From Mycobacterium simiae (lineage in GTDB: Bacteria > Actinomycetota > Actinomycetes > Mycobacteriales > Mycobacteriaceae): a stretch of DNA of 64,000 nucleotides. Positions 1 to 64,000 of this stretch are shown in pieces. Positions within the stretch are counted from its first letter, which is position 1. Each line of letters begins with the position of its first letter. The stretch covers positions 5,394,001 through 5,458,000 of the forward strand of contig NZ_AP022568.1 of assembly GCF_010727605.1 (NCBI RefSeq), written 5' to 3'. The position numbers and the translations under genes were made by a program. The notes below the pieces were generated by a model. It had not been told where the DNA came from. It worked only from the letters and a program-made list of their open reading frames with translations, and made no database searches.

Positions 1-60
1 AACTTAGCGTGCGCCGGGCGACGGGGTGGTGGTTGACGGGTCGGGAATTTCCGACATACA

Positions 61-374
61 GTGCCCGGCGTGGGGACCTCGGATCGCGTTTGTCTCGCTC
101 TGGCGAATCCGGTCCGACGCGAACCGTTGAAGATTCTGACACTGCAGCAACTGTCCGCGGGCGAACTCAGCGACAGTTCGAACTCAGTCGCCCCGTGGTT
201 CGCCGAGGATTTCGAGGTGCTACGCGACGCCGGGCCACCGGCACCCGGGCGCCCTCGGAGCACAGTGGGTTTGACCTGAGCGACACGAGGATGGTGCAGG
301 CCTTCGACCGGATGGGTCGCGGGTGGCGCAAAGTCATCCTCCCCCGCCTCGGCGCGTCGGCCACACAGGCGTAA
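61..374 (+). pseudogene. Degraded ArsR-family repressor gene
   Basis: Remnant of a winged-helix ArsR regulator. From the GTG at the left edge, one frame gives a typical N-terminus (RVCLALANPVRREPLKIL, then LSAGELSD). The next expected piece, LSRPVV from the recognition helix, occurs only in a second frame, and the following FEVLRDAG is back in the first. The C-terminal part is again out of frame. At least two indels (about 173 and 200) therefore break the gene. It sits just upstream of, and on the same strand as, the fadB5-like gene and may once have controlled it. An earlier start outside the window cannot be excluded. Confidence 0.5.
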
Positions 375-387
375 CGAAGGGATCGCG

Positions 388-1392
388 ATGCGCGCAGTCG
401 TCATCACCAGGCACGGGGATCCCTCCGTGTTGCAGGTGCAGCAGCGCCCGGACCCGCCCGCGCCGGGGCCCGGTCAGCTGCAAGTCGCGGTCCGAGCTGC
501 CGGGGTGAACTTCGCCGACCACCTCGCCCGCGTCGGGCTGTATCCCGACGCGCCGAAACTTCCGGCGGTGGTCGGGTACGAGGTCGCCGGCGTCGTCGCC
601 GCGGTCGGCGAGGGCGTCGACCCCGGCCGCATCGGCGAACGCGTCCTGGCCGGCACACGATTCGGCGGTTATGCCGAAACCGTCAACGTGGCCGCCAACG
701 ATTCCGTGGAACTGCCCAAGTCAATGAGCTTCGAACAGGGCGCTGCGGTCCCGGTCAACTACGCGACCGCCTGGGCTGCGCTGCACGGGTACGGTTCGCT
801 GCGCCGTGGTGAGCGGGTGCTGATTCATGCCGCGGCCGGAGGCGTAGGGACCGCGGCCATCCAGTTCGCGAAGGCCGCCGGGGCCGAGGTGCACGGCACC
901 GCCTCGCCGGCCAAACATGACAAGCTCGCCGAATTCGGCGTGGACCGCGCGATCGACTACCGCCGCGACGGCTGGTGGCACGACGTCGGCCGCTACGACC
1001 TGATTCTCGACGCTCTGGGCGGAACGTCGCTGCGACGGTCGTATCGATTGCTGCGCCCGGGCGGAAGGCTTGTCGGCTATGGCGTTTCGTCGCTGCAAGA
1101 AGGCGAGAAGCGCTCGTTGCGCCGGGCGGCTCCACAGGTGTTGTCGATGCTGCGCGGGTTCAACCTGATGGACCAGCTGTCCGACTCGAAGGCGGTGATC
1201 GGCCTGAACATGCTGCGGTTGTGGGACGACCGGGGCACGCTCGAGCCCTGGATCGCTCCGTTGACCCAGGCGCTGCACGACGGCATCGTCGCGCCGATCG
1301 TGCATGCGGCCGTCCCGTTCGACGACGCGGCCAGCGCACATCGGATACTGGCGGCGCGGGAGAACATCGGAAAGGTCGTTCTGGTTCCCTGA
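388..1392 (+). CDS. fadB5: FadB5-like quinone oxidoreductase (MDR superfamily)
   Basis: Medium-chain dehydrogenase/reductase of the quinone-oxidoreductase branch. Its 334 residues equal the length of M. tuberculosis FadB5 (Rv1912c), and the neighbouring PEBP gene is also kept. It should reduce a quinone or enone with NADPH in the cytosol; the true substrate is unknown. A GroES-like N-terminal half (AAGVNFADHLAR) precedes a Rossmann half whose nucleotide loop AAAGGVGTAA lies near residue 150. I see no zinc-binding cysteine cluster, so it is a zinc-free type. A GAAGGG stretch lies 6 bases before the ATG, which supports this start. Confidence 0.85.
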   Translation: MRAVVITRHGDPSVLQVQQRPDPPAPGPGQLQVAVRAAGVNFADHLARVGLYPDAPKLPAVVGYEVAGVVAAVGEGVDPGRIGERVLAGTRFGGYAETVNVAANDSVELPKSMSFEQGAAVPVNYATAWAALHGYGSLRRGERVLIHAAAGGVGTAAIQFAKAAGAEVHGTASPAKHDKLAEFGVDRAIDYRRDGWWHDVGRYDLILDALGGTSLRRSYRLLRPGGRLVGYGVSSLQEGEKRSLRRAAPQVLSMLRGFNLMDQLSDSKAVIGLNMLRLWDDRGTLEPWIAPLTQALHDGIVAPIVHAAVPFDDAASAHRILAARENIGKVVLVP

Positions 1393-1435
1393 CCTCGTGC
1401 GTTTGGGCGGCCGCGGCGCTGGTTATCTCCCCAGG

Positions 1436-1879
1436 ATGGCTGTCTCCGACTCACGCGAACTCGTTATCGAGGCGACTCCCGACGAGATCATGGACGTCCT
1501 GTTCGATATCGAAGCACTGCCCGAATGGTCCTCGGCCCACCAGAAGGTCGAAGTCCTCGAGCGTGACGACCAGGGCCACCCGACCAGGTCCCGGCAGGTC
1601 GTCAAGATCGTCGGCATCCGCGAGGAACAGGTGCTGGCCTACAAGGTGCATGACGACGGGGTGAGCTGGACATTAGAGAGTGCCAAACAGCAACGTGCGC
1701 AAGATGCCCGGTACACACTCGTGCCGGATGGGGATGCCACCAAGTTGCGATTCGAACTGACGGTGGACCTCACCGCGCCCGTTCCCGGATTTCTGATCAA
1801 AAAGGGAACCAAGGGGCTGATGGACACCGCCACCCAGGGGCTCCGAGACCGGGTGCTCGAAATTAAGAAGAGCCGCTAA
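1436..1879 (+). CDS. SRPBCC/START-fold protein
   Basis: A 147-residue single-domain protein of the polyketide cyclase/START-like fold, which binds hydrophobic ligands in a deep pocket. The start is the ATG before [12 protein letters not shown], because the first beta strand begins there and earlier in-frame codons only overlap fadB5. The family signature is the early amphipathic segment with [13 protein letters not shown], followed by repeated beta strands and a long C-terminal helix ([13 protein letters not shown]). It lies 43 bases after fadB5 on the same strand, so co-transcription is likely. It is one of four SRPBCC proteins in this window. The ligand and role are unknown. Confidence 0.75.
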
Positions 1880-1920
1880 GCGGCTATCTTCTTTCGCGCC
1901 GGTTAGCGACACTGGTTCCC

Positions 1921-2445
1921 ATGGGATGGACGGTGGCTCGGCGACTCGGTGCGGCTCTTGCGGGCATGGTGCTGGCCGGCAGCGGCGTCGCGCACGCCGC
2001 GCCGGACGCGCCGTTGACGATTAATAGTCCGGCCTTCGCGGACGGGGCGCCGATACCAGCGCTGTACACCTGCAAAGGGATGGACATGTCCCCGCCGTTG
2101 GCCTGGTCGGCGCCGTTGGGGGCGGCCCTGGTGGTCGACGACCCCGATGCCCCCGGTGGAACATACATCCACTGGATCGTGATCGGAATTGCGCCGGGTT
2201 CGGGCAGCGTTGGCGACGGCGGGACGCCGCGCGGTGGGGTCACGTTGCCGAACTCCAACGGCCAGAGTTTGTACGGCGGGCCCTGCCCGCCGCGCGGTAG
2301 CGGCGTGCACCACTACCGGTTCACGCTGTATCAGCTGCCCAACGACTACCAGCTTCCCGGCGGGCTGGGCGGCGTGCAGGCCGCGCAGACGATCGCCGGA
2401 GCCGCGACCGCGCAGGCGCAGCTGACCGGGACATTCGGGAGCTGA
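1921..2445 (+). CDS. Secreted PEBP/YbhB-family protein (Rv1910c/LppC type)
   Basis: Phosphatidylethanolamine-binding-protein family member of the bacterial YbhB/YbcL type, 174 residues. A signal peptide (about residues 1-26, ending AHAAP) has no cysteine after it, so it is exported rather than lipid-anchored, like Rv1910c and unlike LppC. The anion-binding pocket motifs are present: DDPDAPGG followed by the IHW strand, and [15 protein letters not shown]. The start ATG is 41 bases after the SRPBCC gene. In M. tuberculosis the relatives lie next to furA-katG and fadB5; here the katG side of that context is replaced by unrelated genes. Confidence 0.82.
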
Positions 2446-2449
2446 TCGG

Positions 2450-4024
2450 CTACCGGTCGTGCAGGATCTGGTAGGCCGCGTTGTAGCCGGGAGTAAACGT
2501 GATGCCGGGGCCGCCATGGCATCCCGCGCCGCCCAGGTAGAGGCCCTCGATCGGGATCGGCATGTCGAGAAAGCCCCTCGGGCCGGGCCGGTTGGGCCCC
2601 ATCAGATCCGGGTGCAGCAGACCGTGGCAGAAGTCGCCGGCGGGCGCACCGAACATCGTGTTCATGTGGTAGGGCGCGAAGGTGATATGACGGATCACGA
2701 TATCTTTGAAGTTCGGCGCGAATTTGGTGATCTTGTCGATAACCCGTTGTGCCATTTCGTTTTTCAGGTGTCCGTGTTGATCGCGGTCGACTTCGACCGG
2801 GAAGGCATAGGCGAATGCGCTCGCGGCGTGCTTGCCGGCTGGTGCCATCGCGGGATCGTGGACCGACGGAATCTGCATGCCCATCGACGGGTTGTCCGGA
2901 AGTAGGCCCTGCCGGCAGATCTCCCACTGGCGCTGCTGCTCTTCTGGTGAGCCGAAGATTCCGACCGACTGCTGCATGCCCTCTGCATTGAGAAACTCAT
3001 ACGGCGGCGCGAACTCCGGCAGACCGTCCAGTGCGAAATGTAGCTGCACGAATGACGCGCGATGGTCGCGCCCCGAGACGCGCGAGACCAATTCCGCCGG
3101 AATGTGTTCGGGTGCAATGAGTTCGGTGAGTGTGACGTCGGGCGAGAGATTGGACACCACGACCGGTGCCGAGATCGTCGAACCGTCCCGCAGTCGTACG
3201 CCGCACGCCTGCTGATTCTCGACCAGGATCTCCTCGACCTTGGCGCGAAAGCGGATCTCGCCGCCATGGAAGAGGAAAAGCTCGCGCAGGTGTTCGGTGA
3301 GCGCGCCGATGCCACCCTTGAGCTTGGTCATCATCGCGGTGCTGTCTGTGTCTTCTGGGGGCACCGCCAGCGCAAACGCCAGACAGGCGGCGCTGCCCGG
3401 GGTGTAAGGGCCGCGGTAGGTGGAATTGACGGCCAAAAACGCCAACATGCCGCGCATCACCGCGTGCCTGTCCCGGTCCGGTAGGTAGCGGTCGATCACG
3501 TCCATCGCCGAGCCGAACAGCATCTCGTGAATCGCTCGGCGCTCGGCGTCGTTGGTTGCGCAGGCGTACATTTCGTCGATCGTCTTGGGCCGCTGGCACA
3601 CGTCGAAGCGGCCGAGTGCCCGCGCGGGCGCCTGGGTCCAGCCGATCAGCTCGGCCATGCCCATGACGGCTTCCACGCCGTGCTTCTCGTTGAGGTGGGC
3701 CATCAGTTGCATCGGGTCGCGATAGAAGACCATCGGCTCTTCACCGTTTTCGCCGATGTTGACCGACATCACCTCGGGCTCGATCGCAGGCAGGGTGTCG
3801 AGTCCGAGGTCCTTGCTGAGTTGGCTTGCCATCGGGAATTGCACCGAGCCCGCGATCTCGTAGCGGAACCCGTCGATCAGTTCGACCGTCGCCGCCATGC
3901 CGCCCGCATAGGTGTTGGCTTCCAGGCACACGGTTCGCAGGCCGGCGCGCTGCAGGATCGCCGCAGCGGTCAAACCGTTATGCCCGGCACCCACCACGAT
4001 TGCGTCGTATTTCGTCGTGCTCAC
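2450..4024 (-). CDS. FAD-dependent oxidoreductase, phytoene-desaturase-like
   Basis: Flavoprotein of the CrtI/COG1233 class, 524 residues from the chosen start. The dinucleotide-binding motif VVGAGHNGLTAA opens the protein and is followed by LEANTYAGG. A C-terminal FAD motif (GAGCHGGPGITFTPGYNAA) ends it. These enzymes oxidise or isomerise C-C bonds in isoprenoids or lipids; no carotenoid genes are nearby, so the substrate is open. I start at the GTG before STTKYDAIVVGAG. The upstream in-frame ATG would put the N-terminus across an 18-bp operator palindrome shared with the divergent TetR gene. Repression by that TetR protein is the simplest inference. Confidence 0.8.
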   Translation of the reverse strand: MSTTKYDAIVVGAGHNGLTAAAILQRAGLRTVCLEANTYAGGMAATVELIDGFRYEIAGSVQFPMASQLSKDLGLDTLPAIEPEVMSVNIGENGEEPMVFYRDPMQLMAHLNEKHGVEAVMGMAELIGWTQAPARALGRFDVCQRPKTIDEMYACATNDAERRAIHEMLFGSAMDVIDRYLPDRDRHAVMRGMLAFLAVNSTYRGPYTPGSAACLAFALAVPPEDTDSTAMMTKLKGGIGALTEHLRELFLFHGGEIRFRAKVEEILVENQQACGVRLRDGSTISAPVVVSNLSPDVTLTELIAPEHIPAELVSRVSGRDHRASFVQLHFALDGLPEFAPPYEFLNAEGMQQSVGIFGSPEEQQRQWEICRQGLLPDNPSMGMQIPSVHDPAMAPAGKHAASAFAYAFPVEVDRDQHGHLKNEMAQRVIDKITKFAPNFKDIVIRHITFAPYHMNTMFGAPAGDFCHGLLHPDLMGPNRPGPRGFLDMPIPIEGLYLGGAGCHGGPGITFTPGYNAAYQILHDR

Positions 4025-4034
4025 CTGGCAAGAA

Positions 4035-4052
4035 TATGTCAGTACTGACATA
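4035..4052. promoter_or_regulatory. Operator 1: 18-bp perfect palindrome
   Basis: TATGTCAGTACTGACATA reads identically on both strands. It lies between the divergent oxidoreductase and TetR genes, 10 bases upstream of the oxidoreductase GTG. A second copy of its TGTCAGT-type core follows 25 bp away, centre to centre. This is the expected arrangement for a TetR-family dimer controlling both genes. Confidence 0.7.
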
Positions 4053-4061
4053 ATTGGAAGA

Positions 4062-4075
4062 TGTCAGTCCTGACA
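4062..4075. promoter_or_regulatory. Operator 2: near-perfect repeat of operator 1
   Basis: TGTCAGTCCTGACA matches the 14-bp core of operator 1 (TGTCAGTACTGACA) except at one central base. It lies 27 bases upstream of the TetR ATG at 4103. Its presence argues against starting the TetR protein at the ATG at 4061, which would run through the site. Confidence 0.65.
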
Positions 4076-4102
4076 CCGGCGGTGAGATACGATCGCGCTG
4101 CC

Positions 4103-4702
4103 ATGACCGTCCCGATGAATCGCCACGAGCTGCGTCGCCGCTCCACGCACGAGGCGTTGCGGCAAGCCGCGTTGAAGAGCTTCGCGCGCAAGGGCTTTGC
4201 GAATGTGACGGTCACCGAGTTGGCCGCCGAGGCCGGTGTCACCGAACGCACCTTCTTCCGGCACTTCCCGACCAAGGAGTCGGTGCTGTTCGGTGACTAC
4301 GAGTCCCAGTTGGAGTGGCTGGCCGAGGCCCTAGCACAACGTCCGGCCTCCGAGTCGCTCTTCGAAGCGGTGCTGGCCAGTGTCGCGGCCTTCCCACACG
4401 ACCTCGAAGTGGTCCGCCAGGCGGCCACGGCCCGCGCCGAGCTGATCACTGCCGATCGCATTGCCGGCCACTTGCGGGTGGTGCAGTCCTCCTTCGCCGC
4501 GGTGCTCACGGATTTCATCAGAACCCGGAATCCGGACGCGCCCGGCATCGAGCTGGGCGCCGAGGTCGGCGGCTCGGCCCTGGCCGCGGCACTTGTTGTG
4601 GCAGTGGAACATTGGGGCCGCAATGGCTGTGCCGACGACCTCGGCGAGCTGGTAGCGACCAGTCTCGATCTGGTCCGCTCGGGCCTGGCGCCGCTGGCCT
4701 AA
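4103..4702 (+). CDS. TetR-family repressor, divergent from FAD oxidoreductase
   Basis: A TetR regulator of 199 residues. The N-terminal helix-turn-helix is clear (FANVTVTELAAEAGVTERTFFRHFPTKESVLF, split here as VTELAAEAGVTERTFF and RHFPTKESVLF). The C-terminal ligand domain is variable and gives no clue to the inducer. I use the ATG before TVPMNRHELRRR, because the upstream ATG in frame overlaps the second operator. The divergent flavoprotein and the two palindromes between the genes make local control and autoregulation likely. The gene ends by overlapping, tail to tail, another TetR gene by 4 bases. Confidence 0.85.
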   Translation: MTVPMNRHELRRRSTHEALRQAALKSFARKGFANVTVTELAAEAGVTERTFFRHFPTKESVLFGDYESQLEWLAEALAQRPASESLFEAVLASVAAFPHDLEVVRQAATARAELITADRIAGHLRVVQSSFAAVLTDFIRTRNPDAPGIELGAEVGGSALAAALVVAVEHWGRNGCADDLGELVATSLDLVRSGLAPLA

Positions 4703-5250
4703 TCCGCCGTCGGCGTTCGAGAGGCGAGCCGCAGCAGACCGTGGCGCAACTTGTCGTCGCGCTGCCGGGCATCGAGTTCGACAAGGGCAATCTCGGCGAC
4801 CGCCGCGACGAGCAGCGCCGCGATCGGTTCCGGCGCAGACCAGCCCAGTGCCTTCAGATCGGGCAGCATCAGTATGGCCGCACTGTGATTGCGGGCCGCG
4901 ACCAGGTCGGTCAACCCCGCCTCGGTGCGGGATTGCACCAGCAATGCCTTGGTGGCCGGCTCGGCCAAACACCCGTCGAGATAGGCGTTCATCCCGGCCT
5001 CGAGCCGGTCGTGTCCGGGCGGCAACTCGCCCATCGCGGCTTCGATCATCTCGACCAGCTGGTCGTGGAACCGGATATGCAATGCCCGCACGTATTCGGC
5101 ACGGCTGGGCCAGTGCTGGTAGAAACTGCCCTTGGCCATGCCCGCTTCGGCGACGATGGCGTTTACCGAGATCCTGGCCAGATCGGCGGTTCCCAACAGG
5201 CGCTGGCCCGCATCAAGGAGCGCATTGCGTCCGGGTTCAGGCGATCGCAC
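4699..5250 (-). CDS. TetR-family repressor, coupled to DUF962 gene
   Basis: A 183-residue TetR regulator with helix-turn-helix ARISVNAIVAEAGMAKGSF followed by YQHWPSRAEY. The start is the GTG before RSPEPGRNALL. It overlaps the end of the upstream DUF962 gene by 14 bases, which suggests translational coupling. Longer in-frame versions would lie entirely inside the DUF962 gene and have no homologous look. The palindrome TGACCGACCAGTCGGTCA in front of the DUF962/hydrolase divergent promoters is a typical TetR site and is probably bound by this protein. Confidence 0.8.
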   Translation of the reverse strand: MRSPEPGRNALLDAGQRLLGTADLARISVNAIVAEAGMAKGSFYQHWPSRAEYVRALHIRFHDQLVEMIEAAMGELPPGHDRLEAGMNAYLDGCLAEPATKALLVQSRTEAGLTDLVAARNHSAAILMLPDLKALGWSAPEPIAALLVAAVAEIALVELDARQRDDKLRHGLLRLASRTPTAD

Positions 5251-5581
5251 GCAATCCCGCCTTCCGCTGGCTGCGTCGCGCCAGCATTTCGCCGTACTGC
5301 TCGCAGACGTCGATGACGCCGGTGAGTTGATAGGTGATCCACCCTTTGTGCGTCGACGGCAGGTTTTTCTCGAACAGCCGGTGGCCGAGAATCTGGATGG
5401 CCCATCCCCCAATGAACATCGATGCACCGACCTTGGGCTTGGCGAAGATCAGCGGCAGGCCGACCGCGATGACCGGTATGCCGAAGCGGTGGGCGGTCCT
5501 GACCCCCTTCGACGTGTGTTGGGTGCGGTAGTAGGCCAGTTTGTCCGCAAACGGCGCTTCGGCAGGCGGGGCTTGACTCAT
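5237..5581 (-). CDS. DUF962/Mpo1-like membrane protein
   Basis: A small 114-residue membrane protein of the DUF962 (YGL010w/Mpo1-like) family. The two conserved blocks are recognisable: YRTQHTSKGVRTAHRFGIP near the N-terminus and GHRLFEKNLPST later, with hydrophobic segments between them (IPVIAVGLPLIFA and MFIGGWAIQILG). The yeast member Mpo1 is an iron-dependent dioxygenase of 2-hydroxy fatty acids, and the conserved histidines here would fit metal binding. Bacterial function is unproven. It is the first gene of a two-gene unit with the TetR regulator. Confidence 0.75.
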   Translation of the reverse strand: MSQAPPAEAPFADKLAYYRTQHTSKGVRTAHRFGIPVIAVGLPLIFAKPKVGASMFIGGWAIQILGHRLFEKNLPSTHKGWITYQLTGVIDVCEQYGEMLARRSQRKAGLRAIA

Positions 5582-5629
5582 CTCGATTCCCTCCTTGTCA
5601 TCACGTTCCTGTCGAGCTACCGTACAGCA

Positions 5630-5647
5630 TGACCGACCAGTCGGTCA
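5630..5647. promoter_or_regulatory. TetR-type operator between DUF962 and hydrolase genes
   Basis: TGACCGACCAGTCGGTCA is an inverted repeat with 8-bp perfect arms around a CA centre. It closely resembles common TetR-family sites of the ACCGACC-type. It lies 49 bases upstream of the DUF962 ATG and 20 bases upstream of the hydrolase ATG, so it can act on both genes. A possible hydrolase promoter, TTGTCA (5595) with TACCGT (5618) 17 bases apart, sits just before it. Confidence 0.65.
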
Positions 5648-5666
5648 ACGGACGAGAGGGATAGCC

Positions 5667-6503
5667 ATGCCGACGATCCACACCCGGGCAGGCCGGGTAG
5701 CCTATGACGAAAGTGGCTGTGGCCCAACGGTTTTTCTGCTGCATGCCACCCTGCACGACCGCCGCGACTTCGACCCCGTCCGCGCGACGCTGGCCCGCCG
5801 CTACCGCACCGTCGCGATCGACTGGCCCGGCCACGGAGACTCCGACCCGGTCGGCCCGGCCTTCGAGCCCGGTGCCCCATTGTTCGCCGATGTCCTCGAA
5901 GACGTCGTCGACGGGTTGGGCGTCAAAAGAGCTGTGCTGATCGGTAATTCGGTCGGTGGATTTGCCGCCGCACGGTTGGCGATCACCCGGCCGGCGTGCG
6001 TCGCGGGACTGATCCTGGTCAACACCGGAGGTTTCGTTCCGTTGGGCCGGACGACGCGGGCCTTTTGCCGCATCGTCGGCTCGCCGGTATTCGTGCGCCT
6101 GGGCGCGCCGGCATTCATCCGGGGCTACATGAAGGCCAAGACCGACAGCGACCGCGAAATCGCCCGGCGCGCGATAGCCGCGGCGAAAACGCCGGAAGGT
6201 AGTCGGACACTGACCGGCCTATGGCGTAGCTTTGCGACACCAGAACACGATTTGCGAAGCCGTGCAGCAGAATTGATCGCGCCGACGCTGATCGTGTGGG
6301 GCCGCAACGACATTGCGATACCGTTGCGCGCCGGGCGCGCCACGCACCAGACGATCACGAATTCACGCTTCGAGATCCTAGACACCGGGCATGTGGCCTT
6401 CTCGTCAGATCCGGCGGGCTTCCTGGCAGTCGCCGAGCCGTTCCTAGAATCGGTTACCGACGTGCCGGCTCGGCACTCCATGGATGCGCATCAGAAACCG
6501 TAG
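5667..6503 (+). CDS. Alpha/beta hydrolase
   Basis: A 278-residue alpha/beta-hydrolase fold enzyme. The nucleophile elbow is GNSVGG (Ser near residue 98), the oxyanion region is LLHATLHDRRDF, the acid lies in the strand LIVWGRNDIAIPL, and the catalytic histidine is in DTGHVAF. The start ATG has the purine-rich GAGAGGG at 5654-5660. The class includes esterases, epoxide hydrolases and C-C hydrolases, and the substrate cannot be told from sequence. The divergent DUF962-TetR pair shares its operator, which hints at one regulon for a lipid or xenobiotic ester. Confidence 0.82.
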   Translation: MPTIHTRAGRVAYDESGCGPTVFLLHATLHDRRDFDPVRATLARRYRTVAIDWPGHGDSDPVGPAFEPGAPLFADVLEDVVDGLGVKRAVLIGNSVGGFAAARLAITRPACVAGLILVNTGGFVPLGRTTRAFCRIVGSPVFVRLGAPAFIRGYMKAKTDSDREIARRAIAAAKTPEGSRTLTGLWRSFATPEHDLRSRAAELIAPTLIVWGRNDIAIPLRAGRATHQTITNSRFEILDTGHVAFSSDPAGFLAVAEPFLESVTDVPARHSMDAHQKP

Positions 6504-6517
6504 GTGCACAACGGATG

Positions 6518-7393
6518 TCAGGTGTCGTACTCGGCGGCGCTGGCCACCGCGGCCTCGACGAACCGGCGCAACTCGGCATTACGTGCGCGCCCCAGGAAGG
6601 CCAGGGACACCTCGCTCGGCGGTGCGCCACGCAGCGCGATGAACCGCACGGCGGGGTGAATGTTGCGCCGGATGGCGACGTCGGGGATCACCCCGATGCC
6701 TCGATCCGCGGCAACGGATTCGATCCATTCGTCGAAGTTCGATGTCTCCACGACTGTTTGTGGGCCCTTGCCCGTCGGCCACGACCACGGTCCGGTGGTG
6801 CCGCTGGCGACGTTGACCACCAATGGCCATTGCGGCACCTCGGCCCAGTCCAACGCCGACTGCCGCGCCAGGCGCGAGTGCACCGAACACACCGCCACCC
6901 GTGACTCGTTGAACAAGTGCACGACGCGCACCGAGGTCGAGCTCACCTGGCCGCGTACCACCGCGATATTCACCCTGCCCTGCTGCACCGCGGCCAGCGC
7001 ATCATCGGTCCGGATCAAACTGACCGTCGTTCCAGTGGCCCGCTCGAATCGGGCGACGGTGTCCTGCGCCCACGGGTCGGGCAACAACCAACTGAAGCCC
7101 AGACGAATACTGCCCCGGCGCCGCACGGCGTCCACGCCGCGTTCGAGTTCGGCCAGCACCCGTTCGACGTGTTCGAAGAACGCCCGCCCGGCATCGGTCA
7201 TCTCCACGTGCCGCGAGCTGCGATCGAGCAGGGTGACGCCGAGCGCGTCCTCCAACTGGCGGATCGTGCGGCTCAGGGCGGGCTGGGTGATCGTGAGCTC
7301 ATCGGCCGCGTGCGTGAACGACTGCAGTCGCGACACCGTTTCGAACGCGCGCAGGTGACGCAACTCGACGCGGCCACCATCCAGCACGCCCAT
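6518..7393 (-). CDS. LysR-family transcriptional regulator
   Basis: A 291-residue LysR regulator. The winged helix-turn-helix lies at the N-terminus (LRHLRAFETVSRLQSFTHAA, then LTITQPALSRTIRQLE), followed by the periplasmic-binding-like effector domain. The start is the ATG before GVLDGGRVELRHL, at the usual distance from the HTH. It is transcribed away from the tautomerase and nitronate monooxygenase genes with 91 bases between the starts, the classic LysR arrangement for controlling the divergent operon and itself. Confidence 0.85.
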   Translation of the reverse strand: MGVLDGGRVELRHLRAFETVSRLQSFTHAADELTITQPALSRTIRQLEDALGVTLLDRSSRHVEMTDAGRAFFEHVERVLAELERGVDAVRRRGSIRLGFSWLLPDPWAQDTVARFERATGTTVSLIRTDDALAAVQQGRVNIAVVRGQVSSTSVRVVHLFNESRVAVCSVHSRLARQSALDWAEVPQWPLVVNVASGTTGPWSWPTGKGPQTVVETSNFDEWIESVAADRGIGVIPDVAIRRNIHPAVRFIALRGAPPSEVSLAFLGRARNAELRRFVEAAVASAAEYDT

Positions 7394-7484
7394 GCCTGAC
7401 AAGCATAGATACCGCACGACAGGCATTTCACAGCCCTGTGTCGCGGCCCTAACGTCGGGGGTGAGGCGCACTGAAGGAGGGAAA

Positions 7485-7877
7485 ATGCCGCTGCTGTACC
7501 TCGACCAGATCGACGGTCGCAGCCCGTCGGAGATCCAGGCGTTGCTGGACGCCGCGCATGACGCCGTCGTCGACGCATTTGAGGTGCCGCCGGGTGACCG
7601 CTACCAGGTGGTGCGCACTCATCCAGCGCACGAGATTGTCGCCTGGGACACCGGTCTCGGCATCGACCGCTCGACGCGGCTGGTGATTGTGCATGTGGTC
7701 AGCCGCCGGCGCACCCGCGCGATGAAGGAACGATTCTACGAGTTGCTGGCGGCCAACCTCGCCGAGCGATGCGGGGTCGACCCGGCCGATCTGATCGTGT
7801 CGATCGCCGAAAATACAGACGCGGATTGGTCTTTCGGTCACGGTCGGGCGCAATTCCTCACTGGAGAACTGCAATGA
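7485..7877 (+). CDS. Tautomerase-family protein
   Basis: A 130-residue member of the tautomerase/MIF superfamily (double-length 4-OT-like subunits). The catalytic N-terminal proline after the initiator methionine is present (MPLLYLDQIDGRS), which strongly supports this ATG. A good Shine-Dalgarno (AAGGAGG) stands 6 bases before it. Members isomerise keto/enol acids or dehalogenate small acids using Pro1 as the base. The stop overlaps the next ATG (ATGA), so it is co-translated with the nitronate monooxygenase. The divergent LysR is the likely regulator. Confidence 0.82.
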   Translation: MPLLYLDQIDGRSPSEIQALLDAAHDAVVDAFEVPPGDRYQVVRTHPAHEIVAWDTGLGIDRSTRLVIVHVVSRRRTRAMKERFYELLAANLAERCGVDPADLIVSIAENTDADWSFGHGRAQFLTGELQ

Positions 7878-8839
7878 GCACGACGCTGACGACCCGTCTT
7901 GCGAAATTCTTTGGCATCCAGCACCCGATCCTGCTCGCGCCGATGGACGTGGTCTCCGGGGGGCGGCTCGCAGCTGCGGTGACAGCAGCAGGCGGCCTGG
8001 GGCTGATCGGTGGAGGATACGGTGACGCCCAATGGTTGCAACGCGAATTCGATTTGGCCGACGGAGCAAGGGTCGGATGCGGCTTTATCACCTGGAGTGC
8101 GGCCCGCGATCCCGAACTGCTGGACATAGCTTTAGCGCGGCAGCCGGTCACGATCATGTCGTCGTTCAGTCATCCACGCGCGTTCGCCGACCGCATTTTC
8201 GGCGCCCGTGTCCCCTTCACCTGTCAGGTTCAGACACTCGAGCAGACACGCCAGGCCATCGACGCCGGTGCGGATGTCATAGTGGCCCAGGGCGGCGAGG
8301 CCGGCGGGCACGGAATGGCTCTGCGCTCCACATTTACGTTGGTGCCCCAGGTGGTCGACTTGGTTGCCGAGCGTTCACCCGAAACGCTGGTGGTGGCGGC
8401 CGGCGGTATCGCCGACGGCCGCGGCCTTGCGGCGGCGCTGGCGCTCGGTGCCGACGGTGTGCTGGTTGGAAGCAGGTTTGTCGCGTCGGCGGAGGCACTG
8501 GTATCGCCGCGAGCTCTGCAGCGAATCATCGAGGCAAGTGGCGACGACACTGTTCGCACGCAAGTCTATGACCGTGTACGACAAGCGGATTGGCCGCCGG
8601 AATATAACGGGCGGGTGCTGAGAAATTCGTTGATCGAGACGTGGCATGGCAACGAGCATGAACTCGTGACGCGCTTACCGGAGGTGCTGAACTCTTTCGA
8701 GAAAGCCGTCGCGGTGGAGGACTTTAACAGTGTCACCCTGCCGATCGGCGAGGCGATCGGACTCGTTCGCGATGTTCGGCCGGCCGGCGAGATCGTGCGC
8801 GACATGGCCAGTGATGCCGCCCGCATCCTGGGCCGGTGA
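7874..8839 (+). CDS. Nitronate monooxygenase-type flavoprotein
   Basis: FMN-dependent TIM-barrel enzyme of the 2-nitropropane dioxygenase/nitronate monooxygenase family, 321 residues. Seen motifs are the N-terminal FGIQHPILLAPMD, the glycine-rich VTAAGGLGLIGGG, the phosphate-binding QGGEAGGHG, and AAGGIADGRG followed by GADGVLVGSRF. Members oxidise alkyl nitronates or act as enoyl reductases. Adjacent genes for a tautomerase and a LysR regulator suggest a small catabolic or detoxification unit. Its ATG overlaps the tautomerase stop. A second, more distant paralogue lies at 25.8 kb. Confidence 0.85.
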   Translation: MSTTLTTRLAKFFGIQHPILLAPMDVVSGGRLAAAVTAAGGLGLIGGGYGDAQWLQREFDLADGARVGCGFITWSAARDPELLDIALARQPVTIMSSFSHPRAFADRIFGARVPFTCQVQTLEQTRQAIDAGADVIVAQGGEAGGHGMALRSTFTLVPQVVDLVAERSPETLVVAAGGIADGRGLAAALALGADGVLVGSRFVASAEALVSPRALQRIIEASGDDTVRTQVYDRVRQADWPPEYNGRVLRNSLIETWHGNEHELVTRLPEVLNSFEKAVAVEDFNSVTLPIGEAIGLVRDVRPAGEIVRDMASDAARILGR

Positions 8840-8840
8840 T

Positions 8841-8878
8841 GCTCAGGACCCCTAAAAAAGCTCAGGACCCCTAAAAAA
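8841..8878. repeat. Perfect tandem duplication of 19 bp
   Basis: GCTCAGGACCCCTAAAAAA occurs twice with no spacer, between the converging nitronate monooxygenase and hypothetical genes. The stop codon of the minus-strand gene (CTA on the plus strand) lies inside the second copy, and the equivalent CTA of the first copy lies just beyond it. Confidence 0.9.
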
Positions 8879-9569
8879 GAGGTGACCATTCGGAGGTGCG
8901 CAGTAACCGGCTGGTCCACTGGTCGCGCAGGTCGAGGGCGTCATACATCCAGGTGCCCGGCGCCCGGTACTCGGCGGGGATATGGCTGCGCAGCAGGTCG
9001 AGCAGCGCGTCCGGCCGACTGATCCGCTGCATCAGGATGACCTCGCGCCGCACATGACTGCCGAGGGCGGGCTGGAATGCGGCGTGCATCGTCAGCATCG
9101 ACGACGGCTCTTCCAGGCTCTTCGCGTACACGTCGCCGCAGCGGACGATGTATTCGTCGAACTTGTCCTCGTAGGGCCACATGGTGTCTTCCATGTACAG
9201 CGTCATTTCGTGTTCTCGGCCGTCGACCGGAATCTCGTCGAGCGCCACGTCGTGCAAAGGTGACCACGGCAGCGGCATCAGCAGCTTCGCTTGGACCTCG
9301 TGTCGCAGCTCGTCGACGTGATGCAGCCAGTCCTGCAGATCACCCTTTTGCACCCGCAGGTTCAACTGCTCCCACGCCGCCCCGTCGCGTACGGCGGTGA
9401 CGGTCACGACGGTGTACGCGGGCCCGCTGCCGTGCGCCTGGTTGGCGTACCACAGCAACCGGGCGTCGTCGCCACGTCCCAGCAACGGCATCCATGCGTC
9501 GCGGAACGCCGCCTCGAACTCGTCCTCCTTGCGGCCGCGCACCGTGTGTAGTTCGTGCATGAACAGCAC
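8871..9569 (-). CDS. Conserved hypothetical, duplicated NIPSNAP-like barrel
   Basis: A 232-residue protein with no motif that gives a reaction. The N-terminal FMHELHTVRGRKEDEFEAAF and the later MTLYMEDTMWPYEDKFDEY both look like first strands and helices of dimeric alpha/beta barrel domains (NIPSNAP/EthD-like), so the protein is probably a tandem repeat of that fold. I start at the GTG before LFMHELH because GGGAGG stands 7 bases upstream. The gene ends within a 19-bp tandem duplication. Confidence 0.6.
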   Translation of the reverse strand: MLFMHELHTVRGRKEDEFEAAFRDAWMPLLGRGDDARLLWYANQAHGSGPAYTVVTVTAVRDGAAWEQLNLRVQKGDLQDWLHHVDELRHEVQAKLLMPLPWSPLHDVALDEIPVDGREHEMTLYMEDTMWPYEDKFDEYIVRCGDVYAKSLEEPSSMLTMHAAFQPALGSHVRREVILMQRISRPDALLDLLRSHIPAEYRAPGTWMYDALDLRDQWTSRLLRTSEWSPLF

Positions 9570-9756
9570 GCACAGACCTCCCAATCGGCGGCGCCGGGCT
9601 GCAGGCCGCTGCACGGACCGTAACGCCGCCCGGTTGCGGGCGTCCAGGCCCGGTGCGGCGAATGCACAATCAGCCGAGGTGAGCGGCCTAGACAGCCCGC
9701 TCGAGGATCTGGTTTGCTGACTCGGTACCCGTCCTTAACCGGGCAGGAGTTCGGCG

Positions 9757-9905
9757 ATGGCAAGGCTCAACATGCCGGCGGGCCCCGGTGGCGAGGCCGC
9801 CATGATCTGGACGCTGCGGCCACAACTCGGCGGCATGGTCGAACGCATGATCCGCGGCGCCCACCAGCAGAGCATCGTGGCGCCCGAGCAGCGCGAGCTT
9901 GTGCC
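9757..9905 (+). pseudogene. N-terminal fragment of a carboxymuconolactone decarboxylase-like gene
   Basis: The frame from this ATG begins MARLNMPAGPGGEAAMIWTL and continues RPQLGGMVERMIRGA..., which resembles the start of actinobacterial AhpD/carboxymuconolactone decarboxylase-like proteins. After about 48 residues, near RELV, the likeness stops, and the catalytic CxxC part is missing. The frame then runs into the nitroreductase gene. I read it as a truncated remnant. A GGAG lies 7 bases before the ATG. The resemblance is from memory, so confidence is limited. Confidence 0.4.
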
Positions 9906-9938
9906 ACCGACCTCTAGCCAGGCATCCGGAAGGAACCA

Positions 9939-10580
9939 ATGGATATCGCCACCGTCGACGAGCTGCTGAGCACCACGCGGTCGGTTCGCAAACGCCTTGA
10001 CCTGACCCGTCCGGTCGGTCGCGACGTCATCCTCGAGTGCATCCGACTGGCGATGCAGGCACCCACGGCCAGCAACGCGCAGGACTGGCGCTGGCTGGTG
10101 ATCACCGATCCGGAGAAGCGAGCCGCGATCGCCGAGATCTACCGCGGCATCGGGGCCCAATATCTGGGGCAGGCGGCCGACACCGCGACCGACCCCCAAA
10201 CGCGGCGGGTGTACCAAAGCGCGCGGGCCCTGACCGACACCCTGGCCCGGGTCCCGGTGCACGTCATTCCGTGTCTCACCCAGCGCATCGACACCGCCGA
10301 ACCCGGCATTGCCGCCGCCGCGTGGGCCTCGATCATCCCGGCCGGCTGGAGCTTTCTGCTGGCACTGCGCTCGCGTGGGCTGGGGTCGGTGTGGACGACG
10401 ATGCATCTGTTCAAGGAGTACGAGGTCGGCGAGCTGCTCGGGATTCCGCCGACCGTCACGCAGGCGGCATTGTTCCCGGTCGCCTACACGATCGGTACCG
10501 ACTTCCGCCCGGCCACGCGGCCACCAGCGGAGACCGTCACATATTGGGATACCTGGAAACAGCCTGCCGGAGAACCGTGA
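9939..10580 (+). CDS. Nitroreductase-family flavoprotein
   Basis: A 213-residue FMN-dependent nitroreductase-fold protein. The N-terminal TTRSVRKRLDLTRPV is the usual arginine-containing FMN phosphate site. APTASNAQDWRW is the second signature, and the C-terminal half has the helix with AAWASIIPAGWSFLLALRSRG. Such enzymes reduce nitroaromatics, quinones or flavins with NAD(P)H. GGAAGGA lies just before the ATG. Its stop codon overlaps the start of the next gene (ATGA), giving a two-gene operon with an SRPBCC protein. Confidence 0.85.
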   Translation: MDIATVDELLSTTRSVRKRLDLTRPVGRDVILECIRLAMQAPTASNAQDWRWLVITDPEKRAAIAEIYRGIGAQYLGQAADTATDPQTRRVYQSARALTDTLARVPVHVIPCLTQRIDTAEPGIAAAAWASIIPAGWSFLLALRSRGLGSVWTTMHLFKEYEVGELLGIPPTVTQAALFPVAYTIGTDFRPATRPPAETVTYWDTWKQPAGEP

Positions 10581-11074
10581 TGCAGTCCTACACCGTGCGA
10601 TTCCACGTCGATGCGCCGCCGCGCAAAGTGTGGCGGGTGCTGCACCCGCCGGTGCCGCCGAACGCGCCGCGGCCACGGGTGCTCACCTGGCCGACCGGCA
10701 GCATGGAAATCCTCAACGAGGGGAATGAAGCCGGCCAGGGGCTGGTCCGTACCTGCGTCTTCGAAGTTCCCAAATACCTGCTGACCGGCGGCAGGGCACG
10801 GTCCTGGGAAACGGTGACCGAGGCCGAGCTGAACAAGCTGTCGCGGTATGTCGCCGTCGGCGCCCCGCTGTGGTCGCGCGCCGAGGGCTATCACCGGCTC
10901 GAGGAACAACCCGACGGCAGCACCGTGCTGACCTTTCACGAGACCCATCACGCCTATAACCCGGTGCTGCGGTTTTTCCTCGAACGCCCGGTACACGCCA
11001 AGATTTCGCGGGACAACCTGCAGACCTATGCGCACGCGCTCAGCTACGCGAGCAAGGTGCGGCGGCTTGCCTGA
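10580..11074 (+). CDS. SRPBCC-family protein coupled to nitroreductase
   Basis: A 164-residue lipid- or ligand-binding SRPBCC-fold protein (QSYTVRFHVDAPPRKVWRVL at the start, then strands and a C-terminal helix with QTYAHALSYASKV). The ATG overlaps the nitroreductase stop by one base, so the two are made together. The pair suggests modification and carriage of one hydrophobic compound, but the compound cannot be named. No signal peptide or membrane segment is seen. Confidence 0.72.
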   Translation: MQSYTVRFHVDAPPRKVWRVLHPPVPPNAPRPRVLTWPTGSMEILNEGNEAGQGLVRTCVFEVPKYLLTGGRARSWETVTEAELNKLSRYVAVGAPLWSRAEGYHRLEEQPDGSTVLTFHETHHAYNPVLRFFLERPVHAKISRDNLQTYAHALSYASKVRRLA

Positions 11075-11143
11075 CCGTTGCCGCCGCCCGACGGATTTCA
11101 CACCGGTATGAATTAGGTTCCCGACTCGGTACCCTCGATTTCT

Positions 11144-11704
11144 ATGGGTGGAATACCGACTGCGACACGGATTGCGGTTGCGGGTCTGCTGATCACGGGG
11201 TGGGCCGCGGCCGCGGTCGTTGCCAATGCGGACCCGGACGAGACACACGGACCGGCTCCCGGCCCGGTGGCATCCCCATCGCCAGCGGCGTCACCGGCAC
11301 CCGCGACACCGTCCGCATCGCCATCACCCGGCGCCGCGCCGGCACCCGCGGCGCCGAAGACGGTTATGGACAAGGACGGTTTGTACGCCGTCGGCACCGA
11401 CATCGTGCCCGGCATCTACAGCAGCGCCGGCCCCATCGGCGACGGCACCTGCTACTGGAAGCGGACGTCCAACCCCGACGGTGCCCTGATCGATAACTCG
11501 CTCACCAAGAAGCCGCAGGTTGTCCGGATCGAGCCGACGGACAAGGCGTTCAAGACCGACGGTTGCCAGCCCTGGCAGCTGACCCCGGACGCCACACCGC
11601 CCCCGGACGTCGCCGGGCCGGTCGCCGGAGCCCAGGTCCAGGGCATCATCGGGGGTCTCAACGGCTTGCTCGCGCCGCACGGACAGCGCGTACCCGGTAC
11701 CTGA
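11144..11704 (+). CDS. Exported Pro/Ala-rich protein (Rv1906c type)
   Basis: A 186-residue secreted protein matching the position of Rv1906c. A signal peptide (about residues 1-31, ending NADPDE) is followed by a low-complexity Pro/Ser/Ala linker (about 35-72) and a compact domain with two cysteines (GDGTCYWKR and TDGCQPWQL) that may form a disulfide. The repeated PSPAASPAPATP linker is somewhat longer than I recall for the M. tuberculosis protein. Function is unknown. It is followed after 2 bases by aao. Confidence 0.8.
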   Translation: MGGIPTATRIAVAGLLITGWAAAAVVANADPDETHGPAPGPVASPSPAASPAPATPSASPSPGAAPAPAAPKTVMDKDGLYAVGTDIVPGIYSSAGPIGDGTCYWKRTSNPDGALIDNSLTKKPQVVRIEPTDKAFKTDGCQPWQLTPDATPPPDVAGPVAGAQVQGIIGGLNGLLAPHGQRVPGT

Positions 11705-11706
11705 CC

Positions 11707-12678
11707 GTGGCCGACGGCTCCAGCGCGCAGATCATCGTCGTCGGGGCCGGGGTCAGCGGACTGACATCGGCACTGTGCCTGGCCGAGGCCGGATGGCCGG
11801 TTAGGGTCTGGACGGCCGCACCGCCCCAGCAGACGACCTCGGTTGTTGCCGGTGCGGTATGGATTCCCCCGCGTCCCGTTGAGCGTGCCGTCGAAACCCT
11901 CGGGTGGACCGAGTTCTCGCTCGGGGTGTTTCGCGAACTCGCCACCGATCCCGACACCGGGGTGCGTCTGGCGCCGGCGCTGAGCGTCGGGGAATTGAGC
12001 GCGAGCGAGGCGATGTCGTCGGCCGCGCGGTTGATTCCGCAACTTCGGCCCGCGGAGCCAGCCGAGCTGCCGGACGGGTACGAGGTCGGTTTCCGGGCCA
12101 CCGTGCCGATGATCGACATGCCGCACTACCTCGAGTACCTCACGCGTCGGCTTGCCGCGGCCGGTTGCGAGATCGAGGAACATCCGGTGCGGTCGTTGGC
12201 CGAAGCCGCCGACGAGGCGCCGATCGTCATCAACTGCACTGGGCTCGGCGCGCGCACCCTGGTTGGTGACAACACCGTGCGGCCGTTGTTCGGCCAGCAT
12301 GTGGTGCTCGCGAATCCTGGTCTGCAGCAACTCTTTTTAGAGATCACTACCGGTCCGGAGTGGGCCTGCTACTTCCCGCACCCGCGTCGGGTGGTCTGTG
12401 GCGGAATCAGCATCGCCGATCGCTGGGACACCACCCCCGAGCCTGGCATCACCGATCGCATCCTGGAGCGCTGCCGCCGGGTCGAACCGAAGCTACGCCA
12501 TGCCGAGGTGGTCGAGACGATCGCCGGCCTACGGCCCGGCCGGCCCACTGTGCGACTGGAAGTCGAGACGCTCGGGACGGCGCGCTGCGTCCACAACTAC
12601 GGCCACGGTGGCAATGGCGTCACCCTGTCCTGGGGATGCGCCCGCGACGTGGTGCGCCTGGTCAGCCCTGCTCGCTGA
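11707..12678 (+). CDS. aao: D-amino acid oxidase
   Basis: FAD-dependent D-amino-acid oxidase (Rv1905c counterpart), 323 residues against about 320. It would deaminate D-amino acids to keto acids with release of hydrogen peroxide. The FAD fold motif IIVVGAGVSGLTSALCLAEAG opens the protein (split: VVGAGVSGLTSALC), VVAGAVWIPPRPVER follows, and the C-terminal signature is VHNYGHGGNGVTLSWG. The GTG start lies 2 bases after the Rv1906c-like stop, so the genes are coupled. The 3' end overlaps the convergent STAS gene by 17 bases. Confidence 0.88.
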   Translation: MADGSSAQIIVVGAGVSGLTSALCLAEAGWPVRVWTAAPPQQTTSVVAGAVWIPPRPVERAVETLGWTEFSLGVFRELATDPDTGVRLAPALSVGELSASEAMSSAARLIPQLRPAEPAELPDGYEVGFRATVPMIDMPHYLEYLTRRLAAAGCEIEEHPVRSLAEAADEAPIVINCTGLGARTLVGDNTVRPLFGQHVVLANPGLQQLFLEITTGPEWACYFPHPRRVVCGGISIADRWDTTPEPGITDRILERCRRVEPKLRHAEVVETIAGLRPGRPTVRLEVETLGTARCVHNYGHGGNGVTLSWGCARDVVRLVSPAR

Positions 12679-13084
12679 CCGGCGCGAGGGCCGTCTCGAC
12701 CGTCGCGTAGGTCGGCAGCAACCGGCGCAGCCCGCACGCGGCAATGGTTCGGGCCATCACGGGCTGGTGGGTGACCAGCCGTAGCGCGACACCGCGGTTG
12801 CGGCACTGCACCGCCTCGTGCGCAAGCGCGGCATAGCCGCACGAGCCCATGAAGTCGAGCTCGCGCACGTCGATGACGAATGGACCGGGCGCAACGATTT
12901 CAGCGGAGTTGCGGCTCAGCAGGTCTTGCCAGGTGCGCTCGTTACTGGCGTCGATGTCACCGCCGACCGTGATGACCACCGAGGAACCCGCCCGCTCGGC
13001 GACGGCGCGCAGACCACTCGGCTCGTCACCGACGTAGCCGCGGCCGTTGTGGGGCGGCGAAATTCCCCTCGCGGCAGTATCCAT
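12662..13084 (-). CDS. STAS-domain anti-sigma factor antagonist (Rv1904 type)
   Basis: A 140-residue single STAS-domain protein, at the position of Rv1904. Such proteins bind anti-sigma factors and are switched off by phosphorylation of a serine in the loop after the VIDVRELDF strand. Here that loop reads DFMGSCG, with Ser81 as the candidate site. The first 20 or so residues are low in structure. No anti-sigma kinase gene is adjacent, so its partner must be elsewhere. It converges with aao and overlaps it by 17 bases. Confidence 0.83.
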   Translation of the reverse strand: MDTAARGISPPHNGRGYVGDEPSGLRAVAERAGSSVVITVGGDIDASNERTWQDLLSRNSAEIVAPGPFVIDVRELDFMGSCGYAALAHEAVQCRNRGVALRLVTHQPVMARTIAACGLRRLLPTYATVETALAPVSEQG

Positions 13085-13588
13085 CTTCGCGACATCCCGT
13101 CGTCGTAGGCTGTTAGGGCGACGCCGCCCTTATCCCGAATAAGGTCGGCGGGGTCGTCATCAAACCGACCCCCGTCGGTTTTCGCGTCGCGGCCAAGCAT
13201 ATGTGGAATGGGTATTTCGCGGCATGAATTGTGCAAATCGATGAATTTCGCGTGGCCGCCGTACGGCCGAAGGACACTGAAACCCTTACTATTTCAGTAA
13301 CGGTAGCAATGACAAACCGAACCGGTGAAGCATCAGCGCCAAAGATCGGCCCGAGCCCGAGGCGCGGGACGCGCCCGACGCCGTTCATGCGGTGTTGTAC
13401 CGCTTTCCGGTATCCAACCCGATCGTCGCCGCGGGTTGATGGATACCGCTTATGACTACGCTGAGCAAATCACGGCCAACACACCGCCGGCCGTTTGCGA
13501 CCGAAACACGGCACACCAACCGGGTTTTCACGACCGAGGATGCCAACTGGCCCGCGCGTTCGCCGTGAAGCGACCAGCGCGGTGACGG
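13085..13588. other. About 500 bp with no supported gene
   Basis: Frames here have mixed, non-mycobacterial-looking codon choice and no family likeness on either strand. The stretch is less GC-rich than its neighbours around 13200-13330. It holds two structures listed separately: a T-tailed hairpin at 13162 and a 7-bp inverted repeat, ACTGAAA/TTTCAGT, spanning 13276-13298. Beyond these I see nothing. Confidence 0.6.
13162..13182 (+). terminator. Hairpin with short T run
   Basis: AAACCGAC, loop CCCC, then GTCGGTTT form a perfect 8-bp stem followed by another T. In plus-strand sense it resembles a short intrinsic terminator. No plus-strand gene ends directly before it, so its client is unclear. 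Confidence 0.45.
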
Positions 13589-13987
13589 TCAGCGGGTGCG
13601 GCGGTTGACATCGCGGACCACCAAGGACAACAACCAGCTGACGATCGACAACAGGATCGCGGCCCAAATCGCCGTCCACCAAAAGTGGTCGATGGCCAAT
13701 CCCCAGTGCGTCGTGTGCTCGGTGATCTGGGCGGTGATCCACAGCATCAGCGCATTGACCACGATGTGGAACAGACCCAGGGTGAGGATGTACAGCGGGA
13801 TCGACAAGATCTGGACGATCGGCTTGATGAACGCGTTGACCAGACCGAAGATCACGGCGACGGCCAAGATGATGCCGGCCCGCTGCAGCTTCGTGTCACC
13901 GCCGACGAACCCGATCCCGTGGACGAAGTGCGTGACCAGCCAGAGCGCAAACCCGGTCACCACCGCACGAAGCAGGAACGCCTTCAT
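13589..13987 (-). CDS. Phage-holin-like (DUF) membrane protein, Rv1903 type
   Basis: A 132-residue integral membrane protein of the phage-holin-4_2/YvlD superfamily, at the position of Rv1903. Four hydrophobic segments can be seen: LLRAVVTGFALWLV, AGIILAVAVIFGLV, IPLYILTLGLFHIVVNALML and WWTAIWAAILLSIVSWLLSL. The family motif region reads NAFIKPIVQILSIPLYILTLG. The start ATG (MKAFLLRAVV) gives the expected length; longer frames upstream are arginine-rich and unlikely. Function in mycobacteria is unknown. Confidence 0.82.
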   Translation of the reverse strand: MKAFLLRAVVTGFALWLVTHFVHGIGFVGGDTKLQRAGIILAVAVIFGLVNAFIKPIVQILSIPLYILTLGLFHIVVNALMLWITAQITEHTTHWGLAIDHFWWTAIWAAILLSIVSWLLSLVVRDVNRRTR

Positions 13988-14120
13988 GACCCCGATCCTC
14001 CCATTTCTGGTGCGCAGGAAACTCCGGGGGTTTCGGCTTGTCCGCGCTGTCCCGGCGCGCTGGCGTCGCAAAGCGATGTGTCAGCGGTGCGGACCCGCCC
14101 CGTCTTGAGAATGCTGTGGG

Positions 14121-15188
14121 TCAATTCAGGTTGTAGAACCGCTGCGCGTTGCGGCTAGCGATCTTTTCCCGCGCGTCATCGCTGATGTCCGCGCGGGTGC
14201 GCAGGTGCTTGGTGCTCTCCGGCCACTCGCCGTCCCAGTGTGGATAGTCGCTGGCGAACATGATGAATTCGGCGCCCAACACGTCGATCACCCCGGGCAG
14301 GATCGGTTCTTCGGGCTCGCACGTCACGAAGATGTTTCCCGCCGAAAGGTACTCATGCGGATCGCGGCGCCAGCCGTGCTCGACCCAGTTCCCTCGTTTC
14401 TGGTAATGCTCGTGCAGGCGGTCCATGAAGAACGGGACCCAGCCCGCACCCGCCTCGAGGAACGCCACCCGCAGCCGGGGATGGCGCTCGAAGACGCCCC
14501 CGGAGACCATCGCCGTCATCGCCGTCATCTGGTCGAAGGGAAAACTGATGCAGTGCACCTGGATGTAGTTGGTGAAGCGGTCCACGCCGATCTTCGGCAG
14601 GTGAATTCCCGGGGCGCCGTGAATGCCCAGCGGCATCTCGAGGTCCACGGCGGCGGCGTAGAACGGGTCGAGATCCGCATGGTCGAGGTTGCGAGTTTTC
14701 AGCGCCGGCGGGACGAGCGCGGCCACCAGACCGAGCTCTTTGGCCTCGGCTATGACGTCGATTGCCAGCTGCCCGTGTTCGACCGGCGTCACCGCCACGC
14801 CGCGCAGCCGGCCCCCCGACGAGGCGCAGTAGTCGGCGATCCACTGGTTGTAGAGGCGGGCAAAGCCCGCGGCGAACTGCGGATCTTCCAGGCTGGGCGC
14901 GCAGAGCCCGAGGCTCGGATAGAGCACCATGGTGTCGATGTGATCGCGGTCGGCGTCACCGAGCACCCCTTCGGGCGACGAACAGTTGATGTTGGGCGAC
15001 TTGCTGATCCCGTGCTCGGGCGGGCAACCGGCGCCCGGCCCGCGATCCTCCGGATAGTTACGGCCTTCGATCATCAGTCCCAGCCGCCGATCGGTGCTGG
15101 GCTTGACGTGGTCGGGCCAGCGCTTGATTGCTTCGATCGCCAACGAAGAGTTCTCTGCGACGTGTCCATCGGCGTCGATAATCCGCAT
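14121..15188 (-). CDS. Amidohydrolase (ACMSD-like metal-dependent hydrolase)
   Basis: TIM-barrel metal-dependent amidohydrolase/decarboxylase of the Amidohydro_2 (ACMSD-like) group, 355 residues. The N-terminal [10 protein letters not shown] supplies the first metal ligands, later histidines occur in LGIHGAPG and YIQVHCISF, and the last metal aspartate is in [13 protein letters not shown]. The start is the ATG before RIIDADGH; longer frames add no family sequence. This gene is not part of the Rv1903-nanT backbone I know from M. tuberculosis. It is divergent from the transporter with 77 bases between starts, so it may process a transported aromatic or carboxylic acid. Confidence 0.82.
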
Positions 15189-15265
15189 GTATCGGCAACT
15201 TACTCTTGCTGTTTTCAGTGTGGAACAGGCTCGCGCGGGCGCGTAGTGTGCGCCAGGATGCTTTC

Positions 15266-16528
15266 GTGACAACACAAAAGATCAGTGCCGATCAACGCAA
15301 TTCGTTCATCGCGGCAATGCTCGGTTGGACGATGGACGCCTTCGATTACTTCATCGTGGTGTTCGTCTACGCCGATATCGCAAAGACCTTCCATCACAGC
15401 AAGGCCGAAGTCGCGTTTATCACGACGGCGACACTGATGATGCGCCCGGTCGGTGCCCTGCTATTCGGTTTGTGGGCCGACCGGGTCGGGCGGCGGACTC
15501 CGCTGATGGTCGACGTGATCTTTTATTCGGTGGTCGGCTTCCTGTGTGCGTTCGCGCCCAACTTCACCGTCCTGGTGATCCTGCGGCTGCTGTACGGGCT
15601 GGGCATGGGCGGCGAATGGGGCTTGGGTGCCGCATTGGCAATGGAGAAGGTTCCCGTCGAGCGGCGCGGGTTTTTCTCCGGGCTGCTGCAGGAGGGCTAC
15701 GCGTTCGGCTATCTGCTGGCGAGTCTGGGATCTCTGGTGGTGTTGGACTGGCTGGGCCTATCGTGGCGCTGGCTGTTCGGGCTGTCGATCATTCCCGCGT
15801 TGATCAGCCTGATCATCCGGTACCGGGTGCAAGAGTCCGAGGTGTGGGAAGCCGCCCAGGACCAAATGAAGCTCACCAACACCAAGATCCGCGACGTGCT
15901 GCGCGACCGCGCCATCATCCGCCGCTTCGTCTACCTGGTGCTGCTGATGACCGCTTTCAACTGGATGAGCCATGGCACGCAGGACGTGTACCCGACCTTC
16001 CTGAGTTCTACGGCCAACCACGGTGCCGGCCTCGACGGCGTGACGGTCAAGTGGATTGTGGTGCTGTACAACGTCGGTGCGATCATCGGCGGACTGTTCT
16101 TCGGTTCCATGTCGCAGCGGTTCAGCCGCCGTTACACGGTGGTCTTCTGCGCCATACTGGGCCTGCCGATCGTGCCGATGTTCGCCTTTTCACGCACCGC
16201 GGCGATGCTGTGTCTCGGGTCGTTTTTGATGCAGGTCTGCGTACAAGGGGCCTGGGGCGTGATTCCCGCGCATCTGACCGAGATGTCGCCGGACGCCATC
16301 CGCGGTCTTTACCCCGGTGTCACCTATCAGCTCGGCAATCTGCTCGCCGCATTCAACCTGCCGATCCAGGAACACCTGGCAGAGTCGCACGGTTATCCGT
16401 TCGCGTTGGCGGTCACGATCGTGCCGGTGTTGCTGGCGGTGGCGTTTTTGACGCTGATCGGCAAGGACGCGACCGGAATCCGCTTTGGGACGGCGCAAAC
16501 CGCTTTTCTGCCAACAGAAGTGCGGTGA
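15266..16528 (+). CDS. nanT: MFS transporter, NanT/sialate-permease-like
   Basis: Major-facilitator permease with 12 predicted membrane segments, 420 residues, matching NanT (Rv1902c, about 422). The loop 2-3 signature is [15 protein letters not shown] and the first helix carries [12 protein letters not shown], typical of the MHS/sialate-aromatic acid branch with its acidic DAFD. The GTG at 15266 gives the family length; the longer frame adds only an arginine-rich leader. Sialic acid transport is the database name, but with the divergent amidohydrolase an aromatic or carboxylate substrate is at least as likely. The stop abuts the convergent cinA stop. Confidence 0.82.
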
Positions 16529-17821
16529 TCAGAGCGGAGGTTCGCCGTTCAGCGCGCGACGCAGCATGTGCATCGCGACCGTGGTCGAGCGCTCCCGGAT
16601 GTCGGAGCGATCACCGGGCAGTCGCAGCGTGCGGGTGTGACTGCGGCCTACGGAGCCGGGCGGGCCCAGTCGCACGGTGAAGCAGACCGTTCCGACCGGC
16701 TTGTCCGGGGTGCCGCCGCCCGGTCCGGCGATGCCGGTGATGGCGACGGCGGTATCGGCGTCGAAGCGCCGGGCCGCGCCCGCCGCCATCGCCTCGGCCA
16801 CCGGTTCGGACACGGCGCCATGCGCTTCGATCAGTGCGGGCTCGACGCCGAGCAATCCGATCTTGGCGTCGTTGGAGTAGCTCACGACGCCACCCATCAC
16901 GTAGCCGGACGAGCCGGGTCGGTCGGTCAGCCGGGCGGCGACCAACCCGGCGGTGCAGGACTCCGCGGTCGCAATCCGGCGGCCGGTCAGTAGGCGGGCA
17001 ACTACGTCGTCGACCTGCGACCCGTCTTCGGAATACAGCTGCTGGCCGAGTCGATCCCGCATCAGCTGCCTCAATCGGGCGTAGGCCTCAGATGCGGGCG
17101 GCTCGTAGCGGGTGACCATTTCAATCTCGCCCCGCCGCAGGCAGGTGGTGATCTCCAGCGCGTCAAATCCCGGTACGGCCTGTTCGGCGTCGCGCAATGT
17201 CTCGGCCAGCCCCGACTCGGGCAGCCCGAACATCCGCAGGGTCTCCTGGCGGTAGATCGTGCGGCCGGCAATCGCCTGCTGAGCGCCAGGGGTCTGGATG
17301 GCCTTGTGCCACATCGGCTGCAGCTCGCGGGGCGGGCCGGGAAGGACGATCACCGTCGGCTTTCCGGGTACCACGACGCCCGGTGCGGTACCGACCGGAT
17401 CGAGTACCTGCGCACCGGCGGGAATCATCGCCTGCTTGCGGTTTGCGGCACGCACCGCCTCGAAGCTCTTCGAATCGAAGTGTGCCATAACCCTTTTGAG
17501 GATGGTGGCGATCTTGTCTTCGACTTCCTTATCCAAGACCAGGTCACGCCCACAGAAGCGGGACACCACCTCGACGGTCATATCGTCTGCCGTGGGCCCC
17601 AGACCACCGCTGGTGACAATCAGATCCACGCCCTGGTCGGCCAGAAAGCGTAGCTGTGCCTCGATGTCGGCGGGCCGGTCGCCGCAGATCGTGATGTGGG
17701 CGAGCTCCACGCCCAGTTCCAGCAGTCGGTCGGCGATCCACGGGCCGTTCCTGTCCTGGACTCGCCCGGTAAGGACCTCGGTTCCGGTGACGACAATGCC
17801 CGCGCGTGCGCTCACCGGCAT
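16529..17821 (-). CDS. cinA: CinA-family competence/damage-inducible protein
   Basis: A 430-residue protein, the same length as M. tuberculosis CinA (Rv1901). The N-terminal MoCF-like domain (about 1-170: [41 protein letters not shown]) hydrolyses ADP-ribose-type nucleotides. The C-terminal PncC domain (from about 270: [43 protein letters not shown]) is a nicotinamide-mononucleotide amidase fold. The chosen ATG ([13 protein letters not shown]) fits; longer frames run into the neighbouring gene. It lies 29 bases downstream of the MTH1187-type gene on the same strand. Confidence 0.92.
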
Positions 17822-17850
17822 GAGCCTACTGGCGCGAGCCGCTACCGGTG

Positions 17851-18156
17851 TTAACCCTCGGCCAGGTGGCGCTCGACCGTCGCCACCTTCTGCGTGATCG
17901 CGTCTTTGGCACCGGCGCGCGAGTCCACTTTGATGACGGTGCTGACCCGCGGTGCTCGAGCGGCCACCACGTCGACGGCGCGCTGGACGACGCCCATGAC
18001 CTCGTCCCAGGTATCGCCCTCGATGACGGTGAACATTGCGTTCGTTTCGTTCGGCAAACCCGACTCGCGCACCACGCGAATCGCGTCGGCAACGAGCTCG
18101 CTCACGCCATCGCTCACGCCCAGCGGAGTGACAGAAAATGCGACTAGGACAGACAC
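17851..18156 (-). CDS. MTH1187/YkoF-like thiamine-binding protein (Rv1898 type)
   Basis: A 101-residue ferredoxin-like-fold protein of the MTH1187 (UPF0045) family, the counterpart of Rv1898. The N-terminal [13 protein letters not shown] and the central [15 protein letters not shown] are typical. Family members form tetramers and bind thiamine or similar small molecules. The gene precedes cinA on the same strand and is divergent from dtd with 38 bases between starts. Confidence 0.85.
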
Positions 18157-18194
18157 TCGACGAGCCTACCTGTCCGGCCTGGCAGCATCGAGCC

Positions 18195-18626
18195 ATGCGG
18201 GTTCTGGTGCAACGAGTCTCGTCAGCGGCGGTGACGGTCGACGGCCAGCTGGTCGCCGCTATCCGGCCCCAAGGTCAGGGGTTGCTGGCGTTCGTCGGGG
18301 TGACCCATGACGACGACCCCGCCAAGGCGCAGCGCCTTGCCGAAAAGCTGTGGAGGCTACGTATTCTCGCGGATGCGCGCGCCGCCGCGGACGTCGGCGC
18401 ACCGGTCTTGGTGGTGAGCCAATTCACGCTGTACGCCGACACCGCGAAGGGCCGCAGACCCTCCTGGAACGCTGCCGCTCCCGGAGCGGTCGCCGAGCCG
18501 CTGGTTGCCGCGTTCGCCGACGCGTTGCGCGGGTTGGGTGCCGCGGTCGAGACCGGCCTGTTCGGCGCGCACATGCAGGTCGAATTGGTCAACGATGGAC
18601 CGGTAACAGTGCTTTTGGAACTGTGA
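18195..18626 (+). CDS. dtd: D-aminoacyl-tRNA deacylase
   Basis: D-tyrosyl-tRNA(Tyr) deacylase, 143 residues, the length of Rv1897c. It removes D-amino acids mischarged on tRNA and thereby enforces chirality. The start ATG gives [13 protein letters not shown], the conserved first strand. The catalytic SQFTL motif is present ([14 protein letters not shown]) and the Gly-cisPro region is replaced by the usual actinobacterial [11 protein letters not shown] ending. Proximity to aao, which destroys free D-amino acids, fits a D-amino-acid quality-control theme. It is followed after 54 bases by the methyltransferase gene. Confidence 0.92.
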
Positions 18627-18680
18627 GAGCGCCGCCGCGGGTACCGTGGTGAGGTCGGCGCACACCGGGAGGGGCGATCC

Positions 18681-19592
18681 ATGAGCACTGGGCCCGAATT
18701 CGGCTCGCTGCGTTCCGATGACGACCAATGGGACATCGTCAGCAGCGTCGGATATACGGCCCTGCTGGTGGCCGGTTGGCGTGCCGTGCACGCTCTGAGC
18801 CCCCGGCCGTTGGTCCGAGACGAATACGCAAAGGTTTTCATCGCGGCCGCACAAGACCCGTATTTGGCGAATGCGCTTGCCAATCCCGGAAGCAACGACG
18901 ACGAGACCGCATTTCCGCGGTTGTACGGCGTGCAGACACGATTTTTCGACGATTTCTTCGGCTCCGCGGGTGCGGCCGGTATTCGGCAGGCGGTGATCGT
19001 CGCGGCGGGATTGGACTCCCGGGCCTATCGCCTTGAATGGCCTCCCGGGACAATCGTTTTCGAGATCGACCTGCCAAAGGTACTGGCCTTCAAGGCGCGG
19101 GTGCTGGGCGAGCATGGTGCGGCGCCCCGCGCCGACCGCGTCGAGGTCGCCGCCGACCTGCGCACCGACTGGTCCCGGCCGTTGGAAGCGGCCGGCTTTG
19201 ACACCGAAATGCCCAGTGCCTGGTCGGTGGAGGGAATCTTGCCGTATCTGACCGACGAGGCCCAAAACACGCTATTCACCCGGATCAGTGGGCTCAGTGC
19301 TCCCGGCAGCCGAATCGCTATCGGCGCACTGGGATCGCGACTCGACCATGAGCAGCTCGCCGCGCTGGAGAACGACCATCCCGGTGTCAACATGTCGGGC
19401 AACGTGGACTTTTCCGCCCTGACCTACGAGCCCAAGGGTGACCCCGCCGAGTGGCTGGCCGGGCACGGCTGGTCCGTCGCCCCGGTGCGTACCACGCTGA
19501 ATCTGCAGCAGGGCTATGGTCTGACGCCGCCCGAGGTCGACGTGAAAATCGACAGCTTCATGCACTCGCAGTACATCACCGCGACCCGGTAG
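18681..19592 (+). CDS. Putative SAM-dependent methyltransferase (Rv1896c type)
   Basis: A 303-residue protein of the mycobacterial TIGR00027/DUF-type S-adenosylmethionine methyltransferase family, the same length as Rv1896c. Family hallmarks are [20 protein letters not shown] at the start, the SAM loop [17 protein letters not shown], the acidic [13 protein letters not shown], and [10 protein letters not shown]. Substrates are unknown; relatives are linked to lipid O-methylation. GGGAGGGGCG precedes the ATG. A second family member lies at 30.1 kb. Confidence 0.88.
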
Positions 19593-19603
19593 CGGGAGTC
19601 AAC

Positions 19604-20407
19604 ATGGCCACGATGACGAGACTCTCGCCCGCCGACGCCATTGCCGAGATCGTGGCCAGCTCAGCAGGACCCAGTGTGGGTGCGATCTTCGATCTCGACG
19701 GCACGTTGGTCGACGGCTTCACCGCGGCCGTTCACCTCGGTGAGCGAATCAGGCGCAGGCAGGCCGGGATCGGCGAGGTGCTCGGCGCCTTCGACGCCGC
19801 GCTCCGCTACCGTTTCGGGCGCCTCGAGTTCGAGCACCTCATCGTCCGGGCCGCGAGTTATCTGCGGGGCGAATCGCTGCGTGACCTCGACGAGGTGGGT
19901 GAGCGGTTGTTCGTCGAACGTGTTGCCGTGCGGATGTATTCGCACATGCGCGACATCGTCGAAGCACATCAGCAACGCGGCCACACCGTGGTGCTGAGTT
20001 CGTCGGCGCTGTCCATGCAGGTGCTGCCGGTCGCGCGTTTTCTGGGCATTCGCAACGTGCAATGCAACCATTTCGAACTCGACGAGCGCGGACGGCTGAC
20101 CGGCGATATCGTCAGGCCGATCGTCTGGGGCACATCCAAAGCATCTGCCGTACAACAGTTCTGCATCGACAACGGCGTCGCGCTGCAGCGCAGTTATTTT
20201 TACGCCGACGGCGACGAGGATGCCGCGGCCATGTCGGTGGTGGGTTTTCCGCGACCGGTCAACCCGCGTTCGGGCCTGGCCGCCGCGGCGGCGGTGCACG
20301 GCTGGCCGGTGATGTGCCTGGCGTCGGTGCGTCGCCGCCGGCCGAGGCGGGCCCTGCGCTACCTGGCGAACCACGTTCGCCGCGACGCCCGCCGGGACGC
20401 CGACTAG
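19604..20407 (+). CDS. HAD-IB-family phosphatase (SerB-like)
   Basis: A 267-residue haloacid-dehalogenase phosphohydrolase of subfamily IB. The nucleophile motif is GAIFDLDGTLVDGF, motif II is VVLSSSALS with a cap domain before it, the lysine is in WGTSKASAV, and motif IV is YADGDEDAAAM. Relatives dephosphorylate phosphoserine or lysophospholipids, and some mycobacterial ones are fused to PlsC acyltransferases, which this one is not. It is 11 bases after the methyltransferase with a GGGAG site, so they are co-transcribed. It is not in the M. tuberculosis Rv1895-Rv1896c gap. The basic C-terminus (VRRRRPRRALRYL) may touch membrane. Confidence 0.8.
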   Translation: MATMTRLSPADAIAEIVASSAGPSVGAIFDLDGTLVDGFTAAVHLGERIRRRQAGIGEVLGAFDAALRYRFGRLEFEHLIVRAASYLRGESLRDLDEVGERLFVERVAVRMYSHMRDIVEAHQQRGHTVVLSSSALSMQVLPVARFLGIRNVQCNHFELDERGRLTGDIVRPIVWGTSKASAVQQFCIDNGVALQRSYFYADGDEDAAAMSVVGFPRPVNPRSGLAAAAAVHGWPVMCLASVRRRRPRRALRYLANHVRRDARRDAD

Positions 20408-21429
20408 GGCGTCAGCAGCACCTTGACATCGTCGCCGGACCGTGCCTGCGCGGTGGCATAGCCCTTGGCCGCTTCGTGCAACGGCAACGACGTGGTGAAG
20501 ATGCCGTCGACGTTGAGCCGCCCGGACTGCAACAGCGGAATCAGCTCGGGCCAGGTGCGCTGCACCGGCGCCGTGGTCATCCGCAGGGTAATGCTGCGAA
20601 TCAAGCAACCCAGTGCGTTGAGCGGAAACGGGTTCAAGTCGTGCACCCCGACCACCGAAACGGTGCCGCCAGGCCGTACTGCGTTGAGCGCATCCGTCAG
20701 CGAGGCGTCCGTGGCGACTGCGTCGATCACGGCGTCGGCGCCGCGGCCGCCGGTCGCGGCCAGGATCGCCTCTACCGCCGGCGCTTTGATCGGCGCGGCC
20801 CCCCATCCCGCGGCGCGGTGCAACCGGCCGTCCACCTGGTCAACAGCGAAAACTGTTGCAGCGCCTTGAAACAGAGCGCTACGCAGGGCACACAAACCGA
20901 CCGCGCCCAGACCGAACACCGCCACGGTTCCACCCAGCGGAATGTCGGCGCGCTGGGCCGCCGCCCAGCCGGTGGGCAGGTTGTCGGTGAGCAGCAGGGC
21001 CTGCTCGGTGGTGATCCCCTCGGGCACCTTCAACAGCTGGAAATCCGCGGCCGGGACGGCGAGCAGGTCGGCCTGCGCGCCGCCGAGCAGGCCGCCACCG
21101 AAGATCTGAAAGCCGGCGTAACACAGGACCGGATCGCGGGTGGCGCATCCCGGGCAACTGCCGCATCCGGTCACCGACGACACCATCACCTGATCTCCGG
21201 GTTGGACCGTGCGTACGTCGGGGCCGACGTCCACGACCGTTCCGATTGCTTCGTGCCCCAACGCGATCGGGTCGGGCATCGGGAAGTCGGCTTCGTAGAA
21301 ATGCAGATCGGATCCGCAGATGCCGGCGGCGGCGACTTCGACGATCGCTCCGCCGACACCGGGCACGGCCGGATCCGGGCGGGTGTCGATCCGGATATTG
21401 CGGGGGCCGTCGACGACTACCGTACGCAT
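20404..21429 (-). CDS. Zinc-dependent alcohol dehydrogenase-like (Rv1895 type)
   Basis: A 341-residue zinc medium-chain dehydrogenase. The catalytic zinc ligands are in AAGICGSDLHFYE and the LGHEAIG segment. The structural zinc cluster is GCGSCPGCATRDPVLC (four cysteines), and the NAD(P) loop is VFGLGAVGLCAL. It should interconvert an alcohol and an aldehyde or ketone. Position and orientation match Rv1895. It overlaps the convergent HAD phosphatase by 4 bases. Confidence 0.87.
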   Translation of the reverse strand: MRTVVVDGPRNIRIDTRPDPAVPGVGGAIVEVAAAGICGSDLHFYEADFPMPDPIALGHEAIGTVVDVGPDVRTVQPGDQVMVSSVTGCGSCPGCATRDPVLCYAGFQIFGGGLLGGAQADLLAVPAADFQLLKVPEGITTEQALLLTDNLPTGWAAAQRADIPLGGTVAVFGLGAVGLCALRSALFQGAATVFAVDQVDGRLHRAAGWGAAPIKAPAVEAILAATGGRGADAVIDAVATDASLTDALNAVRPGGTVSVVGVHDLNPFPLNALGCLIRSITLRMTTAPVQRTWPELIPLLQSGRLNVDGIFTTSLPLHEAAKGYATAQARSGDDVKVLLTP

Positions 21430-21450
21430 GGCGGGGTGCTCACTTCCTGA

Positions 21451-23385
21451 CTACGAATTACGGTGCCGCACAACTAATTGGGACCAGTCCGGCTCACGGA
21501 CCGCGGCCCAGTACTCGTTGAGCCGCCACGGGCTGACGGTGTGGATTTCCCCGTCTGCGTTCTTGAAGTAGGAGTGCTTGACCGCGGGGTGTGACCACAC
21601 CATTTTCTTGATCTGTTGCTGCGTTCGCCGATGCCAATCTTTGGCCGCCTCGGCCGTGGATTCGATCGAGTGCACGCCGGGTTCGGCCAGCCGCTTCAGG
21701 CACTGATCGATGTAGCGCATCTGCAGCTCGGACTGGAAGATCAGGCTGCCGCCGTGGGCGAGGTGGGTCCCGGGCCCGTAGATGATGAAGAAGTTGGGGA
21801 AGTCTGGAACCATGATGCCCAGGTAGGCGTACGGTCGGCTCCCCCACATTTCGTGCAGGTCAATTCCGTTGCGGCCGACCACTTTCAGCGGCCACAGCAC
21901 GTCAGTGTGTCGGAATCCGGTGGCGTAGACGAGGACGTCGGCGTCGTGCGCGACGCCGTCGTCGGTCACCACTGCGTGCGCCGTGATCTTCCGGATCGGG
22001 GTGCGGACGAGGTCGACGTTGTCACGCTGCAGCGTTTGTAGCCAGCTGCCGTTGTCCTGCAGGGTCCGTTTGCCGCAGGCGGGATAGTCGGGCATCACCT
22101 TGGCCAACAGCTCCTCGTCGTCGCCGACCTGGCTGGTGATCCATTGCGAGAACATCATTGCCGCGGCGGCGTTGATGTCGCTGACCGCCGCCTGTTGATC
22201 GGCATAGTTGGGGTCGGCCTCCGCCGCGTCCAGACCCTTGTCCGAGCCGGGCCACAGGACCAGAAAGCGGTACCAACGTCCGTAGCACGGCAGGTGCCGC
22301 ATTGCCCAACGCACGCCGTCGCCGACCTGGTCGTGGTACATCGCGTTCGGGAACATCCACTGCGCGGTCCGCTGGAACACGGTCAGCTGCGCGACGTCGC
22401 CGGCGATTGCCGGCGCGATCTGAAAGCCGCTGGCGCCGGCACCGATGAGTGCAACCCGCTTACCGCTAATGTCGACCGAATGATCCCAGGCGGCGGAGTG
22501 GAACGATGGGCCGGCGAAGCTTGCTGCACCGTCGAATTCGGGGATCTGCGGTCGGTTGAGCTGGCCGACGGCGGTGATCAGGGCTCGTGCCCGTAGTTCG
22601 GTGATCTGCCCGTCGGCGCCACGCACCGCGACGGCCCAGGTGCCGTCGTCGTCGTCCCATTCGGCGGCCAAAACCTCGGTTTTCCAACGGATGTGCTCGG
22701 TCAAGTCGTGTTTTTTCATCACGTCGGTGAAGTAGCGCTGCAGCTCATCGCGCTCGGCGAAGAAATGAGACCAGTCGTTGTTCGGTTCGAAGCTGTAGCA
22801 ATAGAAGTGGTTCGCCACATCGACGCGGGCCCCGGGATAGCTGTTCTCCCACCAGGTTCCGCCTGGGCCGGCGTTCTTTTCGACGATCGTGAACGGGATG
22901 TTGGCCTGTTTGAGCCGAATGCCGGCCAGCAGACCGGATTCGCCGCATCCGACAACGAGCACCGGGAGGTCGGCCGCCTGCTCGGCGGGTATCGGCGCCG
23001 GCCGGCGGGGGTCGAGGCCGTCCAGGTCGAGTTCTTCGGAGACCAGCGGCAGGTAGTCGTCGGGCACGTGTTCGCAGGCCGCCCAGTCCAGCATTTCCCG
23101 GATCAGGTCCGAGCTCAGGGGTGCGGGCTCGGGGCAGCCACGGTCGCGGTAGTCGGTGATCACGGTGAGCGCCTCGGCGCGGGCGCGGGCCTTGTCCTCT
23201 TCGGACATGAACCCTTGCACCTCGTTGAGGAAGATGCCCATTTGCTTGTACTCACGGATGAAGCGCGGGTCGCCGGTGATGTGCACGAGCGACAGCAGCA
23301 GCGTCGGGATGCTGAGGTCCTCCAGCGCCATCGCGATTTCCGGGGTCGGCGTGGTGAAAGGGCGGCCGGAGTAGGGGCTGCGCAT
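21451..23385 (-). CDS. Flavin-containing (Baeyer-Villiger-type) monooxygenase
   Basis: A 644-residue class B flavoprotein monooxygenase. An N-terminal extension of about 140 residues precedes the FAD motif VVGCGESGLLAGIRL and ENSYPGARVD. The Baeyer-Villiger fingerprint appears as FAGPSFHSAAWD (FxGxxxHxxxW, with D where P is usual), and the NADPH motif is LIGAGASGFQIAP. It should insert oxygen into ketones or oxidise heteroatoms; EthA-like prodrug activation belongs to this class. An AAGGAT site precedes the ATG. The gene is an insertion relative to M. tuberculosis Rv1894c-Rv1895. Confidence 0.87.
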   Translation of the reverse strand: MRSPYSGRPFTTPTPEIAMALEDLSIPTLLLSLVHITGDPRFIREYKQMGIFLNEVQGFMSEEDKARARAEALTVITDYRDRGCPEPAPLSSDLIREMLDWAACEHVPDDYLPLVSEELDLDGLDPRRPAPIPAEQAADLPVLVVGCGESGLLAGIRLKQANIPFTIVEKNAGPGGTWWENSYPGARVDVANHFYCYSFEPNNDWSHFFAERDELQRYFTDVMKKHDLTEHIRWKTEVLAAEWDDDDGTWAVAVRGADGQITELRARALITAVGQLNRPQIPEFDGAASFAGPSFHSAAWDHSVDISGKRVALIGAGASGFQIAPAIAGDVAQLTVFQRTAQWMFPNAMYHDQVGDGVRWAMRHLPCYGRWYRFLVLWPGSDKGLDAAEADPNYADQQAAVSDINAAAAMMFSQWITSQVGDDEELLAKVMPDYPACGKRTLQDNGSWLQTLQRDNVDLVRTPIRKITAHAVVTDDGVAHDADVLVYATGFRHTDVLWPLKVVGRNGIDLHEMWGSRPYAYLGIMVPDFPNFFIIYGPGTHLAHGGSLIFQSELQMRYIDQCLKRLAEPGVHSIESTAEAAKDWHRRTQQQIKKMVWSHPAVKHSYFKNADGEIHTVSPWRLNEYWAAVREPDWSQLVVRHRNS

Positions 23386-23475
23386 CGAGCCGATCCTTTC
23401 GACGGGGAAAGCCGATTACGCTACTTGCCGTTTCGTAATTGGCAGCACTACGCTACCCGCTGCCGACTGGGCCGA

Positions 23476-24831
23476 TCAAGGGCCGTCATCGCATAGCAAC
23501 GTCTCTGGGTGATGAAACGTGTTGGTGCGCGGTTGACCTCGCTCCTGGTGTGGCGGAGGGATCCATTCGATGTCGCCGTTGGTGCGTTTGCGGGTCGTCC
23601 AACCGCCGGGCTTTATCAGCCGATGGTGTGGCCCGCACGCGAACGTCAGGTTGTCCATGCCGGTTGTCCGGCAGACGGCGTAATCGTCGACATGGTGAAC
23701 TTCGCAGAGATACCCGGGGACCTCGCAGCCGGGCGCCGAACAACCACGGTCCTTGGCGTGCAGGACAATTCGTTGTCCCGGTGAGGCCAGCCGTTTGGTG
23801 TGATAGAGGCCGATCGCGCGGCCGTCGTCGAAGATCGTTAGGTAGTGGTGCGCGTGGCGGGCCATCCGGATGACATCGCTCATGGGCAGCAGCGTGCCGC
23901 CCGCCGTTAGCGCCTTGCCGCTGGAGGATTCCAATTCGCGCAGCGTGGTGCTCACGATAATGGTTGCCAGAAGCCCGTTGTGCTGGCCGAGTTCCCCGCT
24001 AGCCAGCACCGCGCGCAGCGCGGCGTTGAGCCCGTCGTGGTTGCGTTGGCTCGTCGAGCGGGAGTCCCGTCCGATTGCCTCCTCCCCCGGCGCGCCGTCG
24101 ACGATGGGCGCGAGGTCCTCGGGATTGCACATCCCGGGCGCGGCCAACTTCGCGAGCACCGCCTCCAACGTGGCGCGCGCTTCCGGGGTGATCCAGCCGC
24201 AGAGCCGCGACATCCCGTCGATGTCCTGCTTGCCCAATGTCAATCCGCGCCGGCGGGCGCGATCCGTGTCGGTGAAGATGCCGTCCGGGTTGAGGCAACA
24301 GGCCAGTCGGTCCGCCAGCTTGCGCAACTGCTCCGGGCGGAACTCGGTGCCGCGTTGCGCCAATTGCCGTTCGGCGATGGCCTGTGTTTCCACGTCCACC
24401 CAGGACGGCAACGCAGCGAAGAACTGGCGAATCACCGCGATCTGGCCGGTTCCGATGGCGCCCTCGCGTTGGGCGGCCGCGGTGGCCGCCAACCGTGGTT
24501 CCAACGGCTCACCGGTGAGCGCTTGGCGTGGCCCCAGGTCGTCGGCCTCGGCGATTCGTCGTGCCGACTCGGCCCGGCTGATGCTCAGACGATCGGACAA
24601 GGCGTGGGTGAGTTTCCCGCCGAGTTCGTCGGAGGTGGCCTGCCGGGCGAGTTGGTTGATCATCTGGTGACCGGGCACGTGGAGTTTGCGTGTCTCGCGT
24701 TCGATCGCTTCGAGCAGGCCGAGGAGTTCCGGATTCGTCATCGACTCGTAGGAGTGCTGCTGGACACGGGAGACCGCCGCGCGCAACGCGTCGTAGTCCT
24801 GCTCGATCTGCTCCCGGCTCGCCAGGGTCAT
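23476..24831 (-). CDS. HNH endonuclease, DUF222/13E12-repeat family
   Basis: A 451-residue protein of the mycobacterial REP13E12 family: a long helical DUF222 domain (about 1-320, with the [19 protein letters not shown] segment) followed by an HNH nuclease domain. The nuclease core is [12 protein letters not shown], then [10 protein letters not shown] and a final [13 protein letters not shown], so both zinc cysteines and the catalytic histidines are present. In M. tuberculosis these repeats occur in several copies and one is used by a prophage for integration. The start overlaps the small upstream gene by ATGA. The copy looks intact. Confidence 0.88.
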
Positions 24832-25037
24832 GGCCGGCGCTCTCGATGAGTGAATGGGCTGGTCAACTCATCACGAAGCGCGTCGAGTTGACCCGCAATT
24901 AGTACATAACGTTCGAGGACGGCGCGCAGCTCCGCGAGAGTCGGCGTGTCACCGGGCAGGGCGGCGTGACAATCGTCCGCCGCGTCGACCGCGTCGAGAA
25001 TTTGACCTAGCCAGGCCAAGCTAGCTGTCGAACGCAT
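24828..25037 (-). CDS. Small hypothetical protein preceding the HNH gene
   Basis: A 69-residue, mainly helical and acidic protein ([20 protein letters not shown], then [17 protein letters not shown]). Its stop overlaps the HNH start codon by one base, so the two are translationally coupled. Comparable small frames precede some other 13E12 elements, but I do not recognise a function. The ATG is chosen to give a compact protein; there is no good ribosome site, and an upstream GTG is possible. No signal or membrane segment is present. Confidence 0.55.
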
Positions 25038-25193
25038 GTTCGAAGGATAAACCCGGAGACTGACAAGTTTGCCGCCCGATAAACCCCTGAAACGTAAGTG
25101 GCGCAAGTGATTTTGTGGCTACCGTGGCTTTTCGTGGCCGCTGCGAAACAATGGGTACCGTGCCGAACCCGATTGACGGGAGGTGCAAACCTC

Positions 25194-25658
25194 ATGGGCG
25201 CGTTGCTCACGGCCTGCAGCGGATTCCTGTTCGCGATCTTGTGGATGGACTTGATATTCGACGTGCAGGTGCTGCGCCACCGGTCCGCCGATGACGAATT
25301 GCCCGAGCCGGTCCTGGCCTCCGTCGCCGGCTATTACCACCGCGCGACCACCTCGTCGCGACCGATGAGCCGGCTGGTTGCGCTCGTCATGTTGACTCTG
25401 TTGGCCGCGTTGGGATTTCAATCAACCCGCGCGGAAGATCCCGGCTGGCTGTTGCTGCTGTCGGCGGGTCTCGCCGGCATCCCGACAATGCTGGCGTTGA
25501 CGCAGACCGTGCCCGACGCAATCCGGCTGGGCCACCGCAGCGACAGTGCGCGCGAACAGAGTCGGCTGGCGCGATCGGTGTGCCGCGACCACCTCATCTG
25601 CGCCGGCTGCATGTTCGTCTTCCTCATGCTGTGGTTAGGCCGGGCCCTGGCGGCGTGA
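25194..25658 (+). CDS. Conserved membrane protein
   Basis: A 154-residue integral membrane protein with about four hydrophobic segments (GALLTACSGFLFAILWMDLI, LVALVMLTLLAALGF, LLLLSAGLAGIPTMLAL, ICAGCMFVFLMLWLGRALA). The segment between the first two carries charged residues and an SRPMSRL motif. The ATG before GALLTACSG is preceded by GGGAGG, and the longer in-frame alternative is not needed. I do not recognise a function. It sits between the 13E12 element and the Rv1894c-like gene. Confidence 0.65.
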   Translation: MGALLTACSGFLFAILWMDLIFDVQVLRHRSADDELPEPVLASVAGYYHRATTSSRPMSRLVALVMLTLLAALGFQSTRAEDPGWLLLLSAGLAGIPTMLALTQTVPDAIRLGHRSDSAREQSRLARSVCRDHLICAGCMFVFLMLWLGRALAA

Positions 25659-25736
25659 CCGACTCGCGGCGACACGTCGTAGTCGCGGCGGGCTAGTCGG
25701 GGGCCCCTGGCCACGTCATCGCAGCAAGTATTAAAC

Positions 25737-25750
25737 TAGAACACGTTCCA
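25737..25750. promoter_or_regulatory. Perfect KstR-type operator
   Basis: TAGAACACGTTCCA fits the published KstR consensus TNNAACNNGTTNNA at every fixed position. It overlaps the likely -10 element TAAACT (25732-25737) and ends 26 bases before the nitronate monooxygenase ATG, a good place for repression. I recall Rv1894c as a KstR-regulon member in M. tuberculosis, which agrees. Confidence 0.78.
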
Positions 25751-25776
25751 ATTCGGCGAGCATCCCAGGAGTTGTA

Positions 25777-26907
25777 ATGCATACCCCTATTTGCGACGAA
25801 CTCGGCATCGAGTTCCCGATCTTCGCCTTCACCCACTGCCGCGATGTCGTGGTGGCGGTCAGCAAGGCCGGGGGGTTCGGCGTTCTCGGAGCCGTCGGCT
25901 TCACGCCCGAGCAATTGGAAATCGAGCTCAACTGGATCGACGAGAACATCGGCGACCACCCCTATGGCGTCGACATCGTCATTCCGAACAAGTACGAGGG
26001 CATGGACTCCAACCAGTCCGCCGAGGAACTGGCCGAGACGCTGCGCAAGATGGTGCCGCAGGAACACCTGGATTTCGGGAAGAAGATCCTCGCCGATCAC
26101 GGCGTACCCGTCGAGGACAGTGACGGCGACACGTTGCAGTTGCTCGGCTGGACCGAGGCGACGGCCACGCCGCAGGTCGAGGTGGCGCTCAAGCACCCGA
26201 AGGTCAAGATGATCGCGAACGCGCTCGGCACTCCGCCCGCCGACATGATCAAGCACATCCACGATGCCGGCCTCAAGGTTGCCGCGCTGTGCGGATCGCC
26301 GTCGCAGGCACGCAAGCACGCCGATGCCGGCGTCGACATCATCATCGCCCAGGGCGGCGAGGCCGGCGGACACTGCGGCGAAGTGGGTTCCATCGTGCTG
26401 TGGCCGCAGGTCGTCAAGGAGGTGGCTCCGGTCCCCGTCCTCGGAGCGGGCGGCATCGGCAGTGGTCAGCAGATCGCCGCGGCCCTGGCGCTGGGCTGCC
26501 AGGGTGCCTGGACCGGTTCGCAGTGGCTGATGGTCGAGGAATCCTCGAACACCCCGGTTCAGCAGGCCGCCTACATCAAGGCGGGCAGCCGCGACACTGT
26601 CCGCAGCCGTTCCTTCACCGGCAAGCCCGCCCGGATGCTGCGCAACGACTGGACCGAGGCCTGGGAGCAGCCGGGCAACCCGAAGCCGCTCGGAATGCCG
26701 TTGCAGTACATGGTGTCCGGTATGGCGGTGCGCGCCACCAACAGGTACCCCAACGAGTCCGTCGACGTCGCCTTCAACCCCGTCGGGCAGGTGGTCGGTC
26801 AGTTCCAAAAGGTCGAGAAGACCTCGACCGTGATCGAGCGCTGGGTGCAGGAGTACTTGGAAGCGACGAACAGGCTCGACGAACTCAACGAGGCCGCCGT
26901 CGTCTAG
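25777..26907 (+). CDS. Nitronate monooxygenase-family flavoprotein (Rv1894c type)
   Basis: A 376-residue FMN enzyme of the nitronate monooxygenase/2-nitropropane dioxygenase family, the same length as Rv1894c. Motifs are ICDELGIEFPIFAFTH, SKAGGFGVLGAVGF, the phosphate loop AQGGEAGGHCGEVG, and LGAGGIGSGQQIAAALALG. The usual catalytic histidine position follows GGEAGGH. The KstR-type box directly upstream implies induction by cholesterol-derived acyl-CoA, so a role in sterol breakdown rather than nitronate oxidation is likely, though unproven. GGAG lies about 10 bases before the ATG. Confidence 0.88.
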   Translation: MHTPICDELGIEFPIFAFTHCRDVVVAVSKAGGFGVLGAVGFTPEQLEIELNWIDENIGDHPYGVDIVIPNKYEGMDSNQSAEELAETLRKMVPQEHLDFGKKILADHGVPVEDSDGDTLQLLGWTEATATPQVEVALKHPKVKMIANALGTPPADMIKHIHDAGLKVAALCGSPSQARKHADAGVDIIIAQGGEAGGHCGEVGSIVLWPQVVKEVAPVPVLGAGGIGSGQQIAAALALGCQGAWTGSQWLMVEESSNTPVQQAAYIKAGSRDTVRSRSFTGKPARMLRNDWTEAWEQPGNPKPLGMPLQYMVSGMAVRATNRYPNESVDVAFNPVGQVVGQFQKVEKTSTVIERWVQEYLEATNRLDELNEAAVV

Positions 26908-26913
26908 CGGCGG

Positions 26914-27138
26914 CTACTCCTCCCCTACGTCGTAGTTGCCGCCGGTCAAGACCTCCTTGGTCTTGTCCACTGCGTGGGTTGCGATGTCGATGGAGTTCTG
27001 GACGATGCTGCTGGCGCCGCCCGCAATATCGCCGCGAATCATGTCGCCGACGTTTTCTACGATGTCCGACGCCTTGTCGACGGCGTTGGTCGCGATGTCC
27101 TTCACCGCGTCTATCGCGTCTTTGGGATTAACCGCCAT
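26914..27138 (-). CDS. Small conserved protein, Rv1893 type
   Basis: A 74-residue amphipathic helical protein with repeated short turns (AIDAVKDIATNAVDKASDIV, then IDIATHAVDKTKEVL). The two segments ATNAVDK and ATHAVDK suggest an internal repeat of about 35 residues. Rv1893 in M. tuberculosis is the same size and position. GGAG precedes the ATG. Function is unknown; the helices resemble antitoxin- or stress-type coiled coils only in composition. Confidence 0.8.
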   Translation of the reverse strand: MAVNPKDAIDAVKDIATNAVDKASDIVENVGDMIRGDIAGGASSIVQNSIDIATHAVDKTKEVLTGGNYDVGEE

Positions 27139-27183
27139 CGGAGTCTCCTAATCGTTGGGGGACTTTGCTCCGACTCTAGATTG

Positions 27184-27489
27184 TCAGTAGTTCACCAAGC
27201 CGCGCCAATAGTCCTCGGGGATCTCGGCGCCCGAGCGCAACACCCGCGCCAGGCCGATGGCCATCGCGATGCCCAACAGTCCCAGCCACAAACCGGCCAG
27301 TGCGATCACCGCCCACAGCACGGCGGTGATCGTCGGCCACGGCGACAGCATGGCCAGCACCGGAGCAAAGAAGAAACCGAGGCCGATGTACCAGGCCGAG
27401 CCGGCCCGGTCGGATGCCAGCACGAAGCGCAGCCACCGAGGAATCGGATTCTGCGGAATCGGATTCTGAGCCGACGGACGCTCGGGCAT
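27184..27489 (-). CDS. Two-TM membrane protein, Rv1892 type
   Basis: A 101-residue membrane protein with hydrophobic segments (AWYIGLGFFFAPVLAML; ITAVLWAVIALAGLWLGLLG, then IAMAIGLARVL) and a soluble C-terminus (SGAEIPEDYWRGLVNY). The N-terminal QNPIPQNPIPRWLR contains an imperfect tandem NPIPQ/NPIPR repeat. Position and size match Rv1892. The gene starts 5 bases after the secreted protein gene upstream, so they form one unit. Function unknown. Confidence 0.78.
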   Translation of the reverse strand: MPERPSAQNPIPQNPIPRWLRFVLASDRAGSAWYIGLGFFFAPVLAMLSPWPTITAVLWAVIALAGLWLGLLGIAMAIGLARVLRSGAEIPEDYWRGLVNY

Positions 27490-27494
27490 GGCCG

Positions 27495-27893
27495 TTATCC
27501 CGACGGCGGGAAGAACCCTGCGCCGGTGAACCATCCCTCTTGCCATCCCTGGGCGCCCAGGCACAACATCGGAAGCCCGGCCTCGGACTGCGCCGCGCTC
27601 TGCGGGCCGGGGCACTTGGCGCCGGCCTTCTGCACTCCATACAGCGGATAGGAGATCACCCAGTAGCCGGTGGTCGCCGGGGGGAACTGGTTGGGTGGCG
27701 GGAAATGGCAGGCCTCCGCCTGACCGCTGGGGCCGCGCCCGAAGATGAAGCGCTCGTAGTTGTCGCACGGCGCGCCCAACGACGCCTCATAGTTCATCCC
27801 GGGTACGTCGCCCTCGTAGCCGGCCGCCGCGTTCGGTGCCACTGTCACCGCCCCGGCCGCCACGGCGGTGACGGCGAGTAGTTCGCGAATCAT
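27495..27893 (-). CDS. Secreted protein, Rv1891 type
   Basis: A 132-residue exported protein. The signal peptide (about residues 1-24) ends at PNAAAGYEG. Four cysteines lie in the mature part (GAPCDNYERF, EACHFPPP, AKCPGPQ, PMLCLGAQGW), consistent with two disulfides. Position and size match Rv1891. It forms an operon with the Rv1892-like membrane gene (5-base gap). Function is unknown. Confidence 0.8.
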   Translation of the reverse strand: MIRELLAVTAVAAGAVTVAPNAAAGYEGDVPGMNYEASLGAPCDNYERFIFGRGPSGQAEACHFPPPNQFPPATTGYWVISYPLYGVQKAGAKCPGPQSAAQSEAGLPMLCLGAQGWQEGWFTGAGFFPPSG

Positions 27894-27984
27894 GCGTCCA
27901 CCCTTTGCCTACGCGTCACCTGGTCCGTCCATGCGCCGGGTGACCTGGATCAACAGCATAACTTTTGTGGTGCAGGCCACAAGT

Positions 27985-28015
27985 CCCACCGAGGCCCCAC
28001 CGAGGCCCCACCGAG
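27985..28015. repeat. Three tandem copies of an 11-bp unit
   Basis: CCCACCGAG followed by two further copies of GCCCCACCGAG, in the intergenic region between the Rv1891-like gene and the CYP125-type gene. The unit is short and GC-rich and may vary in number by slippage. Confidence 0.75.
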
Positions 28016-28046
28016 CGACGCTCACGCGCAACGCCGGTCCCGGCGA

Positions 28047-28060
28047 CTGAACGTGTTGCA
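28047..28060. promoter_or_regulatory. Near-perfect KstR-type operator
   Basis: CTGAACGTGTTGCA matches TNNAACNNGTTNNA at all fixed positions but the first (C for T). It lies 104 bases upstream of the CYP125-type start. Because cyp125 itself is a KstR target in M. tuberculosis, the site is likely to be real despite one mismatch. Confidence 0.55.
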
Positions 28061-28164
28061 ATTCGGCCGATCGAAGTTGTGCCAATGCTTCCCAACTGTG
28101 GTGTCGCGATGGTTTATTTGGCACAGGACATGCGACTAGAAGACTTCGTATCGAGGAGTGGGCC

Positions 28165-29451
28165 GTGTCAATTGATAACTCGACCACCAAGCCGGTCCCG
28201 AATCTGCCTCCCGGCTTCGATTTCACCGATCCCGACATTCACGCCGTGCGGTTGCCGGTGGAAGAATTGGCCGAATTGCGCCGCACCGCTCCAATCTGGT
28301 GGAACGAACAACCGGACGGTTGCGGCGGGTTCGACGACGGCGGCTTCTGGGTCATCTCCAAGCACAAGGACGTCAAAGAGGTCTCGCTGCGCAGCGACGT
28401 GTTCTCCAGTCTGGAGAACACCGCCCTGCCCCGCTACCGAGAGGGCACCGTGCGCGAGCAGCGTGAGACAGGCAAATTCGTGCTGCTCAACATGGACGCC
28501 CCGCAGCACACCCATCTGCGCAAGATCATCTCCCGCGGTTTCACCCCCCGCGCCGTCGAGCGGTTGCGCGACGACCTCAACGAGCGTGCTCGGCAGATCG
28601 TCGCGGCCGCCGCGGCCGAAGGGTCCGGCGATTTCGTCGAGCAGGTGTCGTGCGAGTTGCCGCTGCAAGCCATCGCCGGACTGTTGGGCGTGCCGCAAGA
28701 GGAGCGGATGAAGCTGTTCCACTGGTCCAACCAGATGGTGGGAGACCAGGATCCCGAGTTCGCCCGCAACGATGCGATGGGCGCCTCGGTCGAGCTGATC
28801 ACCTACGCCATGCAGATGGCCGCCGACCGGGCGAAAAACCCTGGGGAGGACATTGTCACCAAGCTGATCCAGGCGGACGTCGACGGCCACAAGCTCTCCG
28901 AGGACGAGTTCGGTTTCTTCGTCATCCTGCTGGCCGTGGCCGGCAATGAGACCACCCGCAACTCCATCACTCAGGGAATGATGGCCTTCACCGATTTCCC
29001 GGATCAATGGGAGCTCTACAAACGCGAGCGTCCGGCGACCACCGCCGATGAGATCGTCCGGTGGGCCACGCCGGTGACGTCCTTCCAGCGCACCGCGCTG
29101 GAGGACTACGAGTTGTCCGGGGTGCAGATCAAGAAGGGGCAGCGGGTAGTGATGGTCTACCGCTCGGCCAATTTCGATGAGGAAGTCTTCGACGACCCGT
29201 TCAGCTTCAATATCCTGCGTAATCCCAACCCGCACGTGGGTTTTGGCGGTACGGGCGCGCACTACTGCATCGGGGCCAACCTGGCGCGCATGACGATCGA
29301 CCTGATGTTCAATGCGATCGCCGACGCCATGCCCGATCTGGAATCGGTGGGTAAGCCGGAGCGGTTGCGCTCCGGCTGGCTCAACGGAATCAAGCACTGG
29401 CAGGTTGACTACCGCACCAACGGGACCGGCAACTGCCCCGTTGCGCACTGA
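28165..29451 (+). CDS. cyp125: Cytochrome P450, CYP125-type (second copy outside the cholesterol cluster)
   Basis: A 428-residue P450 that I recognise as closely similar to mycobacterial CYP125, the enzyme that oxidises the terminal side-chain carbon of cholesterol. Segments shared with the family are PVPNLPPGFDFTDPDI, the I-helix AVAGNETTRNS, ExxR as EIVR, and the heme loop HVGFGGTGAHYCIG with the iron ligand Cys368. The GTG start follows a GAGGAG site. In M. tuberculosis CYP125 sits in the cholesterol cluster, not here, so this is a paralogue or relocated copy. A KstR-like box upstream supports sterol control. C27-hydroxylation is an inference from similarity. Confidence 0.85.
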   Translation: MSIDNSTTKPVPNLPPGFDFTDPDIHAVRLPVEELAELRRTAPIWWNEQPDGCGGFDDGGFWVISKHKDVKEVSLRSDVFSSLENTALPRYREGTVREQRETGKFVLLNMDAPQHTHLRKIISRGFTPRAVERLRDDLNERARQIVAAAAAEGSGDFVEQVSCELPLQAIAGLLGVPQEERMKLFHWSNQMVGDQDPEFARNDAMGASVELITYAMQMAADRAKNPGEDIVTKLIQADVDGHKLSEDEFGFFVILLAVAGNETTRNSITQGMMAFTDFPDQWELYKRERPATTADEIVRWATPVTSFQRTALEDYELSGVQIKKGQRVVMVYRSANFDEEVFDDPFSFNILRNPNPHVGFGGTGAHYCIGANLARMTIDLMFNAIADAMPDLESVGKPERLRSGWLNGIKHWQVDYRTNGTGNCPVAH

Positions 29452-29494
29452 GATCTCAGATTCGGCGCGCTGAGCCAGTGAATACAGTCGGTCT

Positions 29495-30043
29495 GTGACC
29501 CGGCCGTGGACCCTCGACGCCGCCAACGGTGAGCTACTACTGCATACCGGCGTCACCGGGCGGGCAGCGCGGATGGGTCATCGCCTCACGATCGCGATGA
29601 CGCGTTGGCAGGCAACAGTGGAATGGTCGGGCGCCGAGCCCGTCGCCGCCGAGCTCGTGGTCGACGTGGACTCCTTCCAGGTGGTCGGCAGTCGCGGCGG
29701 CGTCACGGGACTTACCGGACCGGAGAAAGCTCTGGTCCGCTCGAATGCGTTGGGTGCACTCGACGCCCGGCGCTTTCCCCAAATCCGCTTTGCCGCCGAC
29801 AGCATCGAGCAGACCGCCCGCGGGTACCGCCTCACCGGGACAGTGAGTATTCGGGGGAAGCGGCGTGAGCACGTAATCGATTTGGGCACAGCGGACCTCG
29901 GCGAGTCCTGGCGGATGTTTGCCGAGTCGGTCGTCTCGCAGGCTGACTTCGGAATCAAGCCCTACTCGCTGCTGATGGGCTCGGTCCGGGTCGCTGACGA
30001 GGTATCTCTGCGTTTCGAAGCGGTGCACGCCAAGGGTGATTGA
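29495..30043 (+). CDS. YceI-family protein
   Basis: A 182-residue YceI-like beta-barrel protein that binds long isoprenoid or lipid tails. Family segments are RMGHRLTIAMTRW, the middle AALDARRFPQIRFAADSI-like block (GALDARRFPQIRFAADSI), and the end DFGIKPYSLLMGSVRVADE. There is no signal peptide, so it is cytosolic. The GTG start is 44 bases after the P450 gene. Its place in the backbone corresponds to Rv1890c, but I cannot confirm that protein's family from memory. Confidence 0.75.
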   Translation: MTRPWTLDAANGELLLHTGVTGRAARMGHRLTIAMTRWQATVEWSGAEPVAAELVVDVDSFQVVGSRGGVTGLTGPEKALVRSNALGALDARRFPQIRFAADSIEQTARGYRLTGTVSIRGKRREHVIDLGTADLGESWRMFAESVVSQADFGIKPYSLLMGSVRVADEVSLRFEAVHAKGD

Positions 30044-30138
30044 GCTCGACCAGCGTCCGCACCGACGAGTGTATCCTCGTGGAGGATTCATTACCGCAGC
30101 TAAGTATCAACTAGCTTGACTCGTCGGGAGAAGTCGAA

Positions 30139-31068
30139 ATGCCTCGTACAGAGAATGATTCGTGGGATTTGGCAACCAGCGTCGGAGCAACTGCCACGAT
30201 GGTGGCTGCCGGGCGGGCGGTTGCCTCGAAGGCCGAGGAGCCGCTGATCGACGACCCCTTCGCGGAGCCCCTGGTGCGCGCCGTGGGAATCGAGTTCCTC
30301 GCCCGCTGGGCTAACGGAGACATCAACGCGGCCGACATCGACGGCCCCGACGACGTCTGGGGCTTGCAGCGGATGGCGGACCTGATGGGAGCCCGGACGC
30401 GGTACTTCGACGCATTCTTCCGGGACGCGATGGACGCAGGAATCCGTCAGGCCGTCATCTTGGCGTCCGGTTTGGATGCGCGGGCCTACCGGCTGCAGTG
30501 GCCGGCCGGCGCCACGGTGTTTGAGATAGATCAGCCCGAAGTGATCCAGTTCAAGAGTGCCACCCTGGCCGATCTGGGTGCCCGCCCGACGGCCGACCTA
30601 CGCGAGGTGGCGATCGACCTCCGGCAGGATTGGCCGGCGGCGTTGCGGGCGGCCGGTTTCGACCCCTCGGCGCCCAGCGCATGGATCGCCGAAGGTCTGC
30701 TCGCATTCCTGCCCGCGGATGCCCAGGACCGCCTGCTGGACAACATCACCGACCTCAGCACGCCGGGGAGCCGGGTGGCTGCCGAGATCTTCGGCAACCG
30801 GCCGGGCGAAGACGGTGAGCAAGCGCCAGATGTCATCGGGCTCGCCGCCCAGCGCTGGCGCGCACACGGGTTCGAGGTGGAGCTTGCCGACCTGCGCTAC
30901 GACGTGGAGCGCAACGACGTGGCAACTTACCTAACCCAGCACGGCTGGCAGACGCAGCGCAAGACCATAAACGAGCTGTTCGCGGCGAACGGCATTTCCG
31001 AAATACCTTCGACCGCTGACTTTTTCAACGCCGAGACCTACTACTGCACAGCAATCCGGCCGGCCTGA
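30139..31068 (+). CDS. Putative SAM-dependent methyltransferase (TIGR00027 family)
   Basis: A 309-residue member of the same mycobacterial methyltransferase family as the gene at 18.7 kb. It has the N-terminal DSWDLATSVGATATMVAAGR, the SAM loop LASGLDARAYRLQWP, VFEIDQPEVIQFK, and WIAEGLLAFLP. The ATG is preceded by GGGAGAAG. Substrate is unknown. An AT-richer stretch of about 90 bases upstream probably holds its own promoter. Confidence 0.87.
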   Translation: MPRTENDSWDLATSVGATATMVAAGRAVASKAEEPLIDDPFAEPLVRAVGIEFLARWANGDINAADIDGPDDVWGLQRMADLMGARTRYFDAFFRDAMDAGIRQAVILASGLDARAYRLQWPAGATVFEIDQPEVIQFKSATLADLGARPTADLREVAIDLRQDWPAALRAAGFDPSAPSAWIAEGLLAFLPADAQDRLLDNITDLSTPGSRVAAEIFGNRPGEDGEQAPDVIGLAAQRWRAHGFEVELADLRYDVERNDVATYLTQHGWQTQRKTINELFAANGISEIPSTADFFNAETYYCTAIRPA

Positions 31069-31116
31069 CGCCGACAGCCGCCGGGCCGGTGATGGCTTGA
31101 CGCCGCTGGAGGCGGC

Positions 31117-32232
31117 TTAGGGCTGCGCCGGTTCCGGCGGCGGGGCCGGTTCACCAGTGTCGCCGGGAATGTGCTCGAGAACCCGCGTCAGATACGGCTG
31201 CGGCTCGTTGGCCTCGCGTTGCTGTTCGCCAGACTCCGGCGCCGGTGCGTCCTGCCTCGAAACGGGTTCACCGGCGGCCGGCCGCGGCACCGACGGCTCG
31301 ATCGACGGCGGGGGCGCAACGGCGGGCCGGCCCGCCTCGGCCACTTGCGGTGTCGTCCGGTGCGCCTGGTCCTTGCCCGGGGCCTGCCCCGCGGCCGGAG
31401 CGAACTGGATACCGACGGCCATCGCGAGCGACGAGACGAAGGTGACGACACCGGTGGCCAATGCGGCCGCGGCCCCGGCATAGGACAGGCGGCCGCGCCT
31501 GGGCGGGGCCGCGGGTGCGGGGTCCGCCGTGCACGCGATCAACTGCTCGTCGGTGAACTCGGTGCTGCGGGCCGCCGCCAATGCCGCGCCTCGGGCGACG
31601 GTCACCTGCGCCATCGTCTGCGCGAAAACCGGTACTGGCAAAGCTTTTTCAAGCTGCCATGAAAATCCGTCGATATCGCTATCGGCGCCCACCACCACAA
31701 CGGCCTGCGGACGCCAACCGCTGCGGTCGAACATCTTGGTCAACCACGATCGCAGCCCGTCGAAGCCGCCGCTGATGTGTTTGATGACGGTGCGGGTTTC
31801 GTCGACATGGCTGTCGATCATGACGACCGTCGCGCGCTCGTGTTCGAGCAGGCAGACCGCCGTCTGGTCGTAACCGATGACGGGTGCAATGGCCAGAGCC
31901 AGCGTCTCGACGGCGTCCAGCAACCGAACCGGCACGACATTGTCGAATCCGGCGTCAGTCAGTGCTTCCACCAGCAGTGCGGCTTGGGCGGCGGCCGCGT
32001 CATTCCACGTCACTCCGATGACACGCAAGCGGTGCTCGCCCGCACCCGCCTGCGCATCCACCCGCAGCACCTCCTGGGCTACCTGGTCTGCGGTACTGAC
32101 GGCCGGTACCCCCTGCTCGGCGCGCAACGCCGTTTCCTGATGGTCCAGGATGGTGCCGTCGGCGCCGTGTCCTTCAGCAAGGACCCACCCGAAGGTGGTC
32201 GGCGTCAGTGATAGCCCTAGAACCGTCTCCAA
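31117..32232 (-). CDS. Mycobacterial DUF7159-type protein with one TM segment (Rv1887 position)
   Basis: A 371-residue protein starting METVLGLSLTPTTFGWVL, the signature of a mycobacterial family with an actin/hexokinase-like N-terminal domain (about 1-225), one membrane segment (about 245-275, AAAALATGVVTFVSSLAMA) and a long Pro/Glu-rich tail outside (about 285-371). The topology suggests a cytosolic sensor domain and an envelope-exposed disordered arm. Its position and divergent orientation beside fbpB match Rv1887; identity of the family is from memory. No catalytic residues can be named. Confidence 0.65.
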   Translation of the reverse strand: METVLGLSLTPTTFGWVLAEGHGADGTILDHQETALRAEQGVPAVSTADQVAQEVLRVDAQAGAGEHRLRVIGVTWNDAAAAQAALLVEALTDAGFDNVVPVRLLDAVETLALAIAPVIGYDQTAVCLLEHERATVVMIDSHVDETRTVIKHISGGFDGLRSWLTKMFDRSGWRPQAVVVVGADSDIDGFSWQLEKALPVPVFAQTMAQVTVARGAALAAARSTEFTDEQLIACTADPAPAAPPRRGRLSYAGAAAALATGVVTFVSSLAMAVGIQFAPAAGQAPGKDQAHRTTPQVAEAGRPAVAPPPSIEPSVPRPAAGEPVSRQDAPAPESGEQQREANEPQPYLTRVLEHIPGDTGEPAPPPEPAQP

Positions 32233-33857
<1,625 letters not shown>

Positions 33858-33873
33858 AACCGCCGCATCCTTG

Positions 33874-34455
33874 ATGTCGCTACTGCGCCTGACGGCACTC
33901 GTCAGGCGCAGTAGCACGTTAGGGGCCATCGTCATCGCGGCGTCGATGCTGCCGGCAGCGCCCGCACGGGGGGATAACAGCGCGCTGACCGAGCTGGTCG
34001 GCGCGGCCGCCCAGCGGTTGCGGATCGCGGAGCCGGTAGCCGCTTTTAAATGGAAAACCCATGGTGCCATCGAGGATCCGGTTCGGGTTCAGCAAGAGCT
34101 CGCCGAGTTGAGCGCCGATGCGGCCGCCCAGCACATCGACGCGGACTTCGTGAGCCGCGTGTTCGGCGACCAGATCGACGCCACCACCGGAATCGAATAC
34201 CGCCGTTTCGCGGACTGGACGCTTGACCCCGCCAGCGCCCCAACCCAGGCGCCCGATCTGTCCGTGTCACGCTCGACGATCGACGGCCTGAATAAGACGA
34301 TGCTGGCGCAGCTCGCTGCGCACCGCGAGCTGCTGCGGGGGCCGGTCTGCGGCCCGCAGCTCGATGCCGCGCTGGCCGACGTTACCCGCGCTGACCAGCT
34401 CGATGACCTCTACAAGCAGGCGCTGGCGCGGGCCACAAGCTCGTATTGCACGTAA
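33874..34455 (+). CDS. Secreted chorismate mutase (Rv1885c type)
   Basis: A 193-residue exported AroQ-gamma chorismate mutase, the counterpart of Rv1885c. A signal peptide (about residues 1-33, ending PAAPARGDN) precedes an all-helical domain with the active-site segments AAFKWKTHGAIEDPVRVQQE and SAPTQAPDLSVSRSTIDGLN. The C-terminal cysteine pair (GPVCGPQ and SYCT) should form the family disulfide. It converts chorismate to prephenate outside the cytosol. I prefer the ATG at the start of SLLRLTALVRR; a GTG within the end of fbpB is also in frame. A 16-bp perfect hairpin lies inside the first codons. Confidence 0.85.
   Translation: MSLLRLTALVRRSSTLGAIVIAASMLPAAPARGDNSALTELVGAAAQRLRIAEPVAAFKWKTHGAIEDPVRVQQELAELSADAAAQHIDADFVSRVFGDQIDATTGIEYRRFADWTLDPASAPTQAPDLSVSRSTIDGLNKTMLAQLAAHRELLRGPVCGPQLDAALADVTRADQLDDLYKQALARATSSYCT
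33879..33915 (+). terminator. 16-bp perfect hairpin after fbpB, inside chorismate mutase leader
   Basis: GCTACTGCGCCTGACG, loop GCACT, then CGTCAGGCGCAGTAGC. All 16 pairs are Watson-Crick. It starts 21 bases after the fbpB stop and lacks a T run, as many mycobacterial terminators do. It overlaps codons 2-14 of the chorismate mutase gene, so it may attenuate or control translation of that gene instead. Confidence 0.6.
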
Positions 34456-34587
34456 TCATTGGCTGCCCCCACGCCATAGCGGACGCATGACGTGCCGATT
34501 TCGTTGCCATAGAAATGCCATAAATTTCTTATCTCGCGAATCAATCGAATCGGTAACGCTTTCTGGACACATGCCGAATTGCTTGAC

Positions 34588-35001
34588 ATGAGAAACTTGG
34601 GGAAGCCTCTCATCAAGTACGCGATTGCCGGCGGGATCGTCGCAGCGACGCTTGGGCCGGCGACCGCCGAGGCCGGCGCGGCGCCGACACCCAACTGGGA
34701 CGCGATTGCGCAATGCGAGTCCGGCGGCAATTGGCACGCCAACACTGGAAACGGCGCTTACGGCGGACTGCAATTCAAGCCCGCCACGTGGGCCGAGTAC
34801 GGTGGCGTCGGCAACCCCGCAGCAGCTTCGCGAGAGCAACAAATAGCCGTCGCTAACCGGCTTTTCGCCGATCAGGGCGTCGAGCCGTGGCCGAAGTGCG
34901 GCGCCGCGTCGGGCCTGCCGATCGGTTGGTACTCGCATCCCGCGCAGGGCATCAAGGAGATCATCAACGGCCTTATCCAGGCGGCCACTCCGCACCGATG
35001 A
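34588..35001 (+). CDS. rpfC: Resuscitation-promoting factor RpfC
   Basis: A 137-residue secreted Rpf muralytic enzyme at the Rv1884c position. The signal peptide ends ATAEAGAAP; the Rpf lysozyme/transglycosylase-like domain follows directly ([14 protein letters not shown] with the catalytic Glu in CESGG, then [14 protein letters not shown] and the second cysteine in WPKCGAAS). It cleaves peptidoglycan and helps dormant cells regrow. The protein is shorter than M. tuberculosis RpfC (about 176), mainly at the N-terminus. A TTG three codons earlier is a possible start. Confidence 0.88.
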
Positions 35002-35053
35002 CGCAGACGAGCGGTTCCTAGGCCGGCGACCGTCGATGTGTTTGGATCGGGCC

Positions 35054-35509
35054 ATGGAAGGTTCGGCAACTGTTCATATGGCGGCACCCGCGGACAGGAT
35101 TTGGGAGCTGATTTCCGACGTCCGCAATACCGGAAGGTTTTCACCGGAGGTATTTGAAGCCGAGTGGCTGGGTGGTGCGATAGGGCCGGCCCTTGGCGCG
35201 AAATTCCGCGGTCATGTTAAACGAAACGAGATCGGGCCGATTTATTGGACGGTCTGTGAAGTCACTGCGTGTGAGCCCGGCCGCGAATTCGGGTTTTCGG
35301 TGCTTCTTGGCGACAGGCCGGTCAACAACTGGCACTACCGCCTCCTGCCGTTCGGCGCCGGCACGGACGTCACCGAGTCGTTCCGGCTCAGCCCCGCGCC
35401 ATGGCTGGGGGTGTACTGGGTGTTTGGCGGCTTTTTGCGTAAGCGCCGCAACGTCCGTGATATGACCAAAACGCTGAACCGCATCAAAGACGTCGTCGAG
35501 GCGGGCTGA
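35054..35509 (+). CDS. SRPBCC-family protein (Rv1883c type)
   Basis: A 151-residue SRPBCC/START-like protein, near the 153 residues of Rv1883c. The N-terminal EGSATVHMAAPADRIWELIS and a central GAKFRGHVKRNEIGPIYW show the fold, and the C-terminal helix is MTKTLNRIKDVV. There is no signal peptide. A GTG six codons earlier is in frame and could equally be the start. It lies between rpfC and the SDR gene and is probably co-transcribed with the latter (26-base gap). Ligand unknown. Confidence 0.8.
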   Translation: MEGSATVHMAAPADRIWELISDVRNTGRFSPEVFEAEWLGGAIGPALGAKFRGHVKRNEIGPIYWTVCEVTACEPGREFGFSVLLGDRPVNNWHYRLLPFGAGTDVTESFRLSPAPWLGVYWVFGGFLRKRRNVRDMTKTLNRIKDVVEAG

Positions 35510-35535
35510 CAGGGAAGCTGACAAGGGAGGCTGGC

Positions 35536-36393
35536 ATGCCGGGCTCCGGAGATACGGCCGTGAAATCGGTCTTCATCACTGGCGCGGGCAGTGGCATGGG
35601 CCGCGAAGGGGTCAGGCTGTTCCACGCCAAGGGCTGGCGGGTCGGTGCCGTGGACCGCGACGCCGACGGGCTCGCCGCGGTGGCCCGAGAACTGGGCGAC
35701 GAGCGGCTGTGGACGCGCCCGGTCGACGTCACGGTCAAAGCGGATCTAGACGGCGCGCTGGCGGACTTCTGCGCCGGCAACCCCGCCGGCGGACTGGACA
35801 TGATGTGGAACAACGCGGGCATAGGCGAGTCCGGCTGGTTCGAGGACGTGCCGTATGAGGCGACGATGCGCGTCGTCGAAGTGAACTACAAAGCTGTGCT
35901 GACCGGCGCCTACGGCGCACTCCCCTACCTCAAGAAGGCGCCCGGCAGCTTGATGTTCACGACGTCGTCGTCGTCGGCCACCTACGGAATGCCGCGCCTG
36001 GCCGTCTATTCGTCGACCAAGCATGCGGTCAAGGGCCTCACCGAGGCGCTCAGCGTGGAATGGCGCCGCCACGGTGTGCGGGTTGCCGACGTTCTTCCGG
36101 GTCTGATCGACACCGCCATCCTCACCACGACGCCGAACCACTCCAACGACGGTGCGGCACCCATGACGCCCGAGGAGCTGCGCGCGACCGCGCCAAAGAA
36201 GGGCATGTTGCGGTTGATGCCCGCACGCAGCGTGGCCGAGACCGCGTGGCAGGCCTACCACCATCCGAACCGGCTGCACTGGTATGTACCAAAGAGCATC
36301 CGCATGATCGACCTGCTCAAGGGTTTGAGTCCGGAGTTCGTCCGCGGCCGCATCGCCACCTCGTTGCCGGTGTTGATCTCGAAGCGTCAGTGA
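35536..36393 (+). CDS. Short-chain dehydrogenase (Rv1882c type)
   Basis: Classical short-chain dehydrogenase/reductase, 285 residues. The cofactor motif is ITGAGSGMGREGVRLF, NNAG appears as MWNNAGIG, and the catalytic Ser-Tyr-Lys are in TSSSSATYG and YSSTKHAVKG. The acidic residue in VGAVDRDADGL favours NAD. The C-terminal part ends YVPKSIRMIDLLKGL, which may sit on the membrane. GGGAGG lies 6 bases before the ATG. The substrate is not known. Confidence 0.88.
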   Translation: MPGSGDTAVKSVFITGAGSGMGREGVRLFHAKGWRVGAVDRDADGLAAVARELGDERLWTRPVDVTVKADLDGALADFCAGNPAGGLDMMWNNAGIGESGWFEDVPYEATMRVVEVNYKAVLTGAYGALPYLKKAPGSLMFTTSSSSATYGMPRLAVYSSTKHAVKGLTEALSVEWRRHGVRVADVLPGLIDTAILTTTPNHSNDGAAPMTPEELRATAPKKGMLRLMPARSVAETAWQAYHHPNRLHWYVPKSIRMIDLLKGLSPEFVRGRIATSLPVLISKRQ

Positions 36394-36403
36394 AGGAGAT
36401 GAA

Positions 36404-36817
36404 GTGCGCCAGTACGCATTGGTCCCGCTCGCGGGTGCCCTGGTCGCCGCCGCGGGGTGCGCAACCCCGCAGCACACCCCGCTGGGTGCCGCACGCTTGA
36501 CGATCAACGGGATCAGCCACGCGGCACGTCCGCCGGCCTGCAGCCAGCTGCAGTCGTATCGGACCATCGACATCGCCGACCGCGACGGCCACGTCGAAGC
36601 CGTGGTCTTGCTCAGCGCTTCGCGGGCCATCCCCCAGTGGGTGAAGATCCGCAACGTCGACGGATTCACCGGCAGCTTTTGGCTGGGTGGCGTGGGCGAC
36701 GCGCACGTCGATGTCAGCAACAATGCCTACACGATCGCTGGCAGCGCCTACGGCATCAACAGCGCCAACCCGAACAAGGTTGTGACGACCGATTTCACGA
36801 TCAACGCTTCATGTTGA
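36404..36817 (+). CDS. lppE: Lipoprotein LppE
   Basis: A 137-residue lipoprotein matching LppE (Rv1881c, about 140). The signal peptide ends in the lipobox VAAAGC, with Cys18 as the lipidated residue. The mature protein has the lipoprotein LpqH/LppE-type beta pattern (LTINGISHAARPPACSQLQS; SNNAYTIAGSAYGI; VTTDFTINASC). Two further cysteines (PPACSQ and NASC) could pair. The GTG start is 10 bases after the SDR stop with an AAGGAGATGAA ribosome site between. Confidence 0.88.
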   Translation: MRQYALVPLAGALVAAAGCATPQHTPLGAARLTINGISHAARPPACSQLQSYRTIDIADRDGHVEAVVLLSASRAIPQWVKIRNVDGFTGSFWLGGVGDAHVDVSNNAYTIAGSAYGINSANPNKVVTTDFTINASC

Positions 36818-36866
36818 GTAGATGTCCGGCCCGCAGTCCGCTGACCGGCCCAGGCACGGAGGCGCT

Positions 36867-38189
36867 ATGAAGCAACGATTGCACTGGCTCGCGCTGCACG
36901 GCTTCGTTCGCGGTGCGGCGGCGATCGGCCGGCGGCGGGGTGACATGCAGGCCCGGCTTATTGCCGATCCGGCGGTGGCGGCCGACCCGGTGCCGTTCTG
37001 CGACGCGCTGCACGCGCGGGGGCCCTTGGTGAAGAGCCGGGTGGGCTATCTGGCGGTCGACCACGGAGTCAGTCACAGTGTGCTGCGTTCCGACGACTTC
37101 CGGGTGCTGATGCTGGGATCCAACCTGCCCGCACCGGTGCGGTGGCTGGAGCGCCACACCCGCGACGATCTGCTGCACCCGCTGCGCGAACCGTCGCTGC
37201 TGGCCACCGAGCCGCCGGATCACACGCGCTACCGCAAGACGGTGTCGGGGGTGTTCACCTCGCGGGCGGTCGCCGCGTTGCGCGACCGGGTCGAGCACAC
37301 CGCGGCCGCGCTGCTGGACGAGCTGGCCACCGAGTCGGGCGTGGTGAACATCGTCGGACGGTACTGCTCACAACTTCCGGTCGCGATCATCAGCGACATC
37401 TTGGGTGTGCCCGAACGGGACCGATCGCGCATCCTGCAGTTCGGCGAGCTGGCGGCCCCGAGCTTGGACATCGGATTGCGGTGGGACCAATTCCGCAGCG
37501 TGCAGCGCGGGATCGCGGGTTTCAATTCCTGGCTGGTCGATCACCTGCAGCAGTTGCGCCGCCACCCCGGCGACGACCTGATGAGTCAGCTGATTCTGGC
37601 AGCCGAAAGTGGTTCGGATGAAACATATCTCAGTGAAGCGGAACTGACCGCGATCGCGGGGCTGGTGTTGGCCGCCGGATTCGAGACCACAGTGAACCTG
37701 TTGGGTAACGGCATCCGCATGCTGCTCGACGCACCCGAGCATCTCGACACGTTGCGCGAGCGTCCCGAGGTGTGGCCCAACGCCGTCGAAGAGGTCCTGC
37801 GGTTGGACTCCCCGGTGCAGTTGACCGCGCGCAAGGCGATCAATGACGTCGAGCTGGCCGGCCGCCGGATCGCCAGCGGGGACATGGTGTTGCTCTATCT
37901 GGCTGCCGCCAACCGCGACCCGTCGGTGTTCCCCGATCCGCATCGCTTCGACATCGAACGCCCCAATGCCGGACGGCATCTCGCGTTTTCCGGGGGTCGG
38001 CACTTCTGCCTGGGCGCTGCCCTGGCGCGCGCAGAGGGCGAAGTCGGGTTGCGGGCCTTCTTCGATCGTTTCCCCGAGGTGCGCCCGGCCGGTTTCGGGA
38101 CCAGGCGGGACACCCGGGTGCTCCGGGGATGGTCGAGCCTGCCGGTAGCGCTGGGGCGTGCGCGCTCGATGGCCCCGGTGGACGTCTAG
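36867..38189 (+). CDS. cyp140: Cytochrome P450 CYP140
   Basis: A 440-residue P450, close to the 438 of CYP140 (Rv1880c) and at the same place. The I-helix has LVLAAGFETTVNLLG (acid-alcohol pair as ETT), ExxR as EEVLR, and the heme loop LAFSGGRHFCLG with Cys381 as iron ligand. The ATG before KQRLHWLALHG has GGAGG 5 bases upstream; a longer in-frame version begins right after lppE. The substrate of CYP140 is unknown. It converges with the dienelactone hydrolase gene, 12 bases away. Confidence 0.9.
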   Translation: MKQRLHWLALHGFVRGAAAIGRRRGDMQARLIADPAVAADPVPFCDALHARGPLVKSRVGYLAVDHGVSHSVLRSDDFRVLMLGSNLPAPVRWLERHTRDDLLHPLREPSLLATEPPDHTRYRKTVSGVFTSRAVAALRDRVEHTAAALLDELATESGVVNIVGRYCSQLPVAIISDILGVPERDRSRILQFGELAAPSLDIGLRWDQFRSVQRGIAGFNSWLVDHLQQLRRHPGDDLMSQLILAAESGSDETYLSEAELTAIAGLVLAAGFETTVNLLGNGIRMLLDAPEHLDTLRERPEVWPNAVEEVLRLDSPVQLTARKAINDVELAGRRIASGDMVLLYLAAANRDPSVFPDPHRFDIERPNAGRHLAFSGGRHFCLGAALARAEGEVGLRAFFDRFPEVRPAGFGTRRDTRVLRGWSSLPVALGRARSMAPVDV

Positions 38190-38201
38190 CCAGTCTCGAG
38201 C

Positions 38202-39119
38202 TCAGCGCCGGGCCAGGTATCGGTCGAGCCAGTCCAGCAGCCGCTGCCAGGCGTCCGCGGCGGCAACGGCGTTGTAGCGGGGGCCGGTCTCGTTGAAGAA
38301 GGCATGGTCGGCATTCGGTTCCACCACCAGCTCGTTGATCAGCCCAGCCCGGTCCAACGCTGCCTTGGCGGCCGATTGCGAGCCGGTCACCCTCGCGTCG
38401 AGGGCGCCGTAGATGCCCAGCACCGCGGCCTTGGACGCGGCGAAGTCCGGGTTCGGCGGCAACGGCCCATAAAACGGGACCGCTGCCGACACGCCGAGCG
38501 CGCCGGCGGCCAGCAGTTGCCACACCAGTCCGCCGCCAAAGCAGAACCCGACCACGGCCACCTGCTGTCCCGGTGCACGCAGTCGAAGCTCGGCGACGCC
38601 GGAATTCATATCGTGGGTGAATTGCCCGGGCGCGATGGCGGCGAGTGCCGCGGTGGCCTGCGCAGGATCCGTGAACGCCGCGGTCCCACCCTGTTCCGAC
38701 AACAGGTCGATGGCCAGCGCCGAGTATCCGGCGCCCGCCAGACGTCCCGCGACCGAGCGCACCCAGTCGTTCAGCCCGCGGTTTTCGTGGATAACTAAGA
38801 CCGCGCCCTTGGGGTTGGCTGCCTGCGCCCAGGCCCCCCGCAACTGACCCCCCGAGCTGGTCCACGAAATCGGCGCCGTCGGTAACGCGTTCGCCATTCC
38901 GGGCGGTGGCGTGGGGGCAACTGAGGTTTCGGGATGCACCGACGATTTGGCGGTTGGGGGCTGTCCTTGGTCCTTGGCGCAGGCGGCGAGGAGCGCAACT
39001 GCTGCGGTGCTGCCCAGACCGAGCAGCGACAGTCGCCGCAAGGCTTCTCGTCGCGTCATCAGGCCGTCGACGTGGTCAGTGGCGATCTCGTGGGCGAGGT
39101 AGCGCTGAAGCGGGTTCAC
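38202..39119 (-). CDS. Tat-exported lipoprotein of the dienelactone hydrolase family
   Basis: A 305-residue alpha/beta hydrolase. The N-terminus carries a twin-arginine signal (LMTRREALRRLSLLGLG) and a lipobox (LLAAC), so the folded enzyme is exported and anchored. The dienelactone hydrolase triad is present: Cys in GFCFGGG, Asp in YGALDARVTG and His in NADHAFFNE. The GTG before NPLQRYL is chosen because the Tat region then starts about 20 residues in; longer frames read through the divergent promoter. It would hydrolyse lactones or esters in the envelope. Confidence 0.82.
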   Translation of the reverse strand: MNPLQRYLAHEIATDHVDGLMTRREALRRLSLLGLGSTAAVALLAACAKDQGQPPTAKSSVHPETSVAPTPPPGMANALPTAPISWTSSGGQLRGAWAQAANPKGAVLVIHENRGLNDWVRSVAGRLAGAGYSALAIDLLSEQGGTAAFTDPAQATAALAAIAPGQFTHDMNSGVAELRLRAPGQQVAVVGFCFGGGLVWQLLAAGALGVSAAVPFYGPLPPNPDFAASKAAVLGIYGALDARVTGSQSAAKAALDRAGLINELVVEPNADHAFFNETGPRYNAVAAADAWQRLLDWLDRYLARR

Positions 39120-39183
39120 CCTGTGAGTATCCGTGCGCAAGCCGTGGTTGACACCCGCCCGGTGAGCGAGTTTATTTGCCGCT

Positions 39184-39642
39184 ATGACAGACGTTTCTAT
39201 GATTAGAGTCGACGACGTGGTTCTCGGTATGTGGCAGGCGCTTTCGCGGCGAGACTGGGATGCGGTCAAGACGTTTCTGGCCGACGACTGCCTCTACGTC
39301 GACATGCCCGTCCCGGCAGTGTCGGCCCGGGGACCCGAGAACATCGTGACGCGACTCAAGATTGGGCTCGAGCCGTTGGCCGGCTACCAGAACCATGACG
39401 GCGTGCTGGTGTCCAACGGCACCGACGTGATGTACGAGCATTCCGAAACGTGGACGTTTGCCTCGGGTGAGCAAGGCGTGCTCCGATTCGTCACAGTACA
39501 TAAAGTGGTCGACGCCAAGATCACGGTGTGGAAAGACTATTGGGACATGAACAGCCTGATTAGTTTCGCGCCGCCGAATCACTTCGAGAACCTGGCGGCA
39601 GCAGATACGTCCTGGGTTTTCGATGCTTCAGGTCTGATCTGA
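39184..39642 (+). CDS. Limonene-1,2-epoxide hydrolase-like (SnoaL fold) protein
   Basis: A 152-residue NTF2-like protein similar to limonene epoxide hydrolases such as mycobacterial EphG. The N-terminal helix region VVLGMWQALSRRDWDAVKTFL, LADDCLYVDMP, the middle MYEHSETWTF and the later ITVWKDYWDMN (with W and D of the active-site set) support this. Opening of a hydrophobic epoxide is the likely reaction. The start is 64 bases from the divergent dienelactone hydrolase start, so both promoters lie in that gap. Confidence 0.72.
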   Translation: MTDVSMIRVDDVVLGMWQALSRRDWDAVKTFLADDCLYVDMPVPAVSARGPENIVTRLKIGLEPLAGYQNHDGVLVSNGTDVMYEHSETWTFASGEQGVLRFVTVHKVVDAKITVWKDYWDMNSLISFAPPNHFENLAAADTSWVFDASGLI

Positions 39643-39725
39643 AGCATCTTTCAGATTCCTGTGTATGTGAACTGCGGTGATAGTTACCCGTCGGTATCAT
39701 CTGGCGCGTTCCAGCACATGTCGGT

Positions 39726-39731
39726 TATGAT
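39726..39731 (+). promoter_or_regulatory. -10 element of micro-lipoprotein 1
   Basis: TATGAT sits at the left boundary of a leader that is conserved in copy 2, where TAGTAT stands at the matching place. A start just after it would give a 5' leader of about 145 nt. The leader (to 39880) ends with a hairpin CACCCGGC/GTCGGGTG (39833-39857) 23 bases before the ATG. No clear -35 is seen. Confidence 0.5.
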
Positions 39732-39880
39732 CTGCAGCGGCCGAATCGGGTCTGAATGCGGTGGTGGGCGCCTTCATGCCAGCTATGTGTTGTTCGGAGT
39801 CGGGAGCGGCCATTCTTATTCTCCTGACGCCGCACCCGGCCTGGCTTGAGTCGGGTGATACCTCGACGAACGGAGTGCCT

Positions 39881-39982
39881 ATGTCACGCCTAACTAGCAA
39901 AGTCACTATTGCCATGATCCTAGGTTTCACCGCCATAACGGCATCGGGTTGCTCACCGGTATTTTCGCTTTTGTCGTTTTAG
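39881..39982 (+). CDS. Micro-lipoprotein 1 (33 residues)
   Basis: First of four paralogous tiny lipoproteins. It reads MSRLTSKVTIAMILGFTAIT, then ASGC and only nine further residues (SPVFSLLSF). The design is a positively charged start (SR..SK), a hydrophobic core and a lipobox ASGC, so signal peptidase II would release a 10-residue lipopeptide starting at Cys24. GGAG stands 6 bases before the ATG. The match to the other copies over the whole signal segment, with different third-codon bases, shows that the frame is under selection. Role unknown; entericidin-like or signal lipopeptides are possibilities. Confidence 0.75.
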   Translation: MSRLTSKVTIAMILGFTAITASGCSPVFSLLSF

Positions 39983-40411
39983 GGCGTTGGCGTGGGAAGG
40001 CATTCGACGGTTCAGCAAAGAACTGAAACCCTCGATTCTTCGCGCTCGCATGAGTACCCGTAGTATGCACAAACAGTAATTCAGTGTCGGCGAATATGGC
40101 CGGTATTCGTGTGCTGGATGCTTGGCATGTACCGGGTACTGGGATTGCAATCCAGCAAAGTGATTGTCATCTACTGATCGACGGTTCTAGTACCAGGGCC
40201 GCCCGATTAGTGGCGGTCCCCTGCGGCCTGTGTGTTGCTGTGCGCGCTAAATAGCGTGTGCGCGTATGTATTTCACCAGGCGGCAGGCATGTGGCTGGCT
40301 CCGGACGGTTGCGGATGGCTGGGCAATCCAGCATGTCCGCGTCCGCTCTAGCAAATCAAACACATAGAAATTACCGGCGAGTAGTCGTGGAAGGTATGTA
40401 AGAGTTCGGGT
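39983..40411. other. Spacer between micro-lipoproteins 1 and 2
   Basis: No gene is supported. The palindrome GGATTGCAATCC (40142-40153) and a hairpin with arms CAGGGCCGCC and GGCGGTCCCCTG (40194-40223, one bulge) are the only structures. The hairpin could end transcription of copy 1, though it lies 210 bases beyond its stop. Confidence 0.5.
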
Positions 40412-40417
40412 TAGTAT
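40412..40417 (+). promoter_or_regulatory. -10 element of micro-lipoprotein 2
   Basis: TAGTAT occupies the place of TATGAT in copy 1. The leader that follows (40418-40571) is homologous to the copy 1 leader, including the block GGTGGGCGCCTTCA and CTCCTGACGCC. It also ends in a hairpin, CCCGGCTC/GAGCCGGG (40523-40544), 27 bases before the ATG. Confidence 0.5.
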
Positions 40418-40571
40418 CTGCACCGGCCGAATCTGGTTTGAATGCGATGGTGGGCGCCTTCAATCCGGCTATTAGTTGTTGGAGTCAGGACCGGCTATTT
40501 TGGTGCCTCCTGACGCCATGGACCCGGCTCCACACTGAGCCGGGCGCAATCGGGATGAAATGGAGTGTGTA

Positions 40572-40679
40572 ATGTCGCGTATCACCAGCAAAATCACTGT
40601 CGCCATAATCCTCGGGTTCACGGCCGTGGTGGCGACGGGGTGTACACCCGTTCTCTCGCTCATCACCGTCACTATGTAG
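40572..40679 (+). CDS. Micro-lipoprotein 2 (35 residues)
   Basis: Second copy of the family: MSRITSKITVAIILGFTAVV, then ATGC and eleven residues (TPVLSLITVTM). The lipidated Cys is residue 24, as in copy 1, so the mature lipopeptide has 12 residues. GGAG lies about 7 bases before the ATG. The conserved frame, aligned lipobox and duplicated leader make a chance frame unlikely. A 12-bp perfect GC hairpin follows 31 bases after the stop. Confidence 0.77.
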   Translation: MSRITSKITVAIILGFTAVVATGCTPVLSLITVTM

Positions 40680-40710
40680 GCAGCTGCTGAGCCTCGTAGC
40701 AAGAATGTGC

Positions 40711-40751
40711 CGGGCGCCCCGGGCAATCCCGATACCGGGCCGGGGCGCCCG
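40711..40751 (+). terminator. GC-rich hairpin after micro-lipoprotein 2
   Basis: CGGGCGCCCCGG and CCGGGGCGCCCG pair perfectly over 12 bp around a 17-base loop. There is no T run. Its place directly after the tiny gene suggests a terminator or 3'-end stabiliser. Confidence 0.55.
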
Positions 40752-40888
40752 CCAACACATGGCGCCTTGAAAGGTGTCACGTTTGCTCGGTGGCGCTGTG
40801 CCCGTTCAGCCCAACTCTGCGAAAGCCGGCCGATCACTGCCGCGTCCCCCCGATCGCTATGATCGCAGCGCGACGGGAGGGCGTTCGC

Positions 40889-41062
40889 ATGCCGCGGTTC
40901 GAGACCGAAATGGAAGTCTGCCCACACTGCCGACGGGCGGCGGAGGCGACCGTCGAATATGTGCGCGACGACGCCGGCAAGGTCCTGCGTAGGATCGTGC
41001 GGGACGTCCAGTGCCGACACACGGATTGCCCGGGCAGCGAAGTTCCGCCGCACTGGGGCTAG
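40889..41062 (+). CDS. Small zinc-ribbon protein
   Basis: A 57-residue protein with one four-cysteine metal site: CPHC near residue 11, and a second group C-x5-C (CRHTDC) about 30 residues later. Between them is a charged helix or strand (YVRDDAGKVLRRIVRDVQ). GGGAGG stands 8 bases before the ATG. A longer version from an upstream ATG is possible but adds an unrelated leader. Small ribbons of this sort often bind RNA, DNA or a partner protein. It lies alone between micro-lipoproteins 2 and 3. I do not recognise its family. Confidence 0.6.
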   Translation: MPRFETEMEVCPHCRRAAEATVEYVRDDAGKVLRRIVRDVQCRHTDCPGSEVPPHWG

Positions 41063-41379
41063 TCGCTAGTACTCCGTCAGGAGCGATCAAAGACTGCCAG
41101 CCGCCGCATCCCGCTGTGCGCCGACTAATCTCCCGGAACACGGTCTGGAAAACGGTATTGAGATCGGTTGATTATCAACAACATTCGTTTTCTCCATACC
41201 GTTAACTTGCGTGCAGCGGTAGAACCGTACCGGCAGAATGAATTTGGCAAAATATCTTGCGGCGATTTTCTCGAAAATGCTCGTGATCTTGGTCTTTCGC
41301 ATCGTATTGTACGTGTGTCTCGGGCAACACGATCGGCTCTCTGGTAACAGAAAAGCCTTGGACGAATGGGGGCAACACC
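41063..41379. other. Promoter and leader region of micro-lipoprotein 3
   Basis: No gene is supported. TAACTT (41203-41208) is a possible -10 followed by TGCAGCGG, which also occurs just after the -10 of copy 1 (copy 2 has TGCACCGG). That gives a leader of about 170 nt. Nearer the gene is TGTCTCGGGCAA (41316-41327), found again in the leader of copy 4, and a small hairpin GGCTCTCTG...CAGAAAAGCC. Confidence 0.45.
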
Positions 41380-41505
41380 GTGGCACGTCTCAGCAGTAAA
41401 ATCGTCGTCGCCTTTATGCTGGGCTTCACTGCCCTTTCGGCATCAGGGTGCACGATTCCTTTGACGATTGATCCGGGCGGTTCAGGTCTTACCTTCATCC
41501 CGTAA
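41380..41505 (+). CDS. Micro-lipoprotein 3 (41 residues)
   Basis: Third copy, GTG start: MARLSSKIVVAFMLGFTALS, then ASGC and 17 residues (TIPLTIDPGGSGLTFIP). Cys24 is again the lipobox cysteine, giving an 18-residue mature lipopeptide. GGGGG stands 8 bases before the GTG. Its mature part shares the pattern T-x-P-L-T-I-D with copy 4 on the opposite strand. A strong stem-loop follows 13 bases after the stop. Confidence 0.77.
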   Translation: MARLSSKIVVAFMLGFTALSASGCTIPLTIDPGGSGLTFIP

Positions 41506-41518
41506 TCGTCGTTAGCCA

Positions 41519-41560
41519 GGTCCGCGATAATCCCTGGGCGAGCAGGGACTATCGCGGACC
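41519..41560 (+). terminator. 18-bp stem-loop after micro-lipoprotein 3
   Basis: GGTCCGCGATAATCCCTG, loop GGCGAG, then CAGGGACTATCGCGGACC. Seventeen of eighteen positions pair (one A-C mismatch). No T run follows directly, but the sequence GGCTCTTC comes next. A terminator for copy 3 is the simplest reading. Confidence 0.65.
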
Positions 41561-41724
41561 GGCTCTTCTAGCAGCAGATCGGCATGCGAGGGGTATGCCG
41601 GCGTTGGCTAACCAGGTGACCGGGCCGGTCAGCGGCGGGAAACGTGGCCGCGCAATGCCATTTGTGGCCATTTAAGGCCCTTCGTGGCAATTCGTGGCCA
41701 TTCGTGCGCAACCGGCTATCCGCA

Positions 41725-41750
41725 GCCCGCCGAAGGCGGGCGCTCTTTTT
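41725..41750 (+). terminator. Intrinsic terminator with T run
   Basis: GCCCGCC, loop GAA, GGCGGGC, then GCTCTTTTT. In plus-strand sense this is a textbook intrinsic terminator. The T run overlaps the stop codon of the minus-strand micro-lipoprotein 4, so it protects that gene from plus-strand read-through and its stem can also end the minus-strand transcript. Confidence 0.75.
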
Positions 41751-41868
41751 ACGGAGTGCAGGTAAACGGGCTGCAATCGATGGTGAGCGGAACCGTGCAC
41801 CCCGACGTCGCGCTGGCGGTAAACGCAAGGATCAAAGCGACGATGAATTTACTGGTGTGGCGTGACAT
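41749..41868 (-). CDS. Micro-lipoprotein 4 (39 residues, opposite strand)
   Basis: Fourth copy, read on the minus strand: MSRHTSKFIVALILAFTASA, then TSGC and 15 residues (TVPLTIDCSPFTCTP). Cys24 is again the lipobox cysteine; the 16-residue mature part has two more cysteines that could form a disulfide. GGGGGAA lies about 5 bases before the ATG. The leader has TGTCTCGGGCAA (plus coordinates 41929-41940), shared with copy 3. Converging copies 3 and 4 are separated by two hairpins. Confidence 0.77.
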   Translation of the reverse strand: MSRHTSKFIVALILAFTASATSGCTVPLTIDCSPFTCTP

Positions 41869-42112
41869 GTCATTTCCCCCGTTCGGTTCAGACTGCTCCG
41901 TTGCCCGATATGGACTTCTATCGTCGACTTGCCCGAGACAACCAGTCTAAGTCGTCAAAGCTTAGTAGCCAACAGTTTTCGTTGCGTGGATCACCGGGCG
42001 CCAGTCCCGTCATCGCCGACAATTGCGCAATGCCCAGTGCTAAGAAGTTTGGTGGTCTGCCTGGATCTGCCCGTAACACGAAGCGCACCGTGCACACGGG
42101 AAAAGCAATTTG
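41869..42112. other. Leader of micro-lipoprotein 4 and cyclase 3' flank
   Basis: No gene is supported. The minus-strand promoter and leader of copy 4 must lie here; only the motif shared with copy 3 is identified. The right end is the 3' flank of the cyclase gene. Confidence 0.45.
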
Positions 42113-44179
42113 TTAGGACGCCAAGTCGTGCAAAACGCACAGCCGCACCGGGTCGCGCTTTCCTTTGACTTTCACCGACCCGTGTCTGCTCACCCGAGCG
42201 CTTGGGCCGAGTGCCGCGCAGGTGTTGGGGCCGACAACCACCTGACCGGGCTCGGCCAGGTTCTGCAGCCGGGCCGCCAGGTTCATGGTGTCCCCGATCG
42301 CCGTGAAGCTACGCATTTCCTCGGCGCCGATATTTCCGACCAGCGCTGGCCCGGTGTTGATCCCGACGCGGAACCGCGGCCAGTCGGCGTGCCCGCGTGC
42401 CGCACGCTCGACGACATCGTGCAGGGCCAGTCCGGTCCGGGCAGCCCGCAGCGCGTGATCGGACTGCCGCGCCGGGGCGCCCCAAATAGCTGTCACGGCG
42501 TCACCGACGAACTGCAGCACGGTGCCACCGGCGTCGAGAATGATCGGGACCACAGCGCCGTAGTAGGTGTTCAACATCGTGACCACCTGGTCGGGCGACG
42601 TCGCTTCGGTGAACGGCGTGAAGCCGTGCAGGTCGGCCATCAACACGGTGACCTCGGTGACAGCACCGCCGAGCCCGGCCTGATCGGGGTCGGCTAGCAG
42701 TGCCGTCGCGACCGCTGGCGACATGTAGCTGCGAAACAGACCGTCGAGGTGGTGGTAGAGGCGGGCGTTCTCCAACGCGATCGAGGACTGGGTGGCGAAA
42801 GAGCGCAACAGTGCAACGTCGGCGTCGGCGAATGGGCCGTCGGCGCGATACGCCTCGATCACTCCGGCGAGTTGCCCTTTGACCATCAGGGGCAGCTCCA
42901 ACGGATCATCGCCGGGCGCCGTGTCGGCGAAGCCGAGTTCGCTGTCGCGCACGATACCAAGGCGAAATTGGTCGCCGGGGAAGGCTTCAGCGATGGCGGC
43001 CATTACTCGATCCAGTAGTGCGTCCTCGTCCTGGATGACGCTGGCCTCGCGCCCGACGGACACCAGACTTCGCAGCTTGCGCACGCGTTCGCGCTCCGCG
43101 CCCAGCGCCTCGGCTCCCCGTTTGAGCACCGCGACCTGCTGTTCGGACAGCTCGAAGCGGTCGGCCAGCCGCGCCGCGACCGCGCCGATGGCGACGTGTT
43201 CACCCTGCTCGCGGCGCTGGAGCAGGTCGACCATCTCTTCGAGCGCCGCGGCATAGTCGCGACGCAGGTCCGCGATCGTCTGCTGGGTGGCCAGCGCATC
43301 GAATAGGCCCCGCACCGAGCCTTCCCGACGGAACTGCACCCGCGCGCTATAGGCGATGAAGCAGAAGGCCATCGTCATCAGCAAATGCCACAGCCACCAC
43401 GAAGCGTGCCAGCTCATGCCGAGCGCCAGGGCCACCGACGCCTCGGCCAGCAGCACGAATGCGGTGAGTACAGAAACGACGACGACCGCGGGGCGCCGCC
43501 GATAAATCGGAAAGTAGACCAACGCCGCGGCGGCGAATAGCACACCACCGGCCAACGCCCCCACTTGCTCGATGTCCTCGAGCTCATCCTGGTTTTGCAG
43601 CCGGTCGAGCGCACCGCAGAGGACCAACGCCGCGGTGGCGACCATCAGGAACCACACCAGCGCCGACAGCGGCCGGCGCAGTGACCAGAGTCGGGCGTTT
43701 CGCGCCGGGGTGAACTTCGCCGACGAGGCCAGCGCGACGGCGCCGGCCACCACCAGCCCCATTCGCGTCGGCAACATGAACTCCGCGTCGGAGGTATCCA
43801 TCAGCACCCCCGGGGTGAACAAGGCATGCACACCGAAAAAGCCGGCCGTCGTGATGAAGACGAGCGAGACCAACCAGAGCCGGGCGTCGTCACGGGTGCG
43901 AGCCGCTCGGCCGATCAGGACGCCCAGCACCACACTCACCACGGATGCGGACAGCACCAACACGAAATGCGCGAGGCGGTTGTCCCATTCCAGGTCGACC
44001 CTGGGTCTGTCGAGCAACAGCCACAACGCGACCATCGGAAGCGCCATGTGCATGAACCAGTTCGCCGTGCGCACCCGCGATCCCGGCCGTGCAGTGGCCC
44101 CCCTCAACGACAACCCCCTTGCCACCGGTATCGCTTGCTTCACCTTCGGCTCGTTGTATTGCAGCAAACCGACGGACAA
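42113..44179 (-). CDS. Membrane-bound class III adenylate cyclase with GAF domain
   Basis: A 688-residue sensor cyclase. About seven hydrophobic helices occupy residues 40-285, then a coiled-coil linker with a heptad-like helix (about 300-375, EQQVAVLKRGAEALGAERER), a GAF domain (about 375-490) and a C-terminal class III cyclase domain. The metal aspartates are in LMADLHGFTPF and FVGDAVTAIWG, and the transition-state Asn and Arg are in GDTMNLAARLQ. It should make cAMP in response to a membrane or GAF ligand. The TTG start is tentative (GGGGAA 9 bases upstream); GTG 12 codons later is an alternative. Confidence 0.82.
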   Translation of the reverse strand: MSVGLLQYNEPKVKQAIPVARGLSLRGATARPGSRVRTANWFMHMALPMVALWLLLDRPRVDLEWDNRLAHFVLVLSASVVSVVLGVLIGRAARTRDDARLWLVSLVFITTAGFFGVHALFTPGVLMDTSDAEFMLPTRMGLVVAGAVALASSAKFTPARNARLWSLRRPLSALVWFLMVATAALVLCGALDRLQNQDELEDIEQVGALAGGVLFAAAALVYFPIYRRRPAVVVVSVLTAFVLLAEASVALALGMSWHASWWLWHLLMTMAFCFIAYSARVQFRREGSVRGLFDALATQQTIADLRRDYAAALEEMVDLLQRREQGEHVAIGAVAARLADRFELSEQQVAVLKRGAEALGAERERVRKLRSLVSVGREASVIQDEDALLDRVMAAIAEAFPGDQFRLGIVRDSELGFADTAPGDDPLELPLMVKGQLAGVIEAYRADGPFADADVALLRSFATQSSIALENARLYHHLDGLFRSYMSPAVATALLADPDQAGLGGAVTEVTVLMADLHGFTPFTEATSPDQVVTMLNTYYGAVVPIILDAGGTVLQFVGDAVTAIWGAPARQSDHALRAARTGLALHDVVERAARGHADWPRFRVGINTGPALVGNIGAEEMRSFTAIGDTMNLAARLQNLAEPGQVVVGPNTCAALGPSARVSRHGSVKVKGKRDPVRLCVLHDLAS

Positions 44180-44249
44180 GATGGGTAATTCCCCGTTGAC
44201 AACAACGACATGGACAATTCGGGTTGTCGTCCCGGCGCAGGGCTGGAAG

Positions 44250-44684
44250 TTAGGACTCAGCCAATTCGCTGAGGCACTTCAGTGTTTCTGACAGCGTGCG
44301 GCCCACCTGCCGCACCGCGATCCGATCCGCGAGGTAACCCAGCAGGCCGCCCGGCGCCTGATAGGACAGCCGGAAGGTGACCTTGGTCTTGCCCTCGCCG
44401 CCGTCGCGCAGCCGGATCCGGCCGCGCAACGTGATGCCGGTCAGACCCACCCAGGCCACATCGCGGCGCTCGTCAAATTCGACCACCTCGATCAGACCGC
44501 CCACTGGGACCGAACCGATTTTCCAGTGCACGATGTAGCGCGCGCCGATGCCGGCGCGTTGTTCGTTAGCCGCTTCCCAGCGCTCGAGGTTGGTCATGAA
44601 CTTCGGGTAGCAGTCCGGGTCGCTGACGATCTTCCAGACCGTCTCGCGGTCCGCTTTGACAACGCAGCGGCGTTCGACGCGCAT
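44250..44684 (-). CDS. SRPBCC-family protein coupled to acyltransferase
   Basis: A 144-residue polyketide cyclase/START-like protein (RVERRCVVKADRETVWKIVS at the start, PDCYPKFMTNLERWE, and a C-terminal helix LSETLKCLSELAES). Its ATG overlaps the stop of the upstream acyltransferase gene, so both proteins are made from one message. The pairing suggests lipid binding or presentation to the acyltransferase. The ligand is unknown. Confidence 0.75.
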   Translation of the reverse strand: MRVERRCVVKADRETVWKIVSDPDCYPKFMTNLERWEAANEQRAGIGARYIVHWKIGSVPVGGLIEVVEFDERRDVAWVGLTGITLRGRIRLRDGGEGKTKVTFRLSYQAPGGLLGYLADRIAVRQVGRTLSETLKCLSELAES

Positions 44685-45529
44685 CAGCCGATCACCGGGA
44701 AGCGGCGCTTGGCGGCGAGGCGGTCGACGCCGGCTTGCAGGCTGGCCATCACTTTGTCGTGCACCGCCTGATCGTCGCCGTCGACCTCGATGGGTTCCTG
44801 GACTTCGATCACGATCTTGGTGGGCAGCGGGATGTGGCCGGCCAGGTCACTGATGTTGAGGCCCCAGGGCAGGGCCAGTGAGATCGGAATGCTCTTGAGG
44901 CGCAGCAGCTTATCTGCCATCAACAGTTTCGCCAGCCACTGTCCGCGGTTGAGGAACAGCGCGCTTTCCTGTCCCCCGACGCTGGCCACCGGAACGATGG
45001 ATACTCCCGTCTCACGGGCAAGTCGCACATACCCCATCCGGCCGCCGAAGTCGACCTTGTGACGTTCCCACGAGGGCCGGAAGACCTCGTAGTCACCGCC
45101 GGGGTAGACGAGTAGGGCCGCGCCGGATTGCAAAGCGAGCCGGGCGTTTTCAGGATTGGCGGCGACGGTGCCGAACTTGCGTAGCCACCCCAAGGGCGGT
45201 GCCGAGACGACGAGATTATGGGCCAATTGGTAAAACGGCCGCTCGACGCCGAAGTAGGAGCAGAACGCGAGCGTGAAGACGAAGGTGTCGGGAGGCACGT
45301 TGCCGCCGCTGTGATTGCCCACCAGCAGTACCGGACCCGTGCTGGGGATCCGATCCAGTCCCCGCACATCCGCCCTGAAGTACAGCGAGGCGAGCAGCCA
45401 GGTGCCCGGCAACTGGTCACGGATATAGTCCGGATCCCGTTGGTCGAGGTCGGCCCTGGGCACCCTGGACACCACCTGGTTGCGCGTCCAGTCCAGCGCC
45501 TGTCCGAAGGCCTCTCCGACGAGCCCCAT
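44684..45529 (-). CDS. Lysophospholipid acyltransferase-family protein
   Basis: A 281-residue PlsC/LPLAT-like acyltransferase. The catalytic HxxxxD motif appears as GNHSGGNVPPD (His and Asp spaced correctly), and the substrate-binding block is YPGGDYEVFRPSW, the form seen in mycobacterial diacylglycerol/MGAT-like homologues. The N-terminal DWTRNQVVSRVPRADLDQ is soluble; GRMGYVRLARETGVSIVPV is a membrane-facing strand. It should esterify a glycerolipid or similar alcohol with acyl-CoA. The stop overlaps the SRPBCC start. Confidence 0.8.
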   Translation of the reverse strand: MGLVGEAFGQALDWTRNQVVSRVPRADLDQRDPDYIRDQLPGTWLLASLYFRADVRGLDRIPSTGPVLLVGNHSGGNVPPDTFVFTLAFCSYFGVERPFYQLAHNLVVSAPPLGWLRKFGTVAANPENARLALQSGAALLVYPGGDYEVFRPSWERHKVDFGGRMGYVRLARETGVSIVPVASVGGQESALFLNRGQWLAKLLMADKLLRLKSIPISLALPWGLNISDLAGHIPLPTKIVIEVQEPIEVDGDDQAVHDKVMASLQAGVDRLAAKRRFPVIG

Positions 45530-45642
45530 ATCCTTGTCCTGTCGTTAGCATCGGTCTCCGACGCCGACTACCCGGATTGCCTCGATTTCACACCAAAGTT
45601 TGGGGCCCGGCCAGGGGGCTGTGTGGGTGACTTTGTGGGTGC

Positions 45643-45807
45643 CTAAGTGGCGCAGCATGTTTGGTCGGGTTGCTCACTCTGCGGCGGGAACGTTGCGGCG
45701 GCGGTAAGCATCGTGTAGATCTCCCACCACTCCTCGTCAGGTCCGGTGATCCAGACCGTGTCCTGCGTGGTGAAGCAGCGGGTGGTCCCGATTACCCGTT
45801 CACCACC
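45643..45807 (-). pseudogene. C-terminal fragment of a CadI/ArsI-like glyoxalase-fold gene
   Basis: A frame of 54 residues without a start codon, beginning just before the arsR stop: TTRCFTTQDTVWITGPDEEW, then WEIYTML and a tail ending DQTCCAT. It resembles the last third of cadmium-induced CadI (Rv2641) or ArsI C-As lyase, including QDxVW, GPDxxxWEIYT and a terminal cysteine pair. The N-terminal two thirds are gone. In M. tuberculosis arsR and cadI are also neighbours, so this is the remains of a metalloid locus, fused by deletion to the end of arsR. Confidence 0.6.
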
Positions 45808-46142
45808 TCAGCGCCAAGGCTGCCGTCCAGGAGGGACGAGAGCCGTTGCAGCGCCGAGGGAATCGTCCAGTAGTAGACCCAAGTGCCGCGTCGCTCGCAG
45901 GCCAGCAGGCCGGCCGAGCGTAACAGCTTGAGGTGATGGGAGATCGTCGGCTGGGACACGTCGAAGGTCGTCGAAATTTCAGACACGCAGGCCTCGCCGC
46001 CGGGGTGGCTCGCAATCAAACTGAGTAGCCGCAGCCGGACCGGGTCGCCGAGTGCCTTGAACATGGCCGCCAGCTCGGCGGCCTGCGACTCATCCAGCGC
46101 GGCCGCCCCGATCGCCGGGCGACACCCGGGTTGATTCGACAT
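45792..46142 (-). CDS. ArsR/SmtB-family metalloregulator
   Basis: A 116-residue winged-helix ArsR protein. The DNA-binding helices are STTFDVSQPTISHHLKLLRS and AGLLACERRGTWVYYW. The start at SNQPGCRPAIG gives an N-terminal cysteine, and the alpha-3 metal motif reads EACVSEI, with one cysteine where CVC is usual. Further cysteine LLACERR is present. It resembles Rv2642. Metal sensing is therefore plausible but with an altered site. Its 3' end overlaps a truncated cadI fragment. The multicopper oxidase gene precedes it 40 bases upstream on the same strand. Confidence 0.82.
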   Translation of the reverse strand: MSNQPGCRPAIGAAALDESQAAELAAMFKALGDPVRLRLLSLIASHPGGEACVSEISTTFDVSQPTISHHLKLLRSAGLLACERRGTWVYYWTIPSALQRLSSLLDGSLGAEVVNG

Positions 46143-46182
46143 TCGCCTATATAAGCAATCGTCGAAGCAACGACGCAAGTGT

Positions 46183-47655
46183 TCAGCCGGTGTTGAGCAA
46201 CAACATCAGCCCGAAGTCCATGTGGATCTGCTGATGGCAGTGCAGCAGCGACAATCCCGGCTGATCGGCGACGAAGTCGACGTCCATGAGCTGGTAGCCA
46301 CCGAGCATCGCGACGTCCTTGCGCACGCCGGCCGTCGTCGTACCGGCGAACTGGGTGATTTCGAAGGTGTTCCGATGCAGATGCATGGGGTGCAGGTCGT
46401 CGGTGGCATTGCGCAAGCGCAGCCGGTAGCGCTTGCCGCGTTCCAGGTTGAGCACGGGGGTGTTGCTCTCCATCGAGAACGACGTGTCGTTGATCGTCCA
46501 GATGTTGAACCCGTTGTCGGCGGCGTTGCGCTTCTCGATCAGCATCTCGATGACGTGATCGGGTGTCGGCAAAGCTGCCGGCGCCGGGGCGGCGAACAGG
46601 CGGTAGTCCCATTTGAATGCCGGGGGCGGCGTCCATTGCGGGTCACCGCCGCGCCCCGCGTATTCGACGACAATGCCCATGCCGTTGCCGCGGTCGTCGT
46701 CGGACAGATCACCCAGCACCCATTTTCCCGGGTTGGTCATGTCGACAACTGCCGAAATCCGCTCGGCCGCGCCAAGCCAGAGCACGGGCACCGACGCCCG
46801 GTTCGGCACCGGATTGCCATCCAGCGCAACCACGGTGAACCGGTGCCCCGGCAGCGCCAGGCTGCGTGACTCCGTGGCACTGCCGTTGAGCACATGCAGC
46901 ATGATCCGTTGACCGGCTTGAACCCGCAGCGGATCACCTTGGCCGAGTTTGCGGCCGTTGACGGTAAAAGCGCCGTAGCTCACCTCGTACCCGTGCGGTT
47001 CGCCACGGGCCAACGAGGCCCCCATCGCCGACTCGCCCTTCGCCTTCAGCCCGGGGTCCTCGGCGCCGGCCAGGAAATCGCTGGCCATGTCGCCGCCCCG
47101 GCTGAAGGTCGGCTCAAACTCCTTGAGGGTTAAGAAGATTTCTTGGTCGTAGGAGCCCGGGTGCTGCTTGGGCTCGATGTAGACGGGCCCCACCAGTCCG
47201 GTGTACTGGCCCCGGGACAAGTCGGCGCGCGGGACCACATGGGTGTGGTAGAAGCGGAACCCCGCCGGTCCCGGCACAAAGGAGATTTGCCGCATGCCGT
47301 GTGCGGCGATGTAGGGCGTGCCCTCCTCCGCGGCGCCGTCGATGTCGACATCCAGATGCTGGCCGTGCCAATGCAATTGCTCGGGGGTGTCCGTGTCGTT
47401 GTGGATGTCCACCCAGGTTCGCTGCCCTTCTTTCAGGCGCAGCAGTGGACCAGGGAACTGCCCGTTGTAAAGGGTGGTCGAGACGATGTGGTCCGGCGCC
47501 AGTTCGACAGTCCCGGCGCCGATCCGCAGTGTGTAGTCCGGCTTGCCGTTGGGAGGCGAGGGCGGTGCCGGATGCGAGCACCCGGCGGCTGCGGCTGTGG
47601 CTGCGGTGCCGAATCCCAAGCCCCACTTGAAAAAGTCGCGACGATCCAGCGCCAT
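46183..47655 (-). CDS. Tat-exported multicopper oxidase (MmcO-like)
   Basis: A 490-residue multicopper oxidase lipoprotein, similar in size to MmcO (Rv0846c, about 504). The N-terminus is a twin-arginine signal (LDRRDFFKWGLGFG) with lipobox AAGC. All four copper-binding blocks are intact: HWHGQH, YHTHV, HPMHLHRNTF and HCHQQIHMDFGLM. It should oxidise Cu(I) and phenolic or siderophore substrates in the envelope and protect against copper. The ArsR gene immediately downstream may respond to copper or another metal. Confidence 0.88.
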   Translation of the reverse strand: MALDRRDFFKWGLGFGTAATAAAAGCSHPAPPSPPNGKPDYTLRIGAGTVELAPDHIVSTTLYNGQFPGPLLRLKEGQRTWVDIHNDTDTPEQLHWHGQHLDVDIDGAAEEGTPYIAAHGMRQISFVPGPAGFRFYHTHVVPRADLSRGQYTGLVGPVYIEPKQHPGSYDQEIFLTLKEFEPTFSRGGDMASDFLAGAEDPGLKAKGESAMGASLARGEPHGYEVSYGAFTVNGRKLGQGDPLRVQAGQRIMLHVLNGSATESRSLALPGHRFTVVALDGNPVPNRASVPVLWLGAAERISAVVDMTNPGKWVLGDLSDDDRGNGMGIVVEYAGRGGDPQWTPPPAFKWDYRLFAAPAPAALPTPDHVIEMLIEKRNAADNGFNIWTINDTSFSMESNTPVLNLERGKRYRLRLRNATDDLHPMHLHRNTFEITQFAGTTTAGVRKDVAMLGGYQLMDVDFVADQPGLSLLHCHQQIHMDFGLMLLLNTG

Positions 47656-47679
47656 CGTTTCCGTTCCGATTCGGTATTC

Positions 47680-48807
47680 TCAGCCGCTGATGCGGTAGAG
47701 GCGGGTGGCATTTTCGCGCGCGATGAGGTCGACCACCCGCATCGCGTCCACCTCGCTCCAGTCGTCGTTGTCGACGAAGCCGCGCAATACCCGATGCATG
47801 CCATTGCGCCACAAGACCGCGCCCAGGTAGTGCAGCTCGACAGGCCCGAAGCCATCGGATGAATACAGAATTTTGCCGAACGGCGCCATCTCCAACAGCC
47901 GGCCAATGAACGCCGGCGCACGGGCTCCAAGGTGGTTGATGCTCAATCCGCCGTCGAGATAGACGTTGGTGTACGCCTGCGCCAAGTAACCCGCTTCGCG
48001 CTCATAGGGATAGCAGTGCAGCAACACGATCGGGGTATCGCCGGCCTGCAACAGGAAATCGCGCAGATACAGCGGGTTGGCTGTGCGCAGGTCGCAGTCG
48101 CGGTCGCCGTAGCCGACGTGGAATTGCAGCGGCATGCCAAGCCCAAGGGCCTGGTGCAATCCGAAACGAAGCAGCACCCGGTCCTGCAGCCGGGTTCCGC
48201 CATGGTCCCGCCACCGCGTTGCGGCCTCGGCAACCTCCCTAAGGTGGGGCTCGCTGAGATCCCCCTCGAAACCGCCGCGGTAGGCCAGGATGGACTTGGT
48301 GCCGACGGCGCTGGCCGCGCGGTCGTGCAGGATCGCGGTGAATGCCGACGCGTAATCGCCCGGCGTCTGCGCGGCCTGCTCCGCAACCTGTTCGAGGCGG
48401 ACGACTTCGTGAATCCGGTTACCGGACAGCGCGCCCAGCTCGGCCACATCGGCGGTGCCGGCGTCGATACCAGTGTCCACCACCCAGTCGCTCACCCCGG
48501 CGGACGGCAGGAACAGGCGGGCTAGCTCGCGCTCGGTGAGTTCGCTGCGACGTTCCCAATACTGGTGCGGATCACTATGTTTGGGTAGTCCCAGTACCGG
48601 GCTACAGTGCGCGCGAATCGCGAGGCCGAGCTGTGAATCGAAACCCGACTGGGTGAGCGGTTCGGTGTTGGCCTCGTTGAGCGCGCTTTCGAACCGCCGC
48701 CGATCCCCCGACTGCAACCAGCAGCCGTGGACGTGCTGATCGATCAGGGCCACCTCGCCGATATGTTGCGCCAGAGCCGACGTCCGGGTCACCCTCAGAC
48801 GCTCCAC
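47680..48807 (-). CDS. Amidohydrolase (Rv1879 type)
   Basis: A 375-residue amidohydrolase-fold protein, close to Rv1879 (about 378). HVHG near residue 26 supplies the first metal ligands, then QFHVGYGDRD, LLHCYPYEREAG and a final aspartate in YSSDGFGPVEL. These enzymes sit next to glutamine-synthetase-like genes in several bacteria and may split a gamma-glutamyl or amide product. The GTG start overlaps the end of glnA3 by 13 bases, so the two genes are coupled. Confidence 0.85.
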   Translation of the reverse strand: MERLRVTRTSALAQHIGEVALIDQHVHGCWLQSGDRRRFESALNEANTEPLTQSGFDSQLGLAIRAHCSPVLGLPKHSDPHQYWERRSELTERELARLFLPSAGVSDWVVDTGIDAGTADVAELGALSGNRIHEVVRLEQVAEQAAQTPGDYASAFTAILHDRAASAVGTKSILAYRGGFEGDLSEPHLREVAEAATRWRDHGGTRLQDRVLLRFGLHQALGLGMPLQFHVGYGDRDCDLRTANPLYLRDFLLQAGDTPIVLLHCYPYEREAGYLAQAYTNVYLDGGLSINHLGARAPAFIGRLLEMAPFGKILYSSDGFGPVELHYLGAVLWRNGMHRVLRGFVDNDDWSEVDAMRVVDLIARENATRLYRISG

Positions 48808-50147
48808 GCCATCCGGAACTTGTCCGCCAGCTGTTCGGGATCGAGGTCGCCGTAACGCTGCTGTTCCAGCCTGCGGACTGCGACCATCATATCGACCGCG
48901 GGGTCGCCAAGAATTTGCCGAAGTAACGGTGAATGGTCAAGCGCAGCAATGATCTCGGGCTGACGGTCGGCCAAGCTGGCGATCCCGGCGTGTTCCCGCT
49001 CGGCCGCCGAGATGGTGGCGGGGTCTACTGTCGTCGCGGCAGGTAACGGCACGTTGCGCCGGATACCGTCGAGCGCCAGCCCCAGGATCGCGGCCGACGC
49101 GAAATACGGGTTGGCCGACGGATCGACGATCTTCACCTCGACATTGCCCCCGTGCGGACTGCCCGGACCGCCCCTAATGAATCGCACTGCAGCTTCCCTA
49201 TTTTCGATACCCCAGCAGGCGTAGGACCCCGCCCAGTTGCCCGGCTGCATGCGCATACTCGATACGATCGATCCGCACAAAACGCCCTGGGCCTCATGCA
49301 GTCCGTGCAGCACACCAGCAACGGCGCTCTCCCCCGCGGGCGTCATGCCGCCGGGACCGGAGCCGCCGGAAAACAATGGGCCATCCGGCGTTGTCAGCGA
49401 AAAATGCTGGTGGGCACCGGATCCGACTCCACCCGCGAACGGCACCGGCGACAGGCTGATACGCAATCCGTACCGACGCGCGACACGCGCGATGAGGATC
49501 CGCGCCAGCACCAATTGATCGGCGGCGGCCACCGGCGGCAACGGCGACAACGAGATCTCGAACTGGTTGGCTCCGTACTCGGGATGGAACTGCTCGATTC
49601 CCACCCCCGAACGGACGGCGGCCGTGGTGACATCGCGGACGAAGGCCTCGTGTTCCAGGACACCGGCGAGGCCGTACTGTGCCCACAGCGTCGCGGGCAG
49701 TTGGCCGCCGTCCGGGCCGACCAACACGAACTCGACCTCGTGACCAACCGCGGCGGTCAGCCCGGCCCCGGCCAGTGCGGCTTCGACCCGACCCAGGGTT
49801 CCCCGGCTGCACGCCGCGACCGGGGCGCCGTCTTGCTCGAAGAAACCGGCTGGCGCCCAGGCCAAACCGTCACCAAGCAGACGCAGCGCGGCCAGATCGA
49901 TACGCACCCGCTGATCGCCGATCACGCCAACATTGTCGGTGAAGGCGATGCCGGTCTGGTCAATGGCGAAGGCGTGCCACGTGGGGCTGGCGCCCAGGCC
50001 GGGATCGGCGAAAATACTGGTGCGCCGGATCGGCACCGTCTTGGCGTGGATGAGCCCGGCCGGATTCACCACGGTGCCGAGCACGGTGTCGACGCCCTCG
50101 GTCTCCAGCTGGGCGACCGCTGCGGCGGCAAGCGGCATGGCCGTCAT
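48795..50147 (-). CDS. glnA3: Glutamine synthetase-like protein GlnA3
   Basis: A 450-residue glutamine synthetase paralogue, the same length as GlnA3 (Rv1878). The metal/glutamate site VGHEVEFVLVG, the ammonium and ATP blocks (SGAHQHFSL, PGNWAGSYACWGIENREA) and the end segment with VEVKIVDPSANPYF are present. Such paralogues usually gamma-glutamylate polyamines or other amines rather than make glutamine. The overlap with an amidohydrolase gene supports a catabolic gamma-glutamylation role. The conserved adenylylation tyrosine region of GlnA1 is not seen. Confidence 0.88.
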   Translation of the reverse strand: MTAMPLAAAAVAQLETEGVDTVLGTVVNPAGLIHAKTVPIRRTSIFADPGLGASPTWHAFAIDQTGIAFTDNVGVIGDQRVRIDLAALRLLGDGLAWAPAGFFEQDGAPVAACSRGTLGRVEAALAGAGLTAAVGHEVEFVLVGPDGGQLPATLWAQYGLAGVLEHEAFVRDVTTAAVRSGVGIEQFHPEYGANQFEISLSPLPPVAAADQLVLARILIARVARRYGLRISLSPVPFAGGVGSGAHQHFSLTTPDGPLFSGGSGPGGMTPAGESAVAGVLHGLHEAQGVLCGSIVSSMRMQPGNWAGSYACWGIENREAAVRFIRGGPGSPHGGNVEVKIVDPSANPYFASAAILGLALDGIRRNVPLPAATTVDPATISAAEREHAGIASLADRQPEIIAALDHSPLLRQILGDPAVDMMVAVRRLEQQRYGDLDPEQLADKFRMAWSV

Positions 50148-50187
50148 GGCAGCCCTATCGGGGATACCGTCGAACAGCTCGCCCGCC

Positions 50188-50685
50188 CTACTGTGCCCGA
50201 CTCGGTAGGGTCAGCTTGCAAGTCTGGCCGATATCGAGGGTCCGCAGCATCCGGCCCATGCCGACCCAGAGTGCACAGGAGAGCGCGAGGTCAGCCAGCA
50301 GTTCCTCGGAGAAGTGCTCGCCGGCGCGTCGCCAAAAGTCTTCGTCCTCACGCAACTTGGTGTGCTCCGTGCCGAACCGGTGGGCGAACTCGGCGGCCAG
50401 CCGCTCCTGCTCGCTGAAACCCTCCCAGGTCCGCCACTGCAGTGCGTGCTCGTAGAGCGCTTCGTCGACGCCCTCGGCCGGGCCGTCGGCGTCGCGGGTG
50501 TTCATGCATACGGTGCATTCGTTGTCGTGGGCGATCACGGCCCGGGCGATTTCGCGGGTGCGCATTGGCAGGCGATTCTTGGTGTAGACAGCCTGGCTGA
50601 AGTTGGCTATCGCGCCGCCGAGGTCCGGGGACTTCGTGGCCCAGCCGTAGATGTCGTCGTCAGCGAATGTTCCGATTCGGCTCAT
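50188..50685 (-). CDS. AhpD-like carboxymuconolactone decarboxylase-family protein
   Basis: A 165-residue helical protein of the AhpD/CMD superfamily. The redox motif is ECTVCMNTRDAD (Cys-x-x-Cys followed by an acidic residue), preceded by RTREIARAVIAHDN. With CxxC it could act as an alkylhydroperoxidase reductase. The gene lies between glnA3 and the exporter and is absent from that gap in the M. tuberculosis order I recall. ATG at the 5' end begins MSRIGTFADDD. Confidence 0.78.
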   Translation of the reverse strand: MSRIGTFADDDIYGWATKSPDLGGAIANFSQAVYTKNRLPMRTREIARAVIAHDNECTVCMNTRDADGPAEGVDEALYEHALQWRTWEGFSEQERLAAEFAHRFGTEHTKLREDEDFWRRAGEHFSEELLADLALSCALWVGMGRMLRTLDIGQTCKLTLPSRAQ

Positions 50686-50716
50686 GGCGTGATGCTACGC
50701 CCGCACCGCGGCATCC

Positions 50717-52810
50717 TTAATGGGTATTGCCCACGCCGGCCTGCAGCGCCGCGGTGGCGGGTGTGTCGTCGTGCCAATCGCGTTGGGCCAGAACACGGTG
50801 TGCAATGTGCTGCAGCGCGGTTTCGACTTGGCGGCGGTCCGGCCGACCCTCGAAGCCGGGCGATCGGGACAGCTTGTCCACTATCCAGCCCAGCAGCAAC
50901 GAGTAGACGTAATCGACCTGCTGCGTACCAGCGGGCGTCAACCACATTTGGTTGCCATCCCCCTGCACGTAACCGCCGGCGACCAGCCGGGCGAATGTGG
51001 GTTCGAGGACCTCGAACGGGATTCGCAGCGAGTCGCCGATATCGCTGAGCCGCGCCGTCCCGTACATCTGCGCGAAACGGTAAATACGCATCACGCCCCA
51101 CAGACCGGCGACGTCCAGGCGGCAATCGGGCCGCAGCGCGATGCTGCGCAACCGCACCCCGGGATCGCCGCGCAGCATGCGCGCAATCGCGTTCTCCAAC
51201 AGCCGTTCCGGCGTGTCGGTGCTGGGCATGCCAAAGCCGTCGCCGAGATCGACCGAGCTGTTGTGGATGTCGCGCAGCGGGACCTCGCGCAGGAACAAGG
51301 CGAGGATGAAGCCGAGCACGGCGACCGGCGCTGCCCAGAAGAAGACTTCATTGAGCGACTCGGAATACGCCTGCACGATCGGGGCGGCCACGTTGGCGGG
51401 CTGGTGATGCAGGGCGCCCGGCGAGCTGACCGCGTCGGGTGGGGCGCCGCTGGCGGCCAGGGCCGAAGCCATACGGCCCTTGAGGAAGTTGGCGAACAGC
51501 GAACCGAATATCGCCGCACCGAATGAACTTCCGATGGTCCGGAAGAACGTCACACCCGAGGTGGCGACGCCGAGATCTTCGAAGTTCGAGGTGTTCTGCA
51601 CGATGAGAACCAGCACCTGCATGGATAGACCGATGCCGGCGCCAAGGATGAGCAGATACAGGGACTGCACCACCGCCGAGGTGGACGGGGTCATCCGCGA
51701 CATGAGCAGAAAGGCCAGCGCCATGAGGGCGGTGCCGACCACCGGAAACACCTTGTACCGGCCAGTCCGGCCGACCAGAGTGCCGCTACCGGTCGAGGTG
51801 ATCAGCATGCCCACCACCATCGGCAACGTGCGCAGTCCCGACGTCGTGGCCGAGACGCCGTTGACATATTGCATGTAGGTCGGCAAAAACGTCATCGCGC
51901 CCAACATCGCGAACCCGACCACGAACGACAACACGCAACAGACCGTGAACACCGGACTGCCGAACAACCTGGTCGGCAGGATGGGTTGCGGCACACGGGT
52001 TTCCACCCAAACGAAGGCGATCAGCGCCGCCGCGGCCCCGGCGAACAGACCAACGATCGTCGCCGAACCCCACGGGTACAGAGTGCCGCCCCAGCTGGTC
52101 GCCAGCGTCAGGCCGGCGGCGCCCAGGCCGACCAACACGATTCCGGCGTAGTCGATGACCGGCTTGGCGTCCGACGCCAGTGCCGGGATGACCGCCGCCG
52201 CCACGAAGATCACCACCACCGAGATGGGCACGTTCACCCAGAACGCCCATCGCCAAGTCAGGTAGTCGGTGAAGTACCCCCCCAGTAGGGGGCCGACGAC
52301 TGTGGTCACGCCGAAGACGGCTCCGAGAATGCCCTGGTAGCGGCCGCGTTCGCGAAGCGGCACCACCTCACCGATCAGCGCGCTCGCCGTGACTGTGATC
52401 CCGCCGCCGCCGATGCCCTGCAGAGCCCGGGCCGCGACCAGCATGCCCATGGATTGGGCCAGTCCACATACCACCGACCCCACCACGAAGAACACGATGC
52501 CGGCCTGAAAAACGCGCTTACGGCCGAACAGGTCACCCAGTTTGCCGACCAGCGCGGTGACGATTGTGGATGCCAACAGGTAGCTGGTCACCACCCAAGA
52601 CTGATGGCCGGCGTCGCCGAGGTCGGCGACGATCGTGGGCAGCGCGGTGGCGACGATCGTCTGGTCCAGTGCCGCCAGCAGCATCCCGAGCACGATCGCA
52701 ACGAAGATGAGGTTTCGCCGTTGCGGGGTGATCAACGGGCCGCTGGCGGCGGTGGTGGCCGCCGGCTTGGCCTGCGTCGGTGCGGTGGATGATGCCCTCG
52801 CGCTGGTCAT
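50717..52810 (-). CDS. MFS drug exporter, DHA2 family with C-terminal domain (Rv1877 type)
   Basis: A 697-residue major-facilitator exporter close to Rv1877 (about 687). Fourteen membrane segments fill residues about 30-530, with motif LDQTIVATALPTIVADLG and the loop signature GKLGDLFGRKRV. A soluble C-terminal part of about 150 residues (MRIYRFAQMYGTARLSDIGD onward) looks like a winged-helix domain and is typical of this mycobacterial subfamily. It probably exports drugs or lipophiles using the proton gradient. The ATG (TSARASSTAP) has GGAAGGC upstream; a GTG or ATG further 5' is not needed. Confidence 0.87.
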   Translation of the reverse strand: MTSARASSTAPTQAKPAATTAASGPLITPQRRNLIFVAIVLGMLLAALDQTIVATALPTIVADLGDAGHQSWVVTSYLLASTIVTALVGKLGDLFGRKRVFQAGIVFFVVGSVVCGLAQSMGMLVAARALQGIGGGGITVTASALIGEVVPLRERGRYQGILGAVFGVTTVVGPLLGGYFTDYLTWRWAFWVNVPISVVVIFVAAAVIPALASDAKPVIDYAGIVLVGLGAAGLTLATSWGGTLYPWGSATIVGLFAGAAAALIAFVWVETRVPQPILPTRLFGSPVFTVCCVLSFVVGFAMLGAMTFLPTYMQYVNGVSATTSGLRTLPMVVGMLITSTGSGTLVGRTGRYKVFPVVGTALMALAFLLMSRMTPSTSAVVQSLYLLILGAGIGLSMQVLVLIVQNTSNFEDLGVATSGVTFFRTIGSSFGAAIFGSLFANFLKGRMASALAASGAPPDAVSSPGALHHQPANVAAPIVQAYSESLNEVFFWAAPVAVLGFILALFLREVPLRDIHNSSVDLGDGFGMPSTDTPERLLENAIARMLRGDPGVRLRSIALRPDCRLDVAGLWGVMRIYRFAQMYGTARLSDIGDSLRIPFEVLEPTFARLVAGGYVQGDGNQMWLTPAGTQQVDYVYSLLLGWIVDKLSRSPGFEGRPDRRQVETALQHIAHRVLAQRDWHDDTPATAALQAGVGNTH

Positions 52811-52897
52811 GCCTGCCTTCCCGTCGGCGTCCGATGCTAACGGGTGCCCACGGCTGACCCGCGGCAATCGCGTCGCGGGTCAGCCGGCGGCCAGCAC

Positions 52898-53386
52898 CTA
52901 GGCGATCGAACCCGGCGGCCGCGACACGCACTGCGCCAGGTAGAGCTGCTCACCCAACTTGTCCATCAGCTGCAGCTGGGTCTCCAGGTAGTCGACGTGG
53001 TTCTCCTCGTCGGCGATGATCTTCTCCAGCAGGAAGGCGCTGGTGCTGTCCTCTTTCGCGCGGCACATGATGACGCCCGGCTTGAGCCGGTTCAACACCT
53101 CGTACTCGATCGCCAAATCCGCCTCGAACTGCTCGCGTAGCGTTTGGCCGATGCGCAACGAGAAGAGGCGCTGGTAGTTCGGCAGACCATCGAGCAACAA
53201 GATGCGGTCGGTGATCGCCTCGGCGTGCCGCATCTCGTCGAAGGACTCGGCACGGGTGTGCCCGGCGATCTCGGTGAAGCCCCAGTTCTCCTGCATCTTC
53301 GAATGCAGGAAGTACTGGTTGATTGCGGTCAGTTCGCTGGTCAGTTGCTCGTTGAGCAGACGCAGCACATCGGGATCCCCTTGCAT
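52898..53386 (-). CDS. bfrA: Bacterioferritin
   Basis: Heme-containing iron-storage ferritin, 162 residues (BfrA, Rv1876). The ferroxidase residues fall at the canonical places: Glu18, Tyr25, Glu51, His54, Glu94, Glu127 and His130, and the heme ligand is Met52 (DEMRHAE). Twenty-four subunits would form a cage that oxidises and stores iron. The ATG before QGDPDVLRLL is used. Two IdeR-type boxes lie about 150-190 bases upstream, and bfd is divergent, so storage and release are controlled by iron together. Confidence 0.95.
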   Translation of the reverse strand: MQGDPDVLRLLNEQLTSELTAINQYFLHSKMQENWGFTEIAGHTRAESFDEMRHAEAITDRILLLDGLPNYQRLFSLRIGQTLREQFEADLAIEYEVLNRLKPGVIMCRAKEDSTSAFLLEKIIADEENHVDYLETQLQLMDKLGEQLYLAQCVSRPPGSIA

Positions 53387-53533
53387 GATCACTCCTCCGG
53401 TGTCAAAGCTGTCAGGACTGCGACACCGGGCTGGGCTGCAGCGCGCGGTGTCGCCGTAGCAGCACTTTGCCACCTAAATTTCGAATGTTCCAGCAAGGTA
53501 TGGCTGCGCTCACTAGGCAAAATGCCGCCTTAG

Positions 53534-53552
53534 TTAGGTTCGTCTAACCTAC
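53534..53552. promoter_or_regulatory. IdeR iron box 1
   Basis: TTAGGTTCGTCTAACCTAC matches the IdeR consensus TTAGGTTAGGCTAACCTAA at 16 of 19 positions, counted by eye. In M. tuberculosis iron-loaded IdeR activates bfrA through tandem boxes. Confidence 0.82.
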
Positions 53553-53571
53553 TTAGGGTAGACTGACTTAA
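53553..53571. promoter_or_regulatory. IdeR iron box 2
   Basis: TTAGGGTAGACTGACTTAA follows box 1 directly and matches the consensus at 15 of 19 positions. It contains TAGACT, a possible -10 for bfd, so IdeR here may block bfd while it activates bfrA. Confidence 0.7.
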
Positions 53572-53616
53572 CATGGGGCATGTTCCGGCGACCGCTCGTC
53601 TTTGTGAGGCACGCTG

Positions 53617-53814
53617 ATGTACGTATGCCTGTGCGTCGGGGTCACCAACCACACCGTGGCGGAGTGCGTGGCCCGTGGTGCTTCCACCTCTAAGGAGGTG
53701 GCCGAGGCGTGCGGCGCGGGTGGCGACTGTGGGCGGTGCCGACGCACGCTGCGCGCGATCATCGCCGCGTCGAAGGACAGCGAACCCGAGCTCGAGACGG
53801 CAGCGTCGCGCTGA
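53617..53814 (+). CDS. bfd: Bacterioferritin-associated ferredoxin
   Basis: A 65-residue [2Fe-2S] ferredoxin of the Bfd type (Rv1876A). The four cluster cysteines are in YVCLCVGV and DCGRCRRTL. It donates electrons to BfrA to release stored iron as Fe(II). It is divergent from bfrA, sharing the tandem IdeR boxes, and converges with the enoyl-CoA hydratase gene 6 bases away. The start is the ATG before YVCLCVG. Confidence 0.92.
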   Translation: MYVCLCVGVTNHTVAECVARGASTSKEVAEACGAGGDCGRCRRTLRAIIAASKDSEPELETAASR

Positions 53815-53820
53815 CGCGAA

Positions 53821-54582
53821 TCAGTTCTGCTTGCGGTCGGCGAACGAGGCGAGGGCCGTGGCGTTGTCCTGAGTGCCCATCAACTTGGCGAAGTGAGCGT
53901 TTTCCCGCGCCGTCGCCGCCGCGATCTCCGGCCGAATCGGTTCGGCCATCGTGTGCTTGACCGCCATCAAACTTGAAATAGGCCGGGAGGCAAGGACTTC
54001 CGCGTGCCGCCGGGTCTCGGCGAGGAGGTCCTCCGGAGCGCAGACGCGCCAGGCCAGACCCATCCGCAAGGCTTCCTGGGCGTCGATCCATTCCGAGGAC
54101 ATCAACAGCCAGGCGGCATTTTGCCGCCCGATCAGCTGAGGCAACAGGTACGACGACGCGGCCTCGGGCGCCACGCCGAGGCTGGTGAACGGGCATTTCA
54201 ACCGCGCCGTCGCGGACATGAACGCCAGGTCGGCGTATCCGAGGATCGTGGCACCGATGCCCACTCCGACACCGTTGACCGCGCAAATCAGCGGTTTGGG
54301 GAACGCGCTGAGCGCGTCGATCAGGCCGGGGAAGCCGTGTTTGCCCGGGGTGAAGCCGGGATCGGTGATGCGTGCCTGCATCTCGGCGAGATCCGTGCCA
54401 GCGCTGAAGCCGCGCCCCGCGCCGGTCAATACGACGACCGCGACATGCGGATCCTCGGCCGCGGTCAACAGCGCTTCGGCGGTGGCGTCATAGAGCGCTT
54501 CGTTGAAGGCGTTGAGCGCTTCAGGGCGGTTCAGCGTCAGGGTGCGTACTCGATTGGCGTCTTCGATCAGCAACAGCGTCAC
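53821..54582 (-). CDS. Enoyl-CoA hydratase/isomerase-family protein
   Basis: A 253-residue crotonase-fold enzyme. The oxyanion hole is built by GRGFSAGTDLAEM and by NGVGVGIGATI, and one of the catalytic acids is in LGVAPEAASSYLLP (the second Glu position of true hydratases); the first acid position is Asp-rich (GTDLAEM). It may be a hydratase or a delta3,delta2-isomerase. The GTG start is used. Relative to M. tuberculosis it is inserted between bfd and Rv1875. Confidence 0.85.
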   Translation of the reverse strand: MTLLLIEDANRVRTLTLNRPEALNAFNEALYDATAEALLTAAEDPHVAVVVLTGAGRGFSAGTDLAEMQARITDPGFTPGKHGFPGLIDALSAFPKPLICAVNGVGVGIGATILGYADLAFMSATARLKCPFTSLGVAPEAASSYLLPQLIGRQNAAWLLMSSEWIDAQEALRMGLAWRVCAPEDLLAETRRHAEVLASRPISSLMAVKHTMAEPIRPEIAAATARENAHFAKLMGTQDNATALASFADRKQN

Positions 54583-54620
54583 CGCTGCAGCCTAACCTCG
54601 CGCCTTTGCCCGGCCGGCGC

Positions 54621-55073
54621 TCACCCGTTGCTGTAGACGCGGGTCGGTGCGATCAGCACCACGGCGCGTCGTTCCAGGGCCATCACCCTGTCGTACTCGT
54701 CCCAATCGTCGTGGGTGCCGCCGGCGGCGGTGAAGACCTCGCGCAGCAGCAGCCGCAACCGGTCTGCCTGTATGTCTGGATCCAGCCAGGACTGCGGGTC
54801 GTCGGGGCCGACGAGTTCGGCGGTGCCCTCCACGGTCGCCCACCGCCAGCCGTCGCGGAACGTGACCGCCAGTTGGGGTCGGACCCGTAGGTTGGCGAGT
54901 TTGACTTTGCCGTAGGTGGTGAAGCCGAGAACTGGCGCACCGGTTTCCGGGTGTGGGAGCAGGCCGACGTTCACCAGCGATGCCTGCACGGTGCCGTCGG
55001 CGCGAACGGTCGAGATCACCGCCAGTCCGCTGTCTGCGGCCGATAGCGCCACGGCGTCTTGGAGTGTGGTCAT
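54621..55073 (-). CDS. Pyridoxamine-5-phosphate-oxidase-like (F420/FMN) protein, Rv1875 type
   Basis: A 150-residue split-barrel flavin/deazaflavin-binding protein, near the 147 of Rv1875. The family shape is a beta barrel with TTLQDAVALSAADSGLAVIS, GFTTYGKVKLANLRVRPQ and the ending ERRAVVLIAPTRVYSNG. F420-dependent reductases of the FDOR-B group have this ending. The substrate is unknown. It lies 9 bases downstream of the Rv1874-like gene, in one operon. Confidence 0.85.
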   Translation of the reverse strand: MTTLQDAVALSAADSGLAVISTVRADGTVQASLVNVGLLPHPETGAPVLGFTTYGKVKLANLRVRPQLAVTFRDGWRWATVEGTAELVGPDDPQSWLDPDIQADRLRLLLREVFTAAGGTHDDWDEYDRVMALERRAVVLIAPTRVYSNG

Positions 55074-55082
55074 CTGTGGTCC

Positions 55083-55784
55083 TCAGGTCGGGTAGGCGGT
55101 CTTGAACACGTAGCGACTGGTCGGCACCGTGTCGATGTTCTGGTTGGCGCCGAATGCGGTTGTGCTGGCGACCATCCGGTCCAGCCGGTACTGCAGGTCG
55201 TCATTGTCGGCGGCCCCGAAAAACGCCTTCAGGTCGGTGATCGCCTCCGCGGGGAACAACTCCTCGACTATTCCGGTGATTCCCGGTGCGTCGGGGGTAA
55301 GCGTTCGGACCACCCAGTTCTGGGTGTAGCCGAACGTCGATTGGGTCTCGATGGCCACCGGCGTGTGGTTGTGTTGCCACCGGTCGAGCCAGGTCGCCTG
55401 GTCCAATTCCGGCGGTCGACGTAGCAGCGCGATATTCGCTAAACCCGGTGTGCGAGCGCCTGAGTCGGTGGCGGGTGCGGCCAGGGGAACGGATTCGGTT
55501 ACCAGATAGGCGGCGAGTAGGTCGCATTCGGCGTCGAGCAGCGCCAGGGCCGCCGTCAGCTGTTTGCCGTAGCACTGCTGTGTCCACATGCTCACGACCG
55601 CGCCGACGGGTGGGTCCAACGTCGTCAACGTCATCAGCGAATGCCGCACCGCGCCGTCGCGGACGTTGACGGCCAACCCGGGCAGGCCCAGGTCCAACAG
55701 CGCGTCGGCGACCGGACCCCGTTGCCGGGCACACCATTCGTCGTCCGAGTCGGCCCGCATGAGCACCGCGATCACCTTTTCCAT
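55083..55784 (-). CDS. Conserved hypothetical, EthD-like domains (Rv1874 type)
   Basis: A 233-residue protein at the Rv1874 place (about 228). Two halves each look like dimeric alpha/beta barrels of the EthD type: KVIAVLMRADSDDEWC and, in the second half, LANIALLRRPPELDQATWLD with the WQHNHTPVAIE segment, a hallmark of EthD-like domains. No catalytic residues are assured. It is the first gene of the two-gene unit with the flavin-binding protein. Function unknown. Confidence 0.75.
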   Translation of the reverse strand: MEKVIAVLMRADSDDEWCARQRGPVADALLDLGLPGLAVNVRDGAVRHSLMTLTTLDPPVGAVVSMWTQQCYGKQLTAALALLDAECDLLAAYLVTESVPLAAPATDSGARTPGLANIALLRRPPELDQATWLDRWQHNHTPVAIETQSTFGYTQNWVVRTLTPDAPGITGIVEELFPAEAITDLKAFFGAADNDDLQYRLDRMVASTTAFGANQNIDTVPTSRYVFKTAYPT

Positions 55785-55823
55785 GGGTGCGAACCTACAG
55801 TCGGGGGCCGCCCGCGAGTGGTG

Positions 55824-56759
55824 CTATCCGACCAGCCGCACCTGATGTTCGCTGCCGATCGCCGCACCGATGATGTTGGCCAGTCTCCGGTAGGACTCGT
55901 CACGGCCACTCGAGGAACGGAACACCAGCCCGATCCGTCGTCCCGGGCGCGGCGGCGCGAACTGCGCGAGGCCAAGTTGGCTCCGCGTCGCTTCGACTGG
56001 TGCCGCGCTCTGTGGGATCAAGGTGACGCCCAGCCCCCCGGTCACGCACTGCACCGCCGTGGCCAGTGAGGCGGCCCGGGTGTCGGCGAGCTCGGCCCGC
56101 ACCCCCGCCTTGTGGCAGACATCCAGGGCCTGATCGCGCAGACAGTGCCCCTCGTCGAGGAGCAGCAGGGGCAGGTCCGCCAACGCCGAGGCCGGCACCC
56201 GGCGTTTGCCCGACATCGGATGGCCGGGCGGCACCGCGAGCAGAAAGTCCTCGTCGTAGATGGGCACCTCGGTGATTCCGGCGACGGCGGCGGGCAAGGC
56301 GATCAGCGCCGCGTCCACCGCTCCACCGCGCAACGCCGCCAGCAGTCGCTCGGTCTGGTCTTCGATCACGCGCACGGTCAGCGCGGGCAATCGCTGCGAC
56401 AGTCCGGCCAACACCGTGGGCAGGACGTAGGGCGCGACGGTCGGGATGATGCCCAGGCGCAGGGTGCCCTGCAGCGGATCCGAGGTGCCCGCCGCGGCGG
56501 CGGTGAACGCCTCGGCCGCCGCCACGACGGTCTGAGCCAGCGGCAAAAGCTGGGCACCCTCCGGCGTCAAGCGGACACGCCGGGTGGACCGCTCGACGAG
56601 ATGGGTACCCAGCCCCACCTCCAAGGCTGCCAATGCCTGCGAGAGCGTTGATTGGCTGACACCGAGAGCCGTTGCGGCACTTCCGAAATGATGCTTCTCG
56701 GCCACGGCCGCGAACGCGCGCAGGCCGGCCAGGGTGGGTTGAAAACTCTTATCGGTCAT
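55824..56759 (-). CDS. oxyR: Peroxide sensor OxyR, intact
   Basis: A LysR-type peroxide sensor of 311 residues with an unbroken frame. The HTH reads [20 protein letters not shown]. The redox cysteines are Cys206 and Cys215 ([14 protein letters not shown]), spaced nine residues apart as in E. coli OxyR. Divergence from ahpC places it as regulator of the peroxide genes. In the M. tuberculosis complex oxyR is a well-known multiply mutated pseudogene; here all domains are present. Start: ATG before [13 protein letters not shown]. Confidence 0.92.
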
Positions 56760-56774
56760 GCCTATAAGTCTAGT

Positions 56775-56786
56775 GCGATATATCAC
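56775..56786. promoter_or_regulatory. Candidate OxyR site in oxyR-ahpC spacer
   Basis: GCGATATATCAC (within 56775-56787) is an almost perfect palindrome around GATATATC and lies 16 bases upstream of the oxyR start, on the face toward ahpC. LysR proteins bind such T/A dyads. No footprint knowledge is used, so it is only a candidate. Confidence 0.4.
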
Positions 56787-56862
56787 CTTTACTTCAAGCC
56801 TTGCGCCGGGCACCATGGTCGATGGACACATAATCTTGACTAAATCCAGATAAGGAGCGGAC

Positions 56863-57450
56863 ATGTCATTGCTCACGATCGGCGACCAGTTCCCCGCCTA
56901 CGAGCTCACGGGGCTGATCGGCGGCGACCTGTCGAAGGTCAACGCGCAGCAGCCGGAAGACTACTTCAAGACCTTTTCCAGCGACGACTACGAGGGCAAG
57001 TGGCGGATCGTGTTCTTCTGGCCGAAGGACTTCACCTTCGTATGCCCGACCGAGATCGCCGCGTTCGGCAAGCTGAACGACGAGTTCGAGGATCGCGACG
57101 CCAAGGTGCTCGGCGTCTCGGTCGACAGCGAATTCGTGCACTTCCAGTGGCGTGCTCAGCACGAGGACCTGAAGAAGCTGCCCTTCCCGATGCTGTCGGA
57201 CATCAAGCGCGAACTCGCCCTGGCGACCGGCGTGCTCAACGACAGCGGCGTCGCGGACCGGGTGACCTTCATCGTCGACCCCAACAACGAGATCCAATTC
57301 GTCTCGGCCACCGCGGGTTCGGTCGGGCGTAACGTCGACGAGGTGCTGCGGGTGCTGGATGCTCTGCAATCCGACGAGCTGTGCGCCTGCAACTGGCGCA
57401 AGGGCGACCCGACCTTGAACGCCGGCGAGTTGCTCAAGGCGTCGGCTTAG
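56863..57450 (+). CDS. ahpC: Alkyl hydroperoxide reductase AhpC
   Basis: A 195-residue 2-Cys peroxiredoxin that reduces hydrogen peroxide, organic peroxides and peroxynitrite. The peroxidatic cysteine is Cys61 (DFTFVCPTE) and the resolving pair is Cys174 and Cys176 (ELCACNW), the three-cysteine arrangement of mycobacterial AhpC. AAGGAG stands 7 bases before the ATG. It is divergent from intact oxyR and followed by ahpD after 12 bases. Confidence 0.95.
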
Positions 57451-57462
57451 ATCGGAGGCGAC

Positions 57463-57999
57463 ATGACCATCGAAAACCTCAAGGAAGCGCTGCCCGAGTA
57501 CGCCAAGGACCTCAAACTGAACCTCGGCTCGATCACGCGGACCACAGTGCTCGACAACGAGCAACTGTGGGGCACGCTGCTGGCCAGTGCCGCGGCAACG
57601 CGAAACACCCAGGTGCTCACCGAGATTGGCTCCGAAGCGGCCGACAACCTGTCCGCCGAGGCGTACCAGGCGGCTCTGGGTGCCGCATCGATCATGGGCA
57701 TGAACAATGTGTTCTACCGTGGCCGCGGATTCTTGGACGGCAAGTACGACGACTTGCGTGCCGGGTTGCGGATGAACATCATCGGCAACCCGGGCGTGGA
57801 CAAGGCGAACTTCGAGCTGTGGTCGTTCGCGGTGTCGTCCATCAATGGGTGCTCACACTGCGTCGCCGCACACGAGCACACCCTTCGCGAGGCCGGTGTG
57901 GATCGTGAGGTGATTCTGGAGGCACTCAAGGCCGCAGCGATCGTTTCCGGTGTGGCACAGGCGATCACCACCGCCGAGACGCTGGCCGGCGTCGGCTGA
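57463..57999 (+). CDS. ahpD: AhpD, alkylhydroperoxidase/AhpC reductant
   Basis: A 178-residue AhpD. It passes electrons from lipoylated SucB to AhpC and has weak peroxidase activity. The known active-site residues are all present: Glu118, Cys130, Cys133 (GCSHC) and His137. GGAGG lies 5 bases before the ATG. It is co-transcribed with ahpC, and the amylase gene follows after 9 bases. Confidence 0.95.
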
Positions 58000-58008
58000 T
58001 CGTCGCCC

Positions 58009-59322
58009 GTGACCGCATCTTGGGTTTCACACGCGATCTGGTGGCAGGTCTATCCCTTGGGATTCGTGGGAGCGTTTCCCACCCCCAAGGGATCGGCCCC
58101 ACCGGGCGCGGACGAGCACCGGCTGCGGCGAATCGCGCAGTGGCTGGACCACGCCGTCGAGCTAGGGGCGTCCGGGATCGCGCTGGGGCCCATCTTCGCC
58201 TCGCGCACACACGGTTACGACACCACCGATCATTACCGGATCGACGCGCGACTTGGCGACGATGGCGACTTCGACCACCTCGTCGATGAGGCACACCGCC
58301 GCGGATTGCGGGTGCTGTTGGACGGGGTGTTCAACCACGTCGGGGTGGACTTTGCCCGGCACCGGGACGCCTCCCACGACGACGTGGCGGCGGGCTGGTT
58401 CCGGGGACGTCCCGGCCGATTCCACACCTTCGAGGGGCACGCCGACCTCATCACCCTCAATCACGCCAACCCTGAGGTTGTCGACTACGTCGTCGACGTG
58501 CTGGCGCATTGGCTACAACGCGGCGCGGACGGTTGGCGATTGGATGCGGCATATGCCGTGCCGCAAGAATTCTGGGCGAGCGCACTACCCAGGGTGCGTG
58601 AGCGTCATCCGGACGCCTGGTTCGTCGGCGAACTGATCCACGGTGACTACGCGGCGATCGTCGAGGCGGCCACGTTCGACTCGGCGACCCAGTACGAGCT
58701 GTGGAAGGCGATCTGGAGCAGTCTCAACGACGGCAATTTCTTCGAGCTGGACTGGGCGTTACAGCGACACAACGCATTTTTGGCCAGCTTCGCGCCGCTG
58801 ACGTTCGTCGGCAACCACGACGTCACCCGCATCGCCAGTCAGCTGAGAAACCCCGGCCACCTGGCGCACGCGCTGGTGTTGCTGTTGACGATCGGCGGGG
58901 TGCCCAGCGTGTACGCCGGCGACGAGTTCGGCTTCACCGGGATCAAAGAGGAGCGGTACGGCGGCGACGACGCGGTGCGCCCCGAGTTCACCTCTCCCCC
59001 AATTCCATTGGATGGCGTCGGGGCCGAGACTTGGCGGCTGCACCAGTTCCTGGTCGGACTGCGCCGCCGCTACCCGTGGCTGCACTCGGCCACCACCACC
59101 GCGTTGCGGCTGACCAATGAACACTACGTCTACCAGACCCGCGCCCGCGACCAGGCGCTACTAGTCGCGCTCAACATCGCGGACGGGCCGCTGCGGTTGG
59201 TCCTGCCGGAGCTGGGCCCGCGGCGTGCCGAGGTCGTTGGCGGATCCGGCGCCCCGCCCCCCGACGTCGTCGATGAACTGACCGTCGAGGCGCACGGCTG
59301 GCGCATCCTGCGGCCCGCCTAA
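58009..59322 (+). CDS. GH13 alpha-amylase-family enzyme
   Basis: A 437-residue glycoside hydrolase family 13 protein. The four conserved regions are DGVFNHVG, GWRLDAAYA (nucleophile Asp), FVGELIHG (acid/base Glu) and FVGNHDVTR (transition-state Asp). It may hydrolyse or transfer alpha-glucans or trehalose-type sugars in the cytosol; there is no signal peptide. GTG start, 9 bases after ahpD, so it belongs to the peroxide operon by position. It overlaps the convergent Rv1873-like gene by 4 bases. The M. avium group has, as I recall, the same arrangement. Confidence 0.87.
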   Translation: MTASWVSHAIWWQVYPLGFVGAFPTPKGSAPPGADEHRLRRIAQWLDHAVELGASGIALGPIFASRTHGYDTTDHYRIDARLGDDGDFDHLVDEAHRRGLRVLLDGVFNHVGVDFARHRDASHDDVAAGWFRGRPGRFHTFEGHADLITLNHANPEVVDYVVDVLAHWLQRGADGWRLDAAYAVPQEFWASALPRVRERHPDAWFVGELIHGDYAAIVEAATFDSATQYELWKAIWSSLNDGNFFELDWALQRHNAFLASFAPLTFVGNHDVTRIASQLRNPGHLAHALVLLLTIGGVPSVYAGDEFGFTGIKEERYGGDDAVRPEFTSPPIPLDGVGAETWRLHQFLVGLRRRYPWLHSATTTALRLTNEHYVYQTRARDQALLVALNIADGPLRLVLPELGPRRAEVVGGSGAPPPDVVDELTVEAHGWRILRPA

Positions 59323-59753
59323 TCCTTCAGCCGCGCCAACGTCAGTGGGTCCCGCTCGCCCCGGTAAAACGTGTCAAGCACGGTGGTGAAGTCCTGATGA
59401 TCATTGCTGGCGACCGCGAACAACGTCATCGACGAGCGCAGCTTGAGGTCGTCGGGAGACCCGAAGATCTCGGTTGCCGAGCGGCCCCGCGCTTGGCTGA
59501 CCAGCCGAGCGCAGTCGTGTAGTCGCGGGCCCAGCAACTCGTGTGCCAAGTAGGCGCGCGCCTCGGCCAGGCACGTGATGCCGTACTGGAGCGCGGTCGG
59601 GCTGCTGCCCAAGCCGCGCAGCTGGGGGAAAACAAACCACATCCAGTGGCCGCGTTTGCGTCCGGCCCGCAGCTCCTCGACCACACCTCGGTACACCGGA
59701 GCCTGGGCGACAACAAACCGTGTCAAGCGGAACGGGTCGGTTGACGCATCCAT
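59319..59753 (-). CDS. DUF1810 protein, Rv1873 type
   Basis: A 144-residue protein of the DUF1810 family, near the 145 of Rv1873. The signature is [20 protein letters not shown] and then [17 protein letters not shown], with [14 protein letters not shown] near the end. The ATG at [10 protein letters not shown] gives the family length. Longer in-frame versions read antisense into lldD2 and are rejected. Function is unproven. Confidence 0.85.
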
Positions 59754-59771
59754 CTGACTACGGTGGCATAC

Positions 59772-61007
59772 ATGGTCGTGAAACGACGTGTCCCCCGGGT
59801 GCGTGAGCTCGCGCCGCTGATGCAATTCAAGCGGCCGCAATGGGATGCGACCCAGCGCCGGGTGGACGCCGCGTTCACGATCGAGGACTTGCGACGCATC
59901 GCCAAACGCCGGACCCCGAAGGCGGCATTCGACTACACCGACGGTGGCGCCGAGGACGAGCTGTCGATGGTGCGTGCCCGGCAGGCGTTCCGCGACGTCG
60001 AGTTCCACCCGACGATCCTGCGCGACGTCAGCAACGTAACCGCCGGCTGGGATGTGCTGGGTGCGCCGGCCGCGTTGCCGTTCGGCATCGCGCCGACCGG
60101 ATTCACCCGGTTGATGCAGACCGAAGGCGAGATCGCGGGCGCTTCGGCGGCCGCCAAGGCCGGCATTCCGTTCTCGCTGTCGACACTGGGCACCTGCGCG
60201 ATCGAAGACCTGGTCGCGGCGGTGCCTACCGGCCGCAAGTGGTTTCAGCTGTACATGTGGAAAGACCGCGAGCGGTCCATGGCGCTGGTCAAGCGCGCAG
60301 CCGCGGCCGGTTTCGACACCTTGCTGGTCACCGTCGACGTTCCGGTTGCGGGCGCACGCTTCCGCGACAACCGCAACGGGATGACCATCCCCCCGACCCT
60401 GACACTGCGCACGGTGCTCGACGCGGTACCGCACCCGAAATGGTGGTTCGACCTGCTCACCACCGAGCCGCTGGCATTCGCGTCGCTGGATCGCTGGCCC
60501 GGGACCGTCGCCGAGTACCTGAGCACAATGTTCGACCCCAGCCTCACCTTTGACGACCTGGTCTGGATCAAGGAGCAGTGGCCCGGCAAGCTCGTGGTCA
60601 AGGGGATCCAGACGCTGGAGGACGCACGCGCGGTGGTCGATCGGGGTGTCGACGGCCTGGTGTTGTCCAATCACGGTGGCCGGCAGCTGGACCGCGCGCC
60701 GGTGCCGTTCCATCTGTTGCCTGTGGTGGCGCGCGAGCTCGGCAAAGACACCGAAATCCTGGTGGACACCGGAATCATGTCGGGCGCCGACATCGTGGCG
60801 GCGATCGCGCTCGGGGCGAGGTTCACCCTGGTCGGACGGGCCTACCTGTACGGCCTGATGGCCGGCGGCGAGGCAGGCGTCAATCGCGCGATCCAAATCC
60901 TGGAAGCCGGGGTGCGGCGCACCATGCAGCTGTTGGGGGTGACCTGCCTAGAGGAGCTGTCCCCGACGCACGTCACGCAGTTGCGGCGGCTGGCGCCGAT
61001 CGAGTAG
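59772..61007 (+). CDS. lldD2: L-lactate dehydrogenase (FMN, quinone)
   Basis: FMN-dependent L-lactate dehydrogenase LldD2 (Rv1872c, 414 residues; here 411 from this ATG, or 414 from a GTG three codons earlier). It oxidises L-lactate to pyruvate and feeds electrons to quinone. The flavin and substrate motifs are [32 protein letters not shown] and the catalytic His/Arg segment [14 protein letters not shown]. tuberculosis LldD2 begins with RRVPRV at the same place, which favours the ATG used. Confidence 0.9.
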
Positions 61008-61058
61008 GGCATCCCGACTCTGGTTGCGTGCCCTGTTGAAACCTGCCAGGGTGGTTAC

Positions 61059-61619
61059 GTGAAATTCGGGTTCGTCTCCGGACGACCGTGTCTCGACTTC
61101 GCCGGCACCGTGAAGCACCGCAACAGCACCTGGGCGGAGCGACTGACCGCGCCCGCCGTGCTGTCCGAATGGGCCGTGCAGGCGGGTTTGGTCGACGCTG
61201 GTGTGGAGGCCAACGCCGAAGACCTCCGCTCGGCGATCGAAGTGCGCGAAGCCATCTACCGGACCGCGGTCGCGCGGCTAGACGGTGCCCAGCCGCGACC
61301 CGCCGACGTCGGCCTGCTCAACGACCAGGCATCGCGACCCCGGCTGACGCCACGATTGCTGCCGACCGGCGCCATCGTGCGCGAGGGCACCGCCGCGCAG
61401 CTGATCGCCACCCTGGCCGCCGATCTGCTCGACCTGCTTGCCGGGCCGGACATCGCCAATGTCAAGCGCTGCGCGCACCCCGACTGCACGCTGCTCTACG
61501 TCGATTCCTCGCGGGCGAAAAACCGGCACTGGTGCGGCATGGCCGCGTGCGGCAACAAGGCCAAGGTTCAGGCCTTCCGGGCCCGCCAGCGCGCCTCGGC
61601 GCACCGATCCGCCAGTTGA
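61059..61619 (+). CDS. CGNR zinc-finger (ABATE) transcriptional regulator-like protein
   Basis: A 186-residue protein with an N-terminal ABATE domain (PCLDFAGTVKHRN; LSEWAVQAGLVD) and a C-terminal CGNR zinc finger: RCAHPDCTLLYVDSSRAKNR, then HWCGMAACGNKAKVQAFRAR. All four zinc cysteines are present. These proteins are thought to bind DNA and are often stress regulators. The GTG start is used. It lies 87 bases before lon on the same strand and could regulate it, but this is only positional. Confidence 0.85.
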   Translation: MKFGFVSGRPCLDFAGTVKHRNSTWAERLTAPAVLSEWAVQAGLVDAGVEANAEDLRSAIEVREAIYRTAVARLDGAQPRPADVGLLNDQASRPRLTPRLLPTGAIVREGTAAQLIATLAADLLDLLAGPDIANVKRCAHPDCTLLYVDSSRAKNRHWCGMAACGNKAKVQAFRARQRASAHRSAS

Positions 61620-61706
61620 CCCAGCTCACGGGCGGGCTGACGCCACTCGGGAACAAATGCAACCCGCCGAAGGTTGAGCGCATCAGACTAAATCTTTGGA
61701 GGATTG

Positions 61707-64000
61707 ATGCCTGAGCCTAAATCAGTGCCGGTGCTGTTCGTCGCGGACACGATCGTGTTGCCCGGGATGGTAGTGCCGATCGAGCTCGACGATGCCGCGC
61801 GAGCGGCAATCGACGCGGCCCGGGCCAGCGAGTCGGGTGAACTGCTGATCGCCCCCCGGCTGGAGGACCGCTACCCCTCGCACGGCGTAATCGCCAAGAT
61901 CCTGCAGGTCGGACGCATCGCCGGAAGCGGCGGGTCTGCCGCCGTCGTCCGGGGCGAGCGCCGCGCACAAATCGGCGCCGGCGCCAGCGGGCCCGGCCCC
62001 GCCCTGTGGGTCGAGGTCACCGAGGTCGGCGGGCCCGAGACCACCGACGAGATCAAGGCGCTCGCGGCCGAGTACAAGAAGCTGTTGCTGGCCATGCTGC
62101 AGCGCCGCGAGGCCTGGCAGATCATCGACTATGTCAACAGCCTGACCGACCCGTCGGCGCTGGCCGACACGTCCGGGTATGCGTCGTACCTGACCGGCGT
62201 GCAAAAGCGTCAGCTGTTGGAGACGGTCGACGTCGCCGAGCGGCTGCGGGTGCTGATCGAGTGGACCGGCGACCACCTGGCCGAGGTCGAGGTCAACGAC
62301 AAGATCGCCGAAGACGTGCGCGAGGGCATGGAGAAGACGCAGAAGGAATTCTTGCTGCGCCAGCAGCTCGCCGCCATCCGCAAGGAACTCGGCGAGGGCG
62401 AGCCCGACGGTTCGGACGACTATCGTGCCCGGATCGACGCGGCCGACCTGCCCGAGAAGGTGCGCGAGGCCGCGCTGCGCGAGGTCGGCAAACTGGAACG
62501 GTCCAGCGACCAAAGCCCCGAGAGCGGGTGGATCCGCACCTGGCTGGACACGGTGCTGGAGTTGCCCTGGAACGTGCGGACCGAGGATTCGACAGACCTG
62601 ACGGCGGCCCGGGCAATCCTGGACGCCGATCACCACGGGCTGGATGACGTCAAGGACCGCATCGTCGAATATCTGGCGGTTCGTGCCCGTCGCGCCCAGC
62701 GTGGTCTGCAGATCGTCGGCGGCCGCGGCTCCGGCGCGGTGATGGTGCTGGCCGGCCCTCCCGGTGTCGGTAAGACGTCGTTGGGCGAGAGCGTGGCCCG
62801 GGCGCTCGGTCGCAAATTCGTGCGCGTCGCGCTGGGCGGCGTGCGCGACGAGGCCGAGATACGCGGTCACCGGCGCACCTACGTCGGGGCGCTGCCGGGC
62901 CGGATCGTGCGCGCGATCGGTGAGGCGGCATCGATGAATCCCGTTGTGCTGCTTGACGAAATCGACAAGGTCGGTTCCGACTATCGTGGCGACCCGAGCG
63001 CGGCGCTGCTCGAGGTGCTCGACCCGGCGCAGAACCACACCTTCCGTGATCACTACCTGGATCTGGATTTGGACCTGTCCGACATCGTGTTCTTGGCCAC
63101 CGCCAACGTGATCGAGAACATTCCGTCGGCGCTGCTGGACCGCATGGAGCTGGTGCAGATCGACGGTTATACCGAAGACGACAAGGTCGCCATCGCACGC
63201 GACTACCTGCTGCCCCGGCAGCGGGAGCGGGCCGCGCTGACCGCCGACGAGGTCACCGTCACCGACGAGGCGTTGCGCAAGATCGCCGCGGATTACACCC
63301 GCGAGCCTGGGGTGCGGCAGTTCGAGCGGCTGCTGGCCAAGGCCTTGCGCAAGGTGACTACCAGGCTCGCGGAGAACAGTGAGCCGCTGGTCGTCGACGA
63401 GCCAGATCTTGTCAATTACCTTGGCAGGCCCCGGTTTACACCCGAGTCCGCCGAACGTACCGCGGTGCCGGGGGTCGCGACTGGGCTGGCCGTCACGGGC
63501 CTGGGCGGCGATGTGCTCTACATCGAGGCCGGGGCCACCGACGGCGAAACCGGGTTGCAGCTGACCGGTCAGCTCGGGGACGTGATGAAAGAGTCGGCGC
63601 AGATTGCGCTGTCCTACGTCCGCTCCCACGCTGCCGAGTTGGGGGTTGACCCCACGGTGCTGGACCGGCGCATCCACGTGCACGTGCCGGCGGGCGCGGT
63701 GCCAAAGGATGGGCCGTCCGCCGGCGTCACGATGGTGACCGCCCTGGTGTCGATGGCGACCGGACGTCAGGTCCGTTCCGATGTCGGCATGACCGGGGAG
63801 GTCACGCTCAACGGCCGGGTGCTGCCGATCGGCGGGGTCAAGCAGAAGCTGCTCGCCGCCCAACGTGCCGGATTGTCAACGGTTTTCATACCCGCACGCA
63901 ACGAACCGGATCTGGATGACGTTCCTGCCGAAGTGCTGGCGACGCTGACCGTCAAACCGATGACCGACGTCGCGGAGATCGTCGCGCAGGCCCTGGAACC
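61707..64000 (+). CDS. lon: ATP-dependent protease Lon (3' end beyond window)
   Basis: Lon protease, 764 codons visible and open at the right edge (about 780 expected). The LON substrate domain (about 1-195) begins [23 protein letters not shown] Walker A is GPPGVGKT with Lys356, and Walker B is VVLLDEIDK. The Ser-Lys protease dyad is Ser671 (KDGPSAGV) and Lys712 ([10 protein letters not shown]). Lon degrades misfolded and regulatory proteins. GGAGGA stands 3-8 bases before the ATG. M. tuberculosis lacks lon, so this supports a non-tuberculous species. Confidence 0.95.

Follow-up and report, generated by a model that had tools for sequence, protein, structure and literature searches.

Four neighbouring micro-genes of Mycobacterium simiae are members of an unnamed family of short, probably lipid-anchored export peptides

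Four very short reading frames that lie close together in Mycobacterium simiae raise the question of whether they are genes and, if so, which part of their predicted lipoprotein products is selected. They are located in a window of 64 000 nucleotides (contig NZ_AP022568.1, positions 5 394 001–5 458 000), in which all positions given here are counted. The frames were found as an earlier note on this DNA had described them: the starts agree, the cysteine is residue 24 in all four and the predicted mature parts comprise 10, 12, 18 and 16 residues in copies 1–4, respectively (Table 1). Comparison showed them to be members of a dispersed, prolipoprotein-like family, mostly of 33–43 residues, in which the peptide is under selection and upstream blocks are conserved at the examined sites.

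Table 1. Positions of the genes and associated elements of the island in the window
Feature	Positions	Strand	Details
Micro-lipoprotein gene copy 1, type A1	39881..39982	+	33 aa, ATG, mature part CSPVFSLLSF
Micro-lipoprotein gene copy 2, type A2	40572..40679	+	35 aa, ATG, mature part CTPVLSLITVTM
Micro-lipoprotein gene copy 3, type A3	41380..41505	+	41 aa, GTG, mature part CTIPLTIDPGGSGLTFIP
Micro-lipoprotein gene copy 4, type A4	41749..41868	-	39 aa, ATG, first base 41868, mature part CTVPLTIDCSPFTCTP, two extra Cys
Copy 1 -10-like TATGAT (39726-39731) and structured 5' leader	39726..39880	+	Direct repeat with copy 2, leader alignments, fold; transcript start inferred
Copy 2 -10-like TAGTAT (40412-40417) and structured 5' leader	40412..40571	+	85% identical to copy 1 over 72-nt repeat
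Conserved 57-aa zinc-ribbon-like frame with two Cys pairs (CPHC ... CRHTDC)	40889..41062	+	tblastn; between copies 2 and 3
Conserved motif TGTCTCGGGCAA 5' of copy 3, near presumed transcript start	41316..41332	+	Orthologue alignment
Promoter-like TTGGCT-17-TAGACT of copy 4	41944..41972	-	Pattern match
Stable hairpin 28 nt after copy 2	40708..40754	.	Inverted repeat I5; best 42-nt window -35 kcal/mol, z -6.4 (12 shuffles)
Hairpin 13 nt after copy 3	41519..41560	.	Inverted repeat I2, 18-nt arms 94% complementary; -29 kcal/mol, z -5.0 (12 shuffles)
Terminator-like hairpin with T tail between convergent copies 3 and 4	41725..41741	+	Terminator scan

The lipobox pattern by itself is weak evidence for the four frames. 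A Gram-positive lipoprotein pattern was matched by 16 of the 661 start-to-stop frames of 30–45 codons in the window, and six of these 16 are the four genes with alternative starts. When the window was searched with a family profile the four copies were returned at E values of 1.7e-14 to 1.6e-20 and the next frame at 9.2; the profile had been built with these four copies, so the independent evidence comes from the relatives: equivalent frames occupy the corresponding interval in their genomes, and more than 100 further members were collected. In the collected loci 148 distinct DNA copies were gathered (a few doubtful), and types A1, A2, A3 and A4 are represented by 17, 14, 12 and 9 copies. Counts on 145 members leave out a decayed 95-residue frame (L003), a match to an ordinary lipoprotein of 175 residues (L136) and a frame without a start codon (L179), and retain the doubtful L083 (no lipobox cysteine) and L132 (23 bits). 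Family matches were obtained in ten of the 15 named Mycobacterium genomes and in 52 of the 396 genomes sampled from the genus; 344 gave no match at E ≤ 1e-5 among the best 18 candidates scored per genome. In some slow growers the number of conserved copies reaches about ten. Family copies are distributed over several distinct syntenic locations, so that the earlier picture of a family in one island holds for the four copies but not for the family.

Selection was assessed in ten groups, in which dN/dS in the reading frame was 0.18–0.41 compared with 0.80–2.56 in the +1 frame and 1.77–5.06 in the +2 frame, the pair sums behind these ratios not being independent and the gathering of members by a peptide profile biasing them towards conserved peptides. 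The ratio in reverse frame -1 was also low (0.25–0.51) owing to the usual shadow of codon position 3. For island types A1–A4 the ratios were 0.22, 0.23, 0.21 and 0.18, respectively. Synonymous divergence of the island copies (dS 0.54–0.97) is similar to or above that of three neighbouring genes (0.55–0.64), and the constraint therefore acts on the protein. Towards the closest relative, M. sherrisii, constraint on copies 3 and 4 looks weaker, with 13 nonsynonymous differences in copy 3, of which 12 fall within the mature part (pN 0.35), and eight nonsynonymous versus five synonymous differences in copy 4. The check set in the earlier note, on conservation of the frames and on a bias against nonsynonymous change, was run; the frames are kept in relatives and the bias is present, which bears out its description of a protein-coding, lipoprotein-like, paralogous family.

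It had further been argued that conserved signals with divergent mature parts imply the anchored peptide to be the product. That argument is not supported in this form. The mature parts do vary between paralogues, but they are mostly conserved between orthologues, and in the island their constraint is no weaker than that of the signals: dN/dS was 0.09–0.20 for the mature part and 0.18–0.29 for the signal, the former being the more constrained in all four island orthologue sets. In the full set of ten groups the mature ratio exceeded the signal ratio in four (A2, C, F and G) and did not exceed it in the other six; it lay at 0.10–0.25 in nine groups and at 0.50 in group G. The signal segment is alike across paralogues (Lys7 in 137, Leu14 in 138 and Ala18 in 129 of 144 members). 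This likeness, the island signal ratios and the four groups with the more constrained signal would suit a signal peptide that is itself the product, with LspA cleavage followed by release of a hydrophobic pheromone by an S2P-type protease and the mature stub as a by-product. The enterococcal pheromones are derived from the signal peptides of ordinary lipoproteins, and here too a peptide product could derive from a lipoprotein precursor; in the mycobacterial family, however, the mature parts are constrained as well and paired cysteines are kept. The signal of the one ordinary Tat lipoprotein compared is equally constrained (0.12; signal missing in two of nine aligned rows), so the conservation of the family signal is not special. 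This explanation is considered unlikely.

The earlier inventory of the island stands for the four genes; it did not mention the structured 5' leader of copies 1 and 2 or the 57-residue gene between copies 2 and 3. The leader alignment comprised 23 of 30 extracted leaders (31 A1/A2 copies in all), and the resulting RNA model matched the copy 1 leader, which was among those used to build it, at 39730–39881 with 142.9 bits. The model was searched in 20 genomes, namely 13 of the 15 named ones (M. asiaticum G008 and G011 being left out) and seven other carriers, and matched 16 of them at E ≤ 0.1 in 38 rows. Of these, the 33 with E < 1e-8, which come from 13 genomes, all lie by their coordinates directly before or inside A1/A2-type gene clusters; the other five are weak matches, including one from the decayed island of M. 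genavense. A wider regulon was rejected, as strong matches occurred only at A1/A2-type clusters among the best 150 of about 3000–4000 first-look candidates scored per genome. The conserved structured leader was found only with A1/A2-type genes, eight of the ten groups being without the element. An upstream frame in the leader of copies 1 and 2 (MVGAF..CCSESGA) was rejected because start, frame and stop all vary among the orthologues, as was a 73-residue in-frame extension of copy 1 on the same ground, and the element was therefore interpreted as RNA rather than as peptide-coding. Mycobacterial small proteins and poly-Cys leader ORFs, which Shell in 2015 and Canestrari in 2020 are said to have described, are likewise short frames that annotation tends to miss; the leader ORFs are reportedly regulatory, whereas the upstream frame here is not conserved.

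The 57-residue gene was found by tblastn in ten other island loci (L001–L004, L010 and L141–L145; 73–89% identity) and is interrupted in L015; it gave no tblastn match in the examined loci without the island, and no NCBIfam family matched it. Upstream blocks are conserved per site in site alignments of at most nine rows per site. The motif GTGTCTCGGGCA is present in all 12 aligned A3 orthologues, and TAnnnT, judged by eye, occurs at the promoter-like column of copy 4 in eight of nine aligned A4 orthologues. A sigma-70 scan of the island gave one site versus 1.4 expected, so the promoter assignments draw on conservation. Seven terminator-like sites were found versus 2.2 expected, and the hairpin after copy 2 is a possible transcript end; across the 145 members, with 12 shuffles for each, hairpins 3' of the genes show just a mild enrichment (mean z -1.6, median -0.9), with none better than shuffles after copy 1 (z +1.0) and a z of only -0.9 after copy 4. 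Flanking genes differ between family sites; there is thus no fixed partner gene next door, and a recurrent neighbour as partner was rejected. Two family sites adjoin genes of one BLAST cluster in different orientation, the Pfam-tested member being a LigD-type primase-polymerase.

The predicted cleavage site carries a cysteine, as [GAS]C, in 144 of 145 intact members. Among these 144 the signal is 23 residues long in 141 and position 7 is Lys or Arg in 142, and the basic n-region, hydrophobic core and near-invariant cysteine of a lipoprotein are all found in the family. Position -3 is Ala in 104, Thr in 27, Ser in eight, Val in three and Gly and Met in one each; as no member has Leu there, the lipobox is not of the textbook type. 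The strict form [LVI][ASTVI][GAS]C, as given in PMC7296081, is departed from at -3 in all but the three members with Val, Leu and Ile being absent. A looser pattern was passed by 137 of 145 members and failed by eight, and a stricter one was failed by 37. The mature parts (10–20 residues) contain no Lys and only two Arg in 2216 residues, compared with six Lys and eight Arg in 170 residues of ten lipoprotein-like control frames. They hold one cysteine in 61 members and three in 83, never two. Removal of the +1 cysteine leaves none or two, and this parity therefore suggests a lipidated cysteine plus an optional disulfide loop, although it reflects few independent origins (9–21 mature-part clusters depending on the threshold).

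No curated Pfam or NCBIfam family fits, which supports the earlier remark that no such mycobacterial family is known. The four copies gave no Pfam match; among 34 members a single weak one was obtained at E ≤ 1 (YqgB, 0.063), and no curated entericidin model matched. Nothing usable was returned for the members from NCBIfam (best E 0.022), PHROGs (best E 0.0057, for a functionally uncharacterized family), PDB sequences (best 0.095) or Rfam, which on 20 paralogue loci gave tRNAs only. The island DNA had no blastn match in the plasmid collection, and none of 38 pattern stretches for A1 in viral contigs was confirmed by tblastn, a weak test with so short a query. The source names of members, where any, are hypothetical, uncharacterized, lipoprotein, putative membrane protein or ORFan, and the literature search (top-ranked papers only where result lists were long) yielded no description of such a mycobacterial family.

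Entericidins A and B are very short lipoproteins with little mature sequence, encoded by small gene copies side by side. The present family shares these traits but no sequence match, and differs in its mature parts of 10–20 residues without Lys and often with paired cysteines and in its several dispersed sites. Atu8019, an entericidin-annotated surface lipoprotein of 53 residues from Agrobacterium, is described as non-lytic and linked to vesicle docking (PMC7296081); as a micro-lipoprotein it offers a model for a non-toxic surface role, but its mature part has 32 residues, it concerns Gram-negative outer-membrane vesicles and no shared family was found. An entericidin-like or type I toxin, that is, a membrane-active peptide for self-killing or competition checked by an antidote or antisense RNA, would accord with the small size, hydrophobic start, multiple copies, tandem and convergent layout and the structured leader of copies 1 and 2. 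The mature parts, with 101 Asp/Glu in 144 members against the few basic residues, are unlike cationic lytic peptides, the sequences have been kept between species instead of diversifying, and no significant family match was obtained; synonymous sites of the island copies are unrestrained, so no overlapping antisense constraint shows. A toxin is judged quite unlikely.

The same low probability is given to secreted, non-lipidated micro-peptides with a free N-terminal cysteine. An A-x-G cleavage context also suits signal peptidase I, and the small residues at -3 (Ala, Thr or Ser in 139 of 144) and -1 (Gly or Ala in 143) speak for that enzyme, whereas the invariant +1 cysteine and the one-or-three parity are what lipidation predicts. 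Host-directed lipopeptides acting on receptors of animals or protozoa, for example TLR2, are very unlikely: carriers include the opportunists M. triplex and M. genavense and receptor action is a general property of bacterial lipopeptides, but TLR2 recognizes the lipid together with the first residues, so that the conserved C-terminal ends and paired cysteines would be left unexplained, and most sampled genomes of the genus are without a match. Chance frames within a duplicated noncoding element, the null set in the earlier note, have next to no probability. The location of copies 1 and 2 in a repeated, structured element speaks for them, but eight of the ten groups lack that element, and selection is frame-specific in all ten, with unconstrained synonymous sites in the island.

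The four neighbouring genes are thus members of a real, unnamed family of short export peptides that are probably lipid-anchored to the envelope. The best reading, with slightly better than an even chance, is one of separately transcribed micro-lipoproteins whose lipid-anchored peptide acts on an envelope partner. Each gene would be transcribed alone and its product exported via Sec by virtue of the basic N-terminus and hydrophobic core; Lgt would add diacylglycerol to Cys24 and LspA would cut before it, leaving an envelope lipopeptide of 10–20 residues in which two further cysteines, where present, may form a small disulfide loop. Each of these conserved, lipid-anchored peptides would act on a conserved partner in the envelope, as its ligand or regulator, and the structured leader of copies 1 and 2 may provide an extra layer of control.

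Since the mature part lacks Lys and is nearly devoid of Arg, trypsin digestion would yield no mature peptide that could be used, a possible reason why standard proteomics misses these products. The predicted products are short enough to be synthesized, and questions of lipidation, disulfide formation and binding partner are therefore directly testable. A more speculative reading, of low probability, is that a clade of slow-growing mycobacteria uses a set of these lipid-anchored micro-peptides, up to about ten in number and some of them disulfide-looped, as a panel of surface ligands for tuning envelope sensors or recognizing neighbours, with a separate conserved sequence and upstream control block for each peptide; if true, this would be a peptide-ligand layer without description for mycobacteria in the literature searched. 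For the nontuberculous mycobacteria the finding means an additional family of very small genes under selection.

The four short frames claimed in the earlier note (starts at 39881, 40572 and 41380 on the plus strand and at 41868 on the minus strand) all exist and are referred to as copies 1–4, of types A1–A4, respectively. They lie in a 2.5 kb interval (the island) flanked by a SnoaL/limonene-epoxide-hydrolase-like gene and a membrane adenylate/guanylate cyclase gene. A 72 nt direct repeat is located upstream of both copy 1 and copy 2, and a TGTCTCGGGCAA motif upstream of copies 3 and 4, in opposite orientation. Between copies 3 and 4 (41657–41702) a 10 nt unit (GCCATTTGTG-like) is present in four imperfect tandem copies. 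The zinc-ribbon-like frame was kept in 10/10 other island loci (73–89% identity) and interrupted in M. genavense (L015); it was not detected in the stretches fetched around the locus from named genomes lacking the island and had no match among the NCBIfam models. Elsewhere in the window, 11484–11692 on the plus strand matched the Mycobacterium sRNA npcTB_6715 (Rfam RF02886, 118.7 bits).

Frames and flanking genes of the island (window positions)
Feature	Position	Strand	Remark
SnoaL/limonene-epoxide-hydrolase-like gene	39184–39642		island flank
Copy 1	39881–39982	+	
Copy 2	40572–40679	+	
Zinc-ribbon-like frame	40889–41062	+	57 amino acids, two Cys pairs; between copies 2 and 3
Copy 3	41380–41505	+	GTG start
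Copy 4	41749–41868	−	
Membrane adenylate/guanylate cyclase gene	42113–44179	−	island flank

The family is not confined to four members in one island, as had been proposed; members sit at several other sites in many genomes. A profile of the four frames matched 10/15 named Mycobacterium genomes and 34/248 genus genomes (E ≤ 1e-3, best 30 candidates per genome scored). A 34-member profile matched 52/396 genus genomes (E ≤ 1e-5, best 18 candidates per genome scored), a sample overlapping the 248, and 10/15 named genomes (E ≤ 1e-3), with up to ten matches per genome, some of them weak; it gave no match in Mycobacterium sp. 852002-51057, sp. 1423905.2 or three M. asiaticum records. Five of 298 genomes sampled across the order matched; four of these (G003, G074, G154 and G277) also belonged to the genus sample, and the remaining match was weak, partial and inside a 704-residue frame. 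Searching 5.8 billion proteins gave 88 relatives (E ≤ 1e-3), from species including M. triplex, M. lentiflavum, M. intracellulare, M. shigaense and M. numidiamassiliense; the majority carried no name, and the names shown were hypothetical or uncharacterized protein, lipoprotein, putative membrane protein and ORFan.

The fetched loci contained 148 distinct DNA copies, which were sorted by the pattern of the mature part (the peptide from Cys24 on) into the island types (A1, 17; A2, 14; A3, 12; A4, 9, with one more placed under 'other') and another six groups. Sites were placed from neighbour genes in a subset of these loci, with one member of each neighbour cluster run against Pfam. Group B (n = 14) is flanked by a TetR regulator and a pyridine-nucleotide oxidoreductase, C (n = 15) by a LigD-type primase-polymerase and a DUF2961 gene, F (n = 11) by a HerA-type helicase and an L,D-transpeptidase, and G (n = 7) by a rhomboid-like gene and a gene of the primase-polymerase cluster; D (n = 14) lies beside an O-methyltransferase and at some loci also a PPE gene, and E (n = 8) near DUF3349 and the small chain of ribonucleotide reductase. 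Another 27 copies fell outside these classes, two or three being doubtful members. Two distinct family sites, at L058 and L072, both neighbour members of a single primase-polymerase-type BLAST cluster, in differing relative orientation.

Among 15 named Mycobacterium loci, M. sherrisii has the cyclase closest to that of the window (90% identity), which places the window in or near the M. simiae complex. Four or five family frames occupy the same interval in M. sherrisii, Mycobacterium sp. 1100029.7, M. triplex, M. ahvazicum and M. montefiorense, and the island is also present in genomes G121, G143, G277, G361 and G364. In four other named genomes whose fetched stretch includes both flanking genes (L005, L006, L009 and L014), no copy was found in the gap of 0.5–7.4 kb. 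The island is subject to turnover. An extra A1-like copy, still intact in M. ahvazicum and G121, has decayed or diverged in M. triplex, M. montefiorense and G364; only leader remnants mark its site in G277 and G361. Type A4 was not found in the loci fetched from M. ahvazicum or G361. The M. genavense island (L015, about 12200–13400) is partly decayed: two copies remain, one with a TTG start, and types A1 and A2 were not found there, with a weak leader match persisting. In L001 (12311–12808) and L142, the first half of the mature part (CTFPVTI) is common to copies 3 and 4 of one genome; other species differ there, a pattern resembling copying from one convergent gene to the other.

The earlier note would have read absence from relatives, or no bias against nonsynonymous change, as a sign of chance frames; the frames do occur in relatives, with dN/dS of 0.18–0.41 (0.18–0.30 in nine groups, 0.41 in group G), values summed over non-independent pairs of members collected by peptide profile and hence biased toward conservation. 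The +1 and +2 frames of the same DNA gave 0.80–2.56 and 1.77–5.06, respectively; one reverse frame was also low (0.25–0.51), an expected side effect of third codon positions. Selection acts on the peptide sequence. Among syntenic orthologues, dS was 0.54–0.97 for the island copies versus 0.55–0.64 for the cyclase, SnoaL and dienelactone-hydrolase-like genes, and dN/dS 0.17–0.21 versus 0.11–0.16. On these values the island copies evolve like ordinary proteins, somewhat less constrained, with no additional constraint at the DNA level. Against M. sherrisii, the nearest relative, the mature part of copy 3 is strongly altered (12 nonsynonymous differences in 34.7 sites) and copy 4 shows eight nonsynonymous versus five synonymous differences. 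That each type stays conserved from species to species argues against toxins or pheromones of the kind that diversify together with their receptors.

[GAS]C occurs near residue 24 in 144/145 intact members, and the signal is 23 residues long in 141; position −3 of the lipobox is never Leu, against the textbook form. Across 2216 residues, the mature parts (10–20 residues each) contain two Arg and not a single Lys; ten lipoprotein-like frames from the same loci, a limited control set in which some frames are doubtful or close orthologues, have 14 Lys/Arg in 170 residues. The uncharged-to-acidic character of the mature parts argues against cationic lytic peptides. The mature parts hold one Cys in 61 members, three in 83 and never two, with eleven kinds of spacing. 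Cys other than that at +1 thus number zero or two, as would be expected if the first were lipidated and the remaining pair formed a disulfide, a parity argument resting on few independent origins (9–21 clusters depending on threshold).

Each site examined has its own conserved upstream block: TTGAA[AT] separated by about 17 nt from a TAnnGT hexamer at site D, and conserved −10-like hexamers at C, E and F, judged by eye from two sets of alignments, one of them with at most nine rows per site. A permissive test found a ribosome-site-like four-mer ahead of 142/146 starts. The leader, a structured 5′ RNA element of about 150 nt, precedes types A1 and A2 in the island and at other places in G007, G154 and G247; one A2-type copy of G247 is without it. 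No strong leader was found away from such genes among scored candidates in 20 genomes. The consensus fold of 23 leaders has 35 pairs, nine of them showing one or more compensatory double changes, a count inflated by relatedness; its covariation term is only −0.97 kcal mol−1. In M. avium, a transcriptome study maps 10 intergenic small RNAs (PMC3774663).

Small lipoproteins are familiar as a kind. This family matched no curated Pfam or NCBIfam model and no description was found in the literature searched, in line with the earlier note, which knew of no such mycobacterial family. In the best-supported mechanism, each gene would be transcribed separately and its product exported through Sec, lipidated and then cleaved at Cys24, leaving a short lipid-anchored peptide whose C-terminal sequence would matter. 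Frame, selection and Cys are established at the level of comparison; the processing steps and a partner are presumed. Atu8019, an Agrobacterium lipoprotein annotated as an entericidin, is reported to be not lytic and to be linked to vesicle docking (PMC7296081), a precedent that such peptides can serve at the surface.
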